A stretch of DNA of 64,000 bases from Tenericutes bacterium HGW-Tenericutes-2 (GTDB lineage: Bacteria; Bacillota_I; Bacilli_A; Acholeplasmatales; Acholeplasmataceae), in assembly GCA_002839095.1 (NCBI GenBank), contig PGXL01000007.1:1-64000 (forward strand). The letters are read 5' to 3'. The notes beneath the pieces were generated by a model, which was not told the origin of the DNA, ran no database searches, and saw only the letters and a program-made list of their open reading frames with translations. Shown here in pieces: positions 1 through 64,000 of the stretch. How positions within the stretch are numbered: position 1 is the first letter of the stretch; every line of letters begins with the position of its first letter. A program made the position numbers and the translations under genes.

Positions 1-100
1 CCTTATCTAAAGTGTGTGGTTACCTTTATTATAAAGATTTACTTATGCTATTTTAATACCCTTTTAAAAATCATCCACCCCTAACATAATTATAGAGCCT

Positions 101-128
101 AAAAAAATAACACCTCAGCGAGGTGTTT
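101..128 (-). terminator. Intrinsic terminator of the lacI/GH13 leftward operon
   Basis: An 8-bp perfect stem (AACACCTC at 109-116, GAGGTGTT at 120-127) encloses a 3-nt loop. On the minus strand it is followed by a T-rich tract (the A-run at 101-107), placing it just after the regulator's stop codon. T-runs on the other side could let it work in both directions. The bases before it (1-100) hold no gene I can support. Confidence 0.8.
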
Positions 129-135
129 TCTTTTG

Positions 136-1110
136 CTATTTGGTTGTTTCTCTTTCAATTAATTTGACATCTATAATATCATGTAGACTTTCTAGTTCAA
201 CACCACGAATTAATCTAGTGAGGTTAATGAAGGACTGTTTACCCATAAAATTGACTGATTGATGTATGGTTGTAATCGATGGCGTCATCCATTTCGAATA
301 TGGAGTATTATCATATCCAACTAGAGATACATCATCAGGAACCTTCCGTCCTAGCTTTTGTAAAATATTAAGGGTTGCGAAAGCTAATGTGTCTGAGAAA
401 GTAAATATACCATCTACATTCGGATTATTTTTTAGGATTTCTTCGATTAATTTAAAATCTGGATTAATTAAGTCGAAATCAAAGATATCTGCAAACAAAT
501 CGTGTTGTTTAATTTCATTTAAGAAACCAATCGTTCTTTCCATTGTTGTGAGAAGAAAGGATGGTCCTCTAAAAACTAAAATATTTTTAGCTCCAGTTTC
601 AATTAATTTCTTCGCAGCTAAAGTTCCACCCTTAACGTTATCTGATGTGATTGATGGAATATTTTCATCTAAAATATGGTCGACAGTAACTACAGGAATA
701 TTTAATTCGACGAGCTTGTCGCGATTGGAAAAGTTAGATGCGATAATTAAGCCTTCAATATTATATTGTTCAAAGAATTTTAAGTACTCAAGCTCACGAT
801 CAGGATCATCTTGAGTGTGGCAGAACATAATTTTGTATCCGTAGGCAGCAGCTTGAGATTCAATACCTTCAAGAAGTTCACCATAGAATGAAGGTCCAAT
901 ATGAGGGACGATAACACCAATGATTTTAGAACTTCTAGAAGTTAGACTTCTAGCAAGTTGATTTGGAATAAACCCTAAATCTTCAATGATTTTATTGACC
1001 AAAAGCTTGGTGTCTTCGTGCACATAACCTTTCTGGTTAATAACTCTAGAAACTGTTGATACACTAACATTTGCTTTTTTTGCTACATCACGGATAGTTG
1101 GCTTCATCAT
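136..1110 (-). CDS. LacI/GalR-family transcriptional regulator of glucan use
   Basis: This is a 324-residue one-component regulator that binds DNA as a dimer and responds to a sugar. The N-terminal helix-turn-helix and hinge are plain (TIRDVAKKANVSVSTVSRVI at about 5-24, then LARSLTSR near 52-59). The rest is the periplasmic-binding-protein-like effector domain, at the usual family length. The start is two tandem ATGs directly after the stop of the upstream GH13 gene, with the AGGAGG site lying in that gene's last codons, so the two genes are translationally coupled. The neighbours are alpha-glucan hydrolases and a LacI-type operator lies at 2951-2964, so a maltose/maltodextrin-type effector is likely. 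The effector itself cannot be read from sequence. Confidence 0.93.
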   Translation of the reverse strand: MMKPTIRDVAKKANVSVSTVSRVINQKGYVHEDTKLLVNKIIEDLGFIPNQLARSLTSRSSKIIGVIVPHIGPSFYGELLEGIESQAAAYGYKIMFCHTQDDPDRELEYLKFFEQYNIEGLIIASNFSNRDKLVELNIPVVTVDHILDENIPSITSDNVKGGTLAAKKLIETGAKNILVFRGPSFLLTTMERTIGFLNEIKQHDLFADIFDFDLINPDFKLIEEILKNNPNVDGIFTFSDTLAFATLNILQKLGRKVPDDVSLVGYDNTPYSKWMTPSITTIHQSVNFMGKQSFINLTRLIRGVELESLHDIIDVKLIERETTK

Positions 1111-2904
1111 TTAGTCCTCCTTCTGAAGAAGTAGATATTGGTACTCTTCTAGAATGATTGTATCACGAAGTTCAACTTTTTCGTTAGTAAATAAATTTTT
1201 ATAAACGCCTCTATAAATAGGATTTATATCTATTTTAGTTTGATTTCCATTGTTAATCATCACAAAAATTTGATCATTATCTTTAACTTTTGTAAACATT
1301 AATATACTAGAATCAATAAAATGATAATCATAATCACTAAATGATGGGTGAAGATTTCTAAGTTCGATTAATTTCTTAGTGAAATTGTAGAAATCCAAGT
1401 CCTGTTCTTTTTCATTCCAAAGCATGCAACGTCTGTTATCAGGGTCATGCTCACCGGTAATTCCGATTTCATCACCATAATAAATATTTGGTGCACCAGC
1501 TGATAAAAACATTAAAAGATATGAAAGCTTTACACGTCTTGGATCATCTTTTAATCTACGCTTAATTCGAATCGTATCATGAGAACCCACAAGATTAAAC
1601 ATATTCTCCATTACATTTTTTGGAGTTGTTGCTAGATACATCGTTACAACATCCTTAAATGTCTTCAAATCCATTTGGTTTTCTAAATATTTCCAAATCG
1701 GAAATGATAAATCATAGTTCATTACTGAATCCAATTGATCTCCATGAAGCCAAGGATAAGAGGAATCCCAATTTTCACCTAATATAAATGTATCCTTTTT
1801 GGCTTGTCTTGATACCTTTTTAATCTGTCTTAAAAAGTCATGCGATATCTCATTAGAGACATCAAGTCTCCAGCCATCAATATCATAGTCTTCAATCCAA
1901 AATTTTATACAATCAAGTAAATGCTTTTCAGCAATCGGATTGGATGTATTCCATTTCGGCATATATGGAGTAAAAGCGAATGTCTTTAAATTCAGTTCTA
2001 TACCATAATAGTTTGTTGGCTTTCCATGGCTATTTAAAGGAAAATTAATGACAGGAAATTTATCGATAAAGAAGCAATCCTTATAAATAGAATGCTCGCC
2101 ATTTTTTACAACATCCTGGAAATATGGATGGTCAAATCCACAGTGATTAAAGACTCCATCAAGCATCACTTTAATTCCACACTCGTGAGCCTTTTGAACT
2201 AAAAGCTTAAAATCTTCATTCGTACCAAATTGTGGGTCGATTAAAAAATAATCAGTTGTATCATACTTGTGTGCTGTAGGAGCTAAAAAAATTGGTGTGA
2301 AATAGATTCCAGTTATTCCTAGTTCTTTTAAATATGGAAGCTTATCAATAACACCAAGTAGATCACCACCGTATAGCTCATGATTATTGACTGGGAGCTT
2401 ACCCCATTTCAAATCACTTTGTTTTCTAAAGCTATGAAAGCGGTCTGGAAAAATTTGATACCAAACGATATCCTTTACCCAATTTGGTGTTTGATGCAAG
2501 TCCTCATGATTTAAGTAAGGGAAGTTATAGTATTCACTTAAATCAAATTTTTCATATAGCTTGGATTCATCTGTTATCAAACGCACGCGTTTAGAACCAA
2601 GCACATATCTCTTATCCTCAGACTCTAAAATGAATGCATATTTAGTTCTCAAATAAGGAGGTCTGATTTCGATAAAATAAAAATCGAAGTCATCGGTTTG
2701 ATAACGACGCTTCATCTCTAAAACATCATGTTTCCAATAAGGTTTACCAAAAGAATCACCACCCCATGAGAATGGATCTCCAAAGATAATTTGGACCTTT
2801 TCAATATCATTTTTTGCAGTTCTTAATGTTATATGGAGTGTCTCTTGATCGTAAGCGTAAGAGAACTCCGACTTGGCATTGTGCCATAGTGCTAATTTAT
2901 TCAT
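1111..2904 (-). CDS. GH13 neopullulanase / cyclomaltodextrinase-type amylase
   Basis: A 597-residue intracellular alpha-amylase-family enzyme that likely cuts alpha-1,4 (and some alpha-1,6) bonds in maltodextrins, cyclodextrins or pullulan fragments. About 125 N-terminal residues form a CBM34-like beta domain. The catalytic barrel carries the nucleophile in GWRLDVSNE (D about 348), the acid/base in ILGENWD (E about 377) and the third carboxylate in VGSHDTIR (D about 443). There is no signal peptide. I chose ATG at 2904 because GGTGATC sits at proper spacing before it; the upstream TTG would overlap that site. It is the first gene of a leftward pair with the LacI regulator. Substrate choice within GH13_20 is uncertain. 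Confidence 0.9.
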   Translation of the reverse strand: MNKLALWHNAKSEFSYAYDQETLHITLRTAKNDIEKVQIIFGDPFSWGGDSFGKPYWKHDVLEMKRRYQTDDFDFYFIEIRPPYLRTKYAFILESEDKRYVLGSKRVRLITDESKLYEKFDLSEYYNFPYLNHEDLHQTPNWVKDIVWYQIFPDRFHSFRKQSDLKWGKLPVNNHELYGGDLLGVIDKLPYLKELGITGIYFTPIFLAPTAHKYDTTDYFLIDPQFGTNEDFKLLVQKAHECGIKVMLDGVFNHCGFDHPYFQDVVKNGEHSIYKDCFFIDKFPVINFPLNSHGKPTNYYGIELNLKTFAFTPYMPKWNTSNPIAEKHLLDCIKFWIEDYDIDGWRLDVSNEISHDFLRQIKKVSRQAKKDTFILGENWDSSYPWLHGDQLDSVMNYDLSFPIWKYLENQMDLKTFKDVVTMYLATTPKNVMENMFNLVGSHDTIRIKRRLKDDPRRVKLSYLLMFLSAGAPNIYYGDEIGITGEHDPDNRRCMLWNEKEQDLDFYNFTKKLIELRNLHPSFSDYDYHFIDSSILMFTKVKDNDQIFVMINNGNQTKIDINPIYRGVYKNLFTNEKVELRDTIILEEYQYLLLQKED

Positions 2905-2920
2905 ATTGATCACCAAAAAT

Positions 2921-2926
2921 ATTATA
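2921..2926 (-). promoter_or_regulatory. Candidate -10 box of the leftward GH13-lacI operon
   Basis: A perfect TATAAT reads on the minus strand (ATTATA on plus), 17 bases before the GH13 start. No good -35 box is visible at 17 bp, which is common where an activator or repressor binds nearby. Confidence 0.55.
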
Positions 2927-2950
2927 ACACAGCCATAATTTTATAAAATG

Positions 2951-2964
2951 TGAAACCGCTAACA
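2951..2964. promoter_or_regulatory. LacI/CcpA-type operator (cre-like) in the divergent gap
   Basis: TGAAACCGCTAACA matches the published Bacillus cre consensus TGWAANCGNTNWCA at every position. It lies between the divergent GH13 genes, just upstream of the leftward -10 box and next to the expected -35 region of the rightward operon. It is therefore placed to control both. Either the local LacI protein or a CcpA homologue elsewhere could bind. Confidence 0.75.
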
Positions 2965-3020
2965 TTATTTATTCCATACTATAAGTATGTTAAAATGAAT
3001 AGTGTAAAGGAGTCGTTAAG

Positions 3021-4721
3021 ATGACGAAAAAATGGTGGATGGAATCTGTTGGATATCAGATTTATCCCAAAAGTTTTTATGACAGTAATGATGATGGCAT
3101 CGGTGATCTTAATGGCATATATGAAAAGCTGGATTATCTCGCTTTATTAGGAGTTAATCTCGTCTGGATTTGCCCATTCTATGATTCTCCGATGGACGAC
3201 AACGGTTATGATGTTCGTAACTTTTTTGATGTCTCTAAAGAGTTTGGTACGATGGATGATGTCAAAAAATTAATAGCACGTGCTAAGGAGCTTGGAATTA
3301 AAATTGTTTTAGACTTTGTCTTAAATCATACATCCGATGAGCATCCATGGTTTGTTGAATCCAAATCCACTAAGGATAATCCTTATAGAGATTACTATAT
3401 TTGGCATGATGGAAGAATTGTTGATGGCGTCAAGGTTGAGCCTACAAACTGGGGTTCATTTTTTGGTGGAAGTGCGTGGAATTATGATGAAACAACCGAC
3501 AGCTATTACATGAAAATCTTTTCAAACAAAATGCCTGATTTAAATTGGAAGAACGAAAAGGTTCAACAGGAAATGATTGAAATAGCGAAAAAATGGTTAG
3601 ACCTTGGAATTGATGGATTTAGAATCGATGCTGTATCTCATTTGGATCGAGATGAGTTCATTGATGCAAAGGCAAATGAGGGTGAAAAATATCCTCTCGA
3701 TTGGAACAAGTTTTCTAATCTTCCCAAAGTGCATGATTACTTAAAATTATTAAACAAGGAAGTTTTTTCTAAATATGAATGTCTTACCATCGGTGAGGTT
3801 GGAGGAGCTGCATCTATAGATCAAGGAATCAAATATGCAGCATTTGATTCAAATGAGTTATCCATGGTATTCAACTTTGACCACAACTGGTGTAATAATC
3901 TACATGAAGTAACAAACCCTAAGAAATTAAAAACTAATGTTTTAGCCTTAAAAAAAGTATTTAATAGCTGGCAGGAATCCTTTAAGGATATTGGTTGGCT
4001 CCCTCTTAATTGGCTTAATCATGATCAGCCTAGATTAATGAGCCAATATGGAAGCTATAAATATCCACTTGCATCTGGCAAGATGCTAGCCACAGCTCTT
4101 CACATGATGCGTGGAACTCCCTTTATCTATCAGGGTGAAGAAATAGGAATGACTAATTTCCCATTTGAAGATGTCACTCAGTTCAATGACATTTCTAGCA
4201 AGAGTGCATATAACTATCATCTTGAAAAGGAACCTGATGACCCAGTCAAAGCTTTAAAGAAGGCAGCACTTCGATCAAGAGATAATCCTAGAACTCCGAT
4301 GCAGTGGTCAAAGGAGCCAAATGCAGGATTTTCAATTGTTGACCCTTGGATGTATGTGAATCCCAATTATAAAAAAATCAATGTTGAGAAAAATCTAAGC
4401 AATGAAAATTCGTTATGGTATCATTATCAAAAGTTGATTGATTTAAGAAAAAATAGTATTTACAGTAGTACAATTATTTATGGAACCTACAAGCAAATCG
4501 ATTTAGAGGATGAAAATCATTATTCTTATCTAAGAAAAGACTCAAGTCACACACTTTTAGTCATTAATTCTTTTTCAACAAAGAAGACAAACTACGATTT
4601 AAGTCCATACGATATAGTAGAGGTTTTAATTTCCAATTATAAAAAAATAAGCATTAAAGAAAACAAACTGACATTAAAACCTTTTGAATCGATAGTGTTC
4701 AAGGTTGAGGAGAAATCATGA
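3021..4721 (+). CDS. malL: GH13 oligo-1,6-glucosidase / alpha-glucosidase
   Basis: A 566-residue cytoplasmic exo-acting alpha-glucosidase of the GH13_23/31 type, releasing glucose from isomaltose, maltose or short dextrins. The N-terminus (WWMESVGYQIYPKSFYD) and the four conserved regions are intact: nucleophile D203 in FRIDAV, acid/base E259 in LTIGEVGG, and D335 in WLNHDQ. Length matches the family. The ATG follows AAAGGAG at good spacing. Its stop overlaps malQ by ATGA, so the two are co-translated. Trehalose-6-phosphate hydrolase or dextran glucosidase activity cannot be ruled out from sequence alone; no PTS gene is nearby, which argues against the phosphate-sugar option. Confidence 0.88.
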   Translation: MTKKWWMESVGYQIYPKSFYDSNDDGIGDLNGIYEKLDYLALLGVNLVWICPFYDSPMDDNGYDVRNFFDVSKEFGTMDDVKKLIARAKELGIKIVLDFVLNHTSDEHPWFVESKSTKDNPYRDYYIWHDGRIVDGVKVEPTNWGSFFGGSAWNYDETTDSYYMKIFSNKMPDLNWKNEKVQQEMIEIAKKWLDLGIDGFRIDAVSHLDRDEFIDAKANEGEKYPLDWNKFSNLPKVHDYLKLLNKEVFSKYECLTIGEVGGAASIDQGIKYAAFDSNELSMVFNFDHNWCNNLHEVTNPKKLKTNVLALKKVFNSWQESFKDIGWLPLNWLNHDQPRLMSQYGSYKYPLASGKMLATALHMMRGTPFIYQGEEIGMTNFPFEDVTQFNDISSKSAYNYHLEKEPDDPVKALKKAALRSRDNPRTPMQWSKEPNAGFSIVDPWMYVNPNYKKINVEKNLSNENSLWYHYQKLIDLRKNSIYSSTIIYGTYKQIDLEDENHYSYLRKDSSHTLLVINSFSTKKTNYDLSPYDIVEVLISNYKKISIKENKLTLKPFESIVFKVEEKS

Positions 4722-6208
4722 GAAGAAGTGGTGTATTACTTCACATTTCAAGCTTACCGAGCAATTATGGCATCGGAACCTTTGGAAAAGCAGCATATGA
4801 CTTTGTTGACTTCCTAAAGGAATCTGAACAAACATTTTGGCAAATATTACCCCTAGGTCCTACATCTTATGGAGATTCTCCATACCAAACGTTTTCTGCG
4901 TTTGCTAATAACCCTTATTTTATTGACCTGGATTTATTAATTGAACAAGGTTTACTTGATCCACATGAAATTGTAGCAACCTTTCATTCGCCAAGATATG
5001 TAGAATATAAAGAGCTTTATGATGAAAGATTTATCGTATTAAAGAAGGCGTTTCATCGTTTTGACACAAAAAACACTAAATTTCAAAAATTTATTAAAGA
5101 CAATCAAAATTGGCTTAATGATTATGCTTTATTTATGGCACTCAAGGTACATCATGGTGGAGAATCATGGTTAACATGGGAAAAAGAATTAAGACTTCGT
5201 GATGAAAATGCATTGACACACTACAAAAATCTTCTCAGTGAAGATGTTGAGTTTTATCAATTTTTACAATATGAAGCATATCAACAATGGTTTAATTTGA
5301 AGAAGTATGCAAATGCAAAGGGTATTGAGTTTGTTGGAGACATGCCTATCTATGTATCCTATGATTCAAGCGATGTTTGGGCGAATCCAAAATTCTTTGA
5401 TCTAGATCAGGATAGATTGCCGATTCATGTCGCAGGTGTTCCACCAGATAACTTCTCTAAGGATGGACAATTATGGGGGAATCCTCTCTATGATTGGAAG
5501 CAATTAGAAAAGGAAGATTTCAATTGGTGGGTTGAAAGAATTTCTCAAGCAGTTCATGCATTTGATTGGATTCGTATTGATCATTTCATCGGATTCCAAA
5601 ATTTCTATTCTATCCCATATGGGCATTTAACAGCTGCTAAGGGTGAATGGAAAAAGGGTCCTGGCATTAAACTATTTGAAGTAATTAAGGAAAAATTAGG
5701 ATGTGTGAATATTATTGCTGAGGATTTAGGAGTCATTACAGATGATGTTAGAAAGCTATTAAAAGCAACAGGATTCCCTGGAATGAAGCTCTTGCAGTTC
5801 GCGTTTGACTCAAGAGAAGAAAGTGATTATATTCCTCATCTTTATACTAAGAACTCAATTGCTTATACTGGAACACATGACAACGAAACCACACAAACAT
5901 GGTTTACAAAGCTCCCTAAAAAGGATTTAGAATATTGCTTAAATTATATCAATCATTCAGGTAATCAAAGCCCTGTAGATAGCCTTATTAAAGCAACCCT
6001 AGCATGCATAGCTGATACAGCAATTATTCCGATGCAAGACTATTTAGGACTTGGAGATGAGGGTAGAATGAACATCCCATCAACAACCGGTAATAACTGG
6101 AAGTGGAGAATGCTACCTAATGAAATGAATAAGGACTTGCTAATTAAGATGAAATCATTTACACTATTATATGGTAGAGGTCAATCAAAACATAAGAAGG
6201 GTAGTTAA
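4718..6208 (+). CDS. malQ: 4-alpha-glucanotransferase (amylomaltase, GH77)
   Basis: This 496-residue enzyme transfers alpha-1,4-glucan segments between maltodextrins, releasing glucose and making longer chains that other enzymes can degrade. GH77 hallmarks are present: ILPLGPTSYGDSPYQ near the N-terminus, RIDHFIGF (nucleophile Asp), AEDLGVI (acid/base Glu) and THDNETTQTW. Its length is typical of the short bacterial class. It begins inside the stop of the upstream alpha-glucosidase (4-bp overlap) and is followed 26 bp later by the GH5 gene, so the three form one operon. Together with the two GH13 enzymes it gives a full intracellular maltodextrin route. Confidence 0.95.
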   Translation: MRRSGVLLHISSLPSNYGIGTFGKAAYDFVDFLKESEQTFWQILPLGPTSYGDSPYQTFSAFANNPYFIDLDLLIEQGLLDPHEIVATFHSPRYVEYKELYDERFIVLKKAFHRFDTKNTKFQKFIKDNQNWLNDYALFMALKVHHGGESWLTWEKELRLRDENALTHYKNLLSEDVEFYQFLQYEAYQQWFNLKKYANAKGIEFVGDMPIYVSYDSSDVWANPKFFDLDQDRLPIHVAGVPPDNFSKDGQLWGNPLYDWKQLEKEDFNWWVERISQAVHAFDWIRIDHFIGFQNFYSIPYGHLTAAKGEWKKGPGIKLFEVIKEKLGCVNIIAEDLGVITDDVRKLLKATGFPGMKLLQFAFDSREESDYIPHLYTKNSIAYTGTHDNETTQTWFTKLPKKDLEYCLNYINHSGNQSPVDSLIKATLACIADTAIIPMQDYLGLGDEGRMNIPSTTGNNWKWRMLPNEMNKDLLIKMKSFTLLYGRGQSKHKKGS

Positions 6209-6234
6209 TCTATCCTTTTTCATTAGAGGTATAT

Positions 6235-7242
6235 ATGGAAAAAATTAGAGGTGTAAATTTAGGTGGTTGGTTTGTTTTAGAGTCATGGATGAAACCAGCT
6301 TTATTTGATGGAATAGACTCAAAGGATGAAACTGGTTTTTCCATCAAAAATGTCAATGCAGAAAAGGATTTAAAAAAGCATTGGGAAACATTTATTACTA
6401 AAGACGATTTCATCTTTATTAAGAGCTTAGGAATCAACTCAGTTAGAATTCCTATTCCTTGGTGGCTTGAAGGTGTATCTCCATATTTTTCTGCGCTTCC
6501 ATATATTCATCAAGCGATGCAATGGGCAGCTGAAGTTGAACTGAATGTACTACTCGATTTACATACTGCACCAGGATGTCAAAATGGTTTTGATAATGGT
6601 GGTATTCAGGATGTGATGACCTGGCATTTAGATCAAAAGAATATCGAGATAACTGTTGATAAGCTTGAGTTCATCACTAAAGAGTTTAAAAATTATCCAT
6701 CATTTTGGGGCATTCAAGTTTTAAATGAACCACATGCATCAATTGATATAAATCTGATTCAATCATTTTATGTAGATGCTTATCATCGAATTAGAAAACT
6801 TACTGACAAAGTGATTGTATTTCATGATGCATTTAGACCAACAGACCCTAGCTGGAAGCATTTCTTTGAATCTAATCACATGGAAAACATTGTATTTGAC
6901 ATTCATTTATATCATTGCTTCGATCAAAAACTTGTCAATGGTGATTTTGATCTTCACATTTCAACGATCATCGAAAAAAGATTGCCAATGATTCGAGAGC
7001 TTTCAAAGTTTATTAGAGTTGTTGTAGGTGAGTGGTCATTAGGCATTAACTATGAAAAGCTTCAAAAAAATGATTCATTTGATGAATTGCTTTATAATAA
7101 AATTCTTGCTGATTTACAGCTTTATGCGTATACTCAAGGTTATGGTTACTACTTTTGGAGCTATAAGATTGAAAGAGAGTCCCATGAAAATTGGGATTTC
7201 AAAAGATTGGTAGAAAAAAAGATACTACCTAGTAAATATTAA
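6235..7242 (+). CDS. GH5-family beta-glucanase (exo-1,3-beta-glucanase-like)
   Basis: A 335-residue GH5 hydrolase. It opens with IRGVNLGGWFVLESWM, the signature start of the yeast exo-1,3-beta-glucanase-like branch. The catalytic pair is visible: the acid/base Glu in QVLNEPH and the nucleophile Glu in VVGEWSLG. There is no signal peptide, so it should act inside the cell on imported beta-glucosides or short beta-glucans. It is the last gene of the operon, 26 bp after malQ, with AGAGGT before its ATG. A retaining beta-glucosidase-type enzyme inside an otherwise alpha-glucan operon is unusual; the exact substrate is unknown. Confidence 0.85.
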   Translation: MEKIRGVNLGGWFVLESWMKPALFDGIDSKDETGFSIKNVNAEKDLKKHWETFITKDDFIFIKSLGINSVRIPIPWWLEGVSPYFSALPYIHQAMQWAAEVELNVLLDLHTAPGCQNGFDNGGIQDVMTWHLDQKNIEITVDKLEFITKEFKNYPSFWGIQVLNEPHASIDINLIQSFYVDAYHRIRKLTDKVIVFHDAFRPTDPSWKHFFESNHMENIVFDIHLYHCFDQKLVNGDFDLHISTIIEKRLPMIRELSKFIRVVVGEWSLGINYEKLQKNDSFDELLYNKILADLQLYAYTQGYGYYFWSYKIERESHENWDFKRLVEKKILPSKY

Positions 7243-7298
7243 TTAAAAACATAATTATAAGTTTTATATTTGGTTAATAAAATGATTCTTTTTAAGGA

Positions 7299-7312
7299 TG
7301 ATAACGTTAACA
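7299..7312. promoter_or_regulatory. Second LacI/CcpA-type operator candidate
   Basis: TGATAACGTTAACA matches the cre consensus at 13 of 14 positions and contains the palindrome TTAACGTTAA apart from one base. It lies 57 bp after the GH5 stop and about 54 bp before the acpP -35 box. It could serve as an auxiliary operator of the glucan locus or as a carbon-control site for acpP. Confidence 0.45.
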
Positions 7313-7365
7313 TAGATAGATAAATATAAAAAATGCTTTGAAGTTCAAAAAGAATTGAAAATCAA

Positions 7366-7394
7366 TTGACATTTAAGAAAAAAAAGCATATAAT
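7366..7394 (+). promoter_or_regulatory. Near-perfect sigma-A promoter of acpP
   Basis: TTGACA at 7366-7371 and TATAAT at 7389-7394 are separated by exactly 17 bp, both perfect consensus boxes. This predicts strong constitutive transcription, as expected for acyl carrier protein. The 181-bp gap after the GH5 gene otherwise holds only the operator candidate. Confidence 0.9.
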
Positions 7395-7423
7395 TACATT
7401 GCTGAAATAAGGAGGATATGAAC

Positions 7424-7651
7424 ATGATATTTGAGCGCATTAAAGAAATGATTATTGAAGAACTTAACGTTCCAGAAGAAAAAGTAACAATGCAAGCAAG
7501 ATTAGCTGAAGATCTTGGTGCTGATTCAATTGACGCTGTTGAATTAATTATGAACATCGAAGATGAATTCTCAGTCCAAGTGAGTGATGAAGAAGCACAA
7601 AATATTAAAACGGTTGGGGACTTAGTTAAGTACGTAGAAGCACTAAACTAA
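7424..7651 (+). CDS. acpP: Acyl carrier protein
   Basis: A 75-residue acidic carrier that shuttles acyl chains on a 4'-phosphopantetheine arm. The attachment serine is S35 in EDLGADSIDAVEL; the usual DSL is DSI here, a tolerated change. I set the start at the second ATG (7424) because AAGGAGG at 7409-7415 is 8 bases from it, while the first ATG (7418) is only 2 bases away. The gene stands alone between its own strong promoter and a terminator. No fatty-acid synthesis genes are in the window, so the acyl partners are unknown. Confidence 0.95.
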   Translation: MIFERIKEMIIEELNVPEEKVTMQARLAEDLGADSIDAVELIMNIEDEFSVQVSDEEAQNIKTVGDLVKYVEALN

Positions 7652-7655
7652 AAAC

Positions 7656-7683
7656 AAAAAGGGAGTTGAAATTCCCTTTTTTT
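7656..7683 (+). terminator. acpP: acpP terminator
   Basis: AAAAAGGGA (7656-7664) pairs with TCCCTTTTT (7673-7681) around an 8-nt loop, followed by T residues. It starts four bases past the acpP stop. Its T tail abuts the leuS -35 box. Confidence 0.85.
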
Positions 7684-7684
7684 G

Positions 7685-7713
7685 TTGGAAAATTTCCTTT
7701 TTTTATATATAAT
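7685..7713 (+). promoter_or_regulatory. leuS: leuS promoter
   Basis: TTGGAA at 7685-7690 and TATAAT at 7708-7713 are 17 bp apart, beginning directly after the acpP terminator. The leader to the ATG is short, so there is no room for a T-box. Confidence 0.75.
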
Positions 7714-7741
7714 AGATATAGCACGAAAGAAGGTACATATT

Positions 7742-10150
7742 ATGTTTTATGACTACAAGAGCATTGAAAAGAAATGGCAGTCCTATTGGTATGAACAAAA
7801 ACTGTTCAAAACTCAAGAGGATAGACTCAAAGAAAAGTATTATGTTTTAGATATGTTTCCATATCCATCAGCTAGTGGACTCCATGTAGGACACATTGAA
7901 GGATATACAGCAACAGACATTATTTCAAGATTTAAAAGAATGCAAGGATACAACGTCTTACATCCAATGGGATGGGACGCTTTTGGTCTTCCTGCAGAAC
8001 AATATGCACTTTCAACTGGTAAAGATCCAAGAAGCTTTACCTATCAAAATATTGAAAATTTCAAGCGTCAGATTATTGAAGCCGGTAAGGGTATTGACTG
8101 GGATAGAGAATTTGCTACAGCAGATCCTTCCTATTTCAAATGGACGCAATGGATATTTAAGAAAATGTATGAGCACGGACTTGCTGTCTTAAAGGATGTT
8201 GAAGTCAATTGGTGTGAAGGTTTAGGAACAGTTTTAGCGAATGATGAAATTGAACTTGTTGATGGTCGCATGGTATCGGAAAGAGGTAATTATCCTGTTG
8301 TTAAGAAAGCAATGAGACAATGGGTTCTTCGAATTACTGCCTATGCAGATAGATTACTAGAGGATCTAGATACAATCGATTGGCCAGAACATTTAAAGGA
8401 AATGCAAAGAAATTGGATTGGCAAATCCAATGGTGCAATGATGACTTTTCAAGTCGATCAAGCAAATGAAACCTTTGAAATATTTACAACACGTCCTGAT
8501 ACAATCTACGGAGCTACCTATTGCGTACTCGCTCCTGAACATCCATTAGTGCTTCATATTACAACAGAGGATGAGCTATCCTCAGTTAAAAAATATATTG
8601 AAGTTACGAAGAGTAAGAATGATATGGACCGTGCATTAGATAAATCGAAAACCGGTGTATTTACTGGTTCCTATGCAATAAATCCATTAAATCATAAAAA
8701 AATACCAATTTGGATCGCAGATTATGTGCTTCCTCATTATGGTACAGGTGCTGTAATGGCTGTTCCTGCTCATGATGAAAGAGATTTTGAATTTGCTCAA
8801 GTACACGGATTAGATATCGTTGAAGTCATTCAAGGTGAATCAGAGGGTGCATTCACTGGAGATGGTATTCATTTTAACAGTGGAATTATTGATGGCTTAT
8901 ACAATAAAGAAGCAATCGAAAAAATAATTAATTTCCTTGAAAAGACAAAACAAGGATATGGACATAATACCTATAAGCTAAGAGATTGGGTCTTTTCAAG
9001 ACAACGCTATTGGGGTGAACCATTCCCAGTATTTTATGATAAGGATCAAAACATTTATCTATTAGATGATGATGATCTGCCACTTGATCTACCGGTATTA
9101 AAAAATATACGTCCAAGTGGAACAGGTGAATCACCACTTGCTAATGCTCATGATTGGCTACATGTCAATTATAAGGGTGTTGAAGGTAGAAGAGACACCA
9201 ACACAATGCCACAATTAGCAGGATCTTCCTGGTATTTCATTGGTTATATTTTAAAGAACCATTTGGGAATATTGCCATTAGATTCAGCTGAAGCTAAGAA
9301 ATTATTAGATAAATGGCTTCCAATTGATTTATATATTGGAGGGTCTGAGCATGCTGTTGGTCATTTGCTTTATGCAAGATTTTGGACTAAGTTCTTATAT
9401 GATTTAGGGCTTGTATCGGTAAATGAACCTTTCAAGAAATATTTTAATGTTGGTATGATTTTAGGTGATGATCACTCTAAAATGAGTAAATCAAAGGGAA
9501 ATGGTGTCAATCCAGATGACATAATCGAATCTCATGGTGCAGATTCCTTACGTCTTTATGAAATGTTTATGGGTCCACTAGATGCTGAAAAGCCTTGGTC
9601 AACAGAATCCTTAAATGGATCAAAGAAATTCTTGGACCGCGTTTGGCGTATGTTCGAATTCCCTATTGTTAAAGAAGAAGTTCTAGAGCTTAGACAGGTA
9701 TATCATCAAACCATTAAAAAGGTAACTGAGGACTATGAAAAGCTAGCATTTAATACAGCGATTTCCCAAATGATGATTTTCGTGAACGAAGTTTACAAGA
9801 AACAAACCATCTCTAAGGATCAAGCAAGAGGATTCTTAAAGCTATTAAATCCAATTTGCCCTCACTTAACTGAGGAAATCAATTCAGAAATACTTTCATA
9901 CAATGAAGAGCTTATTTATTCTGACTGGCCAGTCTTTAATGAACATTACTTAAAGGTAGATGAAGTTGAGATTGTTGTACAAGTCAACGGTAAGCTGCGT
10001 GCAAGATTTGTCGCTTCATTTGATGAAGATCAAGAAAAGGTTAAAAAGGATGCACTTGAGAATCCAAACGTCATTAAGCATCTTGAGGGGTTAACGATTC
10101 GTAAGGTCGTTCTTATTCCAAATAAGCTTGTCAATATCGTCGCTAACTAA
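7742..10150 (+). CDS. leuS: Leucyl-tRNA synthetase
   Basis: An 802-residue class Ia synthetase that charges tRNA-Leu. The HIGH motif is HVGH at 48-51 and the second signature is intact as KMSKSKGN. Between them lies the editing (CP1) domain with an intact TTRPDT stretch and the [15 protein letters not shown] region. Length is normal for bacterial LeuRS. The start is ATG 7742, preceded by GAAGG; an upstream in-frame ATG would add 20 residues that are translated from the promoter and are not LeuRS-like. The gene has its own promoter and terminator. Confidence 0.97.
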
Positions 10151-10163
10151 ATATAATAAAATC

Positions 10164-10193
10164 TACTCTACATATTGTAGGGTATTTTTTTTT
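10164..10193 (+). terminator. leuS: leuS terminator
   Basis: A 9-bp stem with one G-T pair (TACTCTACA at 10164-10172, TGTAGGGTA at 10176-10184) and a 3-nt loop precedes a run of nine T residues. Confidence 0.88.
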
Positions 10194-10222
10194 ATATCTA
10201 AAATGATGGTAAAATCATTATA

Positions 10223-10255
10223 TACCAATAAAAAGGGTACCTATTTTGTATATTA
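10223..10255 (+). promoter_or_regulatory. Putative ECF-sigma autoregulated promoter, copy 1
   Basis: The block TACCAATAAAAA, then a TTTGTA(T/C)ATTA box 22 bases after its start, recurs in the same spacing at 11903. Here it ends 16 bases before the ECF sigma start codon. It does not look like a sigma-A promoter. The spacing of the two blocks fits ECF -35/-10 elements, so the sigma factor probably drives its own operon. This is inferred from the repeat, not from a known consensus. Confidence 0.7.
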
Positions 10256-10271
10256 TGCGTAAGGGGAACTT

Positions 10272-10784
10272 ATGGACAACATTCATTTGATTATCAGAGA
10301 GCTCAAACAAAAGAACTATCAATCATTTGATACTTTTTATAACTTGACAAAAAATCAGGTTTTTTATGCCATCATTTCTGTTGTTAAAGATAATGATTTG
10401 GCACAAGATATCATGCAAGATACCTATGTGAAGTTCCTAGAAAAAATTGATCAGTATAAAGATGGAGCAAACCCCTATGCATATCTTTCAACTATTGCTA
10501 GAAACTTGGCAATTAATACCTACAATCAAAGAAAACGTGAAGTATACTCTGAAGAGATATTCGAAACAATACCTTCACCAGAAGAAAATAATGACGAAGA
10601 GGATATCTTCAAGATACTCGATCTCCTCGATCCAGATGAAAGAGAAGTCGTAACACTTCATATCATCAATAATCTCAAATTTAGAGAAATCGTTCCAATC
10701 GTAGATAAACCATTAGGTACAGTGTTATGGATATATAATAAAGCAATTAAAAAATTAAAAGAAAAGGTAGGTGACATTCTATGA
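10272..10784 (+). CDS. ECF-type RNA polymerase sigma factor
   Basis: A 170-residue sigma-70-family factor with only regions 2 and 4. Region 2 (about 10-75) includes DNDLAQDIMQDTYVKFLEKI, which contacts core polymerase and the -10 box. Region 4 (about 110-165) is a helix-turn-helix around EREVVTLHIINNLKFREI. An acidic linker (EENNDEEDI) joins them. AAGGGG precedes the ATG. It overlaps the next gene by ATGA, the usual sigma/anti-sigma arrangement. Upstream and in front of the lipoprotein gene lies the same promoter-like motif, suggesting self-control. I cannot assign it to a numbered ECF group. Confidence 0.93.
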   Translation: MDNIHLIIRELKQKNYQSFDTFYNLTKNQVFYAIISVVKDNDLAQDIMQDTYVKFLEKIDQYKDGANPYAYLSTIARNLAINTYNQRKREVYSEEIFETIPSPEENNDEEDIFKILDLLDPDEREVVTLHIINNLKFREIVPIVDKPLGTVLWIYNKAIKKLKEKVGDIL

Positions 10785-11887
10785 AGAAAAAAGAACTAAT
10801 CAGACTTATCCAAACTAAATCAAGAGAAGTAGAAATCAAGGATTTTTCAAGTTCTATTTTAGAAAGAGTCAAAAATCTACCTCAAAAAGAAGTGATTGAA
10901 GCACCAAAGCGTGTGTTTAGACTTAAACCTATATTGTTTGCAACACTAGGTACGCTCGCGTCCGTTCTATTATTTATGGTTTTATATAACCCGGCATCAC
11001 CTATTATTCCAACGGACCCAATCACTCCATCACTTCAAAATATGGATGAAGTCATTGCGCTTTCTACAGTATCTACAGCATCCTTAGTTGAGACATTTGA
11101 TGCTGAACTATCAATTAATGACAGTTATACACTTAGCTTTGGTAATCCACAAGATACTCAAAGAATACGTGATGAAATTAAAGATGTAACCAAATACATG
11201 GAAACCATCGAAAAGCTATTTGCTAGTGAAAGCAATTTTAATCTCCAAAAAGAAAATATTACTGCAGGACCATTCACGAATCGTATGAACTTTAAAACTA
11301 AAGACCTATTAGGTCAAGAGGCTAGCTACAAATTTGACTATAGTCAAGTCGCTTTAGCTAATCCAAAGCACTTTAATCTTGATGGTGAGCTTGAAATTGG
11401 TGAAAAAATATATCATATTACAGGTAAAGCAGAAACAGACATGAATCAATTGATGTTAAAGGCAGAAAAGGATAGTTCAAATTATATTTTGATAAATTAT
11501 CAGCTGAACCAATCGATTCACCAATTTACAGTAGAAATTGTTAAAAATGATGAAACCATTCAAAAGGTTCAATTTGATCTTGAACAATCTGAAACTAGTA
11601 AAAAGATTAATTTACAGTTTATTGAAGGTGAATCCATAGGCACATATGAATTCCAAATTGAAGAAAATGATAATGTAAAAATTATTAAAGCTAAATATCA
11701 TATCGTATTTGATGAAGAAGAGGAAAAGGGAGAGTTTATATTAAGAGTATTAACTATACAAAATAAGACAACCTATTCTATATTAATAAAGCCGGAAGGG
11801 AAACCACCATTCATTATTACTCAAAATAGAGTCATGACGGAAAGAAGACCTGGATTTCAGACATCACTAGAAAATGTGAATTTGTAA
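10781..11887 (+). CDS. Single-pass membrane protein in anti-sigma position
   Basis: A 368-residue protein with a basic cytoplasmic segment (1-48), one membrane helix (about 49-69, ILFATLGTLASVLLFMVLYN) and about 300 residues outside. It starts inside the ECF sigma stop codon (ATGA), so the two are made together. The topology and coupling are those of an ECF anti-sigma factor, although no zinc-binding anti-sigma motif (HxxxCxxC) is present and I do not recognise the outer domain, which is rich in beta-strand-like segments and charged residues. The inside segment is short for sigma-factor binding but sufficient in some families. It would hold the sigma factor until an outside signal arrives. 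That role is inferred. Confidence 0.7.
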   Translation: MKKKELIRLIQTKSREVEIKDFSSSILERVKNLPQKEVIEAPKRVFRLKPILFATLGTLASVLLFMVLYNPASPIIPTDPITPSLQNMDEVIALSTVSTASLVETFDAELSINDSYTLSFGNPQDTQRIRDEIKDVTKYMETIEKLFASESNFNLQKENITAGPFTNRMNFKTKDLLGQEASYKFDYSQVALANPKHFNLDGELEIGEKIYHITGKAETDMNQLMLKAEKDSSNYILINYQLNQSIHQFTVEIVKNDETIQKVQFDLEQSETSKKINLQFIEGESIGTYEFQIEENDNVKIIKAKYHIVFDEEEEKGEFILRVLTIQNKTTYSILIKPEGKPPFIITQNRVMTERRPGFQTSLENVNL

Positions 11888-11902
11888 CATAATTTCATAA
11901 AG

Positions 11903-11935
11903 TACCAATAAAAATGGATCCTTCTTTGTACATTA
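11903..11935 (+). promoter_or_regulatory. Putative ECF-sigma promoter, copy 2
   Basis: This matches copy 1 at 10223 through TACCAATAAAAA, a shared GG, CCT, then TTTGTA and ATTA, all in the same register. It lies 24 bases before the lipoprotein start. Finding the motif before both units ties the lipoprotein to the sigma factor's regulon. Confidence 0.7.
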
Positions 11936-11958
11936 AGTGTATAAAGGAGGATTTAAAA

Positions 11959-12993
11959 ATGAAAAAAGTTAAATTAGTTTTAAGTTTTGCATTTATTTTA
12001 TTCGCAGCCGTTGCGATTGTTGGGTGTGCAAGTTCTGTATCAGCCAATGATACATACGTTACATTAGATATCAATCCAAGTGTAGAATTAATTGTCACAC
12101 CAAAAGAAAAGGTTATTTATGCTAATCCACTCAATGAAGATGCTGAAGTGCTATTAGTAGATCTAAACTTAGTTGGTCTTGATTTAGATGTTGCTATTCA
12201 AATGATTATTGATACAGCAATTGAATTAGGCTACATTGATGTAGATTCAGAAGAAACAATCGTTTCAGTCACTGCAATATCTAAGGATTCTGCAATTGGT
12301 GAAAAGATTAGAGAACAAGTTAAAGCACATATCAATAATGAATTTAAAGATCGTGCATTAATGGGTCGTGCTGAAGACAAAGGATTTACACCTGACTTTT
12401 TAGTAGAAGCAGAAGCTTATGGAGTTACTCCAGGGTTCCTATTCATGGCTAAATCAGTTGTAGTTGTTAATGATGAAGTTTTATTAGAAGATGCATTACA
12501 AATGACAGTACCTGAACTACAAGCTATTCTTAGAGAAGCTAAAGAAGCTCAAAAAGAAGTAGTATCAGCACTTAGAGAAGAATTCTTAGCTGCAAGAGCA
12601 CTTATATTTGATGAATACATTCCTCAAATTCAAGCACTTGAAACAGACCTAGAAGCAAATGCTGAAGTTATTGCAGCTCTTGAAGTTGAACTTGCTGAAG
12701 CTGAAGAAGCTGACAAAGCAGCAATTCAAGCTGAACTTGATCTTGCACTAGAAGCAAAAGCAACACTTGAAGCAGATCTAGAAGCATTAGTAACAGTATT
12801 CCATGAAGAATTTAAAGCACTACGTGATGAATTTCATGCACAATCAGTAGTACTAAGAGCAGAAATTAGAGAAATGAACCAACATAGAAAAGAAGTTAAT
12901 CAAGCAAAGGTTCAAGAATTTCTAAACCAAATGCAAGAACGTAGACAAGAATTAAAAGAAGCAATTGACCAGTTTCAAAAATTACGCCCATAA
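11959..12993 (+). CDS. Lipoprotein with RsgI-like autoproteolysis domain and coiled coil
   Basis: A 344-residue probable lipoprotein. The signal peptide ends in IVGC, with the lipid cysteine at residue 23. Next comes a domain that reads like the periplasmic part of RsgI anti-sigma-I factors (YVTLDINPSVEL at 33-44, then ALNEDA-type residues and a helical stretch ending LGYIDVD). In RsgI the Asn-Pro of this motif (here N39-P40) is where the protein cleaves itself. From about residue 180 to the end the chain is a long, charged, Ala/Glu-rich coiled coil. RsgI's cytoplasmic sigma-binding part and membrane helix are absent. The start at 11959 follows AAAGGAGG by 8 bases; an earlier in-frame ATG would overlap the promoter motif. 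It is probably a surface sensor or target of the adjacent sigma factor. Confidence 0.75.
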   Translation: MKKVKLVLSFAFILFAAVAIVGCASSVSANDTYVTLDINPSVELIVTPKEKVIYANPLNEDAEVLLVDLNLVGLDLDVAIQMIIDTAIELGYIDVDSEETIVSVTAISKDSAIGEKIREQVKAHINNEFKDRALMGRAEDKGFTPDFLVEAEAYGVTPGFLFMAKSVVVVNDEVLLEDALQMTVPELQAILREAKEAQKEVVSALREEFLAARALIFDEYIPQIQALETDLEANAEVIAALEVELAEAEEADKAAIQAELDLALEAKATLEADLEALVTVFHEEFKALRDEFHAQSVVLRAEIREMNQHRKEVNQAKVQEFLNQMQERRQELKEAIDQFQKLRP

Positions 12994-13013
12994 TTCCCCT
13001 TATGGGAAATGAT

Positions 13014-13048
13014 AAAAAAGACGAGAGCATTTAGCTTTCGTCTTTTAC
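13014..13048. terminator. Shared bidirectional terminator
   Basis: A 12-bp stem with one wobble pair (13016-13027 with 13035-13046, loop CATTTAG) sits between convergent genes. A-rich on the left and T-rich on the right, it can end transcription from both strands. The leftward mnmM stop codon lies in its loop, so the last codons of mnmM form one arm. A smaller TTCCC/GGGAA hairpin follows the lipoprotein stop. Confidence 0.85.
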
Positions 13049-13588
13049 TTTATGGATCATGAGAATATATGGAGGATAATTATCTTGATAGGGTAATTCA
13101 GTCTTTATAACTTTATATAAGTCTGAATCTAACTTACTTAAAAACATATTTAATGACTCTGATTCCTTTTTCCCCTCATCATGTCCTGTATAGACAACAA
13201 GTTGTATGAATCCATCCAATGGTATTTTTGGAAGTATTGAGGAAATTGCATGTATGGTTGAATCAGTTCTTGTAGTTATCGATTTATCTCCATTTGGCAA
13301 ATAGCCCAAATTAAATATAACAGCTTTATACCCATCAACATATTGATTGATATGCTCATGCGTAACTAAGATAAGCTCTACATTTGTGATTTGATGGAGA
13401 GTGAGCTTTTTGTTGGTTTCAAAAATTGCTTTTTCCTGAATATCAAATGCATAAACCTTTTTAGATATTTTGGAAAGAAAAAGTGTGTCTAATCCATTGC
13501 CCATGGTTGCATCAACAACAACATCATCAGAAGATATATATTGTTTTAATAAGAGATGTGCGTAATCAAGAATGAAGTTCTTTTTCAT
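13031..13588 (-). CDS. mnmM: tRNA 5-aminomethyl-2-thiouridine methyltransferase (YtqB family)
   Basis: A 185-residue class I SAM-dependent methyltransferase. The SAM-binding loop is VVVDATMGNGLDTLFLS near the N-terminus and the conserved NLGYLPNGDK stretch is the YtqB signature. In Bacillus, YtqB (MnmM) makes the last methyl transfer to mnm5s2U at the wobble base of tRNAs. I start it at the internal ATG 13588, which has AGGGTGA before it and keeps the SAM domain; an upstream ATG adds eight extra residues. It overlaps the end of the radical-SAM gene by 23 bp, so the pair is co-translated, as with ytqA-ytqB in Bacillus. Confidence 0.85.
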   Translation of the reverse strand: MKKNFILDYAHLLLKQYISSDDVVVDATMGNGLDTLFLSKISKKVYAFDIQEKAIFETNKKLTLHQITNVELILVTHEHINQYVDGYKAVIFNLGYLPNGDKSITTRTDSTIHAISSILPKIPLDGFIQLVVYTGHDEGKKESESLNMFLSKLDSDLYKVIKTELPYQDNYPPYILMIHKVKDES

Positions 13589-14510
13589 AATAATCACCCT
13601 GGAATAATCCAAGCTTTCTCATTTTTTTATCAATTTCATTGGTAACAACAAATTTCTTTCTAGTCCAATTCGGTGCAATTAGCATATGACTCGGTGCATC
13701 ACCAGTTAATCTGTGAATAATAATATCTTTTCTTAACCACAAAATTTGATCAACGGTAACATCAACATAGTCCTCTAAGGTCATCATCTTCCAAGGATTT
13801 TTTTTATAATCATAGCCCATCTTCGTTTTTTCCATTAAATGAAGCATATGAATCTTGATTCCTTGAATATCTAGCTTATTGATATGCTTTACTGTATCCA
13901 TCATCATTTCCTTGGTTTCAAAGGGAAGACCATTGATTATATGGACGACGACTTCAAGATTTTTATCTCTTAATCGTTTCACAGCATCATCAAAGCATGC
14001 TAAGTCATGTGCTCTATTGATTAAATCAGAGGTCGTTTGATGAATGGTCTGAAGACCTAATTCAATTTGAACTGGCATTCTTGTGTTTAACTCAGCAAGA
14101 TACTCTATAACATCATTAGGAAGTACATCAGGTCTTGTAGCAATCGATAGCATGACGATATTTGGATCTAAAGTAATCGCTTCCTCATATAAAGCCTTTA
14201 ATCTAGGTAGTGGAGCATGTGTGTTCGTATTTGCTTGAAAATAAGCAATGTAATACCCATCCTCCCATTTTTGATGCATCATGCTCTTAATCTTATCAAA
14301 TTGAGATCTCAAGGGCTCTAATTTGTTACCAGCAAAATCGCCACTTCCCATATAGGAACAAAAAGTACAGCCACCGCTTGCGACTGTTCCATCAATATTG
14401 GGACAAGTAAAACCACCATTTAAAGCGATTTTAAAAACCTTTTTATTATATTTTTCTAAATAGTAGTTATTTAATGTATTGTAATGCTTTTCATGATTCA
14501 TTAAGTTCAT
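13566..14510 (-). CDS. mnmL: Radical SAM protein, YtqA family (tRNA wobble uridine modification)
   Basis: A 314-residue radical-SAM enzyme of the TIGR01212 type. The [4Fe-4S] cysteines are in TCPNIDGTVASGGCTFCS, with the wide CX(n)CxxC spacing typical of this subfamily, followed by TNTHAPL. The Bacillus homologue YtqA (MnmL) is reported to act with MnmM in building mnm5s2U in Gram-positive bacteria. GGTGA precedes the ATG at 14510. It is the first gene of the two-gene leftward unit. Substrate assignment rests on that family work and the preserved pairing. Confidence 0.82.
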   Translation of the reverse strand: MNLMNHEKHYNTLNNYYLEKYNKKVFKIALNGGFTCPNIDGTVASGGCTFCSYMGSGDFAGNKLEPLRSQFDKIKSMMHQKWEDGYYIAYFQANTNTHAPLPRLKALYEEAITLDPNIVMLSIATRPDVLPNDVIEYLAELNTRMPVQIELGLQTIHQTTSDLINRAHDLACFDDAVKRLRDKNLEVVVHIINGLPFETKEMMMDTVKHINKLDIQGIKIHMLHLMEKTKMGYDYKKNPWKMMTLEDYVDVTVDQILWLRKDIIIHRLTGDAPSHMLIAPNWTRKKFVVTNEIDKKMRKLGLFQGDYYEKELHS

Positions 14511-14581
14511 CTTTTTTCACCACTTACATTTTATCATATGACAGATTATTATGATATAATAAGACACAAGGAGTTGAAGGC

Positions 14582-15361
14582 ATGTTCAAGAGAATGACAA
14601 CAAGTTTATCGAAGCCCCCGCTTGCGGTTTTTTTTATGAAAGATTCATGGGGTAGAGCATTATTATATCTCTTTTTTATTCCTTTGTTGCTGACGATCCC
14701 ACTTTTGATTCAGTCTGCTATTAAACCAGGAATGACTATTTCAAGATATGATCAGTTAGTTCAAGTGATTCAAACGGATTTTACTGTCCCAAATACGACA
14801 ATTCAAAATGGAATATTAACATATGAATCAGATAAAAAAGTGAAATTTGATCATTTCACATTATATATTGGAAACCTTGAAATGGATCAATCTACTATAG
14901 CAATCAGATTTGAATCAGCAGATCTTGTACTTTATATGAATCGTGTTGAAATTGATAGAATAAGCTATGAAGAGATTAATTTATTAGAGCATGATTTTTC
15001 GAATAATTCATTAGAAAATTCTAAAAAGCTTGCATCATCCATTAGAGTGCTTTATAACGAAAATGATTCATTAATGATGATAGATATTATGCTCCTCTAT
15101 TTCTTTGGATTATACGACTATATATTCTACGTCCTATTAATGGCCATAATGATGATGATTTTCGTACCGCGAATTCAAATACCGTTTCGATATCGATTCA
15201 AATTATCGATTTATCTATCTACCATACTCATATTTTTACAGCTCGCATTATCACTATTTGGATTAAGTCAGCTTGATTTCCTAGGCGTTTTTGCACTCTA
15301 TTTTTATCACATCTGGGCTTATCGTTCAATGAAAACTATACAGAAAGGGGATACACTGTGA
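14582..15361 (+). CDS. DUF1189-family membrane protein
   Basis: A 259-residue membrane protein. One helix lies near the N-terminus (about 26-46), followed by an outside domain (about 50-165) and a cluster of hydrophobic helices from about 170 to 250. The pattern and the opening (PLAVFFMKDSWGRALLYLFF) fit DUF1189, whose function is unknown. A TATAAT at 14555-14560 and a GGAG site precede the ATG. It overlaps polC by ATGA-like spacing (4 bp), so it is transcribed into polC. Confidence 0.75.
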   Translation: MFKRMTTSLSKPPLAVFFMKDSWGRALLYLFFIPLLLTIPLLIQSAIKPGMTISRYDQLVQVIQTDFTVPNTTIQNGILTYESDKKVKFDHFTLYIGNLEMDQSTIAIRFESADLVLYMNRVEIDRISYEEINLLEHDFSNNSLENSKKLASSIRVLYNENDSLMMIDIMLLYFFGLYDYIFYVLLMAIMMMIFVPRIQIPFRYRFKLSIYLSTILIFLQLALSLFGLSQLDFLGVFALYFYHIWAYRSMKTIQKGDTL

Positions 15362-18300
15362 GTAAAGACAAATTTACTTTATTTTTAGAACAATCAAAAT
15401 TTGTTTCACCAATATTAAACAGTTCTACCCTTGATCAGGTTTTTATCGATGCAAATAAAAAGACATGGGAATTTTCAATTACATTATCTGACTGTGTTGA
15501 GCCAGAGGTTCTTTTACCATTTATTACCAATCTAAAAAGCTATTTTTATGTTTCAAGAGTATTAACTTCTATTTTAGTGAAGTTTAATTATAAATCCTTA
15601 ACCAGCTTTGAAAAATATGCGATGAGCTATTTTGATTATGCAGTGATTGAATTATCAAAGGAAAAAGCAAGATATCTAGTTTTAAAAAACTTTAAGGCAA
15701 GATATGAAAAGGGTACATATATTTTATCTATTGATCAGGATTCAACCTATATCCAAGAGTATTTCAAGGAAGTAGAAACAGTGTTTCAAAGCTTTGGACT
15801 ACCAGCTAAATTTAAGCTTGAGGTCATCCATACCCTAACACCTACATCTCAAATGATTGAATCTTCTATCACTGAGCAAGATAAAGCAAATGAACAAAAG
15901 CAAGAATATGCGAAAAAGACAATTAAGCAGCAAAATATAAAAACATTTACTAAAAAGAGTAGTCCACAAGCCATTTCAATTAAAGAAATTCCAGTTGACC
16001 AATACCGTTTAGACCAATATATGAATGAAAAGGGAGACACAAACTTTTTAATAGAAGGTGTCATTTCTAAGCTTGAAGTTAGACAACTGACCAATACAAC
16101 CTTAATGAGTTTTGTTCTAGGTGACGATGACGATGCCATTTATATCAAACAATTCGTTAAAACGGATAAGGATAGAGATTTAGTCGCATCCCTACATGAT
16201 GGTGATTTAGTACAGGTCAGAGGAAAGGCAAAATTTGACACCTTCCAAAAGGATGTTGTTGTGTTTGCTGATGCAATCAACTTTATCGAAAAGAATAAAA
16301 AAGAAGAAAGATTAGATAAAGCAAAGGAAAAAAGAATTGAGTTTCATGTTCACACCAAAATGTCGAATATGGATGCAGTCAATGATGCCACTGAATATGT
16401 AGAACAAGCAATCAAATGGGGTCATGAAGCAATTGCATTCACAGATCACAATGGTCTTTATGCATATCCTGAAATCTATAAGGCTACCAAGGGTAAGGAT
16501 ATTAAACCAATTTATGGTGTTGAATTCGATTTCGTTGATGAAACGAATTTTAGTATTACCACACATACCGATCGAACGATTTTACTTAAGGATGCTAAAT
16601 ATGTTGTATTTGATATTGAAACAACAGGCTTATCAGCAACTAGAGATAAAATTATTGAAATTGGTGCAGTTAAAATTGAGTCTGGAGCTATCACCGAGCG
16701 TTATCAAAGCTTTGTAAATCCAGGAGAATCCTTATCTCACTTTACAACAGAGCTTACAGATATCACCGATGAAATGCTAGAAAATGCTCCTTCCATAGAA
16801 GAAGCACTACCAGGATTCCTTAAGTTTATCGATGGAAGTATTTTAGTTGCTCATAATGCTTTATTTGATATAGGACATATTAGAGAAAATGCGAAGCGTC
16901 AATCCTTAGATTTTGATGATTCACTAGTTATTGATACGTTAAGCATGGCTAGATACTTTTATAACACAGAACTTAAACGATTTAACCTAAAAGCTGTAGC
17001 AAAGCTCTTCAAGGTCAAGCAGGAACAACACCATAGAGCAGATGATGATGCCTTTGTTACATCACAAATTTGGTTAAACATGTTAAATGATTTACTACAA
17101 AAGGGAATAAAGCTTTATACAGAAATCAATGAAGCGATTGACCTAAAAGAAGCATGGAAGCATATCATGCCTTACCATATCAATATTCTTACTCAAACAC
17201 AAGTTGGCTATAAAAATCTATTTAGAATTGTCAGTGAATCCTTAACGACTAATTTTTATGGTGGACCAAGAACCTTAAAATCTGTACTGACTAAGTATAG
17301 AGAAGGCATTTTAGTAGGAAGTGGTTGTGCCAATGGTAATGTTTTTGAAGCTGCATTAAATCAAGGCGATGAGAGCTTAAAAAAAGCAATATCCTTCTAT
17401 GATTATATAGAAGTTCAACCACCTCAAGCCTATAAGCATTTAAAGGATGATTTAGGACCTTCAGGTGGCGAAATCATTGAAGCTGTTATTGCTAAAATCG
17501 TTCGATTTGCTAAGGAACAAAATAAAATAGTCATCGCCTCTGGTGATGTACATTACCTTGAGAAAAAGGATGTATTGTATCGAGAAATTTATATTCGTAC
17601 ACCACTTGTTGGTGGAGGAATCCATACGCTTTCTAGATATAACACAATGCCAGAACAATACTTTTTAACCACTGAAGAAATGCTAAAATCAATGGCCTTT
17701 TTAGGTAAGGATTTAGCATATGAAATCGTTATTAAAAATACCAATTTATTAAATAGCATGATTGAAAAAATCCAAGCATTTCCAAAGTCCTTATACTCAC
17801 TACCTGATGAAGCATTCAAGGATTTACTAGGTATTGAATCGATATCTGATGAAGTGAAGAGACTTGTCTTTGATAAGATGCAATATCTTTATGGAAATGT
17901 CCCTCATCAATTAGTAACTGAAAGAGTGACTAGAGAATTAAAAAATATTATCGATAATGATTTCGCACCAAACTATTATATTTCACATTTATTAGTCAAG
18001 AAATCTTTAGATGATGGATACCTAGTTGGTTCACGTGGATCGGTTGGTTCCTCATTTGTCGCTACACTGCTAGATATCACGGAAGTCAACCCATTGAAAC
18101 CTCATTACAGATGTCCAAATGGCGATTTCACGGCTTTTTATCTCACGGATGAAGAGATACACCACTTTGGGATTACGAAGGAACAAAAGGATTTTCAACC
18201 CTTTCTAAAAGGCATTCAATCCGGCTATGACCTCCCAACAAAGGACTGTCCAATTTGTGGTGCTAGACTATATAAAGATGGTCATGATATCCCATTTGAA

Positions 18301-19815
18301 ACCTTCCTAGGATTTGATGGAGATAAGGTTCCCGATATCGATCTAAACTTTTCAGGCGATTATCAAGCAATCGCGCATAGCTATGTAAGAGAATTAATCG
18401 GTGAAGATCATACCTTTAGAGCAGGAACCATTCAAACGGTTGCTGAAAGAAATGCCTATGGTTATGTTAAAGGTTATTTAGAAGATAAAAATATTCAAGC
18501 TAGAAGTGCACAGGTTGAAAGACTTGCTAAAAAAATAGAGGGTGTCAAGCGTTCAACAGGACAGCATCCAGGAGGAATTGTTGTCGTTCCTAAATCGAAA
18601 ACGATTTATGATGTTACACCGATTCAATATCCAGCTGACGATGTCAATTCAGAATGGAAGACAACCCATTTCGATTATCACTCCTTTGAATCCAATTTAT
18701 TAAAATTAGATATCCTAGGTCATGATGATCCAACCATGATTAAATTTTTAATGGATTATGTTTTTGAGCATCCAACGGAATTTCCTTTTGAGCGTGCTCA
18801 AGATATTCCATTAGATGATCCAAAGGTATATGAACTATTTTCAGGTACAGAGGTCATTGGTGTGAAGTCACATGAAATCATGAGTGAAGTCGCTTCCTAT
18901 GCAATACCTGAGTTTGGAACACCATTTACAAGACAAATGCTCATCGATACAAAGCCTAAAACATTTGCAGGCTTAGTTAAGATTTCTGGTCTATCCCACG
19001 GGACAGACGTATGGATAAAAAATGCACAGGCTTTAGTATCGGGAAATACTGAGTATGGTAAAATTCCATTTAATGATATTATCGCTTGTCGTGATGATAT
19101 TATGGTTCAGCTCTCCGAGCGTGGTCTTCAACCACTGAAAGCCTTTGATATCATGGAGTTTGTTAGAAAAGGTAAACCAAGTAAGGATCGTGCAACCTGG
19201 TTAGATTATGAGCAGGAAATGCGAAGAAATAATGTACCTGATTGGTATATTTGGTCTGCAAGTCAGATTAAGTATATGTTTCCTAAGGCACATGCTACAG
19301 CCTATGTTATTATGGCGATGAGAATCGCCTGGTTCAAGGTTTATAAGCCATTACTATTCTATAGTGGATTCTTCTCAAAGAGAGCTGTTCAATTTGAATA
19401 TGAAGTGATGGTTGCTGGATCGAATGCGATAAGAAATAAGTTAACAACTTTAAATGAAGGTTATAATTTAAAGGTTAAGGATGAAAACTTGATAGTAACA
19501 TTAGGTGTTGCACTAGAAATGACAAAAAGAGGATATTCCTTCCTACCAATCGATATTAATAAATCTGAAGCAACTACATTCACTATGGAAGAAAAGGGAC
19601 TTAGAATGCCGTTTTCAGCAATTGATGGATTAGGCGAAAGTGTTGCACATGATATTATTGAAAAACGATTAGAAAAACCATTTACATCAAGAGATGATGT
19701 CAAGGAAAGAACAAGAATCAATAAGACAGTATTTGAAAAACTTGAATCATTTGGAGCATTTAAGGATTTAAAATCGGAAAATAATGTAATTGATGCTGGT
19801 TTGTTTGCACTTTAA
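15358..19815 (+). CDS. polC: DNA polymerase III alpha subunit, Gram-positive type (PolC)
   Basis: The 1485-residue replicative polymerase with built-in proofreading. In order: an N-terminal region, an OB-fold (about 205-310), a PHP domain starting at EFHVHTKMSNMDAV (about 325) that is split by a DEDDh 3'-5' exonuclease (VFDIETTGLSATRDKIIEIG near 420; HHRADDDA near 560), then the polymerase with GSRGSVGSSF and PDIDLNFSGDY, and a C-terminal tail. Four cysteines around PNGDFT...CPICGARLY form the usual zinc site. It begins with GTG after GGGG and overlaps DUF1189 by 4 bp. Length is slightly above Bacillus PolC (1437). It fixes the organism as Firmicutes/Mollicutes-like. Confidence 0.98.
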   Translation: MSKDKFTLFLEQSKFVSPILNSSTLDQVFIDANKKTWEFSITLSDCVEPEVLLPFITNLKSYFYVSRVLTSILVKFNYKSLTSFEKYAMSYFDYAVIELSKEKARYLVLKNFKARYEKGTYILSIDQDSTYIQEYFKEVETVFQSFGLPAKFKLEVIHTLTPTSQMIESSITEQDKANEQKQEYAKKTIKQQNIKTFTKKSSPQAISIKEIPVDQYRLDQYMNEKGDTNFLIEGVISKLEVRQLTNTTLMSFVLGDDDDAIYIKQFVKTDKDRDLVASLHDGDLVQVRGKAKFDTFQKDVVVFADAINFIEKNKKEERLDKAKEKRIEFHVHTKMSNMDAVNDATEYVEQAIKWGHEAIAFTDHNGLYAYPEIYKATKGKDIKPIYGVEFDFVDETNFSITTHTDRTILLKDAKYVVFDIETTGLSATRDKIIEIGAVKIESGAITERYQSFVNPGESLSHFTTELTDITDEMLENAPSIEEALPGFLKFIDGSILVAHNALFDIGHIRENAKRQSLDFDDSLVIDTLSMARYFYNTELKRFNLKAVAKLFKVKQEQHHRADDDAFVTSQIWLNMLNDLLQKGIKLYTEINEAIDLKEAWKHIMPYHINILTQTQVGYKNLFRIVSESLTTNFYGGPRTLKSVLTKYREGILVGSGCANGNVFEAALNQGDESLKKAISFYDYIEVQPPQAYKHLKDDLGPSGGEIIEAVIAKIVRFAKEQNKIVIASGDVHYLEKKDVLYREIYIRTPLVGGGIHTLSRYNTMPEQYFLTTEEMLKSMAFLGKDLAYEIVIKNTNLLNSMIEKIQAFPKSLYSLPDEAFKDLLGIESISDEVKRLVFDKMQYLYGNVPHQLVTERVTRELKNIIDNDFAPNYYISHLLVKKSLDDGYLVGSRGSVGSSFVATLLDITEVNPLKPHYRCPNGDFTAFYLTDEEIHHFGITKEQKDFQPFLKGIQSGYDLPTKDCPICGARLYKDGHDIPFETFLGFDGDKVPDIDLNFSGDYQAIAHSYVRELIGEDHTFRAGTIQTVAERNAYGYVKGYLEDKNIQARSAQVERLAKKIEGVKRSTGQHPGGIVVVPKSKTIYDVTPIQYPADDVNSEWKTTHFDYHSFESNLLKLDILGHDDPTMIKFLMDYVFEHPTEFPFERAQDIPLDDPKVYELFSGTEVIGVKSHEIMSEVASYAIPEFGTPFTRQMLIDTKPKTFAGLVKISGLSHGTDVWIKNAQALVSGNTEYGKIPFNDIIACRDDIMVQLSERGLQPLKAFDIMEFVRKGKPSKDRATWLDYEQEMRRNNVPDWYIWSASQIKYMFPKAHATAYVIMAMRIAWFKVYKPLLFYSGFFSKRAVQFEYEVMVAGSNAIRNKLTTLNEGYNLKVKDENLIVTLGVALEMTKRGYSFLPIDINKSEATTFTMEEKGLRMPFSAIDGLGESVAHDIIEKRLEKPFTSRDDVKERTRINKTVFEKLESFGAFKDLKSENNVIDAGLFAL

Positions 19816-19866
19816 GAAAAGTATTATATAATAATATTGTATTTTATAAAAAGGAGTTGTTCATTT

Positions 19867-20583
19867 ATGCGTAGTTCAAATCCAGTATTTCGTTCAATTG
19901 AAAGAAGTGAAGCGTATGCTTCTACTGAAGCTGCTTCTTATAGAGGTATTGTCCTTAAAACAGGTGGTTTATTATTAACTGCAGTATTAAGTGGTTATCT
20001 ATCACTTGTGTATCTTCAAGAAATACTATATCCACTATTTATCGCGTCCATATTTATTGCATTAATCGCTGTAATCATTGCATCGGTTGCACCAAGAGTT
20101 GCAGCACCATTTGCAATTATATATGCACTTGCTGAAGGCGTTGTTTTAGGATTAGTAACTGTAATTTTTGAGTCAATGGCTCCTGGTGTTGCTTTGGCAG
20201 CTGTAGTAGCAACTGGTGCGATATTTACCGTGATGCTATTCCTATATTCCAGTAGAACAATTCGAGTCACTCCACGATTTAGAAAAGTCATGTATGGCGT
20301 ATTATTAGGATTTCTACTATTTATCGTCCTAGGCTTTATTATGAGTCTTGCTGGAGTTGCTATTGAATTTAGTAACCCAATGCTATTAGGTATTAGTGCA
20401 ATATTCATTGTATTTGGAGCATTGATGTTAACACTAGATTTCGATCGTGCAGAAATGATCGTTGAAAGTGGAGCAGATAGAACATATGAATGGGTCGTTG
20501 CTGTTGGTTTAATGGTAACTATCGTATGGATTTACCTAGAATTATTAAGATTCCTTGTTATTATATTTGGAAATAGAAATTAA
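19867..20583 (+). CDS. Bax inhibitor-1/YccA-family membrane protein (COG4760 type)
   Basis: A 238-residue protein with about seven membrane helices. It opens with RSSNPVFRSIE, the typical start of the COG4760 branch of BI-1-like proteins, and ends in a charged segment after the last helix. BI-1 relatives are thought to be calcium or ion leak channels; the role of this branch is not established. I start at ATG 19867 because AAGGAG at 19851-19856 is 10 bases away; an upstream ATG would place the ribosome site inside the gene. It is followed by the pheST T-box leader and is probably a one-gene unit. Confidence 0.85.
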   Translation: MRSSNPVFRSIERSEAYASTEAASYRGIVLKTGGLLLTAVLSGYLSLVYLQEILYPLFIASIFIALIAVIIASVAPRVAAPFAIIYALAEGVVLGLVTVIFESMAPGVALAAVVATGAIFTVMLFLYSSRTIRVTPRFRKVMYGVLLGFLLFIVLGFIMSLAGVAIEFSNPMLLGISAIFIVFGALMLTLDFDRAEMIVESGADRTYEWVVAVGLMVTIVWIYLELLRFLVIIFGNRN

Positions 20584-20589
20584 TAAATA

Positions 20590-20820
20590 ATAACTCAATC
20601 ATAAATCGTTGATGGGAAATAGTACTTAAGGTTAACCCTGTTTTAGAGAGCATAGGATGGTGAAATCTATGCCAGGCACTTTAACGAATTCATCCCAAAG
20701 AGATGCTAATCACATCCGGATTACCCACGTTAAGGGTTTTGAGGGCTAGAATCATTCTAGAACTAAGGTGGTACCGCGTAACAATTTACGTCCTTAGCAT
20801 TTGTTAAGGACTTTTATTTT
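20590..20820 (+). promoter_or_regulatory. T-box riboswitch, tRNA-Phe type, controlling pheST
   Basis: A leader that senses uncharged tRNA. The T-box core AAGGTGGTACCGCG (20765-20778) is nearly consensus. A specifier triplet TTC (Phe) sits at 20689-20691, preceded by GAA and followed by A as is usual. The AGTA, GAGAG and GGTGAAA stem-I elements are visible. A terminator stem follows (20790-20796 with 20805-20811), with T residues after it. When tRNA-Phe is uncharged the T-box pairs with the tRNA end and the terminator should not form, raising pheST. Confidence 0.93.
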
Positions 20821-20839
20821 TTATTGGAGGAGAGAAGAT

Positions 20840-21856
20840 ATGATTAATGAACTAATTGAATTAAAAAAACAAGCATTATTAGAAATTGAAGCAGCAAAAA
20901 CACTTCAAGAGGTTGAAGAGATTAGAGTAAAGTATTTAAGTAAAAAGGGCTCTATCTCTTTAATGATGGGCAAACTTAGAGAATTAACTCCAGAAGAGAG
21001 ACCCGTTTTTGGTGCTTTAGTCAATACATCAAAACAAGAAATTGAAAATGCTCTTTACGTAAAAAAGACTGAATTGGAAAATATCGAGCTTTTAAGCATT
21101 TTAGCAAGTGAAAAAATCGATGTTACATTACCTGGATATCAATTTTATCAAGGAGGTATCCACCCACTGAATCAGGTGATTGAAGATCTTGAAGATCTAT
21201 TTGTTGGTATGGGATATGATGTTGCTGAAGGACCAGAGCTAGAAAATGATCATTACAACTTTGAAATGATGAACCTTGCAAAGGATCATCCAGCAAGAGG
21301 CATGCAGGATTCATTCTATACAGATGAAAATACATTGCTTAGAACGCATACATCACCGGTTCAAGCAAGAACTATGCTAGAAAAAGAGGGGAAACCTTTA
21401 AGAATCATTTGTCCTGGTAAGGTTTACAGAAGAGATGATGATGACCCAACGCACTCACATCAATTTACTCAAATTGAAGGACTTGTTGTTGATGAAAATG
21501 TAACATTCGCGAATTTGAAGGATGCATTACTTAAAATGGTGAGACATTTATTTGGTGATGATCGTGTGATTCGTTTAAGACCGTCCTATTTCCCATTTAC
21601 CGAGCCTTCAGTTGAAGTGGATGTTTCCTATGTGAAAAAGGATGGAAGCTTAGGTTACATCGAAATCCTAGGTGCAGGTAGAGTACATCCGAATGTATTA
21701 AAAATGGGTGGCTATGATCCAAAGAAATTCCAAGGCTTCGCATTTGGAATTGGTGTGGAGCGTATTGCTATTCTTAAATACAATATTGATGATATCCGCC
21801 ATTTCTATACCAATGACCTAAGATTTCTTGGTCAATTTAAGGGGGTAAACCGATGA
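20840..21856 (+). CDS. pheS: Phenylalanyl-tRNA synthetase alpha subunit
   Basis: The 338-residue class II catalytic subunit of the alpha2-beta2 PheRS. An N-terminal coiled coil (about 1-90, tRNA-binding) precedes the catalytic core, with [10 protein letters not shown], the motif-2 region [14 protein letters not shown], and motif 3 [11 protein letters not shown]. The start is ATG 20840, with GGAGG just before it. An earlier in-frame ATG lies inside the T-box terminator and is not credible. It is controlled by the T-box leader and overlaps pheT by ATGA. Confidence 0.97.
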
Positions 21857-24210
21857 TTATTCTAGAGAGTATGCTCAAAAAATGGATTGCCATTCCAGAG
21901 AACATATTAGAGTTAACCAATCAAAAAATTATCGAAGTGGATGAATTCGGTCCACTCAATTCCTCAACCAATTTAGTTATTGGTCATGTTTTAACATGCG
22001 TTGATCATCCCAATTCAGATCACTTACATGTAACAACAGTCGATTTAGGTGATCGTGTTGAACAAATTGTTTGTGGTGCATCCAATGTAGCTGCAGGTCA
22101 ATATGTTGTAGTCGCTCAAGTAGGTACAATTCTACCAGGTGATTTTAAAATTAAAGCCTCTAATATTCGTGGACAGGCATCCAATGGAATGATATGTTCA
22201 CTCAAAGAACTAGATATTGATGATAAAAATGCACCAATTGAATTTAGAGAAGGTATTTATTATTTTGATGGACCTAGAGAAATTGGATCATCTGGATTAA
22301 AGGCACTTGCCTTGGATGGTTGGAAGATGACCTTAGGTCTTACTCCAAATCGTGCCGATTTAATGTCACATTTAGGCTTTGCCTATGATGTCGCATCCAT
22401 GACTAATCAAAAGGTTAGCTTACCTAAATTTAAGATCAAAGAATCAACTAAACTAAATCCAATAACAGTCGATATTAAGACCAAGGGTTGCACTAGATAT
22501 TATGCACGTCATTTTGAAGGTCTTCAGGTTAAAGATTCGCCTTGGTGGTTAAAGAGTGCACTCATCGCATCCGATATTAAACCAATCAACAATATCGTTG
22601 ATATCTCAAACTATGTCTTAATTGAATATGGTACACCTTTACATATGTTTGATTATGATAAGATTAAATCCAATCAAATCGTTGTTAGAAATGCAAAAAA
22701 CAATGAAAAGGTCGTTACACTTGATGAGATTGAAAGAACATTAATTGAGGATGACGTTGTCATTACCAATGGTAAGGAAGTTATTGCAGTCGGTGGTGTC
22801 ATGGGGTTATTCAATACCATGATTGATGACAAAACAACATCAGTTGTATTAGAAGCAGCCTATTTCGATCCAAAGCATATCCTAAAGACAAGTAAAAGAC
22901 TTGGCTTAAAGAGTGATTCTTCAGTTCGCTTTGAAAGAGGTATTGATGAAGAAAGAGTCTATCTAGGATTAGAAAGAGCTACTGAGCTTTTAATTGAGCT
23001 TGCAGATGCGAAGGTTTCCAAGGGTGTTTCATCTTTAGTAACCAAGGAAAATAAAAATCCAAGCATATTAGTCCCTAAAACTTACTTTAATGAATCCCTA
23101 GGAGTTGTTATTCCAGAAAAAGAACTTTTATCTTATTTTAACTCCTATAACTATACCTATGAAGTAAAAGATAAAACCTATGAAATCACTGCACCTTCCT
23201 ATCGCAGAGATTTACTAATTGATGCAGATTTCCTAGAAGAAATAGCACGTATGTATGGGCTAGATCGTATTCCAATGAAATCAATTGATAAACCACTTCC
23301 AGGAAAATTAACATTCAAGCAAAAGCGTTTAAGAGCATTAAGACATCATTTAGCAAATCTTGGCTTTAACGAAGTGATTACCTATTCATTACTCGCACCA
23401 AATGAGGTCTATCGCTATAACAAGATGGGTGAAGCAGTATCGATATTAATGCCACTTTCTGAGGATAAGAAAACATTAAGACAAAGCTTAGTTCATGGCT
23501 TACTTGAGACAATTAACTATAACCAATCTAGACAAAATGAATCTGTTGCTGTCTTTGAAATGGGTAACTGCTTTGCTAAGGATATTGAGCATATGCACCT
23601 AGGCTTTGCAATGTCTGGAGCATGGCATAGAAACCCTTGGAAAAAGGAAGCATTTATTCCAGATTTCTATACAGTTAAAGGTATCGCAGATAGTCTATTC
23701 TTACCATTAGATATCGAATTAGAGTATAAAGAAACAAGCAATATCGAAGGATATCATCCTTATCGTCAGGCAAGCATTTATTATCAAAATCAAGAGATTG
23801 GAATACTTGCTGAGCTTCATCCAAATGAGACGAAAAGATTAGGTATTAGTCCTGCAGTTATCTTTGAAATTAACTTGACTTCTCTACTTATTAATCCAGT
23901 TCAAATCAAATACACACCAACCACAAAATATCCAAATATTACTAGAGATTTAGCGGTTGTAGTTGATGAAACCGTAACATCCTCTGAACTGATTTCAATG
24001 ATTAAGCAAACAGTAAAGAAAAATTTGGTACAAATCGATGTCTTTGATGTCTATCAAGGAACACATATTGAAAAGGGTAAAAAGTCAATTGCCTTTAACC
24101 TCGTATTTAATGATTCTGAAAAGACTCTTGGAGCTGACGATGTTGACCAATTGATGAAAAAAATTACAGGTAGACTCAGTTTCTCCTACAAGGCAGTCAT
24201 TCGTAGCTAA
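21853..24210 (+). CDS. pheT: Phenylalanyl-tRNA synthetase beta subunit
   Basis: The 785-residue partner of PheS. Domains in order: an EMAP/OB-type tRNA-binding domain (about 40-150, with VVCGASNV-like residues), the B3/B4 editing domain that removes mischarged Tyr (about 210-380), B5 (about 400-470), an inactive synthetase fold, and a C-terminal anticodon-binding FDX-ACB domain ([13 protein letters not shown] onward, last 95 residues). Length is normal. It starts within the pheS stop codon and is followed directly by a terminator. Confidence 0.97.
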
Positions 24211-24234
24211 AAACCTGATTCGTCAGGTTTTTTT
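24211..24234 (+). terminator. pheST terminator
   Basis: An 8-bp perfect stem, AAACCTGA (24211-24218) and TCAGGTTT (24223-24230), with a TTCG tetraloop and a run of seven T residues. It begins at the first base after the pheT stop. Confidence 0.93.
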
Positions 24235-24280
24235 CATGGAATTCTACCTTTTTCGTGTATAATACTATATAGGTGATAAT

Positions 24281-25297
24281 ATGCTAATCTATGATCTGAC
24301 TCTAGAAGAGTTAGTTGAATTTCTAAACAAAAACGGACATAAAAAGTACCGTGCGGACCAAATATGGAACTGGTTATATAAACAGAAAGTTCTTTCCTTT
24401 AAGGAAATGAACAATCTACCAGATGATCTCATAAAGCTTCTTGAGGATAACTTCAAAATAGAAGCACTTGAACTCGTGCTCAAGCACATTAGTCAGGATG
24501 GAACCATCAAGGCTTTATATAGTTTACATGATGGTCATTTAATTGAATCTGTTTTAATGAAGCACCATTACGGAAATTCGATTTGTGTAACTACACAGGT
24601 TGGATGTAATATTGGTTGCTCATTTTGTGCATCAGGTCTTCTTAAGAAGAAAAGAGATTTAACCTCTGGTGAAATTATTGCACAAATCATTGAAACTGAA
24701 AAAATTTTAAAGGAAAGAATTTCCTATGTAGTCGTGATGGGTATTGGTGAGCCATTCGACAACTATCAAAACCTACTGAAGTTCTTATCAACAATCAATA
24801 ATCCAAAGGGACTTGCTATAGGAGCTAGACACATCACAGTTTCCACATCAGGGATTGTTCCTAAGATTAAGGAATATGCACATATGGGATTGCAGGTCAA
24901 TCTAGCGATTAGCTTGCATGCTCCAAACAATGAAATTCGTTCAAAACTAATGAAGATCAATCAAGCATATCCAATAGAAGAAGTCATTGGTGCGATAAAA
25001 TACTATTTAAGTGTAGCAAATCGTAGAGTTACGATTGAATACATACTTATCGATGGTTTAAATGACACTGCTGAGGTCGCTAATGAGCTCTGCAAGGTGC
25101 TTAGAGGGTTGAATGTGTATGTGAACCTAATCCCATATAATGAAGTGCTAGAAGCACCATATAAGCGTTCTAAAACAGAAACCATGGTTGCTTTCTATGA
25201 TATATTAATGAAGAATAAAATCCAAGTTACACTAAGAAAAGAACAAGGTCACGACATTAATGCTGCCTGCGGACAGCTTAGAAGTCAACACCTGTAG
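24281..25297 (+). CDS. rlmN: Dual-specificity RNA methyltransferase RlmN
   Basis: A 338-residue radical-SAM enzyme that methylates C2 of A2503 in 23S rRNA and A37 in some tRNAs. The cluster cysteines are in QVGCNIGCSFCASG. The downstream elements VVVMGIGEPFDNY and SLHAPNNEIRSKLMKIN, and the C-terminal cysteine in AACGQL, are all present, so the two-cysteine methyl-transfer chemistry looks intact. A TATAAT at 24258-24263 and AGGTGA precede the ATG. It leads a four-gene unit with rsgA, rpe and thiN, a gene order shared with many Firmicutes (rlmN-prpC-prkC-rsgA-rpe-thiN), but the phosphatase/kinase pair prpC-prkC is missing here. Confidence 0.95.
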   Translation: MLIYDLTLEELVEFLNKNGHKKYRADQIWNWLYKQKVLSFKEMNNLPDDLIKLLEDNFKIEALELVLKHISQDGTIKALYSLHDGHLIESVLMKHHYGNSICVTTQVGCNIGCSFCASGLLKKKRDLTSGEIIAQIIETEKILKERISYVVVMGIGEPFDNYQNLLKFLSTINNPKGLAIGARHITVSTSGIVPKIKEYAHMGLQVNLAISLHAPNNEIRSKLMKINQAYPIEEVIGAIKYYLSVANRRVTIEYILIDGLNDTAEVANELCKVLRGLNVYVNLIPYNEVLEAPYKRSKTETMVAFYDILMKNKIQVTLRKEQGHDINAACGQLRSQHL

Positions 25298-25306
25298 GAG
25301 GTAAAT

Positions 25307-26263
25307 TTGAAAAAAGGCTTTATCAAGAAAATGATATCGAATCAGTACACATTAATTGATCAAGAATCTCATGAAGAGATTATCGCAACTGCTAGAGGAA
25401 AACTTAGATACATGAAGGTAACGGAAGACTCAAGTTTTTCAAAGCAGTTAACTAAAAAGACAAAAATCGAACAAAAAATAACAACCATCAGTCCGAAGGT
25501 TGGTGATTATGTCTATTACGATGATTCAGAGGATCAAGTCATTATTCAGGAAATACTTCCAAGAAAGAATGATTTGACACGTCCTGATGTCTGTAATGTT
25601 GATCAAGTACTCCTTGTTTTTTCAGCAATAAATCCTGAATTCAGCTTCCATTTATTGGATAAATTTTTAATTATCATGAATCAGGAACATTTGACTCCTG
25701 TAATTATTATTTCTAAGATTGATTTAATTGCCGAAGAGCCATTGAATCAACTCAAAAAAGATCTCAAATATTATGAAAAAATGGGCTATGAAGTTTTTTA
25801 TGTCAATTCGAAACAAAGAATTGGTATTGATGTCTTAGCACATATATTTAAGGATAAATTAACGGTCTTGGCAGGCCAAACTGGAGTTGGAAAATCCACT
25901 CTTTTAAACGCTTTAATGCCAGAGCTACACTTGAAAACTCAAGAAATATCTAAAGCCCTAGGCAGAGGAAAGCATACAACAAGACATACTGAATTATATA
26001 GCTATAATGAAGGATTTATCGTAGATACTCCTGGATTTTCTAAGATAGAATTTGTAATCTTTCATGTCGATGAACTCAAAAGCTTTTATCCAGATTTTGA
26101 AGAGTTATCAAGAGATTGTAGATTTACATCAAGCTGTCTACATTTAAATGAGCCTTCATGTGCAGTCAAGGATGGAGTAGAATCGAAAAAAATACTTTTA
26201 ACAAGATATGAAAACTACGTTCAGTTTTGTGATGAAATTAAAAATCAAAAAGAAAGATATTAG
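25307..26263 (+). CDS. rsgA: Ribosome small-subunit GTPase RsgA
   Basis: A 318-residue circularly permuted GTPase that checks the decoding centre late in 30S assembly. The G4 motif (ISKIDLI) comes before G1 (GQTGVGKSTLLNAL) and G3 (DTPGF), the hallmark permutation. An OB-fold occupies the N-terminal ~75 residues. A C-terminal zinc site is formed by CRFTSSCLHLNEPSC. The start is TTG 25307 after AGGAGGT; the same frame offers no better ATG before the OB-fold. It sits 9 bp after rlmN. Confidence 0.95.
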   Translation: MKKGFIKKMISNQYTLIDQESHEEIIATARGKLRYMKVTEDSSFSKQLTKKTKIEQKITTISPKVGDYVYYDDSEDQVIIQEILPRKNDLTRPDVCNVDQVLLVFSAINPEFSFHLLDKFLIIMNQEHLTPVIIISKIDLIAEEPLNQLKKDLKYYEKMGYEVFYVNSKQRIGIDVLAHIFKDKLTVLAGQTGVGKSTLLNALMPELHLKTQEISKALGRGKHTTRHTELYSYNEGFIVDTPGFSKIEFVIFHVDELKSFYPDFEELSRDCRFTSSCLHLNEPSCAVKDGVESKKILLTRYENYVQFCDEIKNQKERY

Positions 26264-26275
26264 GAGGGTTTCATA

Positions 26276-26905
26276 ATGAAAATTGCACCTTCAGTATTAA
26301 CTGCAGATTTTGCAAATTTAAGAAGTGAACTCGAATCAATTTCGAATGCAGATCTTATTCATCTAGATATCATGGATGGTCATTTCGTCCCCAATATCTC
26401 ATTTGGTCCTGCAATTGCTAAGGAAATTGAAAAAAATACACATCTTCCCTTAGATATCCACTTAATGGTTACTGATCCATTGCAATGGATACCTAAATTT
26501 TCATTTCCAAAAACTAAATATATAACGATTCATACCGAATCCAATCATGTATCTGAGACGATACAAGCTATCCAAAAACAAAACATTGGAGTAGGATTAT
26601 CCATTAAGCCTAAAACTCCAGTACGTGCACTTATTCCATATATTAATGAAGTTAAATTAATTCTAATCATGACAGTAGAACCAGGCTTTGGTGGTCAATC
26701 CTTTATGACTGAAATGCTTGATAAGGTTAAAGAATTGGTTAAGATTAGAAAAGAAAATGGTTTATCCTTCGCAATTGAAGTCGATGGTGGTGTCAATGAC
26801 TTAACGATAGAGCTATGCAAGGAAGCTGGAGTAGATATTTCAGTGGTAGGCAGTCACCTTTTCAATATGGAAAACCGTAAGAAAGGAATTGATTCTCTAA
26901 GATGA
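26276..26905 (+). CDS. rpe: Ribulose-phosphate 3-epimerase
   Basis: A 209-residue TIM-barrel epimerase joining ribulose-5-phosphate and xylulose-5-phosphate in the pentose phosphate pathway. Signatures: LIHLDIMDGHFVPNISFGP near residues 29-47 (metal-binding His/Asp), HLMVTDP, and the phosphate loop VEPGFGGQ. AGGAGG precedes its ATG. It overlaps thiN by ATGA. The sequence is slightly shorter than most family members but complete. Confidence 0.95.
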   Translation: MKIAPSVLTADFANLRSELESISNADLIHLDIMDGHFVPNISFGPAIAKEIEKNTHLPLDIHLMVTDPLQWIPKFSFPKTKYITIHTESNHVSETIQAIQKQNIGVGLSIKPKTPVRALIPYINEVKLILIMTVEPGFGGQSFMTEMLDKVKELVKIRKENGLSFAIEVDGGVNDLTIELCKEAGVDISVVGSHLFNMENRKKGIDSLR

Positions 26906-27507
26906 GAGTACTAGTCGTTACACATCCCACACCTAAAAACATAAAAGAAATCATGCCTTTAAAAGACTCCGATTATATTATTGCAGTCGATCAGGCAGTT
27001 TTTTCTCTATATAAACAAAGAGTCCCTATACACCTTGCGGTAGGGGACTTTGATAGCTTAACAAATCATGGTATGTTAGTCAATTTAAATGTGGTTAGAT
27101 TAAACCCAATTAAGGATGTTACTGATACCCATCAAGCATTGGTAGAAGCTACAAAGATTAACCCTGATGAGCTCTATTTAATCGGTGGAATTGGTGGAGA
27201 AAGAATTGAGCACTTTATGGTGCATACGATGTTCTTTAACGAGTTTCCTGAAATGATTATCAAAGACGAGAATTCAACAATATATGTCTTAGATAAGGGT
27301 ATTCATGAATTCGAGGTCAAGGACCAATATGTCTCATTTTTTGCATACCCAAAAGCAGTCTTAACACTCGTAGGATTCAAGTATGATTTAACCGAGTATA
27401 TTTTAAACACCTATGATCCTTTATGCATAAGCAATGAGCTTATGGAAGACAAAGGATTTATTGATATTAAAGAAGGTAAGGTTATTGTTGTTATTTCAAA
27501 GAAATAA
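26902..27507 (+). CDS. thiN: Thiamine pyrophosphokinase
   Basis: A 201-residue enzyme converting thiamine to thiamine diphosphate with ATP. Key parts: DYIIAVDQAV, the VGDFDSL signature near residue 47, and TDTHQALVEA, followed by the C-terminal beta domain that binds thiamine. It starts in the rpe stop codon and is the last gene of the unit. No thiamine synthesis genes or THI-box are near, so it most likely activates imported thiamine. Confidence 0.92.
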   Translation: MRVLVVTHPTPKNIKEIMPLKDSDYIIAVDQAVFSLYKQRVPIHLAVGDFDSLTNHGMLVNLNVVRLNPIKDVTDTHQALVEATKINPDELYLIGGIGGERIEHFMVHTMFFNEFPEMIIKDENSTIYVLDKGIHEFEVKDQYVSFFAYPKAVLTLVGFKYDLTEYILNTYDPLCISNELMEDKGFIDIKEGKVIVVISKK

Positions 27508-27516
27508 GCGACCTAG

Positions 27517-27551
27517 ATAAAAAAATAAAAGGCGTTGGCCTTTTTATTTTT
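27517..27551. terminator. Shared bidirectional terminator of thiN and rpmB
   Basis: A long stem, AAAAATAAAAGGC then GCCTTTTTATTTTT around a short loop, lies between the convergent genes. It is A-rich on one side and T-rich on the other, so it can end both transcripts. It touches the rpmB stop codon. Confidence 0.85.
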
Positions 27552-27738
27552 AAACGCGTTCTAAATTATTCTTTTTTAAAGCACGAGCAGAAACTTTTAC
27601 CTTAAGTACATTCCCGTTTTCGTCTTTTATACGTACTGTCTGAAGATTGCTCTTCCATGTACGGCGAGTCGCGTTTAACGCGTGACTGCGTTTGTTACCA
27701 AAAATCGTCTTTTTACCTGTTACGTAGCATTCAGCCAT
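27550..27738 (-). CDS. rpmB: 50S ribosomal protein L28
   Basis: A 62-residue basic ribosomal protein. It opens with [19 protein letters not shown] and carries the conserved [14 protein letters not shown] stretch. Only one cysteine is present, so it is the zinc-free form. It is transcribed alone, opposite to thiN and to the downstream kinase. This rpmB - yloV order resembles Bacillus, where yloU lies between them; yloU is absent here. Confidence 0.97.
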
Positions 27739-28038
27739 ATTCTCACTCCTAACTGCACAACCTAATTTAACATAAAAAAATTAAAAAAGCAACCAGAAAA
27801 GCAATAATCAATTAAATATTTATTAAATTATACCGAGAGACCTAAATGAATGACGATTTGACACTATTTCAAAGAAATATGATATAATATCAATGTAAAT
27901 AAAGAGGTAAGAAAATCATTGCATTTTCATGTTTTAAATGCTATACTGTAAAAGTATAAAAATGTATGAAAATAAACTAATCAATTTATCGATATTTATA
28001 TACGCAACATTTTTCCCAAATAAGAGGAGGATCATTTA
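27739..28038. promoter_or_regulatory. Divergent control region between rpmB and the YloV-like gene
   Basis: This 300-bp gap holds two rightward promoter candidates: TTGACA (27858-27863) with TATAAT (27883-27888) at a wide 19-bp spacing, and TTGCAT (27919-27924) with TATACT (27942-27947) at 17 bp. A GAGGAGG site precedes the kinase ATG. I see no small gene and no known riboswitch in the remaining leader. Confidence 0.6.
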
Positions 28039-29712
28039 ATGGCGAATCAAACAGTCAGTGGAACTCTATTTAAGAAAATGGTAACTAACGGAGCAGTAAA
28101 TCTAAAAAACAATCACAAAGAAATTGATCATTTGAACGTATTCCCTGTACCTGATGGAGACACTGGTACGAATATGCAAATGACAATGATGGCGGGTATT
28201 AAAGAAGTAAATAGTCTTGATTCACAATCAATTGTTGATATTTCAAAAATTTTATCACGTGGACTACTAATGGGAGCAAGAGGTAACTCTGGAGTTATAC
28301 TTTCCCAATTTTTCCGTGGTGTTTATTCGGAAATCGCTAAAATTGATAATGGATCAGCTACAGTTCCTGAATTTATTCAAGCATTAGTCGGAGGATATCA
28401 AATGGCATATCGTGCTGTTATGGATCCAGTCGAAGGAACTATTCTTACCGTTGTGAGAGAATCTGCTGAAAAAGTACTCCGTGAATCATCCAATTTAAAT
28501 AGTGTGGAAGAAGTTTTAAAACTATATTTAGAACAAGCTAAGGAAACATTAATCAAAACCCCAGATTTACTTCCTGTTTTAAAAGAAGCAGGTGTAGTAG
28601 ATAGTGGTGGTGCTGGTTTTATAAAAATAATCGAAGGATGGGTTATGGCACTTGAAGGTCAGATGTTAAACGAATCTGAAGCTTCATTTACTCCATCGAA
28701 GAAAGAACATTATCATGGTGCTGAAAATTTAGGTGCTGTTGATATTAAATTTGGATTCTGTACAGAATTCATTGTCAAGCTTCACAAACCAGAAAAATTC
28801 AATGAAAACTTTATGAAGGACCCACTTTCTCAAATGGGTGATTCATTGGTCGTCGTTACTGATGATGACCTACTCAAGGTCCATGTCCATACCAATCAAC
28901 CAGGTGTTGCATTAACACTTGCTCAAAAGTATGGAGATCTACAAACGATTAAGATTGAAAATATGAGAATTCAACATTCTAATATTATGGAAAACGCAGA
29001 TACACCAATACACCAAGTTGAAAATCAATTAAAAATGCCTAAGAAGCCTAAAGCTAAGTTTGGTATTATTGCAGTAGCTTCTGGTACTGGTATCCAAGAT
29101 GCATTTAAAGAATTAGGTGTTGATTTAATTATTGATGGTGGTCAAACCATGAACCCATCAACTGAATCATTTGTGAAGGCAATTGAATCACTCAATTGTG
29201 AACATATCATTATCTTACCTAATAACAAAAATATTATTTTATCAGCTGAACAAACGTTAGACCTATGTCCAGATCGTTCAATTCGAGTACTTAAGACAAA
29301 GAGCATCGCTCAAGGCTATTCATCATTAATGGCATTTGATCCAACTCAAGATCTTGATGAAAACTTTGAATCGATGACTGATGTTGTAACAAATATGCGT
29401 TCAGGTGAAATTACTTATGCAGTTAGAGATACTGAATTAAATGGTGTCAGCATTAAAAATGGTGATTTCATTGGAATCACTAAGGGTGAAATTAAGGTTT
29501 CAACACCATCCAGATTAGATACTGCAACAGCACTTCTAGATGATATGGTAGATATGGACCGTGAAATCATAACGATTTTCTATGGCAATGATGCAGATGA
29601 AGATGAACTTGATAATATCGTTGCACATGCGAAGAAGTTAAACCCTGATATCGAAGTAGAAACCATTGAAGGTAAACAAGATATTTACACCTATATCTTC
29701 GCTATTGAATAA
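28039..29712 (+). CDS. fakA: DAK2-domain protein, FakA/YloV-like fatty acid kinase
   Basis: A 557-residue protein of the YloV/FakA family. The N-terminal DAK2 domain (about 8-205) has the metal- and nucleotide-binding runs FPVPDGDTGTNM and GARGNSGVILSQF, and VDSGGAGF later. A middle and C-terminal half (about 240-557) matches the family's lipid-carrier-binding part. FakA phosphorylates fatty acids bound to a FakB (DegV) partner so they can enter phospholipid synthesis. No fakB gene is in the window. It is followed by a terminator and then tRNA-Leu. Confidence 0.88.
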   Translation: MANQTVSGTLFKKMVTNGAVNLKNNHKEIDHLNVFPVPDGDTGTNMQMTMMAGIKEVNSLDSQSIVDISKILSRGLLMGARGNSGVILSQFFRGVYSEIAKIDNGSATVPEFIQALVGGYQMAYRAVMDPVEGTILTVVRESAEKVLRESSNLNSVEEVLKLYLEQAKETLIKTPDLLPVLKEAGVVDSGGAGFIKIIEGWVMALEGQMLNESEASFTPSKKEHYHGAENLGAVDIKFGFCTEFIVKLHKPEKFNENFMKDPLSQMGDSLVVVTDDDLLKVHVHTNQPGVALTLAQKYGDLQTIKIENMRIQHSNIMENADTPIHQVENQLKMPKKPKAKFGIIAVASGTGIQDAFKELGVDLIIDGGQTMNPSTESFVKAIESLNCEHIIILPNNKNIILSAEQTLDLCPDRSIRVLKTKSIAQGYSSLMAFDPTQDLDENFESMTDVVTNMRSGEITYAVRDTELNGVSIKNGDFIGITKGEIKVSTPSRLDTATALLDDMVDMDREIITIFYGNDADEDELDNIVAHAKKLNPDIEVETIEGKQDIYTYIFAIE

Positions 29713-29727
29713 AGAAAAAAAACTCTT

Positions 29728-29750
29728 AAAAAGGTGCTTGCACCTTTTTT
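29728..29750 (+). terminator. Terminator after the YloV-like gene
   Basis: AAAAAGGTG (29728-29736) pairs with CACCTTTTT (29741-29749) around a CTTG tetraloop, with T residues following. The tRNA-Leu gene begins five bases later. Confidence 0.85.
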
Positions 29751-29754
29751 AATG

Positions 29755-29842
29755 GCGGACGTGGTGGAATGGTAGACACGCATGTTTGAGGGGCATGTGG
29801 CCGCGTTAGGCCGTGTGAGTTCAAATCTCATCGTCCGCACCA
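29755..29842 (+). tRNA. tRNA-Leu (anticodon GAG)
   Basis: An 88-nt tRNA with CCA encoded. The acceptor GCGGACG (29755-29761) pairs with CGTCCGC (29832-29838). The anticodon GAG is at 29788-29790 in a 7-nt loop closed by CATGT/GCATG. A long variable arm (class II) and the T-loop GTTCAAATC are present. It has no promoter of its own in the five bases after the upstream terminator, so it may depend on read-through. Confidence 0.96.
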
Positions 29843-29856
29843 TATAAGAATGAAAT

Positions 29857-29921
29857 GACTCCAAAAAGTTAGTGAAAAGGTGTAATAATGATACCTGATC
29901 TTAAACTAAGGAGTCTTTTTT
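29857..29921 (+). terminator. Bulged hairpin with T-run after tRNA-Leu
   Basis: GACTCC (29857-29862) and TTAGT (29869-29873) pair with ACTAA-GGAGTC (29905-29915) with a 6-nt bulge, and an inner AGGT/ACCT stem closes the loop. Six T residues follow. It could end the tRNA-Leu transcript. The layout also resembles the left end of IS3-family (IS150-group) elements, so it may be a scar. Confidence 0.5.
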
Positions 29922-30105
29922 ATTACGAGATTACTATTTGAACATAGACATAAAATATCAAAAATAGAACTTTCCCGAGGAATCCTCGAAATTCACATTC
30001 ACCATTAATACAATTACACTCTATGCAAAGATTATTGCGATTTTGTTGATAACAATGAATTAATTGATTTAGAAAGTTCAAAACCTGCACTATTCTAGAA
30101 AACGA
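29922..30105 (+). other. Gene-free stretch with a decayed reading frame
   Basis: No intact gene is visible. A broken frame can be followed from about 29925 (codons giving TRLLFEHRHKISKIELSRG), reaching a stop near 30010, and continuing in the same frame as YNYTLCKDYCDFVDNNELID to about 30100. It may be a decayed insertion-sequence or host gene. I could not assign a family. Confidence 0.3.
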
Positions 30106-30134
30106 TTGACATAAATATTTGTCTATGTTATAAA
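30106..30134 (+). promoter_or_regulatory. Promoter of the SHOCT protein gene
   Basis: TTGACA at 30106-30111 and TATAAA at 30129-30134 are 17 bp apart. Confidence 0.75.
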
Positions 30135-30167
30135 TAAACTAGATGTTAATCTAATGGGGGTTTGTTT

Positions 30168-30527
30168 ATGATATTTGGAATATTGGCTTTAGCATTAAAA
30201 AATAAAACATTAGGAATTGTTGCTATTGTATCTGGTGTATGTTTTTCTATATTATGGCTCTTAACTGGCTTTGTAGGAGATTCTTATACAATGATTGGGG
30301 CATTGACATTAATAATTGTTACATGCCTACCGGACTTGATTATGGGTATTATTTCAGTTTCTAAAGTTAATAAAAAAGCAAAAATCCAAAGTTCTAATGA
30401 CATTACTTCGAATAAGGGTTCATTATCACTTACAGACAAACTTAATGAAATAAACTCATTAAGAGAAAATGGTATGTTAACAGAAGAAGAATTTTTGGAA
30501 GCTAAGAAAAGTATTCTAAAAAGTTAA
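30168..30527 (+). CDS. Small membrane protein with C-terminal SHOCT domain
   Basis: A 119-residue protein with two or three membrane helices in the first ~65 residues, a polar linker, and a SHOCT motif at the C-terminus (KLNEINSLRENGMLTEEEF then the final KKSILKS). SHOCT is a short domain found at protein ends and thought to mediate oligomerisation. I start at ATG 30168, seven bases after GGGGG; the TTG at 30162 is too near that site. It has its own promoter and stands alone. Confidence 0.75.
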   Translation: MIFGILALALKNKTLGIVAIVSGVCFSILWLLTGFVGDSYTMIGALTLIIVTCLPDLIMGIISVSKVNKKAKIQSSNDITSNKGSLSLTDKLNEINSLRENGMLTEEEFLEAKKSILKS

Positions 30528-30578
30528 ACAATACATCTTTTCTTATAAAAATTGATATTCTTACATAAATAGATGATT

Positions 30579-30604
30579 AGACGTTAGCAATAGCGTCTTT
30601 TTTT
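30579..30604 (+). terminator. Terminator of the SHOCT gene
   Basis: AGACG (30579-30583) pairs with CGTCT (30594-30598) around a 10-nt loop and is followed by a run of T residues. Confidence 0.7.
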
Positions 30605-30658
30605 ATTTTCTCACTCAGAAATCAGTTCAATTTTATCTTGCAAGAGCGAAATTATGTC

Positions 30659-30677
30659 ACTCAATATTTAATTGAGT
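30659..30677. promoter_or_regulatory. Inverted repeat, probable XRE operator
   Basis: ACTCAAT and ATTGAGT are perfect 7-bp arms around ATTTA. It lies 20 bp before the -35 box of the XRE regulator gene, where an autoregulatory site would be expected. Confidence 0.5.
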
Positions 30678-30696
30678 AACAAATATCAACCATTTA

Positions 30697-30725
30697 TTGA
30701 TTTGCATCATCAAGTATTTTATAAT
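30697..30725 (+). promoter_or_regulatory. Promoter of the membrane XRE regulator
   Basis: TTGATT at 30697-30702 and TATAAT at 30720-30725 have 17-bp spacing. A purine-rich GGGGGGAT site follows before the ATG. Confidence 0.7.
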
Positions 30726-30749
30726 ATCACTAGTAGGGGGGGATCCATT

Positions 30750-32336
30750 ATGGAGTATAAAGAAATTGGTGCATTGTTAAAATCACTTAGAATCAAGCAT
30801 GGACTTAAGCAAGCAGAATTAGCAGAACTTCTTCACGTGACTCATCAAGCTGTGTCTCGGTGGGAAAAAGGAACGAATATGCCGAATTTGCTTACTTTGA
30901 CAGAATTGAAGAAGTTATATCATATTAGTATTGACGAATTGCTATTAGAAGTAGAATCTAAAATTGATACATCGCCAAAAAACTATACTCCTTTATGGTT
31001 TCTTCGCTTCTTTATATTTCCACTACTATTGATACTTTTATCAACAGGGTTATCACAATTCTATTTTCACCTTAATACACCTTATGCAACCATTATCATG
31101 GCAATATTCTTCGGTGTTATCCTATCAATTATTATGGTTGTAATCAAAGTCAGAAATCGAGGATATTTTTACTTATCTATCTTAGGACTTCTTTTATTGA
31201 TCAATGGTACTGTTTATTTTTCAAATAGAAATTTTTATGATCTTATGGAGGTACCTTATCTACAAGAAATCGAACAGTTTGTTACAGACATACCCTATTC
31301 CAACTATCCGCCAAAAAATATAAAATACACTATGAATGATGAGCCTTACGTGATGATGTACCAAGAGGGTGATATAAACATTCAACTTTATGAAATCAAT
31401 GCTGAAATATCAAGTATGCTAACTTATGTTTCAACAAACAATTATCCAGTAATGAGTGTAGCTATATTAGGAAATGAAGCTTATTTCTCAAGCTATGAAA
31501 GTGGCACAGGTGGATCAACTATTCATCTTTTAGATTTGACAACTCATGAAGTTAGCTTAATATATACAGCAGCTCAACGCTTTGACGTAGTAGCTAGTGA
31601 AACAACACTATATTTTGTTGAATTAGATGATTTTTTCATCGATTATAATGATATTATTTACAAGTGGAATGGCCAAGAAATAGAATGGGTTGCAGAATTT
31701 AATTTTGAAATAGTAGACATACTTTACAAAGAAGGAATAGGTCACTTTTATATATCAATAAATAGAAGTAATAATCAAGATATCCACAAGTTTGGAAATA
31801 TACTGATTTATACTGAGTTCTTCCATCTTCAATCTCAAGTCTTTGATGAAGATTTAACAGAAGAATTCCACCTAAAAAAAGTAGATAATCGCGTATTATC
31901 AACATTGAACAATGAAATTATAAGCTTACGATTTAATGAAGTAACCTTTACCGGATTAAGAGGTAGTGAAGATCAAATGCATGAAACAGGTGATTTTTCA
32001 ATGTTTAGTGGAAGTATAGTTGGTCCAAATTGGAGTATAAGAACACAAAATGCATTTTATAGCCCTGATTTTAGACCAGTTGGCGGACATTATATCTTTT
32101 GGAGAGAAAACACAGGCAGATATATTGCTATCGAAAGAGATACTATTTCATTACTAGAAGGTTATTCAAGACAAATTGAAGAAATGATGATACCTTCATA
32201 TTGGAGACACACTATATTTGTAATTGTGATTCCATTGATAGCTTTAGTCATGACTTTTGGAACAACAATCACAAGCAAAAAAAAGAAAACTAAAGAAAAA
32301 AAGAGTCAAACAAATCTTCAAAGCGAGTCACTATAA
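30750..32336 (+). CDS. Membrane-anchored XRE-family regulator with outside sensor domain
   Basis: A 528-residue protein. Residues 1-70 are a Cro/CI-type helix-turn-helix (GLKQAELAELLHVTHQAVSR and SRWEKGTNMP). Three membrane helices follow (about 78-100, 108-130, 136-152), then about 330 residues predicted outside the cell, then one more helix (about 490-511) and a lysine-rich tail. The outer region has repeated short beta-like segments, reminiscent of a beta-propeller, but I do not recognise a family. I start at ATG 30750, after GGGGGGAT; an upstream ATG adds 26 residues that read through the promoter. It looks like a one-component transmembrane sensor, with the inverted repeat at 30659 as likely operator. 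Confidence 0.8.
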   Translation: MEYKEIGALLKSLRIKHGLKQAELAELLHVTHQAVSRWEKGTNMPNLLTLTELKKLYHISIDELLLEVESKIDTSPKNYTPLWFLRFFIFPLLLILLSTGLSQFYFHLNTPYATIIMAIFFGVILSIIMVVIKVRNRGYFYLSILGLLLLINGTVYFSNRNFYDLMEVPYLQEIEQFVTDIPYSNYPPKNIKYTMNDEPYVMMYQEGDINIQLYEINAEISSMLTYVSTNNYPVMSVAILGNEAYFSSYESGTGGSTIHLLDLTTHEVSLIYTAAQRFDVVASETTLYFVELDDFFIDYNDIIYKWNGQEIEWVAEFNFEIVDILYKEGIGHFYISINRSNNQDIHKFGNILIYTEFFHLQSQVFDEDLTEEFHLKKVDNRVLSTLNNEIISLRFNEVTFTGLRGSEDQMHETGDFSMFSGSIVGPNWSIRTQNAFYSPDFRPVGGHYIFWRENTGRYIAIERDTISLLEGYSRQIEEMMIPSYWRHTIFVIVIPLIALVMTFGTTITSKKKKTKEKKSQTNLQSESL

Positions 32337-32512
32337 TAGGCTATTTGGATTCATTTTTTATTATCGATTCTTGAATGTATTATAGGTTTCCGTTTCACGT
32401 AGATAAGGTATAATTATTATATCTACTCTATATGTAGGAAACTTTTTTATCTTTTAGACTTAAATTTAATATCAGTGAGATTGTAGTTATTTTTATGAAG
32501 AGGTGTAAGGCA

Positions 32513-33694
32513 ATGGACAAAACAAAAAAAACAAAGTGGACAACATTTTTATGGGACGTATTCATGTGTTCGCTTGGTTCATATGGTGGACCTGAAGCAC
32601 ATTACGGAGTTTTCTCTTCTATTCTAGTGAAGAAAAAGAAATACATTACAGAAGAAGAACTTACAGAAATGATTGGATTATATGCACTAGTTCCTGGACC
32701 AAGTAGTACACAAACCATTACAGCCATAGGATATTATATAGGTGGACCATTACTTGCTTTATTAACATTTTTAGTTTGGGCATTTCCTGCTATTGTGACC
32801 ATGGGTTTAATTGGTGTTTTCTTTACTCAAATAGCTGCTAATGATGGCTGGAAGCCTATAATCACCTATCTACCTGCTGTTGCAGTCGCATTCATTATCT
32901 ATGCTGCAATAACCTTGTCTAGAAAGGTATTAAAAAAATCATTTGATTATATATTATTTGTAGTTATGTTAATTCTTGGGTTATTACTTGTTGGATATTC
33001 AATGTGGGTTGTGCCTTTGCTTTTGGTATTAGGTGGAATTATCGTCTTATTTCCACATCTAAAGACCAAGTCAGAAGTCAAAGTCTCACATCAACCGAAA
33101 TGGTATATATTAGGAATTGTTATTTTATTAGCAGTGTTTAATGAAGGTTTAAGAGCATTTATCACTGCACCATGGGTAACCTTATATACATCATTTTATC
33201 GATATGGGTATTCAGTAATTGGTGGTGGTCAAATTGTCGTGCCATTGATGATTCAAGATCTTGTGCAGACACAATCACTCATCACACTTAATGATTTTTT
33301 AGCAGGTTATGCTATTGATCAAGCGATACCAGGACCACTATTTAGCTTCGCTGCATTTGTATCATCTAGATCATTTGCAGGCTCAGGATTTTCATTTCTA
33401 GCAGGTTTAATTGGTGGATTTAGCATATTCCTACCAGGGATATTACTTGTTTTCTTTATATTTCCAGTATGGAAGTCGACACGTGCTATTCCGCAAATGA
33501 AATACTTTTTAGCAGGTGTTAGTGTGACTGCAGCCAGTTTAATCACAATGACAGCAATCAATCAGTCGATAGAATTACCTGTAAACTTTGCAGTTTACGC
33601 AATACTTGTCATCAGCACATTACTCCTATTATCAAAAAAAGTACCTGCACCACTGATTGTTATCTTGGCTGCAATCTTAGGATTTCTCATCTAG
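32513..33694 (+). CDS. chrA: Chromate transporter (ChrA, two-domain type)
   Basis: A 393-residue membrane transporter of the CHR family with two homologous halves. The N-half has LGSYGGPEAHYGVF and VPGPSSTQ; the C-half has VIGGGQIVVPLM and AIPGPLFSFAAF, the matching signatures. About ten to eleven membrane helices are visible. CHR proteins exchange chromate, often against sulfate, across the membrane. I start at ATG 32513, preceded by AGAGGTG; the ATG at 32495 would overlap that site. A TATAAT lies about 100 bp upstream. Chromate itself need not be the natural substrate. Confidence 0.88.
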   Translation: MDKTKKTKWTTFLWDVFMCSLGSYGGPEAHYGVFSSILVKKKKYITEEELTEMIGLYALVPGPSSTQTITAIGYYIGGPLLALLTFLVWAFPAIVTMGLIGVFFTQIAANDGWKPIITYLPAVAVAFIIYAAITLSRKVLKKSFDYILFVVMLILGLLLVGYSMWVVPLLLVLGGIIVLFPHLKTKSEVKVSHQPKWYILGIVILLAVFNEGLRAFITAPWVTLYTSFYRYGYSVIGGGQIVVPLMIQDLVQTQSLITLNDFLAGYAIDQAIPGPLFSFAAFVSSRSFAGSGFSFLAGLIGGFSIFLPGILLVFFIFPVWKSTRAIPQMKYFLAGVSVTAASLITMTAINQSIELPVNFAVYAILVISTLLLLSKKVPAPLIVILAAILGFLI

Positions 33695-33721
33695 CTATTC
33701 ATTATATTCAGATATGAAATG

Positions 33722-33743
33722 AACTCCTACCAGGAGTTTTTTT
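33722..33743 (+). terminator. chrA: chrA terminator
   Basis: AACTCCT (33722-33728) pairs with AGGAGTT (33732-33738) with an ACC loop and seven T residues after it. Confidence 0.9.
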
Positions 33744-33847
33744 ATTGATTTCTCATTAGAAGATGCCTAAAATTATTAATTCTATACATATGCATTCAAC
33801 AATGCAGACTTACATGTTATAATAAATACATCATTTGAGGTGGTTTT

Positions 33848-34378
33848 ATGAAATTATCAACCGGTATGACTGTACCAATTCACAGCTACAAGCATAATAA
33901 AAAGCTGCACCGTATCTGGAAAAAAACCGTGGTATTATATCAAGATCAAAATGTATTAGTAACTGCAAACAATAGAACAAAGGTTATCGAATCTGACGGA
34001 AGAAGCTGGCATACCAAGGAACCAGCAATCTGTTATTTTTACTCAGACCTATGGTTTAATATCATTGGAATGCTTAAAAAGGATGGAATCTATTTTTATT
34101 GCAACCTATCAAGTCCTTATTTATATGATGGTGAAGCCATCAAATATATTGACTATGATTTAGATGTCAAGGTATTTCCAGATGGGAAATACGTTTTGCT
34201 CGATGAAAAAGAGTATGAAACACATCTAGGATTGATGTGCTACTCAGAAGAAATTCAGTCGATTATTCATGATCAAATACAGATATTAATAAAAAAAATC
34301 GAGAATAAAGAAAAACCTTTCTGTCTAACAGACATTAAAGCTTTTCATGAACAATATAAAAAATTGAGTAAAAAGTGA
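33848..34378 (+). CDS. ntdP: DUF402 nucleoside di/triphosphate phosphatase
   Basis: A 176-residue protein of the DUF402 family, like Staphylococcus Sa1684 and Bacillus YgaC (NtdP), which hydrolyse nucleoside tri- and diphosphates. Conserved blocks: IHSYKHNKKLHRIWKKT, NNRTKVIESDGRSWHTKEP, AICYFYSDLWFNIIGM and FYCNLSSPYLYDGE, followed by the acidic IKYIDYDLDVKVFPDG. The Asp/Glu residues of the metal site are in place. GAGG precedes the ATG. The membrane gene follows after 7 bp, so the two form one unit, an order also seen in bacilli. Confidence 0.9.
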   Translation: MKLSTGMTVPIHSYKHNKKLHRIWKKTVVLYQDQNVLVTANNRTKVIESDGRSWHTKEPAICYFYSDLWFNIIGMLKKDGIYFYCNLSSPYLYDGEAIKYIDYDLDVKVFPDGKYVLLDEKEYETHLGLMCYSEEIQSIIHDQIQILIKKIENKEKPFCLTDIKAFHEQYKKLSKK

Positions 34379-34385
34379 GGATATT

Positions 34386-35369
34386 ATGCGACTTCTGAAT
34401 ACAGCAATCAAAATGAGTTTGGTTGGTGTTTTAGCGAGTTTACTTGCTCGTTCTTTAAGTCTAGATTACTGGTTGACTGCTGGTGTTGTAGCGATATTAT
34501 CCATTCACTTAACTAAAAAGGACTCTATTGTTGTATCAATTAAAAGAGTCGTAGATTCCATATTTGGAATTATGCTTGCTACACTCATGTTTATCGCATT
34601 TGGATATAATTTTTTCGTATTTAGCGTGTTTGTTTTTATATTTGCTTATGCATCATGGGTATTAAAGGTAAACGAAGGTATTGTGCTTGCACTGGTTTTA
34701 GTCACACATCTTTTAATGCATGGAGAGTTTTCTTTTAATTTGATAGGAAACGAGCTTGCATTATTATTTATCTCCGTAGGGATTGCATCCATCTTTAATC
34801 TGATTTATCCAACACAATCAGAAAAAGAACTTGATAATCACGTTTTATCTATTGATCAACTACTCAGAGACCATTTATTTATGCTAGCCATATTGTTAAA
34901 GGACCCAGAATATAATGATGAATATTATCGTCATTATTCAATGGTCGATCGAAAAATATCTGACACGATTGATATCGTTGAGTTGGTTGATAAGGATTTA
35001 CTCTTTTATAATGATCACAGTTATTTAGCTTATCTTCATATGAGAAAAGAGCAATCGAGCTATATTAGACATATGTATCAGCAAGCCTTAAAAATTAAGA
35101 AGGTGCATCCAAATGCCTTAAAGATATCTGAATTCATTAAAGAACTTAGTGGCGATATTGGAATCTATAATAAGGCACATGCACAACTGCAAAAACTAGA
35201 TCAGCTTCAACAAATATTTAAGGATGCTCCACTACCAGAAACCAGAGAAGAATTCGAGCTTAGAGCAAAGCTCTATCAAATCTTAGTCGAAGTCGAATCG
35301 CTTTTGGTTGTTAAAATTAACTTTCATCATCAGTACCCAGAATTTGGAAACAAGCACCTTATCGTTTAG
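34386..35369 (+). CDS. Aromatic acid exporter (ArAE_1) family membrane protein
   Basis: A 327-residue protein. Four to five membrane helices occupy the first ~150 residues (opening RLLNTAIKMSLVGVLASLLAR), and a helical cytoplasmic domain fills the rest, as in ArAE_1 with its C-terminal partner domain. Bacillus homologues sit next to ygaC as here. The substrate is unknown. The last codons form one arm of the terminator. Confidence 0.82.
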   Translation: MRLLNTAIKMSLVGVLASLLARSLSLDYWLTAGVVAILSIHLTKKDSIVVSIKRVVDSIFGIMLATLMFIAFGYNFFVFSVFVFIFAYASWVLKVNEGIVLALVLVTHLLMHGEFSFNLIGNELALLFISVGIASIFNLIYPTQSEKELDNHVLSIDQLLRDHLFMLAILLKDPEYNDEYYRHYSMVDRKISDTIDIVELVDKDLLFYNDHSYLAYLHMRKEQSSYIRHMYQQALKIKKVHPNALKISEFIKELSGDIGIYNKAHAQLQKLDQLQQIFKDAPLPETREEFELRAKLYQILVEVESLLVVKINFHHQYPEFGNKHLIV

Positions 35370-35379
35370 GTGCTTTTTT
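35352..35379 (+). terminator. Terminator overlapping the ArAE gene end
   Basis: AAGCACCT (35352-35359) and AGGTGCTT (35368-35375) form a perfect 8-bp stem followed by T residues. The stop codon TAG lies at the start of the right arm, so coding and terminator functions share bases. Confidence 0.88.
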
Positions 35380-35449
35380 AATGCGCATCATTAGATATCA
35401 AAATGTAACAATGATAAAATAGAAGTATCATAAAAAAAGGAGTAATCAT

Positions 35450-36145
35450 ATGAATTTCTTTAAAAATTTTAAAAACTTGTTATCTGAATCGGTAACAACT
35501 CTTGTTATTGCAGTCATCGCAGTATACGTGTTAGTCACCAATTTTGGTGGAATTGATAATCTTTGGTTGTTTTTAGCAGCCTTTGTACCTCTCGTATTGG
35601 TATTGCTTGCTGTATTAGGACTTCAAATGTCTAAAAAGTCAATGGCTGCACATACTGTTTTACTCATCACCTTGTTTCTTGGTGCGGGTAGAGCATTTAT
35701 CTTAGCTATTACTTCATTTGATTTTGGTTCATTCTCATTTAGTGCTAATTTCACATTAGAATTGATTATTAACTCAGTTATCTTTGTCTATTTAGCATTA
35801 GTGGTCCTATCCGGATTATTAACCAATGAATTTAAAGGTGGATTAGGTTCATCACCCGTGGTGATGTCTGCATTGATCGCCTTTCTATTTTTCTTTTTTA
35901 GAGATGGATTTAGTGGAGCTGTATTAAAGATATTCCCACCAGTAATTGCCTTAATGTTTGGTAGTCCATTCTACGCAATTGTCTTACTACTTGCTGGGGT
36001 TGCTGATGTACCATTTAGATTTATAGATGTATTATTTAATGGTGATATTCTTGCAAGTCCAATTAGTTATTTCTTATTTACTGCATTTGCATTTTATCTC
36101 ATTTACGGCGCAGTAAAGGGATTATTGAGTCACAAAAAAGAATAA
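35450..36145 (+). CDS. Seven-helix membrane protein of unknown function
   Basis: A 231-residue very hydrophobic protein with about seven membrane segments and a short basic tail (SHKKE). I recognise no family signature. AAGGAG precedes its ATG. It stands alone, between the ArAE gene and a convergent antiporter gene. Confidence 0.65.
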   Translation: MNFFKNFKNLLSESVTTLVIAVIAVYVLVTNFGGIDNLWLFLAAFVPLVLVLLAVLGLQMSKKSMAAHTVLLITLFLGAGRAFILAITSFDFGSFSFSANFTLELIINSVIFVYLALVVLSGLLTNEFKGGLGSSPVVMSALIAFLFFFFRDGFSGAVLKIFPPVIALMFGSPFYAIVLLLAGVADVPFRFIDVLFNGDILASPISYFLFTAFAFYLIYGAVKGLLSHKKE

Positions 36146-36150
36146 AGAAT

Positions 36151-36181
36151 AGGGTCCAGCAAAATTGCTGAACCCTTTTTT
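36151..36181. terminator. Terminator between the membrane gene and the antiporter
   Basis: AGGGT-CAGCA and TGCTG-ACCCT pair with one C-A mismatch around an AAAT-type loop, with T residues to the right and A-rich bases to the left. Confidence 0.75.
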
Positions 36182-37388
36182 AATGTGTTGAATCCTCATA
36201 CATTTCATTCACGTCTGGTAAAATATTTATCTCTCCAGCCTTATGAATAGATATTTTTGCGAATATTGGTCCTAGTGTTTCATAGAATAATACGCTTGCC
36301 ATAATAATCGTAGTGATTTGAACAGAATACATTGGAAGCTGTTGCATTACAATGACAGATAGACCGATGGATATCCCACCCTGGGGTAATAGGGCTAATC
36401 CTAAATACTTTTGAACCTGTGGCTCGGCATTCACCGATTTGGCACCGATATAAGCACCTAAAATCTTTCCTGTCGCTCTTGCTACAATGTAAGCTGCTCC
36501 TATTATTCCAACGGTATAAAGTATCTTTAAATCAAGTGCTGCTCCAGCGATTGTAAAGAATAGAATATAAAAGATTGGAACGAAATCATTAACCGCAGAA
36601 AATGAACGATTTGAGAAGACTCTTAAGTTAGCTAATGTAGCACCCATCATAATATTAGTCAGAAGTGGAGAAAAATCAAGAACCTTAGATAATCCAGTTG
36701 CGATTCCAACAAAGAATATCGTTTTAATCTGAAGTTCATCCTTTGGATCAATTTTTTTAGTTAATAACGATAATACAACGCCTAGGACTAAGCCTAATAG
36801 AAGGGATCCGAATATTTCATAGATTGGAACACCAATGATTTTAAAGATTGAAAACTCAGTGCCTGATACTAAAATTTTAGCAACTGATATAGCAATCCCA
36901 AATGCGATAATTCCAAATACATCATCAAGTGCTACCACAGGTAATATCGTTTTTGTTACAGGTCCATAAGCTCTATATTGTCTAATGACCATAATGGTTG
37001 CTGCAGGAGCAGTTGCTGCTGACATAGAAGCTATCACTAATGAAAACGCGAAGTCTTGATTGAAAATAAAATACATTACTGAGAATACAACAGAAATCGC
37101 ACCAACCACTTCAGCTAATGTGATGATTGTTATTTTTTTACCCATTTGGATAATATCTTTAAGCATAAATTCACTTCCGATACCAAAAGCGATAAAGGAT
37201 AAAGTGATCTCACTTACAATTTCAAATGATTTTGCTTCTTCACTAGAGACGAAGTTGAATAAAGATGGTCCAAGAAGAAGACCAGCGATTAAGTATCCGG
37301 AGACACTTGGAAGCTTTAACAATTTCGCTCCTTTGCCAAAAATGAATCCCACAACAAGAATAATACTAATTTTTAAAATAATGTTCAA
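36180..37388 (-). CDS. CPA2-family cation:proton antiporter
   Basis: A 402-residue membrane protein with about twelve to thirteen helices, of the monovalent cation:proton antiporter-2 (KefB/GerN-like) fold. LPSVSGYLIAGLLLGPSLF opens the core, and the ASMSAATAPAATIMVI and VVALDDVFGIIAFGIA stretches hold the ion-site Asp pair. It ends soon after the transport core, so no RCK/TrkA domain is attached. The start is TTG 37388 with AAGGTGA before it. A c-di-AMP riboswitch and terminator lie just upstream, which suggests the ion is K+ (or Na+) and that the gene is turned off at high c-di-AMP. Confidence 0.88.
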   Translation of the reverse strand: MNIILKISIILVVGFIFGKGAKLLKLPSVSGYLIAGLLLGPSLFNFVSSEEAKSFEIVSEITLSFIAFGIGSEFMLKDIIQMGKKITIITLAEVVGAISVVFSVMYFIFNQDFAFSLVIASMSAATAPAATIMVIRQYRAYGPVTKTILPVVALDDVFGIIAFGIAISVAKILVSGTEFSIFKIIGVPIYEIFGSLLLGLVLGVVLSLLTKKIDPKDELQIKTIFFVGIATGLSKVLDFSPLLTNIMMGATLANLRVFSNRSFSAVNDFVPIFYILFFTIAGAALDLKILYTVGIIGAAYIVARATGKILGAYIGAKSVNAEPQVQKYLGLALLPQGGISIGLSVIVMQQLPMYSVQITTIIMASVLFYETLGPIFAKISIHKAGEINILPDVNEMYEDSTH

Positions 37389-37427
37389 TTTAACTCACCT
37401 TCCATAGTCTTTTCTTGTCTGGCTAAC

Positions 37428-37463
37428 AAAAAAAGCACATAGTCTTTGCATAGACTACACGCT
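37428..37463 (-). terminator. Riboswitch expression-platform terminator
   Basis: On the minus strand a 12-bp stem (positions 37452-37463 with 37434-37445, several wobble pairs) is followed by a run of at least seven T residues. It starts right after the c-di-AMP aptamer and comes about 45 bases before the antiporter start, so it is the likely off-switch. Confidence 0.85.
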
Positions 37464-37581
37464 TGGGTCTTACTCCTATGAGGTTAGCTGACGGGTTAGG
37501 GTTTCCAAGTTACCCTTCATATACTGATTCACCCCAAAAAACTGGTTCCCCCACTCAAATCAATGTGATTCGGAGACATAC
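37464..37581 (-). promoter_or_regulatory. Cyclic di-AMP riboswitch (ydaO/yuaA type)
   Basis: Read on the minus strand, the leader has the ordered ydaO landmarks: GTGGGGGAACCAG, then GGGGTGAATC, GGGTAAC, GGAAACCC, and CCGTCAGCTAACCTC. The outer helix pairs GTCTCC (near 37576-37581) with GGAG-AAGAC (37466-37475). An intrinsic terminator follows directly. In known cases ligand binding favours termination and the genes controlled handle K+, osmolytes or the cell wall. The antiporter downstream fits this. Confidence 0.88.
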
Positions 37582-37591
37582 AACGTATTGA

Positions 37592-37620
37592 ATTATAGCA
37601 TAACATTTTGAAGTAAGCAA
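37592..37620 (-). promoter_or_regulatory. Promoter of the riboswitch-antiporter transcript
   Basis: On the minus strand TTGCTT (37620-37615) and TATAAT (37597-37592) are 17 bp apart, about 10 bases before the aptamer. Confidence 0.8.
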
Positions 37621-37660
37621 CATCATAGAGTATGAATGTATATAAATCAATAAAAAGATA

Positions 37661-37684
37661 AAAAAAACTACGCTTTCGCATAGT
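37661..37684 (-). terminator. tRNA-Gly terminator
   Basis: On the minus strand ACTATGC and GCGTAGT pair (one wobble) around a GAAA tetraloop, then a run of T residues (37661-37666 on plus). It ends the tRNA-Gly transcript before the riboswitch promoter. Confidence 0.85.
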
Positions 37685-37694
37685 AAATTGTCTT

Positions 37695-37769
37695 TGGAGC
37701 GGGCGAGGGGAATCGGACCCCCATCTCATGCTTGGCAAGCACGTGTAATAACCATTATACGACGCCCAC
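37695..37769 (-). tRNA. tRNA-Gly (anticodon GCC)
   Basis: A 75-nt tRNA with CCA encoded. The acceptor GTGGGCG (5', ending at 37769) pairs with CGCCCGC with one U-G pair. The anticodon GCC is at 37736-37734 in the loop TTGCCAA. GGTCCGATTC forms the T arm. It has its own promoter and terminator. Confidence 0.95.
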
Positions 37770-37785
37770 GCTATCGTGCTTTTTT

Positions 37786-37814
37786 ATGATAGCAAATTAT
37801 TTAAAAGATGTCAA
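37786..37814 (-). promoter_or_regulatory. tRNA-Gly promoter
   Basis: On the minus strand TTGACA (37814-37809) and TATCAT (37791-37786) have 17-bp spacing, ending 17 bases before the tRNA. Confidence 0.85.
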
Positions 37815-38016
37815 GCAGGATTGATAGAATTATTGATGATTTTTCATATTTTTTTCATCTTTATTTCCGATTATATCAGCTCAAATGTTAGGATGAACTA
37901 TAATCTCAATTTATATATTTGGAATGAGTTACTTTGAATCCTATGAATTAGGAATAACTAAAAAGTTATAGTATAATTTAATTAGAGCATATCATCAAAG
38001 AAGGGGAGTGAGCAGT

Positions 38017-39495
38017 GTGAATATTTTAGCAGAAAAATTTAGGGATAATATTATTGCTGTTGTTCCAATCACATTGATCGTAATCATATTGAATTTCACA
38101 ATTGTTCCCTTATCAACTCCTTTTTTAATTCGTTTTATTATAGGCTCTATTTTAGTCATCATCGGACTTTCTTTATTTCTCGTTGGTGTCGATCTTGGAA
38201 TCACACCACTTGGAAGTCATACAGGTGCTACTTTAACTAAGACAAACAAATTAGTAATTGTCCTAATCGCTGGTTTTGTTTTAGGCTTTTTTATATCGGT
38301 TGCTGAACCAGGACTACTTGTTTTTTCGAATCAGGTTGATTTTGTCACCCAAGGTGATATATCATCAATCAGCATTTTAATTAGTGTATCCATAGGATTA
38401 GCAATTATGATTGGATTAGGCTTTATTCGTATTATCTATAACCTACCGCTGTACAGAATTCTACTTGTTCTATATTTAATCATATTCGTTTTAGCATTTT
38501 TTACATCACCAGAATTTCTAGCAATCTCATTTGATGCATCAGGTGCGACAACTGGAGTGCTTGCAGTACCTTTCTTGCTTGCCCTATCAGTTGGTATCAC
38601 AAAAATGAAAAAGGATAGCAAATCTTCCGAAAAGGATAGCTTTGGTCTCGTATCCATCGCATCAACTGGGGCTATTATTTCTTTAATGATCCTTAGTTTT
38701 TTTAACAGAAATTTAGACTTTGCAGCACACATTCCTGAGGAAATCACTGAGTCTACACAAATCTTAAACCCATTTATATCTATACTTTCATCAGTCTTTC
38801 AAGAAAGCTTTTTAGCCTTAGTACCGCTTTTAATCATTTTATTCATTTTACAAGTTCTATTTTTCAAACTAACAAAAAGAGCTTTTATTAGAATTCTTAA
38901 GGGCTTTGTTTATTCATTAATCGGCTTATTCATCTTTCTTGTCGGTGTGAATGCAGGATTTATGGAGGTTGGCTCTAAAATTGGATATACCTTAGCACTT
39001 TTAGATCATAAAATATTTATTCTTTTGATTGCATTTCTATTAGGGCTATTCACAATAGCAGCTGAGCCTGCAGTATCGGTGCTAACACATCAAATTGAGG
39101 ATATCACATCAGGTTATGTGAAGAAAAAAGCTGTTCTAATACCCTTATCCATTGGCGTCGGATTTGCAATTACACTTTCCATCCTAAGAATAATGATTCC
39201 TTCCCTGCAGTTATGGCACTTATTATTACCAGGCTATATAATCTCATTAGCTTTAATGTTTATTGTTCCCAAACTGTTCGTAGGTATTGCATTTGATGCA
39301 GGTGGAGTTGCCACAGGTCCAATGACAGCAACCTTCATTCTTGCATTCACAACGGGAGCAGCCAATGCGACTCCAGGTGCGAATGTATTACTTGATGGGT
39401 TTGGAATGATAGCCTTAGTAGCACTTGCACCAATTATCACATTACAATTGTTAGGACTCATCTTTAAAGTCAGATCGAGAAAAGGAGGTGTCTAG
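38017..39495 (+). CDS. DUF1538 membrane protein, two homologous halves
   Basis: A 492-residue protein with about twelve membrane helices in two related halves (about 1-205 and 230-492). Each half carries the same pair of motifs: an AEP motif followed by HQ or NQ in a membrane helix (VAEPGLLVFSNQVD and AAEPAVSVLTHQIE), and a FDA-G-TG motif (FDASGATTG and FDAGGVATG). This is the DUF1538 family, whose function is unknown but which looks like a transporter. I start at GTG 38017, eight bases after AAGGGGAG. A TATAAT is at 37972-37977. A tandem PII gene follows after one base, and PII proteins often gate transporters. Confidence 0.85.
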   Translation: MNILAEKFRDNIIAVVPITLIVIILNFTIVPLSTPFLIRFIIGSILVIIGLSLFLVGVDLGITPLGSHTGATLTKTNKLVIVLIAGFVLGFFISVAEPGLLVFSNQVDFVTQGDISSISILISVSIGLAIMIGLGFIRIIYNLPLYRILLVLYLIIFVLAFFTSPEFLAISFDASGATTGVLAVPFLLALSVGITKMKKDSKSSEKDSFGLVSIASTGAIISLMILSFFNRNLDFAAHIPEEITESTQILNPFISILSSVFQESFLALVPLLIILFILQVLFFKLTKRAFIRILKGFVYSLIGLFIFLVGVNAGFMEVGSKIGYTLALLDHKIFILLIAFLLGLFTIAAEPAVSVLTHQIEDITSGYVKKKAVLIPLSIGVGFAITLSILRIMIPSLQLWHLLLPGYIISLALMFIVPKLFVGIAFDAGGVATGPMTATFILAFTTGAANATPGANVLLDGFGMIALVALAPIITLQLLGLIFKVRSRKGGV

Positions 39496-39496
39496 G

Positions 39497-40162
39497 ATGG
39501 AAAATATATCGATGCTATCAAATTTTGAATTACTTTGTGTAATCGTCAATTATGGTATAGGAAGTAAAGTACTAAAGTATGCAAAAGAAGAAGGTATTAA
39601 AGGTGGTACTATTATCTTAGGTAAAGGTACATATAAAAGACCACTACTTGAGTTCTTAGAACTTACAGAAACTAGAAAAGAAATGGTTTTAATGATTGCT
39701 GATAGAAGAATTATCAATCCTGCTCTAGAAGCATTAAATGAGAGATTAAAGTTATATAAACCACATCATGGTATTGCTTTTGTAATACCAGTAACACAGT
39801 TTTTAGGTGCTGGAAAATATGAATATGATCCAAAAAATGAAATTGGAGGTCATAACGTGACTGAATATAATGCAATATTTACAATAGTAGACAAGGGATT
39901 TGGTGAAAAGGTTGTTGATGCAGCAACTCTTGTTGGTGCTAAAGGTGCAACCATCATCAATGCCAGAGGCTCAGGAATTCATGAGACCAGCAAGTTATTT
40001 TCCATGGAAATTGAACCTGAAAAGGAAATTGTTTTAATTCTTGCAGAAAAAACAATCGTCAAACCGATTATCAACTCTATATGTGAAGAGCTTGATATTG
40101 AACAACCAGGTAATGGAGTTATTTTTGTTCAGGAAGTTCATCAAACCTATGGCATTAGATAA
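39497..40162 (+). CDS. Tandem PII-like (GlnB-fold) regulatory protein
   Basis: A 221-residue protein made of two PII-like domains joined head to tail (about 1-112 and 118-221). Each shows the ferredoxin-like pattern and a glycine-rich nucleotide loop: EGIKGGTIILGKGTYK in the first, VGAKGATIINARGSGIHE in the second, each with an ALIADK/LILAEK-type strand (MIADRRI, ILAEKTI). The usual T-loop uridylylation tyrosine is not seen. AAAGGAGG precedes ATG 39497; it begins one base after the DUF1538 stop. By analogy with GlnK-AmtB it should bind nucleotides and control the DUF1538 protein. That role is inference. Confidence 0.8.
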   Translation: MENISMLSNFELLCVIVNYGIGSKVLKYAKEEGIKGGTIILGKGTYKRPLLEFLELTETRKEMVLMIADRRIINPALEALNERLKLYKPHHGIAFVIPVTQFLGAGKYEYDPKNEIGGHNVTEYNAIFTIVDKGFGEKVVDAATLVGAKGATIINARGSGIHETSKLFSMEIEPEKEIVLILAEKTIVKPIINSICEELDIEQPGNGVIFVQEVHQTYGIR

Positions 40163-41393
40163 AAAGGCTAGAAAAAGAAAATTAAGACTCATTCCTATTC
40201 TTGTTTTAGCTGTAATTATTTCCTATTTCTACTTAGGATTTTTTCAGTTCAGTAATTGGCTAAATTTCAGTGATATTCAATCATCTTTATCAATCTTAGA
40301 TTATATGTTATGGTTCTTTATAACCTTTTATCTATCATTAACCATTCATGAGCTAGGTCACTTTTTTTCCTTCGTTTTTCAAAAGGTTAAGCTAAGAGCT
40401 TTATACATTACAATCTTTGTATTTCATAAAACAATCAAAGGCTGGAGATTTGCGATTAAGCCAAAGCTGATTGTATTACTTGGAGGACTAGTTGTTCCAG
40501 ACTTTGGTGATGTGAAAAATGAGGAAGAATATAATAAAGTTGTGAACAAGTTTTCTAAAGCCTTGATTGCTGCACCTATTGTAACAATTTGCTTTTTAAC
40601 TATTACAATCATTACCTTCATCTTATTAATAGCTTTAGTTCCGAATACACCTTGGTTAGGCATTTCATTTATGATCATGCTATTTGCAATCCCTATCAAT
40701 CTTTTATTTATATATTCCTTTACACTTTCTAATCCAATGTTTTATGGGGATTTTGTAGCATATAAGAAAATAAAGACAGATGCGATTTTTGCTTTATCGA
40801 TGATTATTCAATACTCGATATTTACCTTAAATGATTCAGAAGAATCTGATCATTTTCTGTGGGAGAAATCTAGAAATATCTTAAAAGAAATTCAGATTAG
40901 TTCTTCACAATTTCATACAATGATTTTACTCAATTACATGGATGGAATTATTAGAAGAGATGAAAAATTTGATCACGAAGTCGATATAAAAATTAATCGA
41001 ATTCCAATACGCAAGTATCTTAAAAATGAACAAGGATTAAATTTAGTATATGATATAGCATGCTACCACTACTTTAATGGAAATGTCGATAGAGCATATA
41101 AGCTTTATGACGATATCCAAAAGCTAGTAAGTGATAAGCTCGATGAAAAAATGCTTAGCTATTACAAAAATAAATATATGCACATCTTAAATATCGAATA
41201 TCAGGATCAATTCCTTTCAAACAAAAATAATTATTATATTGGAAATAATTGGATATTTGATATACTAGTTGATCCATATGAAATGCTAAAGGCACATCAT
41301 GAAAAACTACCTTTTAGAGAGTATAGTACTCCAGTTCAAATTCAAGAAATTGAAGTATTAAATGAAGAGGAACAAAAAAGCGACTCAGATTAG
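40149..41393 (+). CDS. M50-type membrane metalloprotease-like protein
   Basis: A 414-residue membrane protein. A zinc-protease motif HELGHF lies in a membrane helix (near residue 68-73), with a second possible metal element NPMFYGDF further on (near 200), as in site-2 proteases. About six helices fill residues 20-215; the rest is a soluble helical domain of about 200 residues. I start at ATG 40149, giving a 14-bp overlap with the PII gene, so it is part of that operon; an earlier ATG would translate PII coding sequence in another frame. Substrate is unknown. It could process the membrane partner or a regulator. Confidence 0.72.
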   Translation: MALDKKARKRKLRLIPILVLAVIISYFYLGFFQFSNWLNFSDIQSSLSILDYMLWFFITFYLSLTIHELGHFFSFVFQKVKLRALYITIFVFHKTIKGWRFAIKPKLIVLLGGLVVPDFGDVKNEEEYNKVVNKFSKALIAAPIVTICFLTITIITFILLIALVPNTPWLGISFMIMLFAIPINLLFIYSFTLSNPMFYGDFVAYKKIKTDAIFALSMIIQYSIFTLNDSEESDHFLWEKSRNILKEIQISSSQFHTMILLNYMDGIIRRDEKFDHEVDIKINRIPIRKYLKNEQGLNLVYDIACYHYFNGNVDRAYKLYDDIQKLVSDKLDEKMLSYYKNKYMHILNIEYQDQFLSNKNNYYIGNNWIFDILVDPYEMLKAHHEKLPFREYSTPVQIQEIEVLNEEEQKSDSD

Positions 41394-41402
41394 AGTCGCT
41401 TT
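41377..41402. terminator. Terminator between the M50 gene and tRNA-Thr
   Basis: AAAGCGACTC (41377-41386) and GAGTCGCTTT (41393-41402) form a perfect 10-bp stem that includes the M50 stop codon. The poly-A tract to the left gives a T-run on the minus strand, so it serves tRNA-Thr best. Confidence 0.8.
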
Positions 41403-41412
41403 GCTATTTATC

Positions 41413-41487
41413 TGGTGCCCCCAACGAGAATCGAACTTGTATTTCAGCATTACCATTGCTGCGTTTTACCACTAAACTATGGGGGCA
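41413..41487 (-). tRNA. tRNA-Thr (anticodon GGT)
   Basis: A 75-nt tRNA with CCA encoded. The acceptor TGCCCCC pairs with GGGGGCA. The anticodon loop ATGGTAA, closed by CAGCA/TGCTG, has GGT as the anticodon. GTTCGATTC is the T arm. It has its own promoter. Confidence 0.95.
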
Positions 41488-41521
41488 TTCATCTCTAGAT
41501 TTGTTTATTCATGCATTAACG

Positions 41522-41550
41522 ATTTTATCGTAAAAAGAAATGATTGTCAA
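41522..41550 (-). promoter_or_regulatory. tRNA-Thr promoter
   Basis: On the minus strand TTGACA (41550-41545) and TAAAAT (41527-41522) are 17 bp apart. Confidence 0.82.
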
Positions 41551-41635
41551 TTCATATCAATAAAAAGTAGGTTTTTTTTGTATGAATATATATAAGACTT
41601 TTTTATTACAAAGCTTTGTTGAAGTAAGATTGTAG

Positions 41636-41652
41636 CACTTAAGTGTTATAAT
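41636..41652 (+). promoter_or_regulatory. Palindrome overlapping the nuclease promoter
   Basis: CACTTAAGTG (41636-41645) is a perfect 10-bp palindrome, abutting a TATAAT box at 41647-41652. It is a possible repressor site for the nuclease gene. No clear -35 box is seen at 17 bp. Confidence 0.4.
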
Positions 41653-41684
41653 AAATTTATAATTTATTACAGGAGGTTCATCAA

Positions 41685-42665
41685 ATGGCAAGCAAAATCA
41701 AGAAACAAGTCAAAAAAAGTGTGAGAAAAGTTAAAAAATCACCTGCATATAAGTTTACTTCCATTATTTTCGCTATCATTTTGGTAGCTGCAGGATATTA
41801 TTACGCAGCCTATATGATGCCTGAGGCACCAAACTATAGTGCAAATCAAAATGAGGATGGATTTTATTACTATACACTCGTCAATTCAGGAGATTATTAC
41901 TTTGATGCAAATGATTTAATAGGTGATGATTTAAAAGATGAACTCAATCAAATCTTAAATACTGGATTTACTCCTACAAGCTATGATGAGGCTAAAACAT
42001 ATTTAGCAATAGCTGATCAAAGCTTAACCGATTCAACAAAAGTTTATAATGTCTATAATGGTGCTTTAGTTAATGCAGAATGGGATTCTGTTTCATGGCA
42101 TAGAGAACACATTTGGCCAAACTCAAGATTAGGTATAGATAGAGTTACAGTTTCAAGTAGAAATCAAGGCTCAGATCTTCATAATTTAAGAGCAATCACT
42201 CCAAGTGTGAATTCAAGCAGAAGTGATCGCTTCTATTTAGATGCTTCAGGGGAAAATCAAACTGTTGCTGGTGGAGGATATTATCCAGGAGATGATCATA
42301 AGGGGGATGTCGCTAGAATTATCTTATATATGGCAGTTATGTATGATTTCTTAATTGTTACTGATGAGGGATTGGAAGATGAATCCAATCATTATACAAT
42401 GGCTGGAGCAAAGATGGGTAAATTATCAATCCTTCTAGAATGGCATAAGGAAGATCCTGTAGATGATTTTGAAAGAAGTAGAAATCAGCATATCTTTGAA
42501 GCACAAGGCAATAGAAATCCATTTATTGATAAACCAGAATATGTTCATTTAATTTGGGAAGATAAAACCATTGATGAACTTACAGAAACGAATCCTTTAT
42601 TTATCCCAAATGCTCATCTTATGCTGAATTTGATTATATCGAAAAGAGGAATATTATATGTCTAG
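41685..42665 (+). CDS. Membrane-anchored endonuclease I
   Basis: A 326-residue nuclease of the Endonuclease I (EndA/Vvn-like) family. A basic N-terminus and one helix (about 25-45, TSIIFAIILVAAGYYYAAY) act as signal anchor, so the catalytic part (about 60-326) faces outside. Active-site residues are in VSWHREHIWPNSRLG, and GDVARIILYMAVMYD is also family-typical. It should degrade extracellular DNA nonspecifically for nucleotide scavenging, a lifestyle reported for Izemoplasma-like bacteria. AGGAGG precedes its ATG. It overlaps the next gene by 8 bp. Confidence 0.9.
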   Translation: MASKIKKQVKKSVRKVKKSPAYKFTSIIFAIILVAAGYYYAAYMMPEAPNYSANQNEDGFYYYTLVNSGDYYFDANDLIGDDLKDELNQILNTGFTPTSYDEAKTYLAIADQSLTDSTKVYNVYNGALVNAEWDSVSWHREHIWPNSRLGIDRVTVSSRNQGSDLHNLRAITPSVNSSRSDRFYLDASGENQTVAGGGYYPGDDHKGDVARIILYMAVMYDFLIVTDEGLEDESNHYTMAGAKMGKLSILLEWHKEDPVDDFERSRNQHIFEAQGNRNPFIDKPEYVHLIWEDKTIDELTETNPLFIPNAHLMLNLIISKRGILYV

Positions 42666-43059
42666 TTCATATCTATTAACAAAAGGGACCTATTTTATAG
42701 GAGACCCTGCAATCATGATTAAAAAAACAGATGAAGGCGACAAATTGATAACAACGCTTTGGGATTTGTTTTACAAGGATATGAACAAATTCCAGAAACT
42801 TACAATTGATAACGTAACAATCATTATCACAAGAACAGCAGAGGGTGATGGATTATATGGAGATGTTGGAACTGATACCGGAACGATATGCATTCTAAGA
42901 CTTGAAGATATCCAAAATGATGTAAGATTTAATGCAAATACGACCCTACATGGATGTCACTACTTAAAAGTATTATCAGAAGAAGCAGTTACAGTTAAAG
43001 ACTTTAACATTTATTTTGATAGTGGATACCAAGTCATCACAAATTCTGACACTGAATGA
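42658..43059 (+). CDS. Hypothetical protein of 133 residues
   Basis: A soluble protein with no signal peptide. It starts SSSYLLTKGTYFIGDPAIM; the G-x-Y-x-I-G-D-P opening is seen in unassigned bacterial and phage proteins. One other notable run is GDGLYGDVGTDTGTICIL. I cannot give a function. It overlaps the nuclease gene by 8 bp and has AGAGGA before the ATG, so it is co-expressed with the nuclease and could protect the cytoplasm or modulate it. That is a guess from position only. Confidence 0.6.
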   Translation: MSSSYLLTKGTYFIGDPAIMIKKTDEGDKLITTLWDLFYKDMNKFQKLTIDNVTIIITRTAEGDGLYGDVGTDTGTICILRLEDIQNDVRFNANTTLHGCHYLKVLSEEAVTVKDFNIYFDSGYQVITNSDTE

Positions 43060-43071
43060 AAAAATACGAAG

Positions 43072-43088
43072 AGCCCTATGGGCTTTTT
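43072..43088 (+). terminator. Terminator of the nuclease unit
   Basis: AGCCC and GGGCT form a 5-bp GC-rich stem with a TAT loop and five T residues. Confidence 0.8.
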
Positions 43089-43171
43089 GTACGAAATGTG
43101 ATTATTTAACGATTACTATTTAATTCAATAGCATTATATGTTATATTTTTCTATGTAGAGGATGTGTTTTT

Positions 43172-44908
43172 ATGAAGATGATCTTAAGATTAGTCAAACC
43201 TTATTGGCGAATGCTCACCATTTCTTTGACTTTTAAGTCTGTTGGTGCACTTGCTGATTTATTTTTGCCTTGGCTAATTGCTTATATGATCGATACTGAA
43301 ATTCCTAGACTTCAAGGGGATTCCACACCTAATTTGAATAGCTTATATATACTTGGTGGTTGGATGGTTTTAATCGCCTTTTTAGGCTTATATTTAAACG
43401 TAGCTGCGAATAGAAAAGCAGAAATGATTGCTGCTTTATCGGTAAAAGGTCTTAGACATGACCTGTTTTCTAAGATTGAAAGATTATCAGCAAATCAAGT
43501 GGATCAAATTACTAGACCATCATTAATTTCAAGAATGACCACAGATACCTATAATATGTATAATGCAACTGCATCGATGCAACGCTTGGGTGTCCGTGCT
43601 CCAGTTCTTTTAATTGGTGGAGTATTGATGTCACTTTTACTCGATCCATTACTCACATTAATCATGGTTGCTATCCTACCTTTGATTACAGTTATTGTCT
43701 ATTTCACATCAAGAAAAGGGATTCCACTCTATAAGAAGAGTCAAGGATATGTAGATTTACTCGTTAGAAAGCTAAGGGAATATATCACAGGAGCGAGAGT
43801 GGTTCGCGCATTATCAATGAGCGAACATGAAATGAATGCTTTTGATGAAGCCAATCAAAATACTGTTGATGCAGAGCTAAAAGCTAATATTACGATGGCT
43901 AAAATCAATCCAATGATGAATACAGTCATGAACATCGGTTTAGTGCTTGTTTTAGTAGCTGGTGCATATCGAATAGCAGAAGGTCAAACAGAAATTGGTA
44001 AAATCATGGCCTTCGTTACCTATTTTACAATTATTTTGAATGCGATGATGAGCATTACACGAGTCTTTGTACTCGCTTCAAGAGCAACAGCTTCAGCAGA
44101 GCGTATTGATGAAGTCCTAGATATGCCAGTTGATATGGTAGATGGTATTGAACTCATCGAAAAGAATCCATCTTTACCAATTATTGAATTTAGAAATGTC
44201 TATTTTTCCTATAACCAAAAGGAAAGTAACCTTAAAAATATAAGTTTTAAATTATACCAAGGTCAAACCCTAGGAATCATTGGAGCGACTGGATCAGGTA
44301 AAACCACAATTATTAATCTACTCATGCGTTTTTATGATGTAGATTCAGGATCTATTCTATTCTTTGGAAAGAACATTAAAGATATTTCACAAAATGATTT
44401 GAGAAAGAGAATCGGTGTCGTTTTTCAAAACGATTTAATTTTCGCAGATTCTATATTTGGAAATATTCAATTCAATCGTAATGCAATTACAGATGAAGAC
44501 ATTGAAACAGCAACACGTGTTGCTCAAGCGGAATTTATCTATGAAAAAGCAAATGAAATGAATCATCAAATGGCTCAAAAAGGTATGAATCTTTCAGGTG
44601 GTCAAAAGCAAAGAGTGTTAATTGCAAGAGCTGTTGCTGGTAAACCAGATATTATGGTTTTAGATGATGCATCATCAGCATTGGATTATAAAACAGACAT
44701 GAACATGAGAAAATCCTTAAAAAAGGAATTGAAAGATACAACCATGATTATTATTGCTCAACGAATTTCTAGCTTAAGGGATTCTGATTTAATTCTTCTA
44801 ATTGAAGATGGAGAAATTCTTGATTCAGGTACACATCAAAAACTTATGGAAACATCAGAAATGTATCAAGAAATAGCTTACTACCAATTAGGGGGTGAGC
44901 AAAAATGA
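43172..44908 (+). CDS. ABC exporter half-transporter A (degenerate ATP site)
   Basis: A 578-residue type IV ABC exporter: six membrane helices (about 15-310) and an ATPase domain (about 330-578). Walker A is GATGSGKTT and the signature LSGGQKQRV is canonical. Walker B reads IMVLDDASS, with Asp where the catalytic Glu should be, and the switch loop is IIAQRIS, with Gln for His. It overlaps subunit B by ATGA. This asymmetry matches heterodimers such as BmrCD and TM287/288, where one site does not turn over. The pair likely exports drugs or lipids. Confidence 0.9.
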   Translation: MKMILRLVKPYWRMLTISLTFKSVGALADLFLPWLIAYMIDTEIPRLQGDSTPNLNSLYILGGWMVLIAFLGLYLNVAANRKAEMIAALSVKGLRHDLFSKIERLSANQVDQITRPSLISRMTTDTYNMYNATASMQRLGVRAPVLLIGGVLMSLLLDPLLTLIMVAILPLITVIVYFTSRKGIPLYKKSQGYVDLLVRKLREYITGARVVRALSMSEHEMNAFDEANQNTVDAELKANITMAKINPMMNTVMNIGLVLVLVAGAYRIAEGQTEIGKIMAFVTYFTIILNAMMSITRVFVLASRATASAERIDEVLDMPVDMVDGIELIEKNPSLPIIEFRNVYFSYNQKESNLKNISFKLYQGQTLGIIGATGSGKTTIINLLMRFYDVDSGSILFFGKNIKDISQNDLRKRIGVVFQNDLIFADSIFGNIQFNRNAITDEDIETATRVAQAEFIYEKANEMNHQMAQKGMNLSGGQKQRVLIARAVAGKPDIMVLDDASSALDYKTDMNMRKSLKKELKDTTMIIIAQRISSLRDSDLILLIEDGEILDSGTHQKLMETSEMYQEIAYYQLGGEQK

Positions 44909-46686
44909 TGTATGCAGGAAAACAGGGCAGAGGTAAAAATGATGGCTCTGATAAAGCAAGAAATACCAAATATGTATTAAAAAGACTTTGGAGTTACTTA
45001 TATTTCTATAAGGGCAAGCTTGCCTTAGCAATCTTCTTAACGATTATCGCCAACGCATTATCACTTGTTGGTCCATATTTAACAGGTAGAACCATTTCAG
45101 CAATGGAAGGCGGAGTTAATTTTGAGCTCGTATTCTTCTTTGCTGGTTTAATGATTTTCTTCTATCTTTTAAGCTCACTATTAAGCTATCTCTTAGCGGT
45201 CGCTATGACAAAGATATCTCAAAGTGTTGTTTATAAGATGAGAAAAGACCTATTTGAAAAGCTAAATAAAGTATCTATTTCTTATTTTGATAGAAATCAA
45301 ACAGGAGATATTATATCTAAAATGAGCTATGACATAGATACCATCAACACCTCACTAGCAAATGATGTGATCTCCATCTTTACATCCATTATTACAGTTA
45401 CCATATCATTTGTCATGATGCTCATCATGTCACCAATCCTCGTATTGGTATTCGTTCTAACTATTCCAATATCAGTCATTATCACTAGAGTATTATCCAA
45501 AATTGTAAAAAAGAAATATCGATTAAGAAATCAAAAGCTAGGTGAGCTCAACGGGTTTGCTGAAGAAATGATCACAGGACAAAGAACGATTCAATCCTAT
45601 GTTCAAGAAGAGTCAATTCTTCATAAGTTTGATGAAATCAATGATGCAGCAGCAACTGCATCCTATGAAGCAGGCTACTATTCAACAGCAGTCGGACCAT
45701 CTGTTAACTTTGTATCTAACTTATCTGTAGCCTTAGTTGGTGTCTTTGGTGGTATCCTCTATTTCTTTGGTTCTATAGATATAGGAAAGCTTGCTAGCTT
45801 TACCCTATATTCAAGAAGATTCTCCGGACCAATTAATCAGATGTCAAATATTATCGCAGATATTCAAAGTGCACTTGCAGCCTCTGAGCGTGTATTCAAC
45901 GTCCTTGATCAACCAGATGAACCAAAGGATATTGAAAATGCAATCGATTATCAATATGCAGTAGGAGAAGTCGAATTTAAGGATGTTTCATTTAGCTATG
46001 TTGAAAATACTCCAGTATTGTCACGTGTATCATTTAAAGCTCCAAAGGGTAGTGTAATTGCTATTGTTGGACCAACAGGAGCAGGAAAAACTACATTAGT
46101 AAATCTATTAATGCGCTTCTATGACGTCCAAGAAGGCGATATTATAATCGATGGCAATCCAACAAGGAGCCTAACAAGAAAGAGTCTTAGAACTGCATTT
46201 TCAATGGTCTTGCAGGATACTTGGATCTTCCATGGCACTGTATTTGAAAACATCGCATATGGAAATGGAGATGTCAGTCGAATTGAAGTGGAAGAAGCTG
46301 CTAAAAAGGCTAGAATCCATTCCTTTATTGCACATCTACCAAATGGCTATGACACCATCTTAACCGATGAAGGGATTAACATCTCTAAGGGTCAAAAACA
46401 GCTACTAGTCATCGCAAGAGCGATTCTATCTAAAACGAAGATGCTCATTCTTGATGAAGCGACCTCCAATGTAGATACACATACTGAAGTTCAAATCCAA
46501 AAAGCAATGCTCGCACTGATGGAAAATAAGACAACTTTCGTCATTGCACATCGCTTATCAACGATTCAAAACGCTGATTTAATACTTGTTGTAAATGATG
46601 GAAACATCATAGAACAGGGCACACATAGTGAGTTATTGGAGAAGAAAGGCTTTTATAATGAACTTTATCAAAGTCAATTTGTGTAA
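44905..46686 (+). CDS. ABC exporter half-transporter B (catalytic ATP site)
   Basis: A 593-residue partner of the previous half, with the same fold. Walker A GPTGAGKTT, Walker B LILDEATS and the switch-loop His in VIAHRLST are all intact. The signature is ISKGQKQLL instead of LSGGQ, so the degenerate site uses this weak signature while the good site uses subunit A's canonical one. The N-terminal 20 residues are charged. It begins in the upstream stop codon after GGGGGTGA. Confidence 0.9.
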   Translation: MMYAGKQGRGKNDGSDKARNTKYVLKRLWSYLYFYKGKLALAIFLTIIANALSLVGPYLTGRTISAMEGGVNFELVFFFAGLMIFFYLLSSLLSYLLAVAMTKISQSVVYKMRKDLFEKLNKVSISYFDRNQTGDIISKMSYDIDTINTSLANDVISIFTSIITVTISFVMMLIMSPILVLVFVLTIPISVIITRVLSKIVKKKYRLRNQKLGELNGFAEEMITGQRTIQSYVQEESILHKFDEINDAAATASYEAGYYSTAVGPSVNFVSNLSVALVGVFGGILYFFGSIDIGKLASFTLYSRRFSGPINQMSNIIADIQSALAASERVFNVLDQPDEPKDIENAIDYQYAVGEVEFKDVSFSYVENTPVLSRVSFKAPKGSVIAIVGPTGAGKTTLVNLLMRFYDVQEGDIIIDGNPTRSLTRKSLRTAFSMVLQDTWIFHGTVFENIAYGNGDVSRIEVEEAAKKARIHSFIAHLPNGYDTILTDEGINISKGQKQLLVIARAILSKTKMLILDEATSNVDTHTEVQIQKAMLALMENKTTFVIAHRLSTIQNADLILVVNDGNIIEQGTHSELLEKKGFYNELYQSQFV

Positions 46687-46710
46687 ATAAAACTTTATTG
46701 CTTGAATTCC

Positions 46711-46739
46711 TTGTAATTCTTAAATCAGTTGTGTATAAT
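46711..46739 (+). promoter_or_regulatory. Cold-shock gene promoter
   Basis: TTGTAA at 46711-46716 and TATAAT at 46734-46739 are 17 bp apart. The leader is only about 40 bases, shorter than classical cspA leaders. Confidence 0.78.
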
Positions 46740-46785
46740 GTAAATAGGCATTAAGTTGTCAAGTAAATATTAAAGGAGTATCGTA

Positions 46786-46983
46786 ATGAAAGGCGTAGTA
46801 AAATGGTTTGACGCTGACAAGGGATATGGATTTATCTCATCAGCTGAAGGTAAGGACATTTTTGTACACTTTAGTGCAATTCAAACTGAAGGTTACAAAA
46901 CATTAGCAGAAGGCGACCAAGTAGAATTTGATGTTAAAAACGGCGACCGCGGACAACAAGCGGCTAACGTAGTTAAAGTTTAA
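46786..46983 (+). CDS. Cold-shock protein, CspA family
   Basis: A 65-residue single OB-fold that binds single-stranded RNA and DNA. RNP1 is KGYGFIS and RNP2 is [14 protein letters not shown] precedes its ATG. It is transcribed alone and is followed by a GC-rich hairpin. Confidence 0.96.
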
Positions 46984-46997
46984 TTTCCAAAAGGTAT

Positions 46998-47017
46998 GGG
47001 GACTCGCAAGGGTCCCC
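46998..47017 (+). terminator. Hairpin after the cold-shock gene
   Basis: GGGGAC (46998-47003) pairs with GTCCCC (47012-47017). The T-run after it is weak, so termination efficiency is uncertain. Confidence 0.65.
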
Positions 47018-47091
47018 CTTCTATTTGTTTGGATATAGATTCAGACACAAGTTTGACACGATTATATTAAATCGTGTTTTTCTTTTATCTA

Positions 47092-47121
47092 TTGTCTATG
47101 ATAGCGCTTTTATGTTATAAT
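47092..47121 (+). promoter_or_regulatory. Fic gene promoter
   Basis: TTGTCT at 47092-47097 and TATAAT at 47116-47121 have 18-bp spacing. Confidence 0.65.
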
Positions 47122-47148
47122 ATGCTTAAAGATGGGAGCGTTGATAAT

Positions 47149-47877
47149 ATGGAGAAAGATCTATTAGAGGTAGAGTGCCAGCATCTAGCTAACGTAGTTA
47201 AGGAATCAGACCCAAAACAAATTGAAGAGGTCGAAAAGAGATTTGCCTTAGTCTACACTTATGATGCTGTTGGTATGGTAGGACAAAATAGAATTCCTTA
47301 TGAGGACGTAAAACGACTCAGCCAAGCGAAAGCTCTACTCGGTTATAGCGAAAGAGAACAAAAGGAAATACTAAATCATCTAAAAGCTTTTGAATTTATT
47401 AAAAAAGAAGCAAAAGAAAAAATTCCATTTACAGAAGAAAAAATGAAAGACATGCATGAGATTTTGGTAGAAGGTATTTTCCAAGGTGGCGTTTATCGTA
47501 ATGTAAACATCAATATATTTGGAGCTGAACACCAACCACCAGATTATGTCAAAGTATATGATAGAATGTCTAAGTTCTTTAGAAATCTTGAACACTTTGA
47601 AGGAACAACTCTTGAAAAAGCGACATATGCACATGCAAGTATCGCTAAGATTCATCCATTTGTTGATGCGAATGGTAGACTCGCTAAGCTTGCCTTAAAT
47701 TATTTCTTAATGGTAGATAATTACTTACCCATTTCAATTCCGTTGGAACAACGTGAAGCATATATAGAACATCTTGAGGCCTTTAAACAAGAGAAGGATT
47801 TAAAGCCACTTGTTCACTTTTTTAAAGGACTTTTAATCAAACGCTATGAAGAAGTTTTAAAAGAACTAGATTTATGA
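47149..47877 (+). CDS. Fic-domain protein (AMP transferase family)
   Basis: A 242-residue protein. The Fic core motif is HPFVDANGRLAK (169-180): the catalytic His and the DxNGR anion loop are present, with Ala for the first Gly and Lys for the last Arg. An N-terminal helical part precedes it (NHLKAF near 76-81). Where class II Fic proteins carry the inhibitory S-x-x-I-E-G-N helix this has VGMVGQN (41-47), lacking both the Ser and the blocking Glu. So self-inhibition may be lost or different. GGGAG precedes ATG 47149; upstream ATGs overlap the -10 box. It stands alone, without an obvious antitoxin. Confidence 0.88.
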   Translation: MEKDLLEVECQHLANVVKESDPKQIEEVEKRFALVYTYDAVGMVGQNRIPYEDVKRLSQAKALLGYSEREQKEILNHLKAFEFIKKEAKEKIPFTEEKMKDMHEILVEGIFQGGVYRNVNINIFGAEHQPPDYVKVYDRMSKFFRNLEHFEGTTLEKATYAHASIAKIHPFVDANGRLAKLALNYFLMVDNYLPISIPLEQREAYIEHLEAFKQEKDLKPLVHFFKGLLIKRYEEVLKELDL

Positions 47878-47899
47878 GTGCGCAAGCACTCTTTTTTTT
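47876..47899 (+). terminator. Fic gene terminator
   Basis: GAGTGC and GCACTC form a 6-bp stem with a GCAA tetraloop followed by eight T residues. It begins at the Fic stop codon. Confidence 0.9.
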
Positions 47900-47949
47900 A
47901 TTTTCAGTAGTTTTTCCTGTTTTATGATAAAATAGATAAAGGTGATACT

Positions 47950-48792
47950 ATGGACTTAAAGATTGGTGAAATCAATCATTTGATTGTAAATAGAAAGACA
48001 GATATTGGATACATGCTTGATTCAGAAGAGGATCAAGTCTTTTTGCATAATAATGAAAGCCTACATCAGGAATTGAAGCCAGGCCAAGAAGTGGATGCTT
48101 TTCTTTATTTTGATAATAAAGGAAGACTTGCTGCTACTTTAAAAATGCCTTATATCACTGTAACGAACCCAGGATTTCTTACTGTCAGTGATGTTCATGA
48201 ATCCTTAGGTGTCTTCTTGGACATGGGAATTGCTAAAGAGCTTTTATTATCACATGAAGACCTACCCTTTGACCATTCAGAATGGCCGCAAGTCGGTGAT
48301 ATCTTATTTATTACCGTCAAGGTGAAGGGAAAATTGGTTGCTAAAATATCATCCAAGGAAGAGGTTAAGATTAAACCTGAACATGAGCTTAATCTTAAGG
48401 AAGCAGTGCTTGCAAGAGTACAAAAAATAGGTAGAGAAGGTATCAATCTTTTAACTAGAGATGGACATTGGATATTCGTTCATCATTCCATGGTTAAAGA
48501 ACCTATTCGCTATGGACAAGAAGTCAGTGTAAAGGTCACTTATCATTCTGAAAAAGGATATACTGGATCCCTTGCCCCGCAAAAAGAAATTGCTATTTAT
48601 GAAGATGCGAATAACATCTTATCTTATATCATCAGAAAAGGTGAAATGGACCTAGATTCCAATTCTTCACCTGAAGATATTGATTTAATTTTCAACATGA
48701 GTAAAAAAGCATTTAAAAGAGCATTAGGTCATTTATATAAGGAGCGTAAAATTGATTTTGTCGATGGCAAAACAATTTTAGTGAAAAAGTAG
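47950..48792 (+). CDS. cvfB: S1-domain RNA-binding protein, CvfB/YitL family
   Basis: A 280-residue protein with three S1-like OB-folds and a C-terminal winged helix (MSKKAFKRALGHLYKERKI near 250-268). Staphylococcus CvfB affects virulence-gene expression; the Bacillus homologue is YitL. It presumably binds RNA. It shares one base with the next gene and so is co-translated with it. Confidence 0.88.
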   Translation: MDLKIGEINHLIVNRKTDIGYMLDSEEDQVFLHNNESLHQELKPGQEVDAFLYFDNKGRLAATLKMPYITVTNPGFLTVSDVHESLGVFLDMGIAKELLLSHEDLPFDHSEWPQVGDILFITVKVKGKLVAKISSKEEVKIKPEHELNLKEAVLARVQKIGREGINLLTRDGHWIFVHHSMVKEPIRYGQEVSVKVTYHSEKGYTGSLAPQKEIAIYEDANNILSYIIRKGEMDLDSNSSPEDIDLIFNMSKKAFKRALGHLYKERKIDFVDGKTILVKK

Positions 48793-49127
48793 TGAACGAA
48801 AAAGATCCATTTGAAAAATACGACAAATTGTTTGATGAACAAGATAAAAAGCATGATCAACAAGTCAAGGCATATAGAAAAGATTCTAAGATTGAGGATA
48901 ATCCTTCATTTGATAATCTTGAAAGAGATGAATATAACACAAATCATAGTCAATCTAAGGAAGCAAGTCAAGCTATAGGAATAGTTGTTTCCATCGTGGT
49001 TGGTATTGTCATCCTAAGAAATATGGTTATATCATCATCACCAACATTATTAGGTCGTATTATTCCAATTCTAATCATAATAGGTATTTCAAGTAGCATT
49101 TACAAATATTTTAAAAACAAAAGGTGA
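48792..49127 (+). CDS. Small membrane protein of unknown function
   Basis: A 111-residue protein: a charged, Lys/Asp-rich cytoplasmic part (1-60) and two membrane helices (about 62-80 and 87-105), ending in KNKR. It begins with GTG sharing a base with the cvfB stop. I do not recognise it. The gene runs into proS (5-base gap), so it lies in an operon with translation genes. Confidence 0.65.
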   Translation: MNEKDPFEKYDKLFDEQDKKHDQQVKAYRKDSKIEDNPSFDNLERDEYNTNHSQSKEASQAIGIVVSIVVGIVILRNMVISSSPTLLGRIIPILIIIGISSSIYKYFKNKR

Positions 49128-49132
49128 GTTCA

Positions 49133-50566
49133 ATGAGCAACAATAAAAAAATGAATGAAGCAGTCACATCTAGAGATGCTGATTTTGCACAATGGTATAC
49201 AGATTTATGTCTAAAAGCAGAGCTAATGGATTATAGTGAGGTCAAAGGCTTCATTATTTATCGTCCATATGGCTACGCAATTTGGGAAAATATTATGAAT
49301 TATTTGGATAGAAGATTTAAGGAAACAGATCATCAAAATGTTTACATGCCCTTAGTTATTCCTGAATCACTTTTCCAAAAAGAAAAGGATCATGTTGAAG
49401 GATTCGCTCCAGAAACAGCCATGATCACAACAACGGGTGTTGAAGAATTAACAGAAAGATTAATTATTAGACCTACATCAGAAACTTTATTTGGTGTACA
49501 CTATCAAAAAATTATTAATTCATACCGTGACCTACCTAAGCTATACAATCAATGGTGTAGTGTAGTACGCTGGGAAAAGACAACTCGTCCATTTTTAAGA
49601 GGCAAAGAATTTTTATGGCAAGAAGGTCATACTGCGCATGCCACTGAGGCTGAAGCTAGAAAAGAAACTCTTGATATCCTAGAAATTTATCGTAAGCTTG
49701 GGGAAGAGCTATTAGCAATTCCTTTCGTAACAGGCAGAAAAACAGAAAAAGAAAAATTTGCTGGAGCTGTTGAAACCTATTCCATCGAAGCATTAATGCA
49801 TGATGGACAAGCGCTACAATCAGGAACTACACATTATTTTGGTCAAGGCTTCGCAAAGGCGTTTGATATCAAATTTACAGATGAAAAGAACTCATTACAA
49901 TTCGTGCATCAAACATCTTGGGGAGTTTCTACACGTTTAATTGGTGCAGTTATTATGGTGCATGGTGATGATGAAGGGTTAGTCCTTCCTCCGTTAGTTG
50001 CACCTACACAAGTTGTTATTATTCCAATTCAATCTCAAAAGGAATCTGTTCAAATCGCTACAAAAACACTATTTGATCAGCTTAAAAAAGCTGGATTTAG
50101 AGTTTCAGTAGATGATTCTAGTAAATCACCTGGATGGAAGTTCTCAGAATATGAGATGAAGGGTGTTCCAGTTAGAATAGAAATTGGACCAAGAGATTTA
50201 GAAAGAAATGAAGTTACTTTAGTAACAAGAAATGATCGCACAAAACATGTAGTGAATTTAGATAACGTTTTAGGAATGCTTCCAGAAATTTTTAGAAACA
50301 TGCATGACACCATGTATAAAAAAGCAGTAGAGCACGTCAATAAGAATACCTATGAAGCAAAAACTTATGATGAATTTAAGGCATACATTCAAAAGGGTGG
50401 TTATGTTGCAATGAGTATTTCAGGAGAAGATGCTGAAATACAAATCAAAAAGGATACTACAGCAACTGCTAGAGTCATTCCATTTGAACAAAAAATCATT
50501 ACTGAACTATGCCCAGTTACTGGTAAAAAAGCAACCCAAACTGTTTGGTTTGCAAGAGCATATTAA
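49133..50566 (+). CDS. proS: Prolyl-tRNA synthetase (short, eukaryote/archaea-like type)
   Basis: A 477-residue class II synthetase. Class motifs: RPTSETLFG in motif 2 region, FLWQEGHTAH (motif 2), and GVSTRLIGAVIMVHGDDEGLVLPP near motif 3. The length and the missing editing insertion mark the type 3 ProRS typical of Mollicutes and some Firmicutes. The C-terminal zinc-like tail ends WFARAY. I start at ATG 49133, five bases after AAGGTGA; the GTG at 49124 is the alternative. Confidence 0.95.
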   Translation: MSNNKKMNEAVTSRDADFAQWYTDLCLKAELMDYSEVKGFIIYRPYGYAIWENIMNYLDRRFKETDHQNVYMPLVIPESLFQKEKDHVEGFAPETAMITTTGVEELTERLIIRPTSETLFGVHYQKIINSYRDLPKLYNQWCSVVRWEKTTRPFLRGKEFLWQEGHTAHATEAEARKETLDILEIYRKLGEELLAIPFVTGRKTEKEKFAGAVETYSIEALMHDGQALQSGTTHYFGQGFAKAFDIKFTDEKNSLQFVHQTSWGVSTRLIGAVIMVHGDDEGLVLPPLVAPTQVVIIPIQSQKESVQIATKTLFDQLKKAGFRVSVDDSSKSPGWKFSEYEMKGVPVRIEIGPRDLERNEVTLVTRNDRTKHVVNLDNVLGMLPEIFRNMHDTMYKKAVEHVNKNTYEAKTYDEFKAYIQKGGYVAMSISGEDAEIQIKKDTTATARVIPFEQKIITELCPVTGKKATQTVWFARAY

Positions 50567-50571
50567 CAAAA

Positions 50572-50597
50572 AAGAGTTAACCTTTTGGTTAGCTCTT
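50572..50597. terminator. Terminator shared by proS and yidD
   Basis: AAGAG-TAACC and GGTTA-CTCTT form a 10-bp stem with one mismatch and a TTTT loop, between convergent genes. T and A runs are present on the two sides. Confidence 0.8.
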
Positions 50598-50831
50598 CTT
50601 ATTTTTTATTTTCACTTTTTTTTCAGGAACTGGATCATATTTTGGTTTAAATAGCGGATTACATGTTAATATCCTTTTCGTAGTTAAAAGAGACGCCTTA
50701 ACAAAGTTAAAGCGAACATAACACTCCTTTGCATATGCTGAACATGTGGGTGTATGTCTACACTTATGATTACTGTTCGGAGAGATATCTCTTTGGTACC
50801 ATTCAATTAAAGAAATTGCTAATTTTTTCAT
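50589..50831 (-). CDS. yidD: Membrane protein insertion efficiency factor YidD
   Basis: An 80-residue basic protein that assists YidC-mediated insertion of membrane proteins. Signatures: LIEWYQRDISPNS, then the HTPTCSAYAKECY cysteine block. The lysine-rich tail KKVKIKNKKS is longer than in many homologues. It is a one-gene leftward unit; its end overlaps the proS terminator. Confidence 0.93.
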   Translation of the reverse strand: MKKLAISLIEWYQRDISPNSNHKCRHTPTCSAYAKECYVRFNFVKASLLTTKRILTCNPLFKPKYDPVPEKKVKIKNKKS

Positions 50832-50966
50832 GTTTTCACCGCTTATATTATAGCATATTCCTACAGTTATGTTAAATTAACAAAATTATAACAAAACAAT
50901 TTGAGTCATATAAAAATATGATATAATTAAGATATAGAATATGAAAACGATTACAGGAGGTCAAGG

Positions 50967-53024
50967 ATGAAGGAGTATAACACCAAAGAGATTCGCAACA
51001 TTGCAATTTTAGGACATCAAGGATCAGGCAAAACCAGTATTTCGGAAGCACTGTTATTCGCAGGAAAAGCAATTGACAAAAAGGGAGAGGTTGAAAGAAA
51101 GAATACTGTTTCAGACTATTTAGTCGAAGAACAAATCAAACTTTCAAGTCTTTCATTAAGCGTTCTACCAGTTGAATGGAAAGATTATAAGTTAAACTTT
51201 ATAGATGTTCCAGGTAGTGATGAATTTGTTGGTGACTTAAGCCAAGCATTAGAAGTTGTCAAAGGAGCAGTTATTTTAATTGATGCACTTAAGGGTGTTG
51301 AAGTTGGTACTGAACGCGTTTGGCAAGAAATTAGAAAGAGACATATTCCAGCTATTTTATATGTAAATAAAATGGATAAAGAAAATGTCAAATTCGAAAA
51401 GGTTTTAGAAGATATCCGTGAAAAATTAGGTAAGAAAGCAGTACCATTCTGTTGGCCAATTGGTCATGATGAAAACTTTGAAGGGTTCGTCAATGTCATC
51501 GAAATGAAGGCTAGAATCTTTGATGGTACAGATTCACATGACGCACCAATTTGGGATGAAAAGAGACCAATGGTTGACGAATTACACAACATGATTTTAG
51601 AATCTGTTGCTGAAACATCAGAAGAATTGCTTGATTTATACCTTGCAGGTGAAGAAATACCTGAAGCCAAGGTTAAAGAAGCGCTTCGCCAAGGTATTAT
51701 GGAAGGTGAATTAACTCCAGTTATGGTTGGTAGTGCAACAAAAACAATTGGTGTTAGAACATTATTAAACATGCTAGTCGACTATTTACCTGCACCAGAT
51801 GAATTACGTCCATTAACAGGTAAAGATGCTAAAACAAATCAAGAAATCGTTCGTCATACACATGACGATGAACCATTTTCAGCATATGTCTTTAAGACAA
51901 CAGTAGACCCATTCTTAGGTCAAGTGAATGTATTAAAAATTAATTCAGGAACACTTAAGCTTGGTCAAGAAGTAGTGATATCAAATAAAGGCGATAATAA
52001 AAAAATTACTAACGTATTCATTCCTCGTGGAAAACAGCAAATTGAATGTGCAGTATTCCATGCAGGTGATATGGCAGCAGTTGCTAAGCTTGAAGGTATT
52101 GAAACAGGTGATACACTTGCGGATCCTAAGAGCCAAATCATTTATGATGCAGTAGCTCTTCCAACACCAGTTATTTATATTGCTGTTCATCCAAAGAATA
52201 AGAACGATGAAGATAAAATTTCAATGGCACTTCATAGACTTAATCTAGAAGATCCAACCTTTGAAATTAAGAGAAATAAAGAAACTGCACAGCTCCTTCT
52301 AGGCGGAATGGGTATGACCCATTTGAACTATGTTCTAGAAAGAATGAAGAATATGTTTAAGGTTGATGTTGATATCGATGAGCAAAAGATTGTTTATCGC
52401 GAAACCATCAAGAAACAAGTTCAAGCTGAAGGTAAGCATAAGAAGCAATCCGGTGGAGCAGGCCAGTTTGGTCATGTATGGATTCGATTTGCACCATCAC
52501 CTAACATCTTTGAATTTGAAGAAGATGTATTTGGTGGAGCAGTACCAAGAAACTACTTCCCAGCAGTTGAAAAGGGTTTAATTGAAGCCTTCGAGCATGG
52601 TCCTCTTGCAGGATTCCCCGTTATCAATATTAAAGCAACTCTATATGATGGATCGTTCCATCCTGTAGATTCCAATGAAATATCATTTAAGCTTGCAGCA
52701 GGTCTAGCATTTAAGGATGCTGTAAAGACTTGTCAACCAACAATTTTAGAACCAATCGTTAAAGTTGAAGTTACCATTAAAGACCAGTTCGTTGGTGATG
52801 TTATGGGTGACATGAACAAACGTCGCGGTCGCGTTTTAGGAATGAACCAAAGTGAAGGATTCCAAGTCGTTATCGCTGAAGTTCCTGAAGCTGAAATTGT
52901 TAAGTATGCAATTGATTTAAAAGCAATGACTCAAGGCAGTGGTTCATTTACACGTGAATTCCTAAGATATGAAGAAGTTCCACACATGCTAATTGATAAA
53001 ATTGTAGAAGCTTATAAAAAGTAA
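50967..53024 (+). CDS. EF-G paralogue with altered GTPase switch
   Basis: A 685-residue translation-factor GTPase with all EF-G domains (I-V). The P-loop is GHQGSGKT (16-23) and G4 is NKMD (134-137). G3 reads DVPGSDEF (80-87): Thr is Val and the catalytic His is Ser (residue 84). The usual EERGITI of switch I is EEQIKLSS. So GTP turnover should be slow or stimulated differently. This is the EF-G2-type family found beside fusA in many Firmicutes; the exact role is unsettled. AGGAGG precedes the ATG. No fusA is in the window. Confidence 0.88.
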   Translation: MKEYNTKEIRNIAILGHQGSGKTSISEALLFAGKAIDKKGEVERKNTVSDYLVEEQIKLSSLSLSVLPVEWKDYKLNFIDVPGSDEFVGDLSQALEVVKGAVILIDALKGVEVGTERVWQEIRKRHIPAILYVNKMDKENVKFEKVLEDIREKLGKKAVPFCWPIGHDENFEGFVNVIEMKARIFDGTDSHDAPIWDEKRPMVDELHNMILESVAETSEELLDLYLAGEEIPEAKVKEALRQGIMEGELTPVMVGSATKTIGVRTLLNMLVDYLPAPDELRPLTGKDAKTNQEIVRHTHDDEPFSAYVFKTTVDPFLGQVNVLKINSGTLKLGQEVVISNKGDNKKITNVFIPRGKQQIECAVFHAGDMAAVAKLEGIETGDTLADPKSQIIYDAVALPTPVIYIAVHPKNKNDEDKISMALHRLNLEDPTFEIKRNKETAQLLLGGMGMTHLNYVLERMKNMFKVDVDIDEQKIVYRETIKKQVQAEGKHKKQSGGAGQFGHVWIRFAPSPNIFEFEEDVFGGAVPRNYFPAVEKGLIEAFEHGPLAGFPVINIKATLYDGSFHPVDSNEISFKLAAGLAFKDAVKTCQPTILEPIVKVEVTIKDQFVGDVMGDMNKRRGRVLGMNQSEGFQVVIAEVPEAEIVKYAIDLKAMTQGSGSFTREFLRYEEVPHMLIDKIVEAYKK

Positions 53025-53031
53025 TCACTCA

Positions 53032-53063
53032 CAAGCCCCTCTAATATCAATTAGGAGGGCTTG
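53032..53063 (+). promoter_or_regulatory. Long hairpin covering the ComFC-like ribosome site
   Basis: CAAGCCC-CTCTAAT and ATTAGGAGGGCTTG pair at 13 of 14 positions around ATCA. The right arm contains the AGGAGG site for the next gene. It follows the EF-G stop. It could end EF-G transcripts or hide the start site of the ComFC-like gene. Confidence 0.6.
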
Positions 53064-53065
53064 TT

Positions 53066-53446
53066 ATGCAATGTGAGGTTTGTAGGAAAAAAGTTAGAAC
53101 TAGTAAGAATATTTTTAATTTATTTTCAGTTGAGACTCATCATATTTGTGAATATTGTTACCAAAGATATCCGTTACTGATGAGACTTGATGTCTTGCCG
53201 ATTGAAGAAGGGGTATTGATTCAACATCTTCTATCTAGTCGATATTATTCAATCCATCCAACTGCCTTTATGTCCTTTTTGAAACCGTATTATATAGACT
53301 TCATTAAGCATCATCGAGGTAAAACATTTATACTATTTGATATACTAGATAATCATACCCTTGCAATGCTGGATTCCCTAAGGTTTGGCGATATTTATTT
53401 CGTCTCACTTTATGAAAATATAGAAAAAAAAGGAGAAAAACTATGA
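53066..53446 (+). CDS. ComFC-like zinc-finger stub (no transferase domain)
   Basis: A 126-residue protein. The N-terminal four-cysteine zinc pattern CEVCRKKV...CEYCYQ matches the start of ComFC-type DNA-uptake proteins. The following 90 residues do not contain the phosphoribosyltransferase motif that ComFC needs. It lies immediately before hpf, exactly where comFC sits in Firmicutes, and overlaps it by 4 bp. It is best read as a reduced ComFC. It could still have a small function, since the frame is intact. Confidence 0.6.
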   Translation: MQCEVCRKKVRTSKNIFNLFSVETHHICEYCYQRYPLLMRLDVLPIEEGVLIQHLLSSRYYSIHPTAFMSFLKPYYIDFIKHHRGKTFILFDILDNHTLAMLDSLRFGDIYFVSLYENIEKKGEKL

Positions 53447-53994
53447 AATTCGAAGTATTAGGAAAAAATGGTTTTACACCAACAGATGCTATCAAAGCAT
53501 ATGCAGAAAAGAGATTATATAAAGTCGTATCCTTTTTTGGCCCAGAAGTCGTTTCTGAGGTAAGAGTCGTTTGCAAAGTCTATAAGGATCATCACAAGGT
53601 TGAAGTTACTATTCCTGCGAAAGGAACTGTACTTCGAGCAGAAGTATCTGATACGGACATGTATGCTGCTATCGATAAAGCCAATGACAAACTGGTTGCA
53701 CAAATTAGAAGACATAAAGATAAATTGAAGCACAATCTTGAAAAGGAAGGAATTAAGCAAGCCTATAGCAATGAATTTGATGCTGAGTCCTTAGAAAAAG
53801 ATATTCTAGCAAGTCAACTTGTTAAAAGTAAGAAAGTGGAATTAAAGCCAATGAGTTCTGAGGAGGCAATTGCAGCAATGGAACTTTCTGGACATGATTT
53901 CTATGTTTACTTAGATAAGGAAACATCAAGAACCAATGTGGTTTATAGAAGAGATGATGGGGATTACGCAATCATTGAAACTCAACCTTTATAA
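53443..53994 (+). CDS. hpf: Long ribosome hibernation-promoting factor
   Basis: A 183-residue HPF that dimerises ribosomes into inactive 100S particles. Residues 1-100 form the ribosome-binding domain (KFEVLGKNGFTPTDAIKAYA); 125-183 is the dimerising tail (VELKPMSSEEAIAAMELSGH and VVYRRDDGDYAII). It starts in the ComFC-like stop codon after AAAAGGAG. A strong terminator follows. Confidence 0.95.
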   Translation: MKFEVLGKNGFTPTDAIKAYAEKRLYKVVSFFGPEVVSEVRVVCKVYKDHHKVEVTIPAKGTVLRAEVSDTDMYAAIDKANDKLVAQIRRHKDKLKHNLEKEGIKQAYSNEFDAESLEKDILASQLVKSKKVELKPMSSEEAIAAMELSGHDFYVYLDKETSRTNVVYRRDDGDYAIIETQPL

Positions 53995-54019
53995 GGAAGC
54001 GACAAGCTTCCTTTTTTTT
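53993..54019 (+). terminator. hpf: hpf terminator
   Basis: AAGGAAGC (53993-54000) and GCTTCCTT (54006-54013) form a perfect 8-bp stem with a 5-nt loop and seven or more T residues. Confidence 0.92.
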
Positions 54020-54071
54020 ATGATATAATATCATTAAATCAAACAAAATATAAAGGTAACATGAGGGAATT

Positions 54072-54581
54072 ATGAAATCAAAAGTTAAAACTATTTCGCT
54101 ATTTGTTTTATCCTTACTTTATCCATATTTATTAATAGATTTAGTGCTTGACGAAGCTGCTCCGTGGAATCCTATCTTTAATAGAGGATCTTTTTTGCAA
54201 AACAACTGGGTATCCTTCCTTATTTTAGTTTTACTATTTTTTGGAATCCTTTATTTAGGTCAAATCGTATTTTATGAAAAAAAGGATGAACCGAATGTCA
54301 TCCTTAAGGTGGTTTACAAGAACGTCATCGGATTATCAATCCTAATCTTTTTATGGGTCTTTTCCATTTGTATGATTTTACTACTGGCAAATTCGGACAT
54401 TTTATATATTTTTTTCTTATATATTTTATTTTTCCCAATCCTGTTTTCAGGACTTTACTATTTATTGGTTATTAAAAAGGACCAAACAAAATTTTCTAGT
54501 AATTTTTATATAATGATGTTATTCTTAGGTGTTGTCCTACCTGTTATACTTTATGGATTATTAGCAGCTGCAGTTATATAA
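54072..54581 (+). CDS. Five-helix membrane protein, unknown
   Basis: A 169-residue protein with about five membrane helices, of unrecognised family. GAGGGAA precedes its ATG. It is convergent with a similar-sized membrane gene, with a shared terminator between. Confidence 0.62.
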   Translation: MKSKVKTISLFVLSLLYPYLLIDLVLDEAAPWNPIFNRGSFLQNNWVSFLILVLLFFGILYLGQIVFYEKKDEPNVILKVVYKNVIGLSILIFLWVFSICMILLLANSDILYIFFLYILFFPILFSGLYYLLVIKKDQTKFSSNFYIMMLFLGVVLPVILYGLLAAAVI

Positions 54582-54602
54582 AAAAAACTGCCGAAGCAGT
54601 TT
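54578..54602. terminator. Terminator between the two small membrane genes
   Basis: AAACTGC (54585-54591) and GCAGTTT (54596-54602) form a 7-bp stem with a CGAA tetraloop; A and T runs flank it. The leftward gene's stop codon overlaps its right edge. Confidence 0.8.
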
Positions 54603-55116
54603 AGTTTAGATTTACATATAAGAATAGTTCGATAAACAAATATACAGTGATTGAACTGAAGATAATATTCGATCCAAAATTTAGAAGCAACAAATGGTTG
54701 TTTCTAATTTTTTTAGCATGAGCCCTTAATATCAGCAACATCCATACCAACATAACAATGACCATTAGGATAAATACAATATAAATGGAAGTAGATCTCG
54801 GTATTTCATTTGTAACTAAATAAAATATAAGTATTAAACTTGAAAGAATATTTAGCAAAATAACATCATGGTTAAAAATCAAACTCCAAGGAGATTGTTT
54901 TTCATCAGGACTGTTGTTTAATTGAGGATGAAAATACTTCGCCAAAAAATATAGTATAACCAAGGAAATTATTAAGAAATTGAGTGATATGTGATACATA
55001 CTTCCAGTTCCGTAGGTTAAATCAGGATGTGTAATAAATAGAATACTATTCATTGACATAATGACAACGATAATCATACCTACTATTGAAATCAATATTC
55101 TTTGAATTCTGCTCAT
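54601..55116 (-). CDS. Five-helix membrane protein, unknown
   Basis: A 171-residue protein with about five membrane helices and no signature I recognise. GGGGAAA precedes its ATG. It has no close partner. It does not look like the gene it faces. Confidence 0.6.
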   Translation of the reverse strand: MSRIQRILISIVGMIIVVIMSMNSILFITHPDLTYGTGSMYHISLNFLIISLVILYFLAKYFHPQLNNSPDEKQSPWSLIFNHDVILLNILSSLILIFYLVTNEIPRSTSIYIVFILMVIVMLVWMLLILRAHAKKIRNNHLLLLNFGSNIIFSSITVYLFIELFLYVNLN

Positions 55117-55181
55117 AAAATTTCCCCTTACTTATTTCCTATAGTATATCAAAAAAATGATTATCTTCAAAACCTAGATAG

Positions 55182-55212
55182 AAAAAAAGCAGGAACAACT
55201 AGCCCCTGCTTT
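55182..55212 (-). terminator. sodA: sodA terminator
   Basis: AAAGCAGG (55186-55193) and CCTGCTTT (55205-55212) form an 8-bp stem with an 11-nt loop; the A-run on plus gives T residues on the minus strand. Confidence 0.85.
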
Positions 55213-55218
55213 AATGAT

Positions 55219-55827
55219 TTACTTGACTGCTTTTTGATATAATGCAGCAACTACTTCCCAATTAACCACATTGAAGAATGCGGAAACATAATCAGGGCGT
55301 CTGTTTTGATAGTTTAGGTAATATGCATGTTCCCATACATCTAATCCTAAAATTGGTGTACCATCTGCTAGTGGTGTATCTTGGTTTGGTGTTGATAAAA
55401 CCTTTAATGATTTTTCAGGTGTTACAATCAACCATGCCCAACCACTACCAAATCTTGTCTTAGCAGCATTTGAGAAAGCTTCCTTAAATGCTCCAAACGT
55501 ACCGAATGCATCGTCAATTGCTTTTCCTAATGCACCTTTTGGTGTTTCTCCGTTGTTTACCTTAAGTAGTTGCCAGAAGAATGTGTGGTTAAAATGTCCA
55601 CCACCATTGTTTTGAACTGCACCACGAATATCAGCTGGTACTAAAGATAGATCAGCTAATAATGTTTCAAGTGAAGTTTTTAATTCAGGGTGCTTTTCTA
55701 AAGCAGCGTTAAGGTTAGTTACATAAGCTTGATGATGCTTTGTATAATGGATTTCCATTGTTCTAGCATCGATAAATGGCTCTAGTGCGTCGTATGCAAA
55801 GCCTAGTTTTGGTAATTCGTATGTCAT
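55219..55827 (-). CDS. sodA: Superoxide dismutase (Mn/Fe type)
   Basis: A 202-residue cytoplasmic dismutase that turns superoxide into oxygen and peroxide. Metal ligands are His in [13 protein letters not shown], His in [10 protein letters not shown], and Asp/His in [19 protein letters not shown]. The GGHFNH and QDTPL residues favour Mn, but metal choice cannot be proven from sequence. It has its own promoter and terminator. SOD shows that the organism meets oxygen. Confidence 0.95.
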
Positions 55828-55855
55828 AATAGTTCCTCCTATAATTTATACCTTT

Positions 55856-55884
55856 ATCTTACCTCTTTTTAACCCTTATATCAA
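55856..55884 (-). promoter_or_regulatory. sodA: sodA promoter
   Basis: On the minus strand TTGATA (55884-55879) and TAAGAT (55861-55856) are 17 bp apart, then a TAGGAGGAAC site before the ATG. Confidence 0.65.
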
Positions 55885-55929
55885 ATCATTTGCGTATATA
55901 TATTAAAAAAAGTCTAAATTAGAAATAAC

Positions 55930-57501
55930 TTAGACATTCTTTAGATAAGATGTAATTTTCTCGTAATCTATATCGATATACATGGTTTGTTGATTCTTAA
56001 TTGATACTCTATATCCAGGCACACCTGGTATTTTTTTAATGTTTTTAACAAGTGTATAATCCACAGGTATAGATGAAGATTCTCTTTGGCTAGAAAAATA
56101 TGCAGCAAGCATACAAGCCTTTCTTTGAATCTGTTCATTCAATACAGATGTATTGACAATCACATGTGCTCCTGGTGCACCTTTAACATGGAACCAATAA
56201 TCATCCTTTTTTGCAAGCTCATGTGTAATGTATTCATTTTGTAAATTGTTTTTCCCGATTGTATAAGTAATCTCTTGATCTTGAATGCGTAAAACATTTG
56301 GTTTACTTGCTTGTTTTTTGTTGTGAACTACCTTGGTTTTTACACTCTTAAATCCATAGGGAATTAACTCTTTTTCTAAATCCCTTAATGAATCCGGAGT
56401 AGCAAAGCTTAAAAAGCCTTGGAAGTCCTTGAATAAGTCAATAAGCTCATCATTTTGTTTCATTTGATCATTGATATGGGTAATACCACGTTTTCCTTTT
56501 TGGTAAACCTTAAAGAAGTCCTGTGCATTTTCATTTAATGTTTTTGTAGGATCTAATAGGACATTCTCATTATTTATTTCAAGAGAAGAACGTTTCTCAT
56601 TTAAATCATAACCAGATTGATAAATAAGGTCTCCATATCTTTTTTTATCTAGTTTTTCATGCGCTTCAACTATCATTTCTTCATATTGTAATCGCTTTTT
56701 CTCATATTTCTTAAGCTGTTTTTCAATAAAGAGTTGATGGGATAAAAATGATACTTTTTTCTCTTCCTTTTGGTCATCAATCATCTCTGAAATGGATGGG
56801 TAATATTTCTTTTGATGGGATGGATCAAATAGATCAAAAACATAATCTTTTTTTGAGTCTAAATCTCTTGTTGGATTGCATGCTATTGACTCTAATTGCA
56901 CTTGATTCTCAAAAAGATATTTTGCAATAAATGGAGATATCCCCATGTACTGATTGACTAAATCCTTAGGGGATTGAACTATACTGTAATCAATTTTTAA
57001 AAATGATTTCTTTTCAGCTGGGAAATATTCAAAAGCTGCTTGAGGTAAAAGTTGTCTTCCTTCCTCGAAAAACATTTTCTTAAGTGTATCAACGATAACC
57101 TTGTCTTTGACAAGAAGTAAATTTGAATGTTTTCCCATGGCTTCAAATACGAGCTCTTTGGATACTGGTCCATCAATAAAATCATAGACTGTAAAGTTTA
57201 GAGTGATGACTCGATCAGTCTCATATTGTGTAATACTTTCTAATATCGCACCCTCTAAATGCTTCTTTAGTGTGTTTAAAAACTGTGATGATGCTTGGTT
57301 TTGTGTTTGAATTTTTGATAGATGAATTCCAAAACGATTTGGTGATAAATAGATCTTTAAATGCTTTCTTTCACCTCTAAGATAAAAAACAAAAACAAAC
57401 GAAAATTCATCGTTTTGATATATCTTTTCCAATCTAGCCTTTGCTAAATTTTGATTTAATTCACGAACCAAATGATATATAAAGAATCCATCAAACGCCA
57501 T
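55930..57501 (-). CDS. rqcH: Rqc2/RqcH ribosome-quality-control factor (NFACT family)
   Basis: A 523-residue protein that binds stalled 50S subunits and adds alanine tails to the trapped chain. Domains: NFACT-N (about 1-200), an HhH part, a long coiled coil (about 265-350), and NFACT-R with DDYWFHVKGAPGAHVIV (near 440). The NFACT-N residue region DGFFIYHLVRELN at the start is intact. I begin at ATG 57501 after AGAGGTGG; an upstream ATG adds six residues. It is divergent from gmk-rpoZ, the same neighbourhood as yloA in Bacillus. Confidence 0.93.
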   Translation of the reverse strand: MAFDGFFIYHLVRELNQNLAKARLEKIYQNDEFSFVFVFYLRGERKHLKIYLSPNRFGIHLSKIQTQNQASSQFLNTLKKHLEGAILESITQYETDRVITLNFTVYDFIDGPVSKELVFEAMGKHSNLLLVKDKVIVDTLKKMFFEEGRQLLPQAAFEYFPAEKKSFLKIDYSIVQSPKDLVNQYMGISPFIAKYLFENQVQLESIACNPTRDLDSKKDYVFDLFDPSHQKKYYPSISEMIDDQKEEKKVSFLSHQLFIEKQLKKYEKKRLQYEEMIVEAHEKLDKKRYGDLIYQSGYDLNEKRSSLEINNENVLLDPTKTLNENAQDFFKVYQKGKRGITHINDQMKQNDELIDLFKDFQGFLSFATPDSLRDLEKELIPYGFKSVKTKVVHNKKQASKPNVLRIQDQEITYTIGKNNLQNEYITHELAKKDDYWFHVKGAPGAHVIVNTSVLNEQIQRKACMLAAYFSSQRESSSIPVDYTLVKNIKKIPGVPGYRVSIKNQQTMYIDIDYEKITSYLKNV

Positions 57502-57587
57502 AATCCACCTCTTAATCATTTTATCACATAATTACATGTATTATTCTTCCTGTAAGCGTTCTTTTCATGTAAATATTTTCAAATCTA

Positions 57588-57616
57588 TTTACACTCTTCC
57601 GTTTATCATATATAAT
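57588..57616 (+). promoter_or_regulatory. gmk-rpoZ promoter
   Basis: TTTACA at 57588-57593 and TATAAT at 57611-57616 are 17 bp apart. AAGGAGGAG follows before the ATG. Confidence 0.8.
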
Positions 57617-57648
57617 AGATTATAAATATCAAGCATAAGGAGGAGCCA

Positions 57649-58269
57649 ATGAAATTAAATGAACGCGGATTATTAGTCGTTTTATCTGGCCCTTCAGGTG
57701 TGGGAAAAGGTACTGTAAGAAGAGCCTTATTTCAATTACCTCATCATGATCTTGTTTATTCAGTATCAATGACTACAAGAGCTCCTAGACAAGGAGAGGT
57801 TGAAGGGGTTGACTATTACTTCGTTGACAAAGAAACCTTTTTGAAGCGAATTAAAGAAAACAAGTTTTTAGAATGGGCAGAGTTTGTCGGTAATTACTAC
57901 GGAACTCCTAGAGATAAAGTTGAAGAACAGCTTGATAAGGGAAAAGAAGTTGTCTTAGAAATTGAGGTTGAAGGTGCACTTCAAGTTCGTAAGCAAATGA
58001 AGGAAGCAGTTTTCATTTTCTTAGTTCCACCTGGGAAAAAAGCGTTATATGAACGCTTAAAAAATAGAGGTACTGAACCACTAGAAATGATTGAAAAACG
58101 TATGAAAAAAGCAGAATCAGAATTTTTACTTGCCCATAAATACGATTATATCGTAGTTAATGATGAAGTGAATAATGCTGCGGATCGTATTATGGCGATT
58201 ATCCGTGCTGAGCATGCGAAGACTGAAAGAACAATTCACAACTATATTAAGATGATTGGAGAAAAATAA
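57649..58269 (+). CDS. gmk: Guanylate kinase
   Basis: A 206-residue kinase that turns GMP into GDP. The P-loop GPSGVGKGTVR is near the N-terminus; the GMP-binding block RAPRQGEVEGVDYYFV and the lid with RMKKAESE follow. It forms an operon with rpoZ (2-bp gap). Confidence 0.97.
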   Translation: MKLNERGLLVVLSGPSGVGKGTVRRALFQLPHHDLVYSVSMTTRAPRQGEVEGVDYYFVDKETFLKRIKENKFLEWAEFVGNYYGTPRDKVEEQLDKGKEVVLEIEVEGALQVRKQMKEAVFIFLVPPGKKALYERLKNRGTEPLEMIEKRMKKAESEFLLAHKYDYIVVNDEVNNAADRIMAIIRAEHAKTERTIHNYIKMIGEK

Positions 58270-58271
58270 AA

Positions 58272-58487
58272 ATGACAAAAAATAAAGACGGTATGCGCTA
58301 TCCATCGATTGATAAATTGTTATCAAAGATTGATTCAAAATACAAATTGGTTTATGCAGCAAGTAAGGTTGCTCAAATCATCGAATCAGAAAAGCTAAAG
58401 GTTGAAGACACTCAATGTGTGAAATCAATTGGTATTGCACTAGAAGAGATTCTAGATGGAAAAGTAAAAATTGATTTTGAATCCTAA
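58272..58487 (+). CDS. rpoZ: RNA polymerase omega subunit
   Basis: A 71-residue subunit that helps assemble core RNA polymerase. It opens MRYPSIDKLLSKIDSKYKLVYAA in short (the YPSIDKLL start is typical) and has the conserved SKVAQIIE run. It lies two bases after gmk and ends at a terminator. Confidence 0.92.
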   Translation: MTKNKDGMRYPSIDKLLSKIDSKYKLVYAASKVAQIIESEKLKVEDTQCVKSIGIALEEILDGKVKIDFES

Positions 58488-58492
58488 TAATC

Positions 58493-58512
58493 AAGCGAGC
58501 AATCGCTTTTTT
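58493..58512 (+). terminator. gmk-rpoZ terminator
   Basis: AAGCGA (58493-58498) and TCGCTT (58503-58508) pair around a GCAA tetraloop with T residues after. Confidence 0.88.
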
Positions 58513-58579
58513 ATTTAGCTCTTGTTTTTTCAAATCAGTCATATGCCTAGATATGATACAATAGAAATGGTGATTATTT

Positions 58580-60310
58580 GTGAATTTAAAGGATAAGATT
58601 GCTCTATTACCAATTGAACCAGGATGCTATTTAATGAAAAATAGCAATGATGAAGTCATTTATGTTGGTAAAGCGAAGAACTTAAAGAACCGTGTGAAGA
58701 CCTATTTCACGGGTGCACACAATGAGAAAACAACCAGATTGGTGTCTGAGATTGTTGATTTTTCGTATGTATTAACCAATAGTGAGCACGAGTCCTTGAT
58801 TTTAGAAATTAACCTAATCAAGCAGTATTTACCAAAATATAACATTCGACTTGTGGATGATAAAACATATCCATATATTGAAATCACTGAAGAAGAATAT
58901 CCAAAGCTTCAAGTTGTTAGACAAAAGGATGTAAAGGGTAAGGTTTTTGGACCCTATCCAAATGTTTATGGAGCTAGAGAAACCGTTCGATTGCTTAACC
59001 GAATATATCCTTTAAGAAAATGTGAAACACTTCCTAAAAAAGCATGTCTTTATTATCATATAGGACAGTGCCTAGCACCCTGTATATTTAAGGATGTTGA
59101 TTATAAGGATACAGTTTTAGAAATCACTCGATTTTTAAAGGGAGATACAAAGGAAGTATTGAATAAATTGAATCAAGAAATGGGTAAAGCCTCTGAGGAT
59201 ATGGCCTATGAAAAAGCAATTGAATTTAGAGATATGATTAACCATATAGAAGCAACAACAGAAAAACAAATTATCAACTTAAACGATTTCAAGGATAGAG
59301 ATGCGATTAGCTATGCATTTTCTAAAGATGATATCTCACTACAAATCTTAATGATGCGTCAAGGAAAGATTGTTGACCATCATCAGGTTGTATTTGCGTA
59401 TGTTGGTGAGGTAATGGATGCAGTATTTTCATACCTGCAACAGTTCTATGAATTGACATCACCTGACGAAATACTATTTAGTGATCGCTTCAAATGGGAA
59501 GATGTAGAGCCTTATTTTGGTAAGAAGGCGTTAATTCCTCAAAAGGGAGATAAAAAGAAGATTACTGAGCTTGCATCTAAAAATGCCGATTATGATTTAG
59601 AGCATCACTACATGCTATATAGACATAAGGATGAGAAGAAACAAAAAGCCTTAGAGGATTTAGCTGAATTAATCAAACACCCTGTTAACCACATTGAAAT
59701 CTTTGATAATGCGCAGCTTTTTGGTACAGCTCCGATCTCTGCACTTGTCGTTTTTAAGGATGGTGATTTTGAAAGAAAAAGCTATCGAAAATATCATTTA
59801 CAAACAACAACCAATGATGATTATCAAGCGATGAAGGAAGTTACCTATCGAAGATATCAAAAGCTACTGTTAGAAAATAAACCATTTCCCGATTTGATCT
59901 TAGTTGATGGCGGAAAAGGACAGCTTTCCGCAGCACAGGAAATTCTAGATAGCCTAGGATTGAAAATCAAAATAGCAGGACTCAAAAAGAATAAAACACA
60001 TACACTAGAAGCTTTAGTTTATCAAAATGAAGTGATACCTCTACTTAAACAAAGTGAAATCTATAAGCTCTTATTAAAGATATCTGAAGAGGTCCATAGA
60101 TTTGCTATAGATTTCCATAGATCGACAAGAAATAAAAAAGCAATTTCCTCTCCTCTTGATGATATTAAGGGTATAGGGGATAAAAGAAAAAAGGCTTTGT
60201 TAAGCCACTTCAAAAGTATCGATGAGATTAGAAATGCCAGTGATGAAATACTTCAAGAACTTGGTATTCCTGCAGAGATTGCTAAAAAGTTGAAAGAGGA
60301 ATTGAAATGA
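58580..60310 (+). CDS. uvrC: Excinuclease ABC subunit C
   Basis: A 576-residue nuclease that makes both cuts during nucleotide excision repair. The GIY-YIG domain (about 10-90) has GCYLMKNSNDEVIYVGKAK; a UVR segment lies near 200-230; the RNase H-like half has LILVDGGKGQLSAAQ; and helix-hairpin-helix motifs are at the end (IKGIGDKRKKALLSHF). The cysteines of the [4Fe-4S]-like cluster (KCETLPKKACLYYHIGQC) are present. It starts with GTG 58580 and overlaps the exonuclease gene by ATGA. Confidence 0.95.
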   Translation: MNLKDKIALLPIEPGCYLMKNSNDEVIYVGKAKNLKNRVKTYFTGAHNEKTTRLVSEIVDFSYVLTNSEHESLILEINLIKQYLPKYNIRLVDDKTYPYIEITEEEYPKLQVVRQKDVKGKVFGPYPNVYGARETVRLLNRIYPLRKCETLPKKACLYYHIGQCLAPCIFKDVDYKDTVLEITRFLKGDTKEVLNKLNQEMGKASEDMAYEKAIEFRDMINHIEATTEKQIINLNDFKDRDAISYAFSKDDISLQILMMRQGKIVDHHQVVFAYVGEVMDAVFSYLQQFYELTSPDEILFSDRFKWEDVEPYFGKKALIPQKGDKKKITELASKNADYDLEHHYMLYRHKDEKKQKALEDLAELIKHPVNHIEIFDNAQLFGTAPISALVVFKDGDFERKSYRKYHLQTTTNDDYQAMKEVTYRRYQKLLLENKPFPDLILVDGGKGQLSAAQEILDSLGLKIKIAGLKKNKTHTLEALVYQNEVIPLLKQSEIYKLLLKISEEVHRFAIDFHRSTRNKKAISSPLDDIKGIGDKRKKALLSHFKSIDEIRNASDEILQELGIPAEIAKKLKEELK

Positions 60311-61134
60311 AAAGAATCATACACAGCGTTGACCAAAAACAAAAGATTTTTTATATGATATATGATGGTAGAAAAATAGGTTTTTATTTAACCAACCGTT
60401 TATCGAAAACATTTTTTCCATATTTAAGAAAAGGTGTTCTTGTTGATTTTGAAATCGCAGCAAAAATGAAAAAAATCGGATTATACTCATTTTATCAAGT
60501 TGCCCATTTCAATCAAATTGTTTCATTAAATCCATATATTGTCCATTATGATTTACTCAAATTAAGACACGATATGAGAGATGTTCTCAATCAAAACAAT
60601 CATTATCTTTTTATTGATTTTGAAATGACAATGCCTGGATATCATGACACCGATTTTAAACCAGAAATCATTCAGGTTGGATATGTATTAGCTGAAGCAA
60701 GAGGACCAATTATTCATTCTGATGGGTACTATGTATTACCTAAGGAAAGAACAACACTTTCAAAGCGGACTAAAAAATTCTTAAAGCTTGATGAAGAGCA
60801 ATTCTTTAATGATGCGTTACCGTATAGCCATTTTTATGATAACCTAGCAAAGCTAATTAAAACCTATCATCCTAAGCTTGTTGTATGGGGAAAAAATGAT
60901 TTAACAGCGTTAAATGATTCCTATGAGATTCATGATAAGGAAAAATTAACGAATGATTTTGATTTCATCGATCTCCTAAAACTTCATAAGGATTATTATA
61001 ATTTGAAGGACGATTTAGGTTTATTTAAGGCATATAAAGCATACTTTGATGTTGATTTTGTACAGGAGCATGATGCGAAGGATGATGCTTTAGTGACGAA
61101 ATATGTATTTGATTCATTTCTAGATTACATGTAA
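60307..61134 (+). CDS. DEDDh 3'-5' exonuclease, KapD-like, with extra N-terminal domain
   Basis: A 275-residue protein. The C-terminal 175 residues hold a DEDDh nuclease: D104 and E106 in FIDFEMTM, an Asp in VVWGKNDLTAL, and H255 and D260 in EHDAKDDA. This is COG5018-like (KapD). The first 95 residues form a small basic domain that I do not recognise. It overlaps uvrC by 4 bp, which suggests a DNA- or RNA-repair link. RNA as substrate is likely for this family but not shown. Confidence 0.85.
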   Translation: MKRIIHSVDQKQKIFYMIYDGRKIGFYLTNRLSKTFFPYLRKGVLVDFEIAAKMKKIGLYSFYQVAHFNQIVSLNPYIVHYDLLKLRHDMRDVLNQNNHYLFIDFEMTMPGYHDTDFKPEIIQVGYVLAEARGPIIHSDGYYVLPKERTTLSKRTKKFLKLDEEQFFNDALPYSHFYDNLAKLIKTYHPKLVVWGKNDLTALNDSYEIHDKEKLTNDFDFIDLLKLHKDYYNLKDDLGLFKAYKAYFDVDFVQEHDAKDDALVTKYVFDSFLDYM

Positions 61135-61140
61135 AAAAAG

Positions 61141-61168
61141 AATGCGAGAGTTCATCTCGCATTTTTAT
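61141..61168 (+). terminator. Terminator of the uvrC-exonuclease unit
   Basis: AATGCGAGA (61141-61149) and TCTCGCATT (61155-61163) form a perfect 9-bp stem with a GTTCA loop, followed by T residues. A-rich bases on the left may let it serve rnjA too. Confidence 0.92.
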
Positions 61169-61188
61169 TTATTATTTTAATTATTCAA

Positions 61189-62874
61189 TTAAGCTTTTAA
61201 ATCAACAACGACTGGGATAACTAGTGGCTTTCTTTGTGTCAACTCAAAGATCTTGGTGTTTAAATGATCAATGACCGCTTGTTTTAAATTGAGTTCATTA
61301 TATAATTTCTTGTTCAATTCAGCTTGAGCAATCTTTTTCGCTTCATTTGCTAAGGATTGAGTGATTTCTTCATTACCCTTCATATAAATGAAGCCTCTAG
61401 AAATAATGGTTGGTTCATTGACTAACTTCTTAGTTGTAGAATTGATTGACAATATGACTGAGAACAATCCTTCTTCAGAAAGAAGTTTTCTTTCCTTTAT
61501 GACAGTGCTACCGATATCACCAATACCTGTACCATCGATATAAACTTCACCACTTGTTACTTTTCCAGCAAGTCTAATCGAATCACTTGTAATTGCTGCT
61601 ACATCACCATTATCAAGAATTAGAATATTTTTAGGATTGACGCCACAGTCAATAGCTAGCTCTCTATGATGCTTTTGCATTCTATGTTCACCATGGATTG
61701 GAATAAACATTTTTGGTTTTACTAATGATAACACTAATTTTAAGTCCTGTTGTGCTCCGTGCCCTGAAGTATGTGTATCTGCAAGTGGACCATGGGTAAT
61801 GACATCTACATCAAGTCTAAACAACTTATTGATCGTGCGGTTAACACCCTCTTGATTTCCAGGAATTGGAGAAGAAGAGAAGATTACAGTATCCTTAGGC
61901 ATAACCTTGACCTGACGATGTGAGCCATTAGCAATTCTTGAAAGTGCAGCTAAAGGTTCACCTTGTGAACCAGTAACTAAAATAGTTACTTCATGAGGCT
62001 TTAATCTATTGAATTGTTCATTATTAACTATTGTATCCTTAGGAGCTTTAATATATCCGGTTTGCATACCAATTTCAATAGCACGCTCCATGCTTCGACC
62101 AAATACAGCAACCTTTCTACCATTTAAGACAGAAGATTCAATAATTTGTTGAATACGATACATATTCGAAGCAAAAGTCGCAATAATGATTCTACCTGGC
62201 ATTCTAGAAAATAGTTCATTAATTGATTTTCCAATTTTACTATCTGATTGAATCAGTTCATCACGTTCTGCATTGGTTGAGTCACTCATCATACAAAGTA
62301 CACCTTCACTACCGATAGCAGCAAGCTTATCAAATTCACAGCTAGGTCCTACTGGTGTAAAGTCGATTTTAAAGTCTCCCGTATGAAATAAAATTCCCTG
62401 TGGAGTTCTAAAAACAAAACCAAACATATCAGGAATAGAGTGATTCATACGAATAAATGATAGCTCTACATTTTTAAATTGATATTTGTAATAGCTTTTA
62501 TATTCTTCAATTTGAGGAGATTTGATATCAGGATGCTCTAATAATTTATATTCAATAAAGTCAACAGCAATCCCTGCTGCATAAATTTTTGGAATATTGA
62601 TTTTTTTAAGTAAGTAAGGTATACCACCAATGTGGTCTTCATGAGCATGCGTGATAAAAAGACCCACGATACGATCCTGGTTTTCTACTAAATATGTATA
62701 ATCAGGAATGACATAATCAATTCCTAGTAAGTGTTCATCAGGAAATAAGATACCTGCATCCACAATAAAGATTTGATTTTCTATTTCATAGATGTATGTA
62801 TTTTTTCCAACTTCTCCGAGTCCCCCTAGTGCAAAAATGCCGAGTTCACCGGTATTAAGTAACGGATTTTTCAT
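61189..62874 (-). CDS. rnjA: Ribonuclease J
   Basis: A 561-residue RNase with 5'-3' exonuclease and endonuclease activity, central to mRNA decay in Firmicutes. The metallo-beta-lactamase site is in ITHAHEDHIGGIP; the beta-CASP domain follows with MMSDSTNAE and VTGSQGEPLAALSR; the C-terminal domain closes the chain. Length is normal. GGAGG precedes its ATG. Confidence 0.95.
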   Translation of the reverse strand: MKNPLLNTGELGIFALGGLGEVGKNTYIYEIENQIFIVDAGILFPDEHLLGIDYVIPDYTYLVENQDRIVGLFITHAHEDHIGGIPYLLKKINIPKIYAAGIAVDFIEYKLLEHPDIKSPQIEEYKSYYKYQFKNVELSFIRMNHSIPDMFGFVFRTPQGILFHTGDFKIDFTPVGPSCEFDKLAAIGSEGVLCMMSDSTNAERDELIQSDSKIGKSINELFSRMPGRIIIATFASNMYRIQQIIESSVLNGRKVAVFGRSMERAIEIGMQTGYIKAPKDTIVNNEQFNRLKPHEVTILVTGSQGEPLAALSRIANGSHRQVKVMPKDTVIFSSSPIPGNQEGVNRTINKLFRLDVDVITHGPLADTHTSGHGAQQDLKLVLSLVKPKMFIPIHGEHRMQKHHRELAIDCGVNPKNILILDNGDVAAITSDSIRLAGKVTSGEVYIDGTGIGDIGSTVIKERKLLSEEGLFSVILSINSTTKKLVNEPTIISRGFIYMKGNEEITQSLANEAKKIAQAELNKKLYNELNLKQAVIDHLNTKIFELTQRKPLVIPVVVDLKA

Positions 62875-62977
62875 TGTTTAATCCTCCAGCAGCGAATATT
62901 TCATATCTATTGTATAATAAAACTTGGAAAAATGGTAGTGTAATACTTAATATGCTATAATATTTTAGAGGTGGCAC

Positions 62978-63754
62978 ATGAAAACGATTATATTCTTTGA
63001 CGTAGATAACACCTTGTATAATAATACACTGGGTCTCGTTCCAATTCAAACCATCAAGCTTCTAAAAGAATTATCCAATAAAAAAGATGTAATATTGGGG
63101 CTAGCAACGGGAAGAGGTTTAAAGAAACTAGAGATTATACAAGATCTATTATACCTATTCACATACAAAGTTCTTATTAATGGATCAGTCATCTTTAAAA
63201 ATGATGAAATGATTTTTGAGCTGCCTATCAAAAATGAAGATATTGATGAAGTGCTCACTATTACCAAAGGTAATGATTTCAATGTTGGTATGGTAGGTAT
63301 CTATGATGAAGCAGTCAATTACTGGGATGAACGCGTTAGCTATGGCATGAAAGCACTGAGAGGTATTTTTCCAAAGGTTGATGAAGACTTCCATTTGAAG
63401 AATAAGGTATATCAACTATGGCTTTTTGCAGACAGAGAAGAAAAGCTCTATGAGATTGCTAAGAAAATGCCTAAATTTCAAATCTATCCATGGCATAAAG
63501 GTGGGGCAGATTTCATCTATCCATTTATGAATAAAGCATATGGAATTAAAAAAGCAATTGAGCATGAAGAAAATTTTCAGCTGATTTGTGTCGGAGATGG
63601 TGCAAACGATATCCAAATGATCGAGATGGCTGATATCGGAATTGCTATGGACAACACTAGATTTGATGAATTAAAAGAAAAAGCCGATCATATTGCTCCT
63701 CATATCAAGGAAGATCAGCTTTACGATTTTTTTAAGTCGATTGGTCTAATTTAG
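62978..63754 (+). CDS. HAD-superfamily phosphatase, Cof type
   Basis: A 258-residue hydrolase. Motif I is FFDVDNTLYNN and motif IV is CVGDGANDIQMIEMADIGIAM. A cap domain lies between (about 85-190), as in the Cof/YbiV-like group that act on sugar phosphates or cofactors. The substrate is unknown. AGAGGTG precedes its ATG and a TATAAT lies at 62956-62961. Its end overlaps the opposite coaD gene by 23 bp. Confidence 0.85.
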   Translation: MKTIIFFDVDNTLYNNTLGLVPIQTIKLLKELSNKKDVILGLATGRGLKKLEIIQDLLYLFTYKVLINGSVIFKNDEMIFELPIKNEDIDEVLTITKGNDFNVGMVGIYDEAVNYWDERVSYGMKALRGIFPKVDEDFHLKNKVYQLWLFADREEKLYEIAKKMPKFQIYPWHKGGADFIYPFMNKAYGIKKAIEHEENFQLICVGDGANDIQMIEMADIGIAMDNTRFDELKEKADHIAPHIKEDQLYDFFKSIGLI

Positions 63755-64000
63755 GACGTAGTTTATCTTGTACATCCTTAATAATTTCTTTTGGAACATA
63801 GGGTGAAATATCAGCATGATGTATTATTAATTCCTTAATTGCAGAAGAAGATACGAAATGGTTTCTAGAGGATGGAAATAAAATAATGGTTTCAATATTT
63901 CTATTTAGGTTTCTATTGAATTGATACAATGCATATTCATTCTCATAATCTGGAATGTTTCTAAGGCCACGAATCATTAAATCAATATCATTTTTTTGGG
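63732..64000 (-). CDS. coaD: Phosphopantetheine adenylyltransferase, partial (5' end outside window)
   Basis: The visible 89 or so residues are the C-terminal half of CoaD, which makes dephospho-CoA. Landmarks: LMIRGLRNIPDYENEYAL, TIILFPSSRN, FVSSSAIKELI and YVPKEIIKDV. The reading frame stays open to the window edge (QKNDIDL before MIRGL), so the gene is cut here and the ATG at 63977 is not its start. It is convergent with the HAD gene and overlaps its end by 23 bp. Confidence 0.92.
   Translation of the reverse strand, partial: QKNDIDLMIRGLRNIPDYENEYALYQFNRNLNRNIETIILFPSSRNHFVSSSAIKELIIHHADISPYVPKEIIKDVQDKLRPKLDQST

Follow-up and report, generated by a model that had tools for sequence, protein, structure and literature searches.

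A conserved module of an ECF sigma factor, a putative membrane anti-sigma factor and a SEAL-domain lipoprotein in Acholeplasmataceae

Results

We have examined three adjacent genes on the forward strand of the window, a 64,000-nucleotide stretch of DNA from Tenericutes bacterium HGW-Tenericutes-2 that forms part of a 2.3 Mb genome. Downstream of leuS lie, in this order, genes for an ECF sigma factor of 170 aa (10272-10784), a putative membrane anti-sigma factor of 368 aa (10781-11887) and a SEAL (RsgI_M) lipoprotein of 344 aa (11959-12993). That the first of these is an ECF sigma factor, as a preliminary description of this DNA had proposed, is borne out by its orthologs and by profile matches: in Pfam it matches Sigma70_r2 (1e-11) and, slightly under the Pfam cut-off, Sigma70_r4 (1.5e-4), and it scores 70 bits against the NCBIfam sigma70-ECF model TIGR02937, over that model's own cut-off of 42.9. 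The protein is short and contains sigma regions 2 and 4 only, as expected of an ECF factor. The start codon of the membrane-protein gene lies inside the stop of the sigma gene, in an ATGA overlap at 10781-10784, and the coupling of the two genes described earlier thus stands. We set the start of the lipoprotein gene at the ATG at 11959 because a ribosome-binding site directly precedes it; a longer, mechanically called open reading frame begins at 11914.

The membrane protein was assigned from the ATGA overlap, the family alignment, an AF2 model (pLDDT 76) and its co-occurrence with the lipoprotein. Sequence and model agree on cytoplasmic residues 1-48, one transmembrane helix (50-68) and a beta-rich ectodomain at about 86-349, which is the single-pass protein with a large outer part that had been described. 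Taken together, the Lys/Arg-rich N-terminus, the helix and the ATGA overlap give the layout of an N-in, single-pass, co-translated anti-sigma factor. The protein matched no family in Pfam or NCBIfam, and hence no recognised anti-sigma family among them; RsgI_M gave no match in it at E values up to 1 (Pfam), and RsgI_N was found in neither the membrane protein nor the lipoprotein at E values up to 1 (Pfam, NCBIfam). A direct search with a profile of the family's membrane protein missed the SEAL anti-sigma factors described below, and only a profile-profile comparison of the N-termini matched them: the N-terminal cytoplasmic segment (10781-10924, forward strand) aligned in hhalign with a probability of 81.8 over 46 aa, compared with 9.4 for the reversed control, and with 96.6 once the transmembrane part was added. 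On the strength of the gene coupling and of this weak, short profile similarity, we regard the 48-residue N-terminus as the putative sigma-binding part. We claim no fold for the ectodomain, because a fold search (best VIA Z 7.9, with unrelated folds tied) and a Foldseek search (best E 0.017) returned nothing better than tied, low-scoring beta structures, and when solved structures were searched by sequence profile the ectodomain had chance-level matches only. The genome encodes an RseP-like site-2 protease (Peptidase_M50, 211 bits; G000:C47:1021-2514). We also note that genes for a DUF1538 protein, a P-II-like protein and a second Peptidase_M50-like protein adjoin one another at 38008-41393 of the window.

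The lipoprotein, whose lipobox cysteine is residue 23, contains the RsgI-type domain that had been attributed to it. PF23750 (RsgI_M) matches residues 32-161 (12052-12441, forward strand) at 2e-24 and 87 bits, over a cut-off of 25.3, and the AF2 model (pLDDT 86) superposes on 8t9n, the RsgI domain of B. subtilis, with a Z of 13.9 at 2.3 A over 106 residues. The motif DINPSVE places an Asn-Pro scissile motif between strands 32-37 and 41-46, with the predicted scissile bond at Asn39-Pro40 (12073-12078). In several solved structures of C. thermocellum RsgI the chain begins at the proline equivalent to Pro40, as expected after cleavage of the Asn-Pro bond in RsgI. From this motif and the model, the lipoprotein is predicted to be autoproteolytic at Asn39-Pro40. 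The NPS motif is retained in the canonical lipoproteins of the family apart from one ortholog with an insertion, in which Ser-Pro replaces Asn-Pro (L090, 2817-3866, reverse strand), and one homolog (L077) lacks the lipobox cysteine; cleavage and lipidation are therefore not universal. The model and the alignment further predict a long helical hairpin or coiled coil over residues 200-341 (12556-12981, forward strand). Apolipoprotein matches to this coiled coil were taken as generic helix matches. Most lipoproteins of the family end, after the hairpin, in Arg-Pro (12985-12990 in the window).

RsgI_M is present in 34 of 88 Acholeplasmataceae genomes. In 33 of the 88, the source genome included, a canonical lipoprotein adjoins the membrane protein and neither occurs alone; the match in the 34th (G039) is no more than a fragment, located where a contig ends. 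The canonical loci of these 33 genomes show the order sigma factor, membrane protein, lipoprotein, with the sequence upstream of one of them (L062), where the ECF sigma gene would lie, falling beyond a contig end. Their membrane proteins share 21-78% identity with that of the window, and when the membrane-protein alignment was used as query, strong matches (about 226 bits and upwards) came from these 33 genomes and no others; those ranking next scored at most 177 bits and belong to a paralogous system. The three-gene order thus recurs among the relatives more than chance would allow, and on these comparisons the sigma factor, the membrane protein and the lipoprotein are one conserved module.

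The sigma and lipoprotein genes are both preceded by a block, TACCAATAAAAA...TTTGTA.ATTA, whose first position at the sigma gene, 10223, is where the preliminary description had the region begin. Within it we predict an ECF promoter for the sigma/anti-sigma operon, CCAATAAAA-N14-GTATATTA, with no mismatches and 16 nt before the start codon (10225-10255, forward strand), and another for the lipoprotein gene, CCAATAAAA-N14-GTACATTA, with one mismatch and 23 nt before the start codon (11905-11935, forward strand). With up to three mismatches allowed, the strict pattern has two sites in the source genome, those of the sigma and lipoprotein genes. Across the family we counted CCAATAAAA-N13..15-GTATATTA within four mismatches and took the expectation from shuffles: the promoter precedes the lipoprotein gene in 32 of 32 cases and the sigma gene in 28 of 31, where 2-3 would be expected, and the membrane-protein gene in 3 of 32, which is the chance level. 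At L077 the predicted promoters are near 3205-3240 and 4838-4870. The spacer was 14 in every site scored (24 of 24 for the lipoprotein, 22 of 22 for the sigma factor). Since the bases between the two promoter halves are not conserved, the match does not simply reflect shared ancestry.

A relaxed pattern found 64 sites in 33 relatives, against 9 for a reversed-pattern control; some relaxed sites (L126, L128, L132, L133), for which no downstream gene start was found, were counted as background. In the source genome the relaxed pattern, when held to 0-1 mismatch, yields one further site, before a subtilase gene (L101, G000:C7, motif at 1775), and secreted subtilisins or subtilases with Listeria-Bacteroides repeats lie behind the promoter in eleven genomes, this one included. 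The same promoter stands upstream of free-standing RsgI_M proteins, among them some that carry the domain three times. At L080, L082, L084, L085 and L178 the three RsgI_M domains are in tandem on proteins of 783-890 aa, and the Acholeplasmataceae examples of these have the ECF-type promoter in front. Also behind the promoter are exported DUF2202-like proteins (L108, L113, L114, L118 and L122, of which L114 was checked in Pfam) and a trypsin-like lipoprotein. Because the promoter precedes sigma, lipoprotein, stand-alone SEAL and subtilisin genes, the sigma factor probably drives its own gene along with a regulon of surface proteins, and the pattern matches the one to be expected of an autoregulated ECF regulon of this kind. 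The subtilase linked to this promoter could be an effector of the pathway or a protease acting on it.

The source genome contains a second ECF system (L093, G000:C36:41000-50000, 3065-5763). In this system, represented by 19 loci (L093 and 18 others, L198-L214 and L216), the order is lipoprotein, ECF sigma factor, anti-sigma factor, and the lipoprotein and its anti-sigma factor have their beta-rich ectodomain in common. The lipoprotein is preceded by a block resembling CCAATAAAA-N14/15-CGTTTATA, with the same -35 element and a different -10.

At the level of the order and class we sampled 48 loci, picked for holding RsgI_M. At 34 of the 48 an ECF sigma gene is directly followed by a gene for a membrane anti-sigma factor with an RsgI_M ectodomain, and 21 of these 34 also have an RsgI_M lipoprotein; the ten sigma factors that were checked are all ECF. 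Sister families within the order show the gene order ECF sigma factor, RsgI_M anti-sigma factor and then RsgI_M lipoprotein, and at several loci of the order and class a promoter-like block, read by eye, is common to the sigma and lipoprotein genes. In a tree of SEAL domains, many of whose forks are weakly supported, the SEAL of the window's lipoprotein groups with lipoprotein SEALs and apart from those of the anti-sigma factors, a clade of 19 lipoprotein rows having support of 93/93.

Discussion

These comparisons bear on how RsgI-type domains are deployed. The expectation in the preliminary description, that RsgI pairs with SigI and not with ECF factors, does not hold as a general rule given the ECF and SEAL anti-sigma pairs at 34 of the 48 sampled loci; judged from these sequences, pairing of RsgI-type domains with ECF sigma factors is common in this class. 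ECF-linked SEAL proteins may have been mentioned in earlier literature. The same description had the roles of RsgI split over two proteins, and part of this survives: the protein with the RsgI-type domain does not extend into the cytoplasm, and the putative sigma-binding segment belongs to a different protein. The lipoprotein itself is no detached half of RsgI. We rejected its derivation from a split RsgI on the grouping with lipoprotein SEALs in the tree, and that derivation is also disfavoured because SEAL lipoproteins accompany intact SEAL anti-sigma factors too. The simplest reading is that the anti-sigma factor of this family lost its RsgI_M ectodomain or exchanged it for a beta-rich one, and that the lipoprotein stayed.

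In RsgI/SigI, known from B. subtilis and C. thermocellum, a SEAL-domain anti-sigma factor undergoes autoproteolysis and cleavage by RseP/RasP. Autocleavage with separation of the first strand has been modelled as the first signalling step (PMC12203970). The window resembles that system in having a SEAL domain with an Asn-Pro site, a sigma/anti-sigma pair and an RseP-like protease encoded in the same genome. It differs in that its sigma factor is an ECF factor with Sigma70_r4 and not SigI, that RsgI_N is absent, that SEAL is carried by a separate lipoprotein and not by the anti-sigma factor, and that the organism is from a group without cell walls. Closer are the ECF and SEAL anti-sigma loci of the order and class, which share with the window an ECF sigma factor, an anti-sigma factor with a short N-terminus, one transmembrane helix and an ectodomain, an adjacent SEAL lipoprotein and, in several cases, sigma and lipoprotein promoters that are alike; their anti-sigma ectodomain is SEAL, whereas that of the window is beta-rich and unrelated. 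The second Acholeplasmataceae system likewise has an ECF sigma factor, the same beta ectodomain family on its anti-sigma factor and an ECF-type promoter before its lipoprotein, but the gene for this lipoprotein precedes the sigma gene, and its product carries the beta ectodomain where ours has SEAL. The module of the window may be described as a mixed case of these systems, in which the ECF sigma factor probably controls the lipoprotein partner of its anti-sigma factor, a partner that often shares the anti-sigma ectodomain. In E. coli, the operon of the RseA/RseB/sigma-E system encodes a membrane anti-sigma factor and, as a separate protein, its extracytoplasmic partner, and the system uses intramembrane proteolysis. 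RseB is not known as an autoproteolytic SEAL lipoprotein, and the likeness to our module is one of layout.

Sequence comparison supports the identity of the sigma factor, the coupling of the operon, a dedicated promoter, a SEAL fold with an Asn-Pro site and the strict co-occurrence of anti-sigma factor and lipoprotein. Going beyond these, we lean slightly towards an ECF sigma/anti-sigma switch in which the sigma factor would transcribe its own operon together with surface proteins and the SEAL lipoprotein would be a co-regulated signalling or feedback partner, a leaning that takes in the uncertainty of the inferred steps. The membrane protein would hold and inhibit the sigma factor through its N-terminus; an envelope signal would lead to intramembrane cleavage, helped by the encoded RseP-like protease, and to release of the sigma factor, which would then boost production of itself and of the surface proteins. 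The lipoprotein would cleave itself at Asn39-Pro40, leaving a 17-residue lipidated strand (residues 23-39) to which the remainder would be held non-covalently, by strand pairing only, and this detachable outer part may act on, or feed back to, the anti-sigma factor. We are doubtful of, but do entertain, a two-chain RsgI, in which the self-cleaving SEAL lipoprotein would act in trans on the ECF anti-sigma factor, with detachment of its outer part serving as a signal or as a feedback brake.

The lipoprotein might instead be a plain output, the sigma and anti-sigma factors being the whole switch and the SEAL lipoprotein its most constant effector, shed or detachable and without a signalling role. 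This is a substantial possibility, if short of an even one, and it is favoured because other regulon members share the promoter, namely stand-alone SEAL proteins, subtilases, DUF2202-like proteins and a trypsin-like lipoprotein; the lipoprotein gene, moreover, has its own promoter besides that of the operon. Yet the lipoprotein, unlike the other regulon members found, co-occurs perfectly with the anti-sigma factor, at a fixed adjacency, in 33 genomes, related ECF anti-sigma factors themselves carry SEAL, and the second ECF system too has a lipoprotein, which shares its anti-sigma factor's ectodomain. It is this strict co-occurrence, with the domain history, that leads us to favour a signalling or feedback partner.

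The identity of the promoter and the coherence of the module can be questioned as well. The motif might be an extended -10 promoter read by sigma-A, whose -35 region holds a conserved activator site. In A. laidlawii, promoters of sigma-A have been described with an EXT element TRTG, a -10 TAWAAT and a -35 TTGACA (PMC5138195), and the GTATATT of our -10 block resembles an extended sigma-A -10. We consider this quite improbable: the TTGACA box is absent, the spacer is fixed at 14 in the scored sites, the GT core is that of ECF -10 elements (PMC10575876), the genome has few copies of the motif, one of them ahead of the sigma gene itself, and in the paralogous ECF system this -35 is joined to another -10, CGTTTATA. 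To the null alternative raised in the preliminary description, that these are just neighbouring genes, we give almost no credence; the membrane protein is without a known anti-sigma domain by HMM, as that alternative would have it, but the conserved gene order, the strict co-occurrence and the shared promoter all speak against it.

Lastly, SEAL is widely tied to ECF sigma factors, and its placement here wholly on a lipoprotein offers a natural experiment on whether it needs to be on the same chain as the anti-sigma factor. Transcription start sites have been mapped in the laboratory species A. laidlawii (strain PG-8A), in a study whose main text leaves ECF factors unmentioned (PMC5138195), and for Acholeplasmataceae, apparently A. 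laidlawii included, our analysis now predicts a specific promoter and a regulon. If the two-chain RsgI is true, a sigma-controlled lipoprotein partner, often sharing the ectodomain of the anti-sigma factor, would be a general ECF design in this class.
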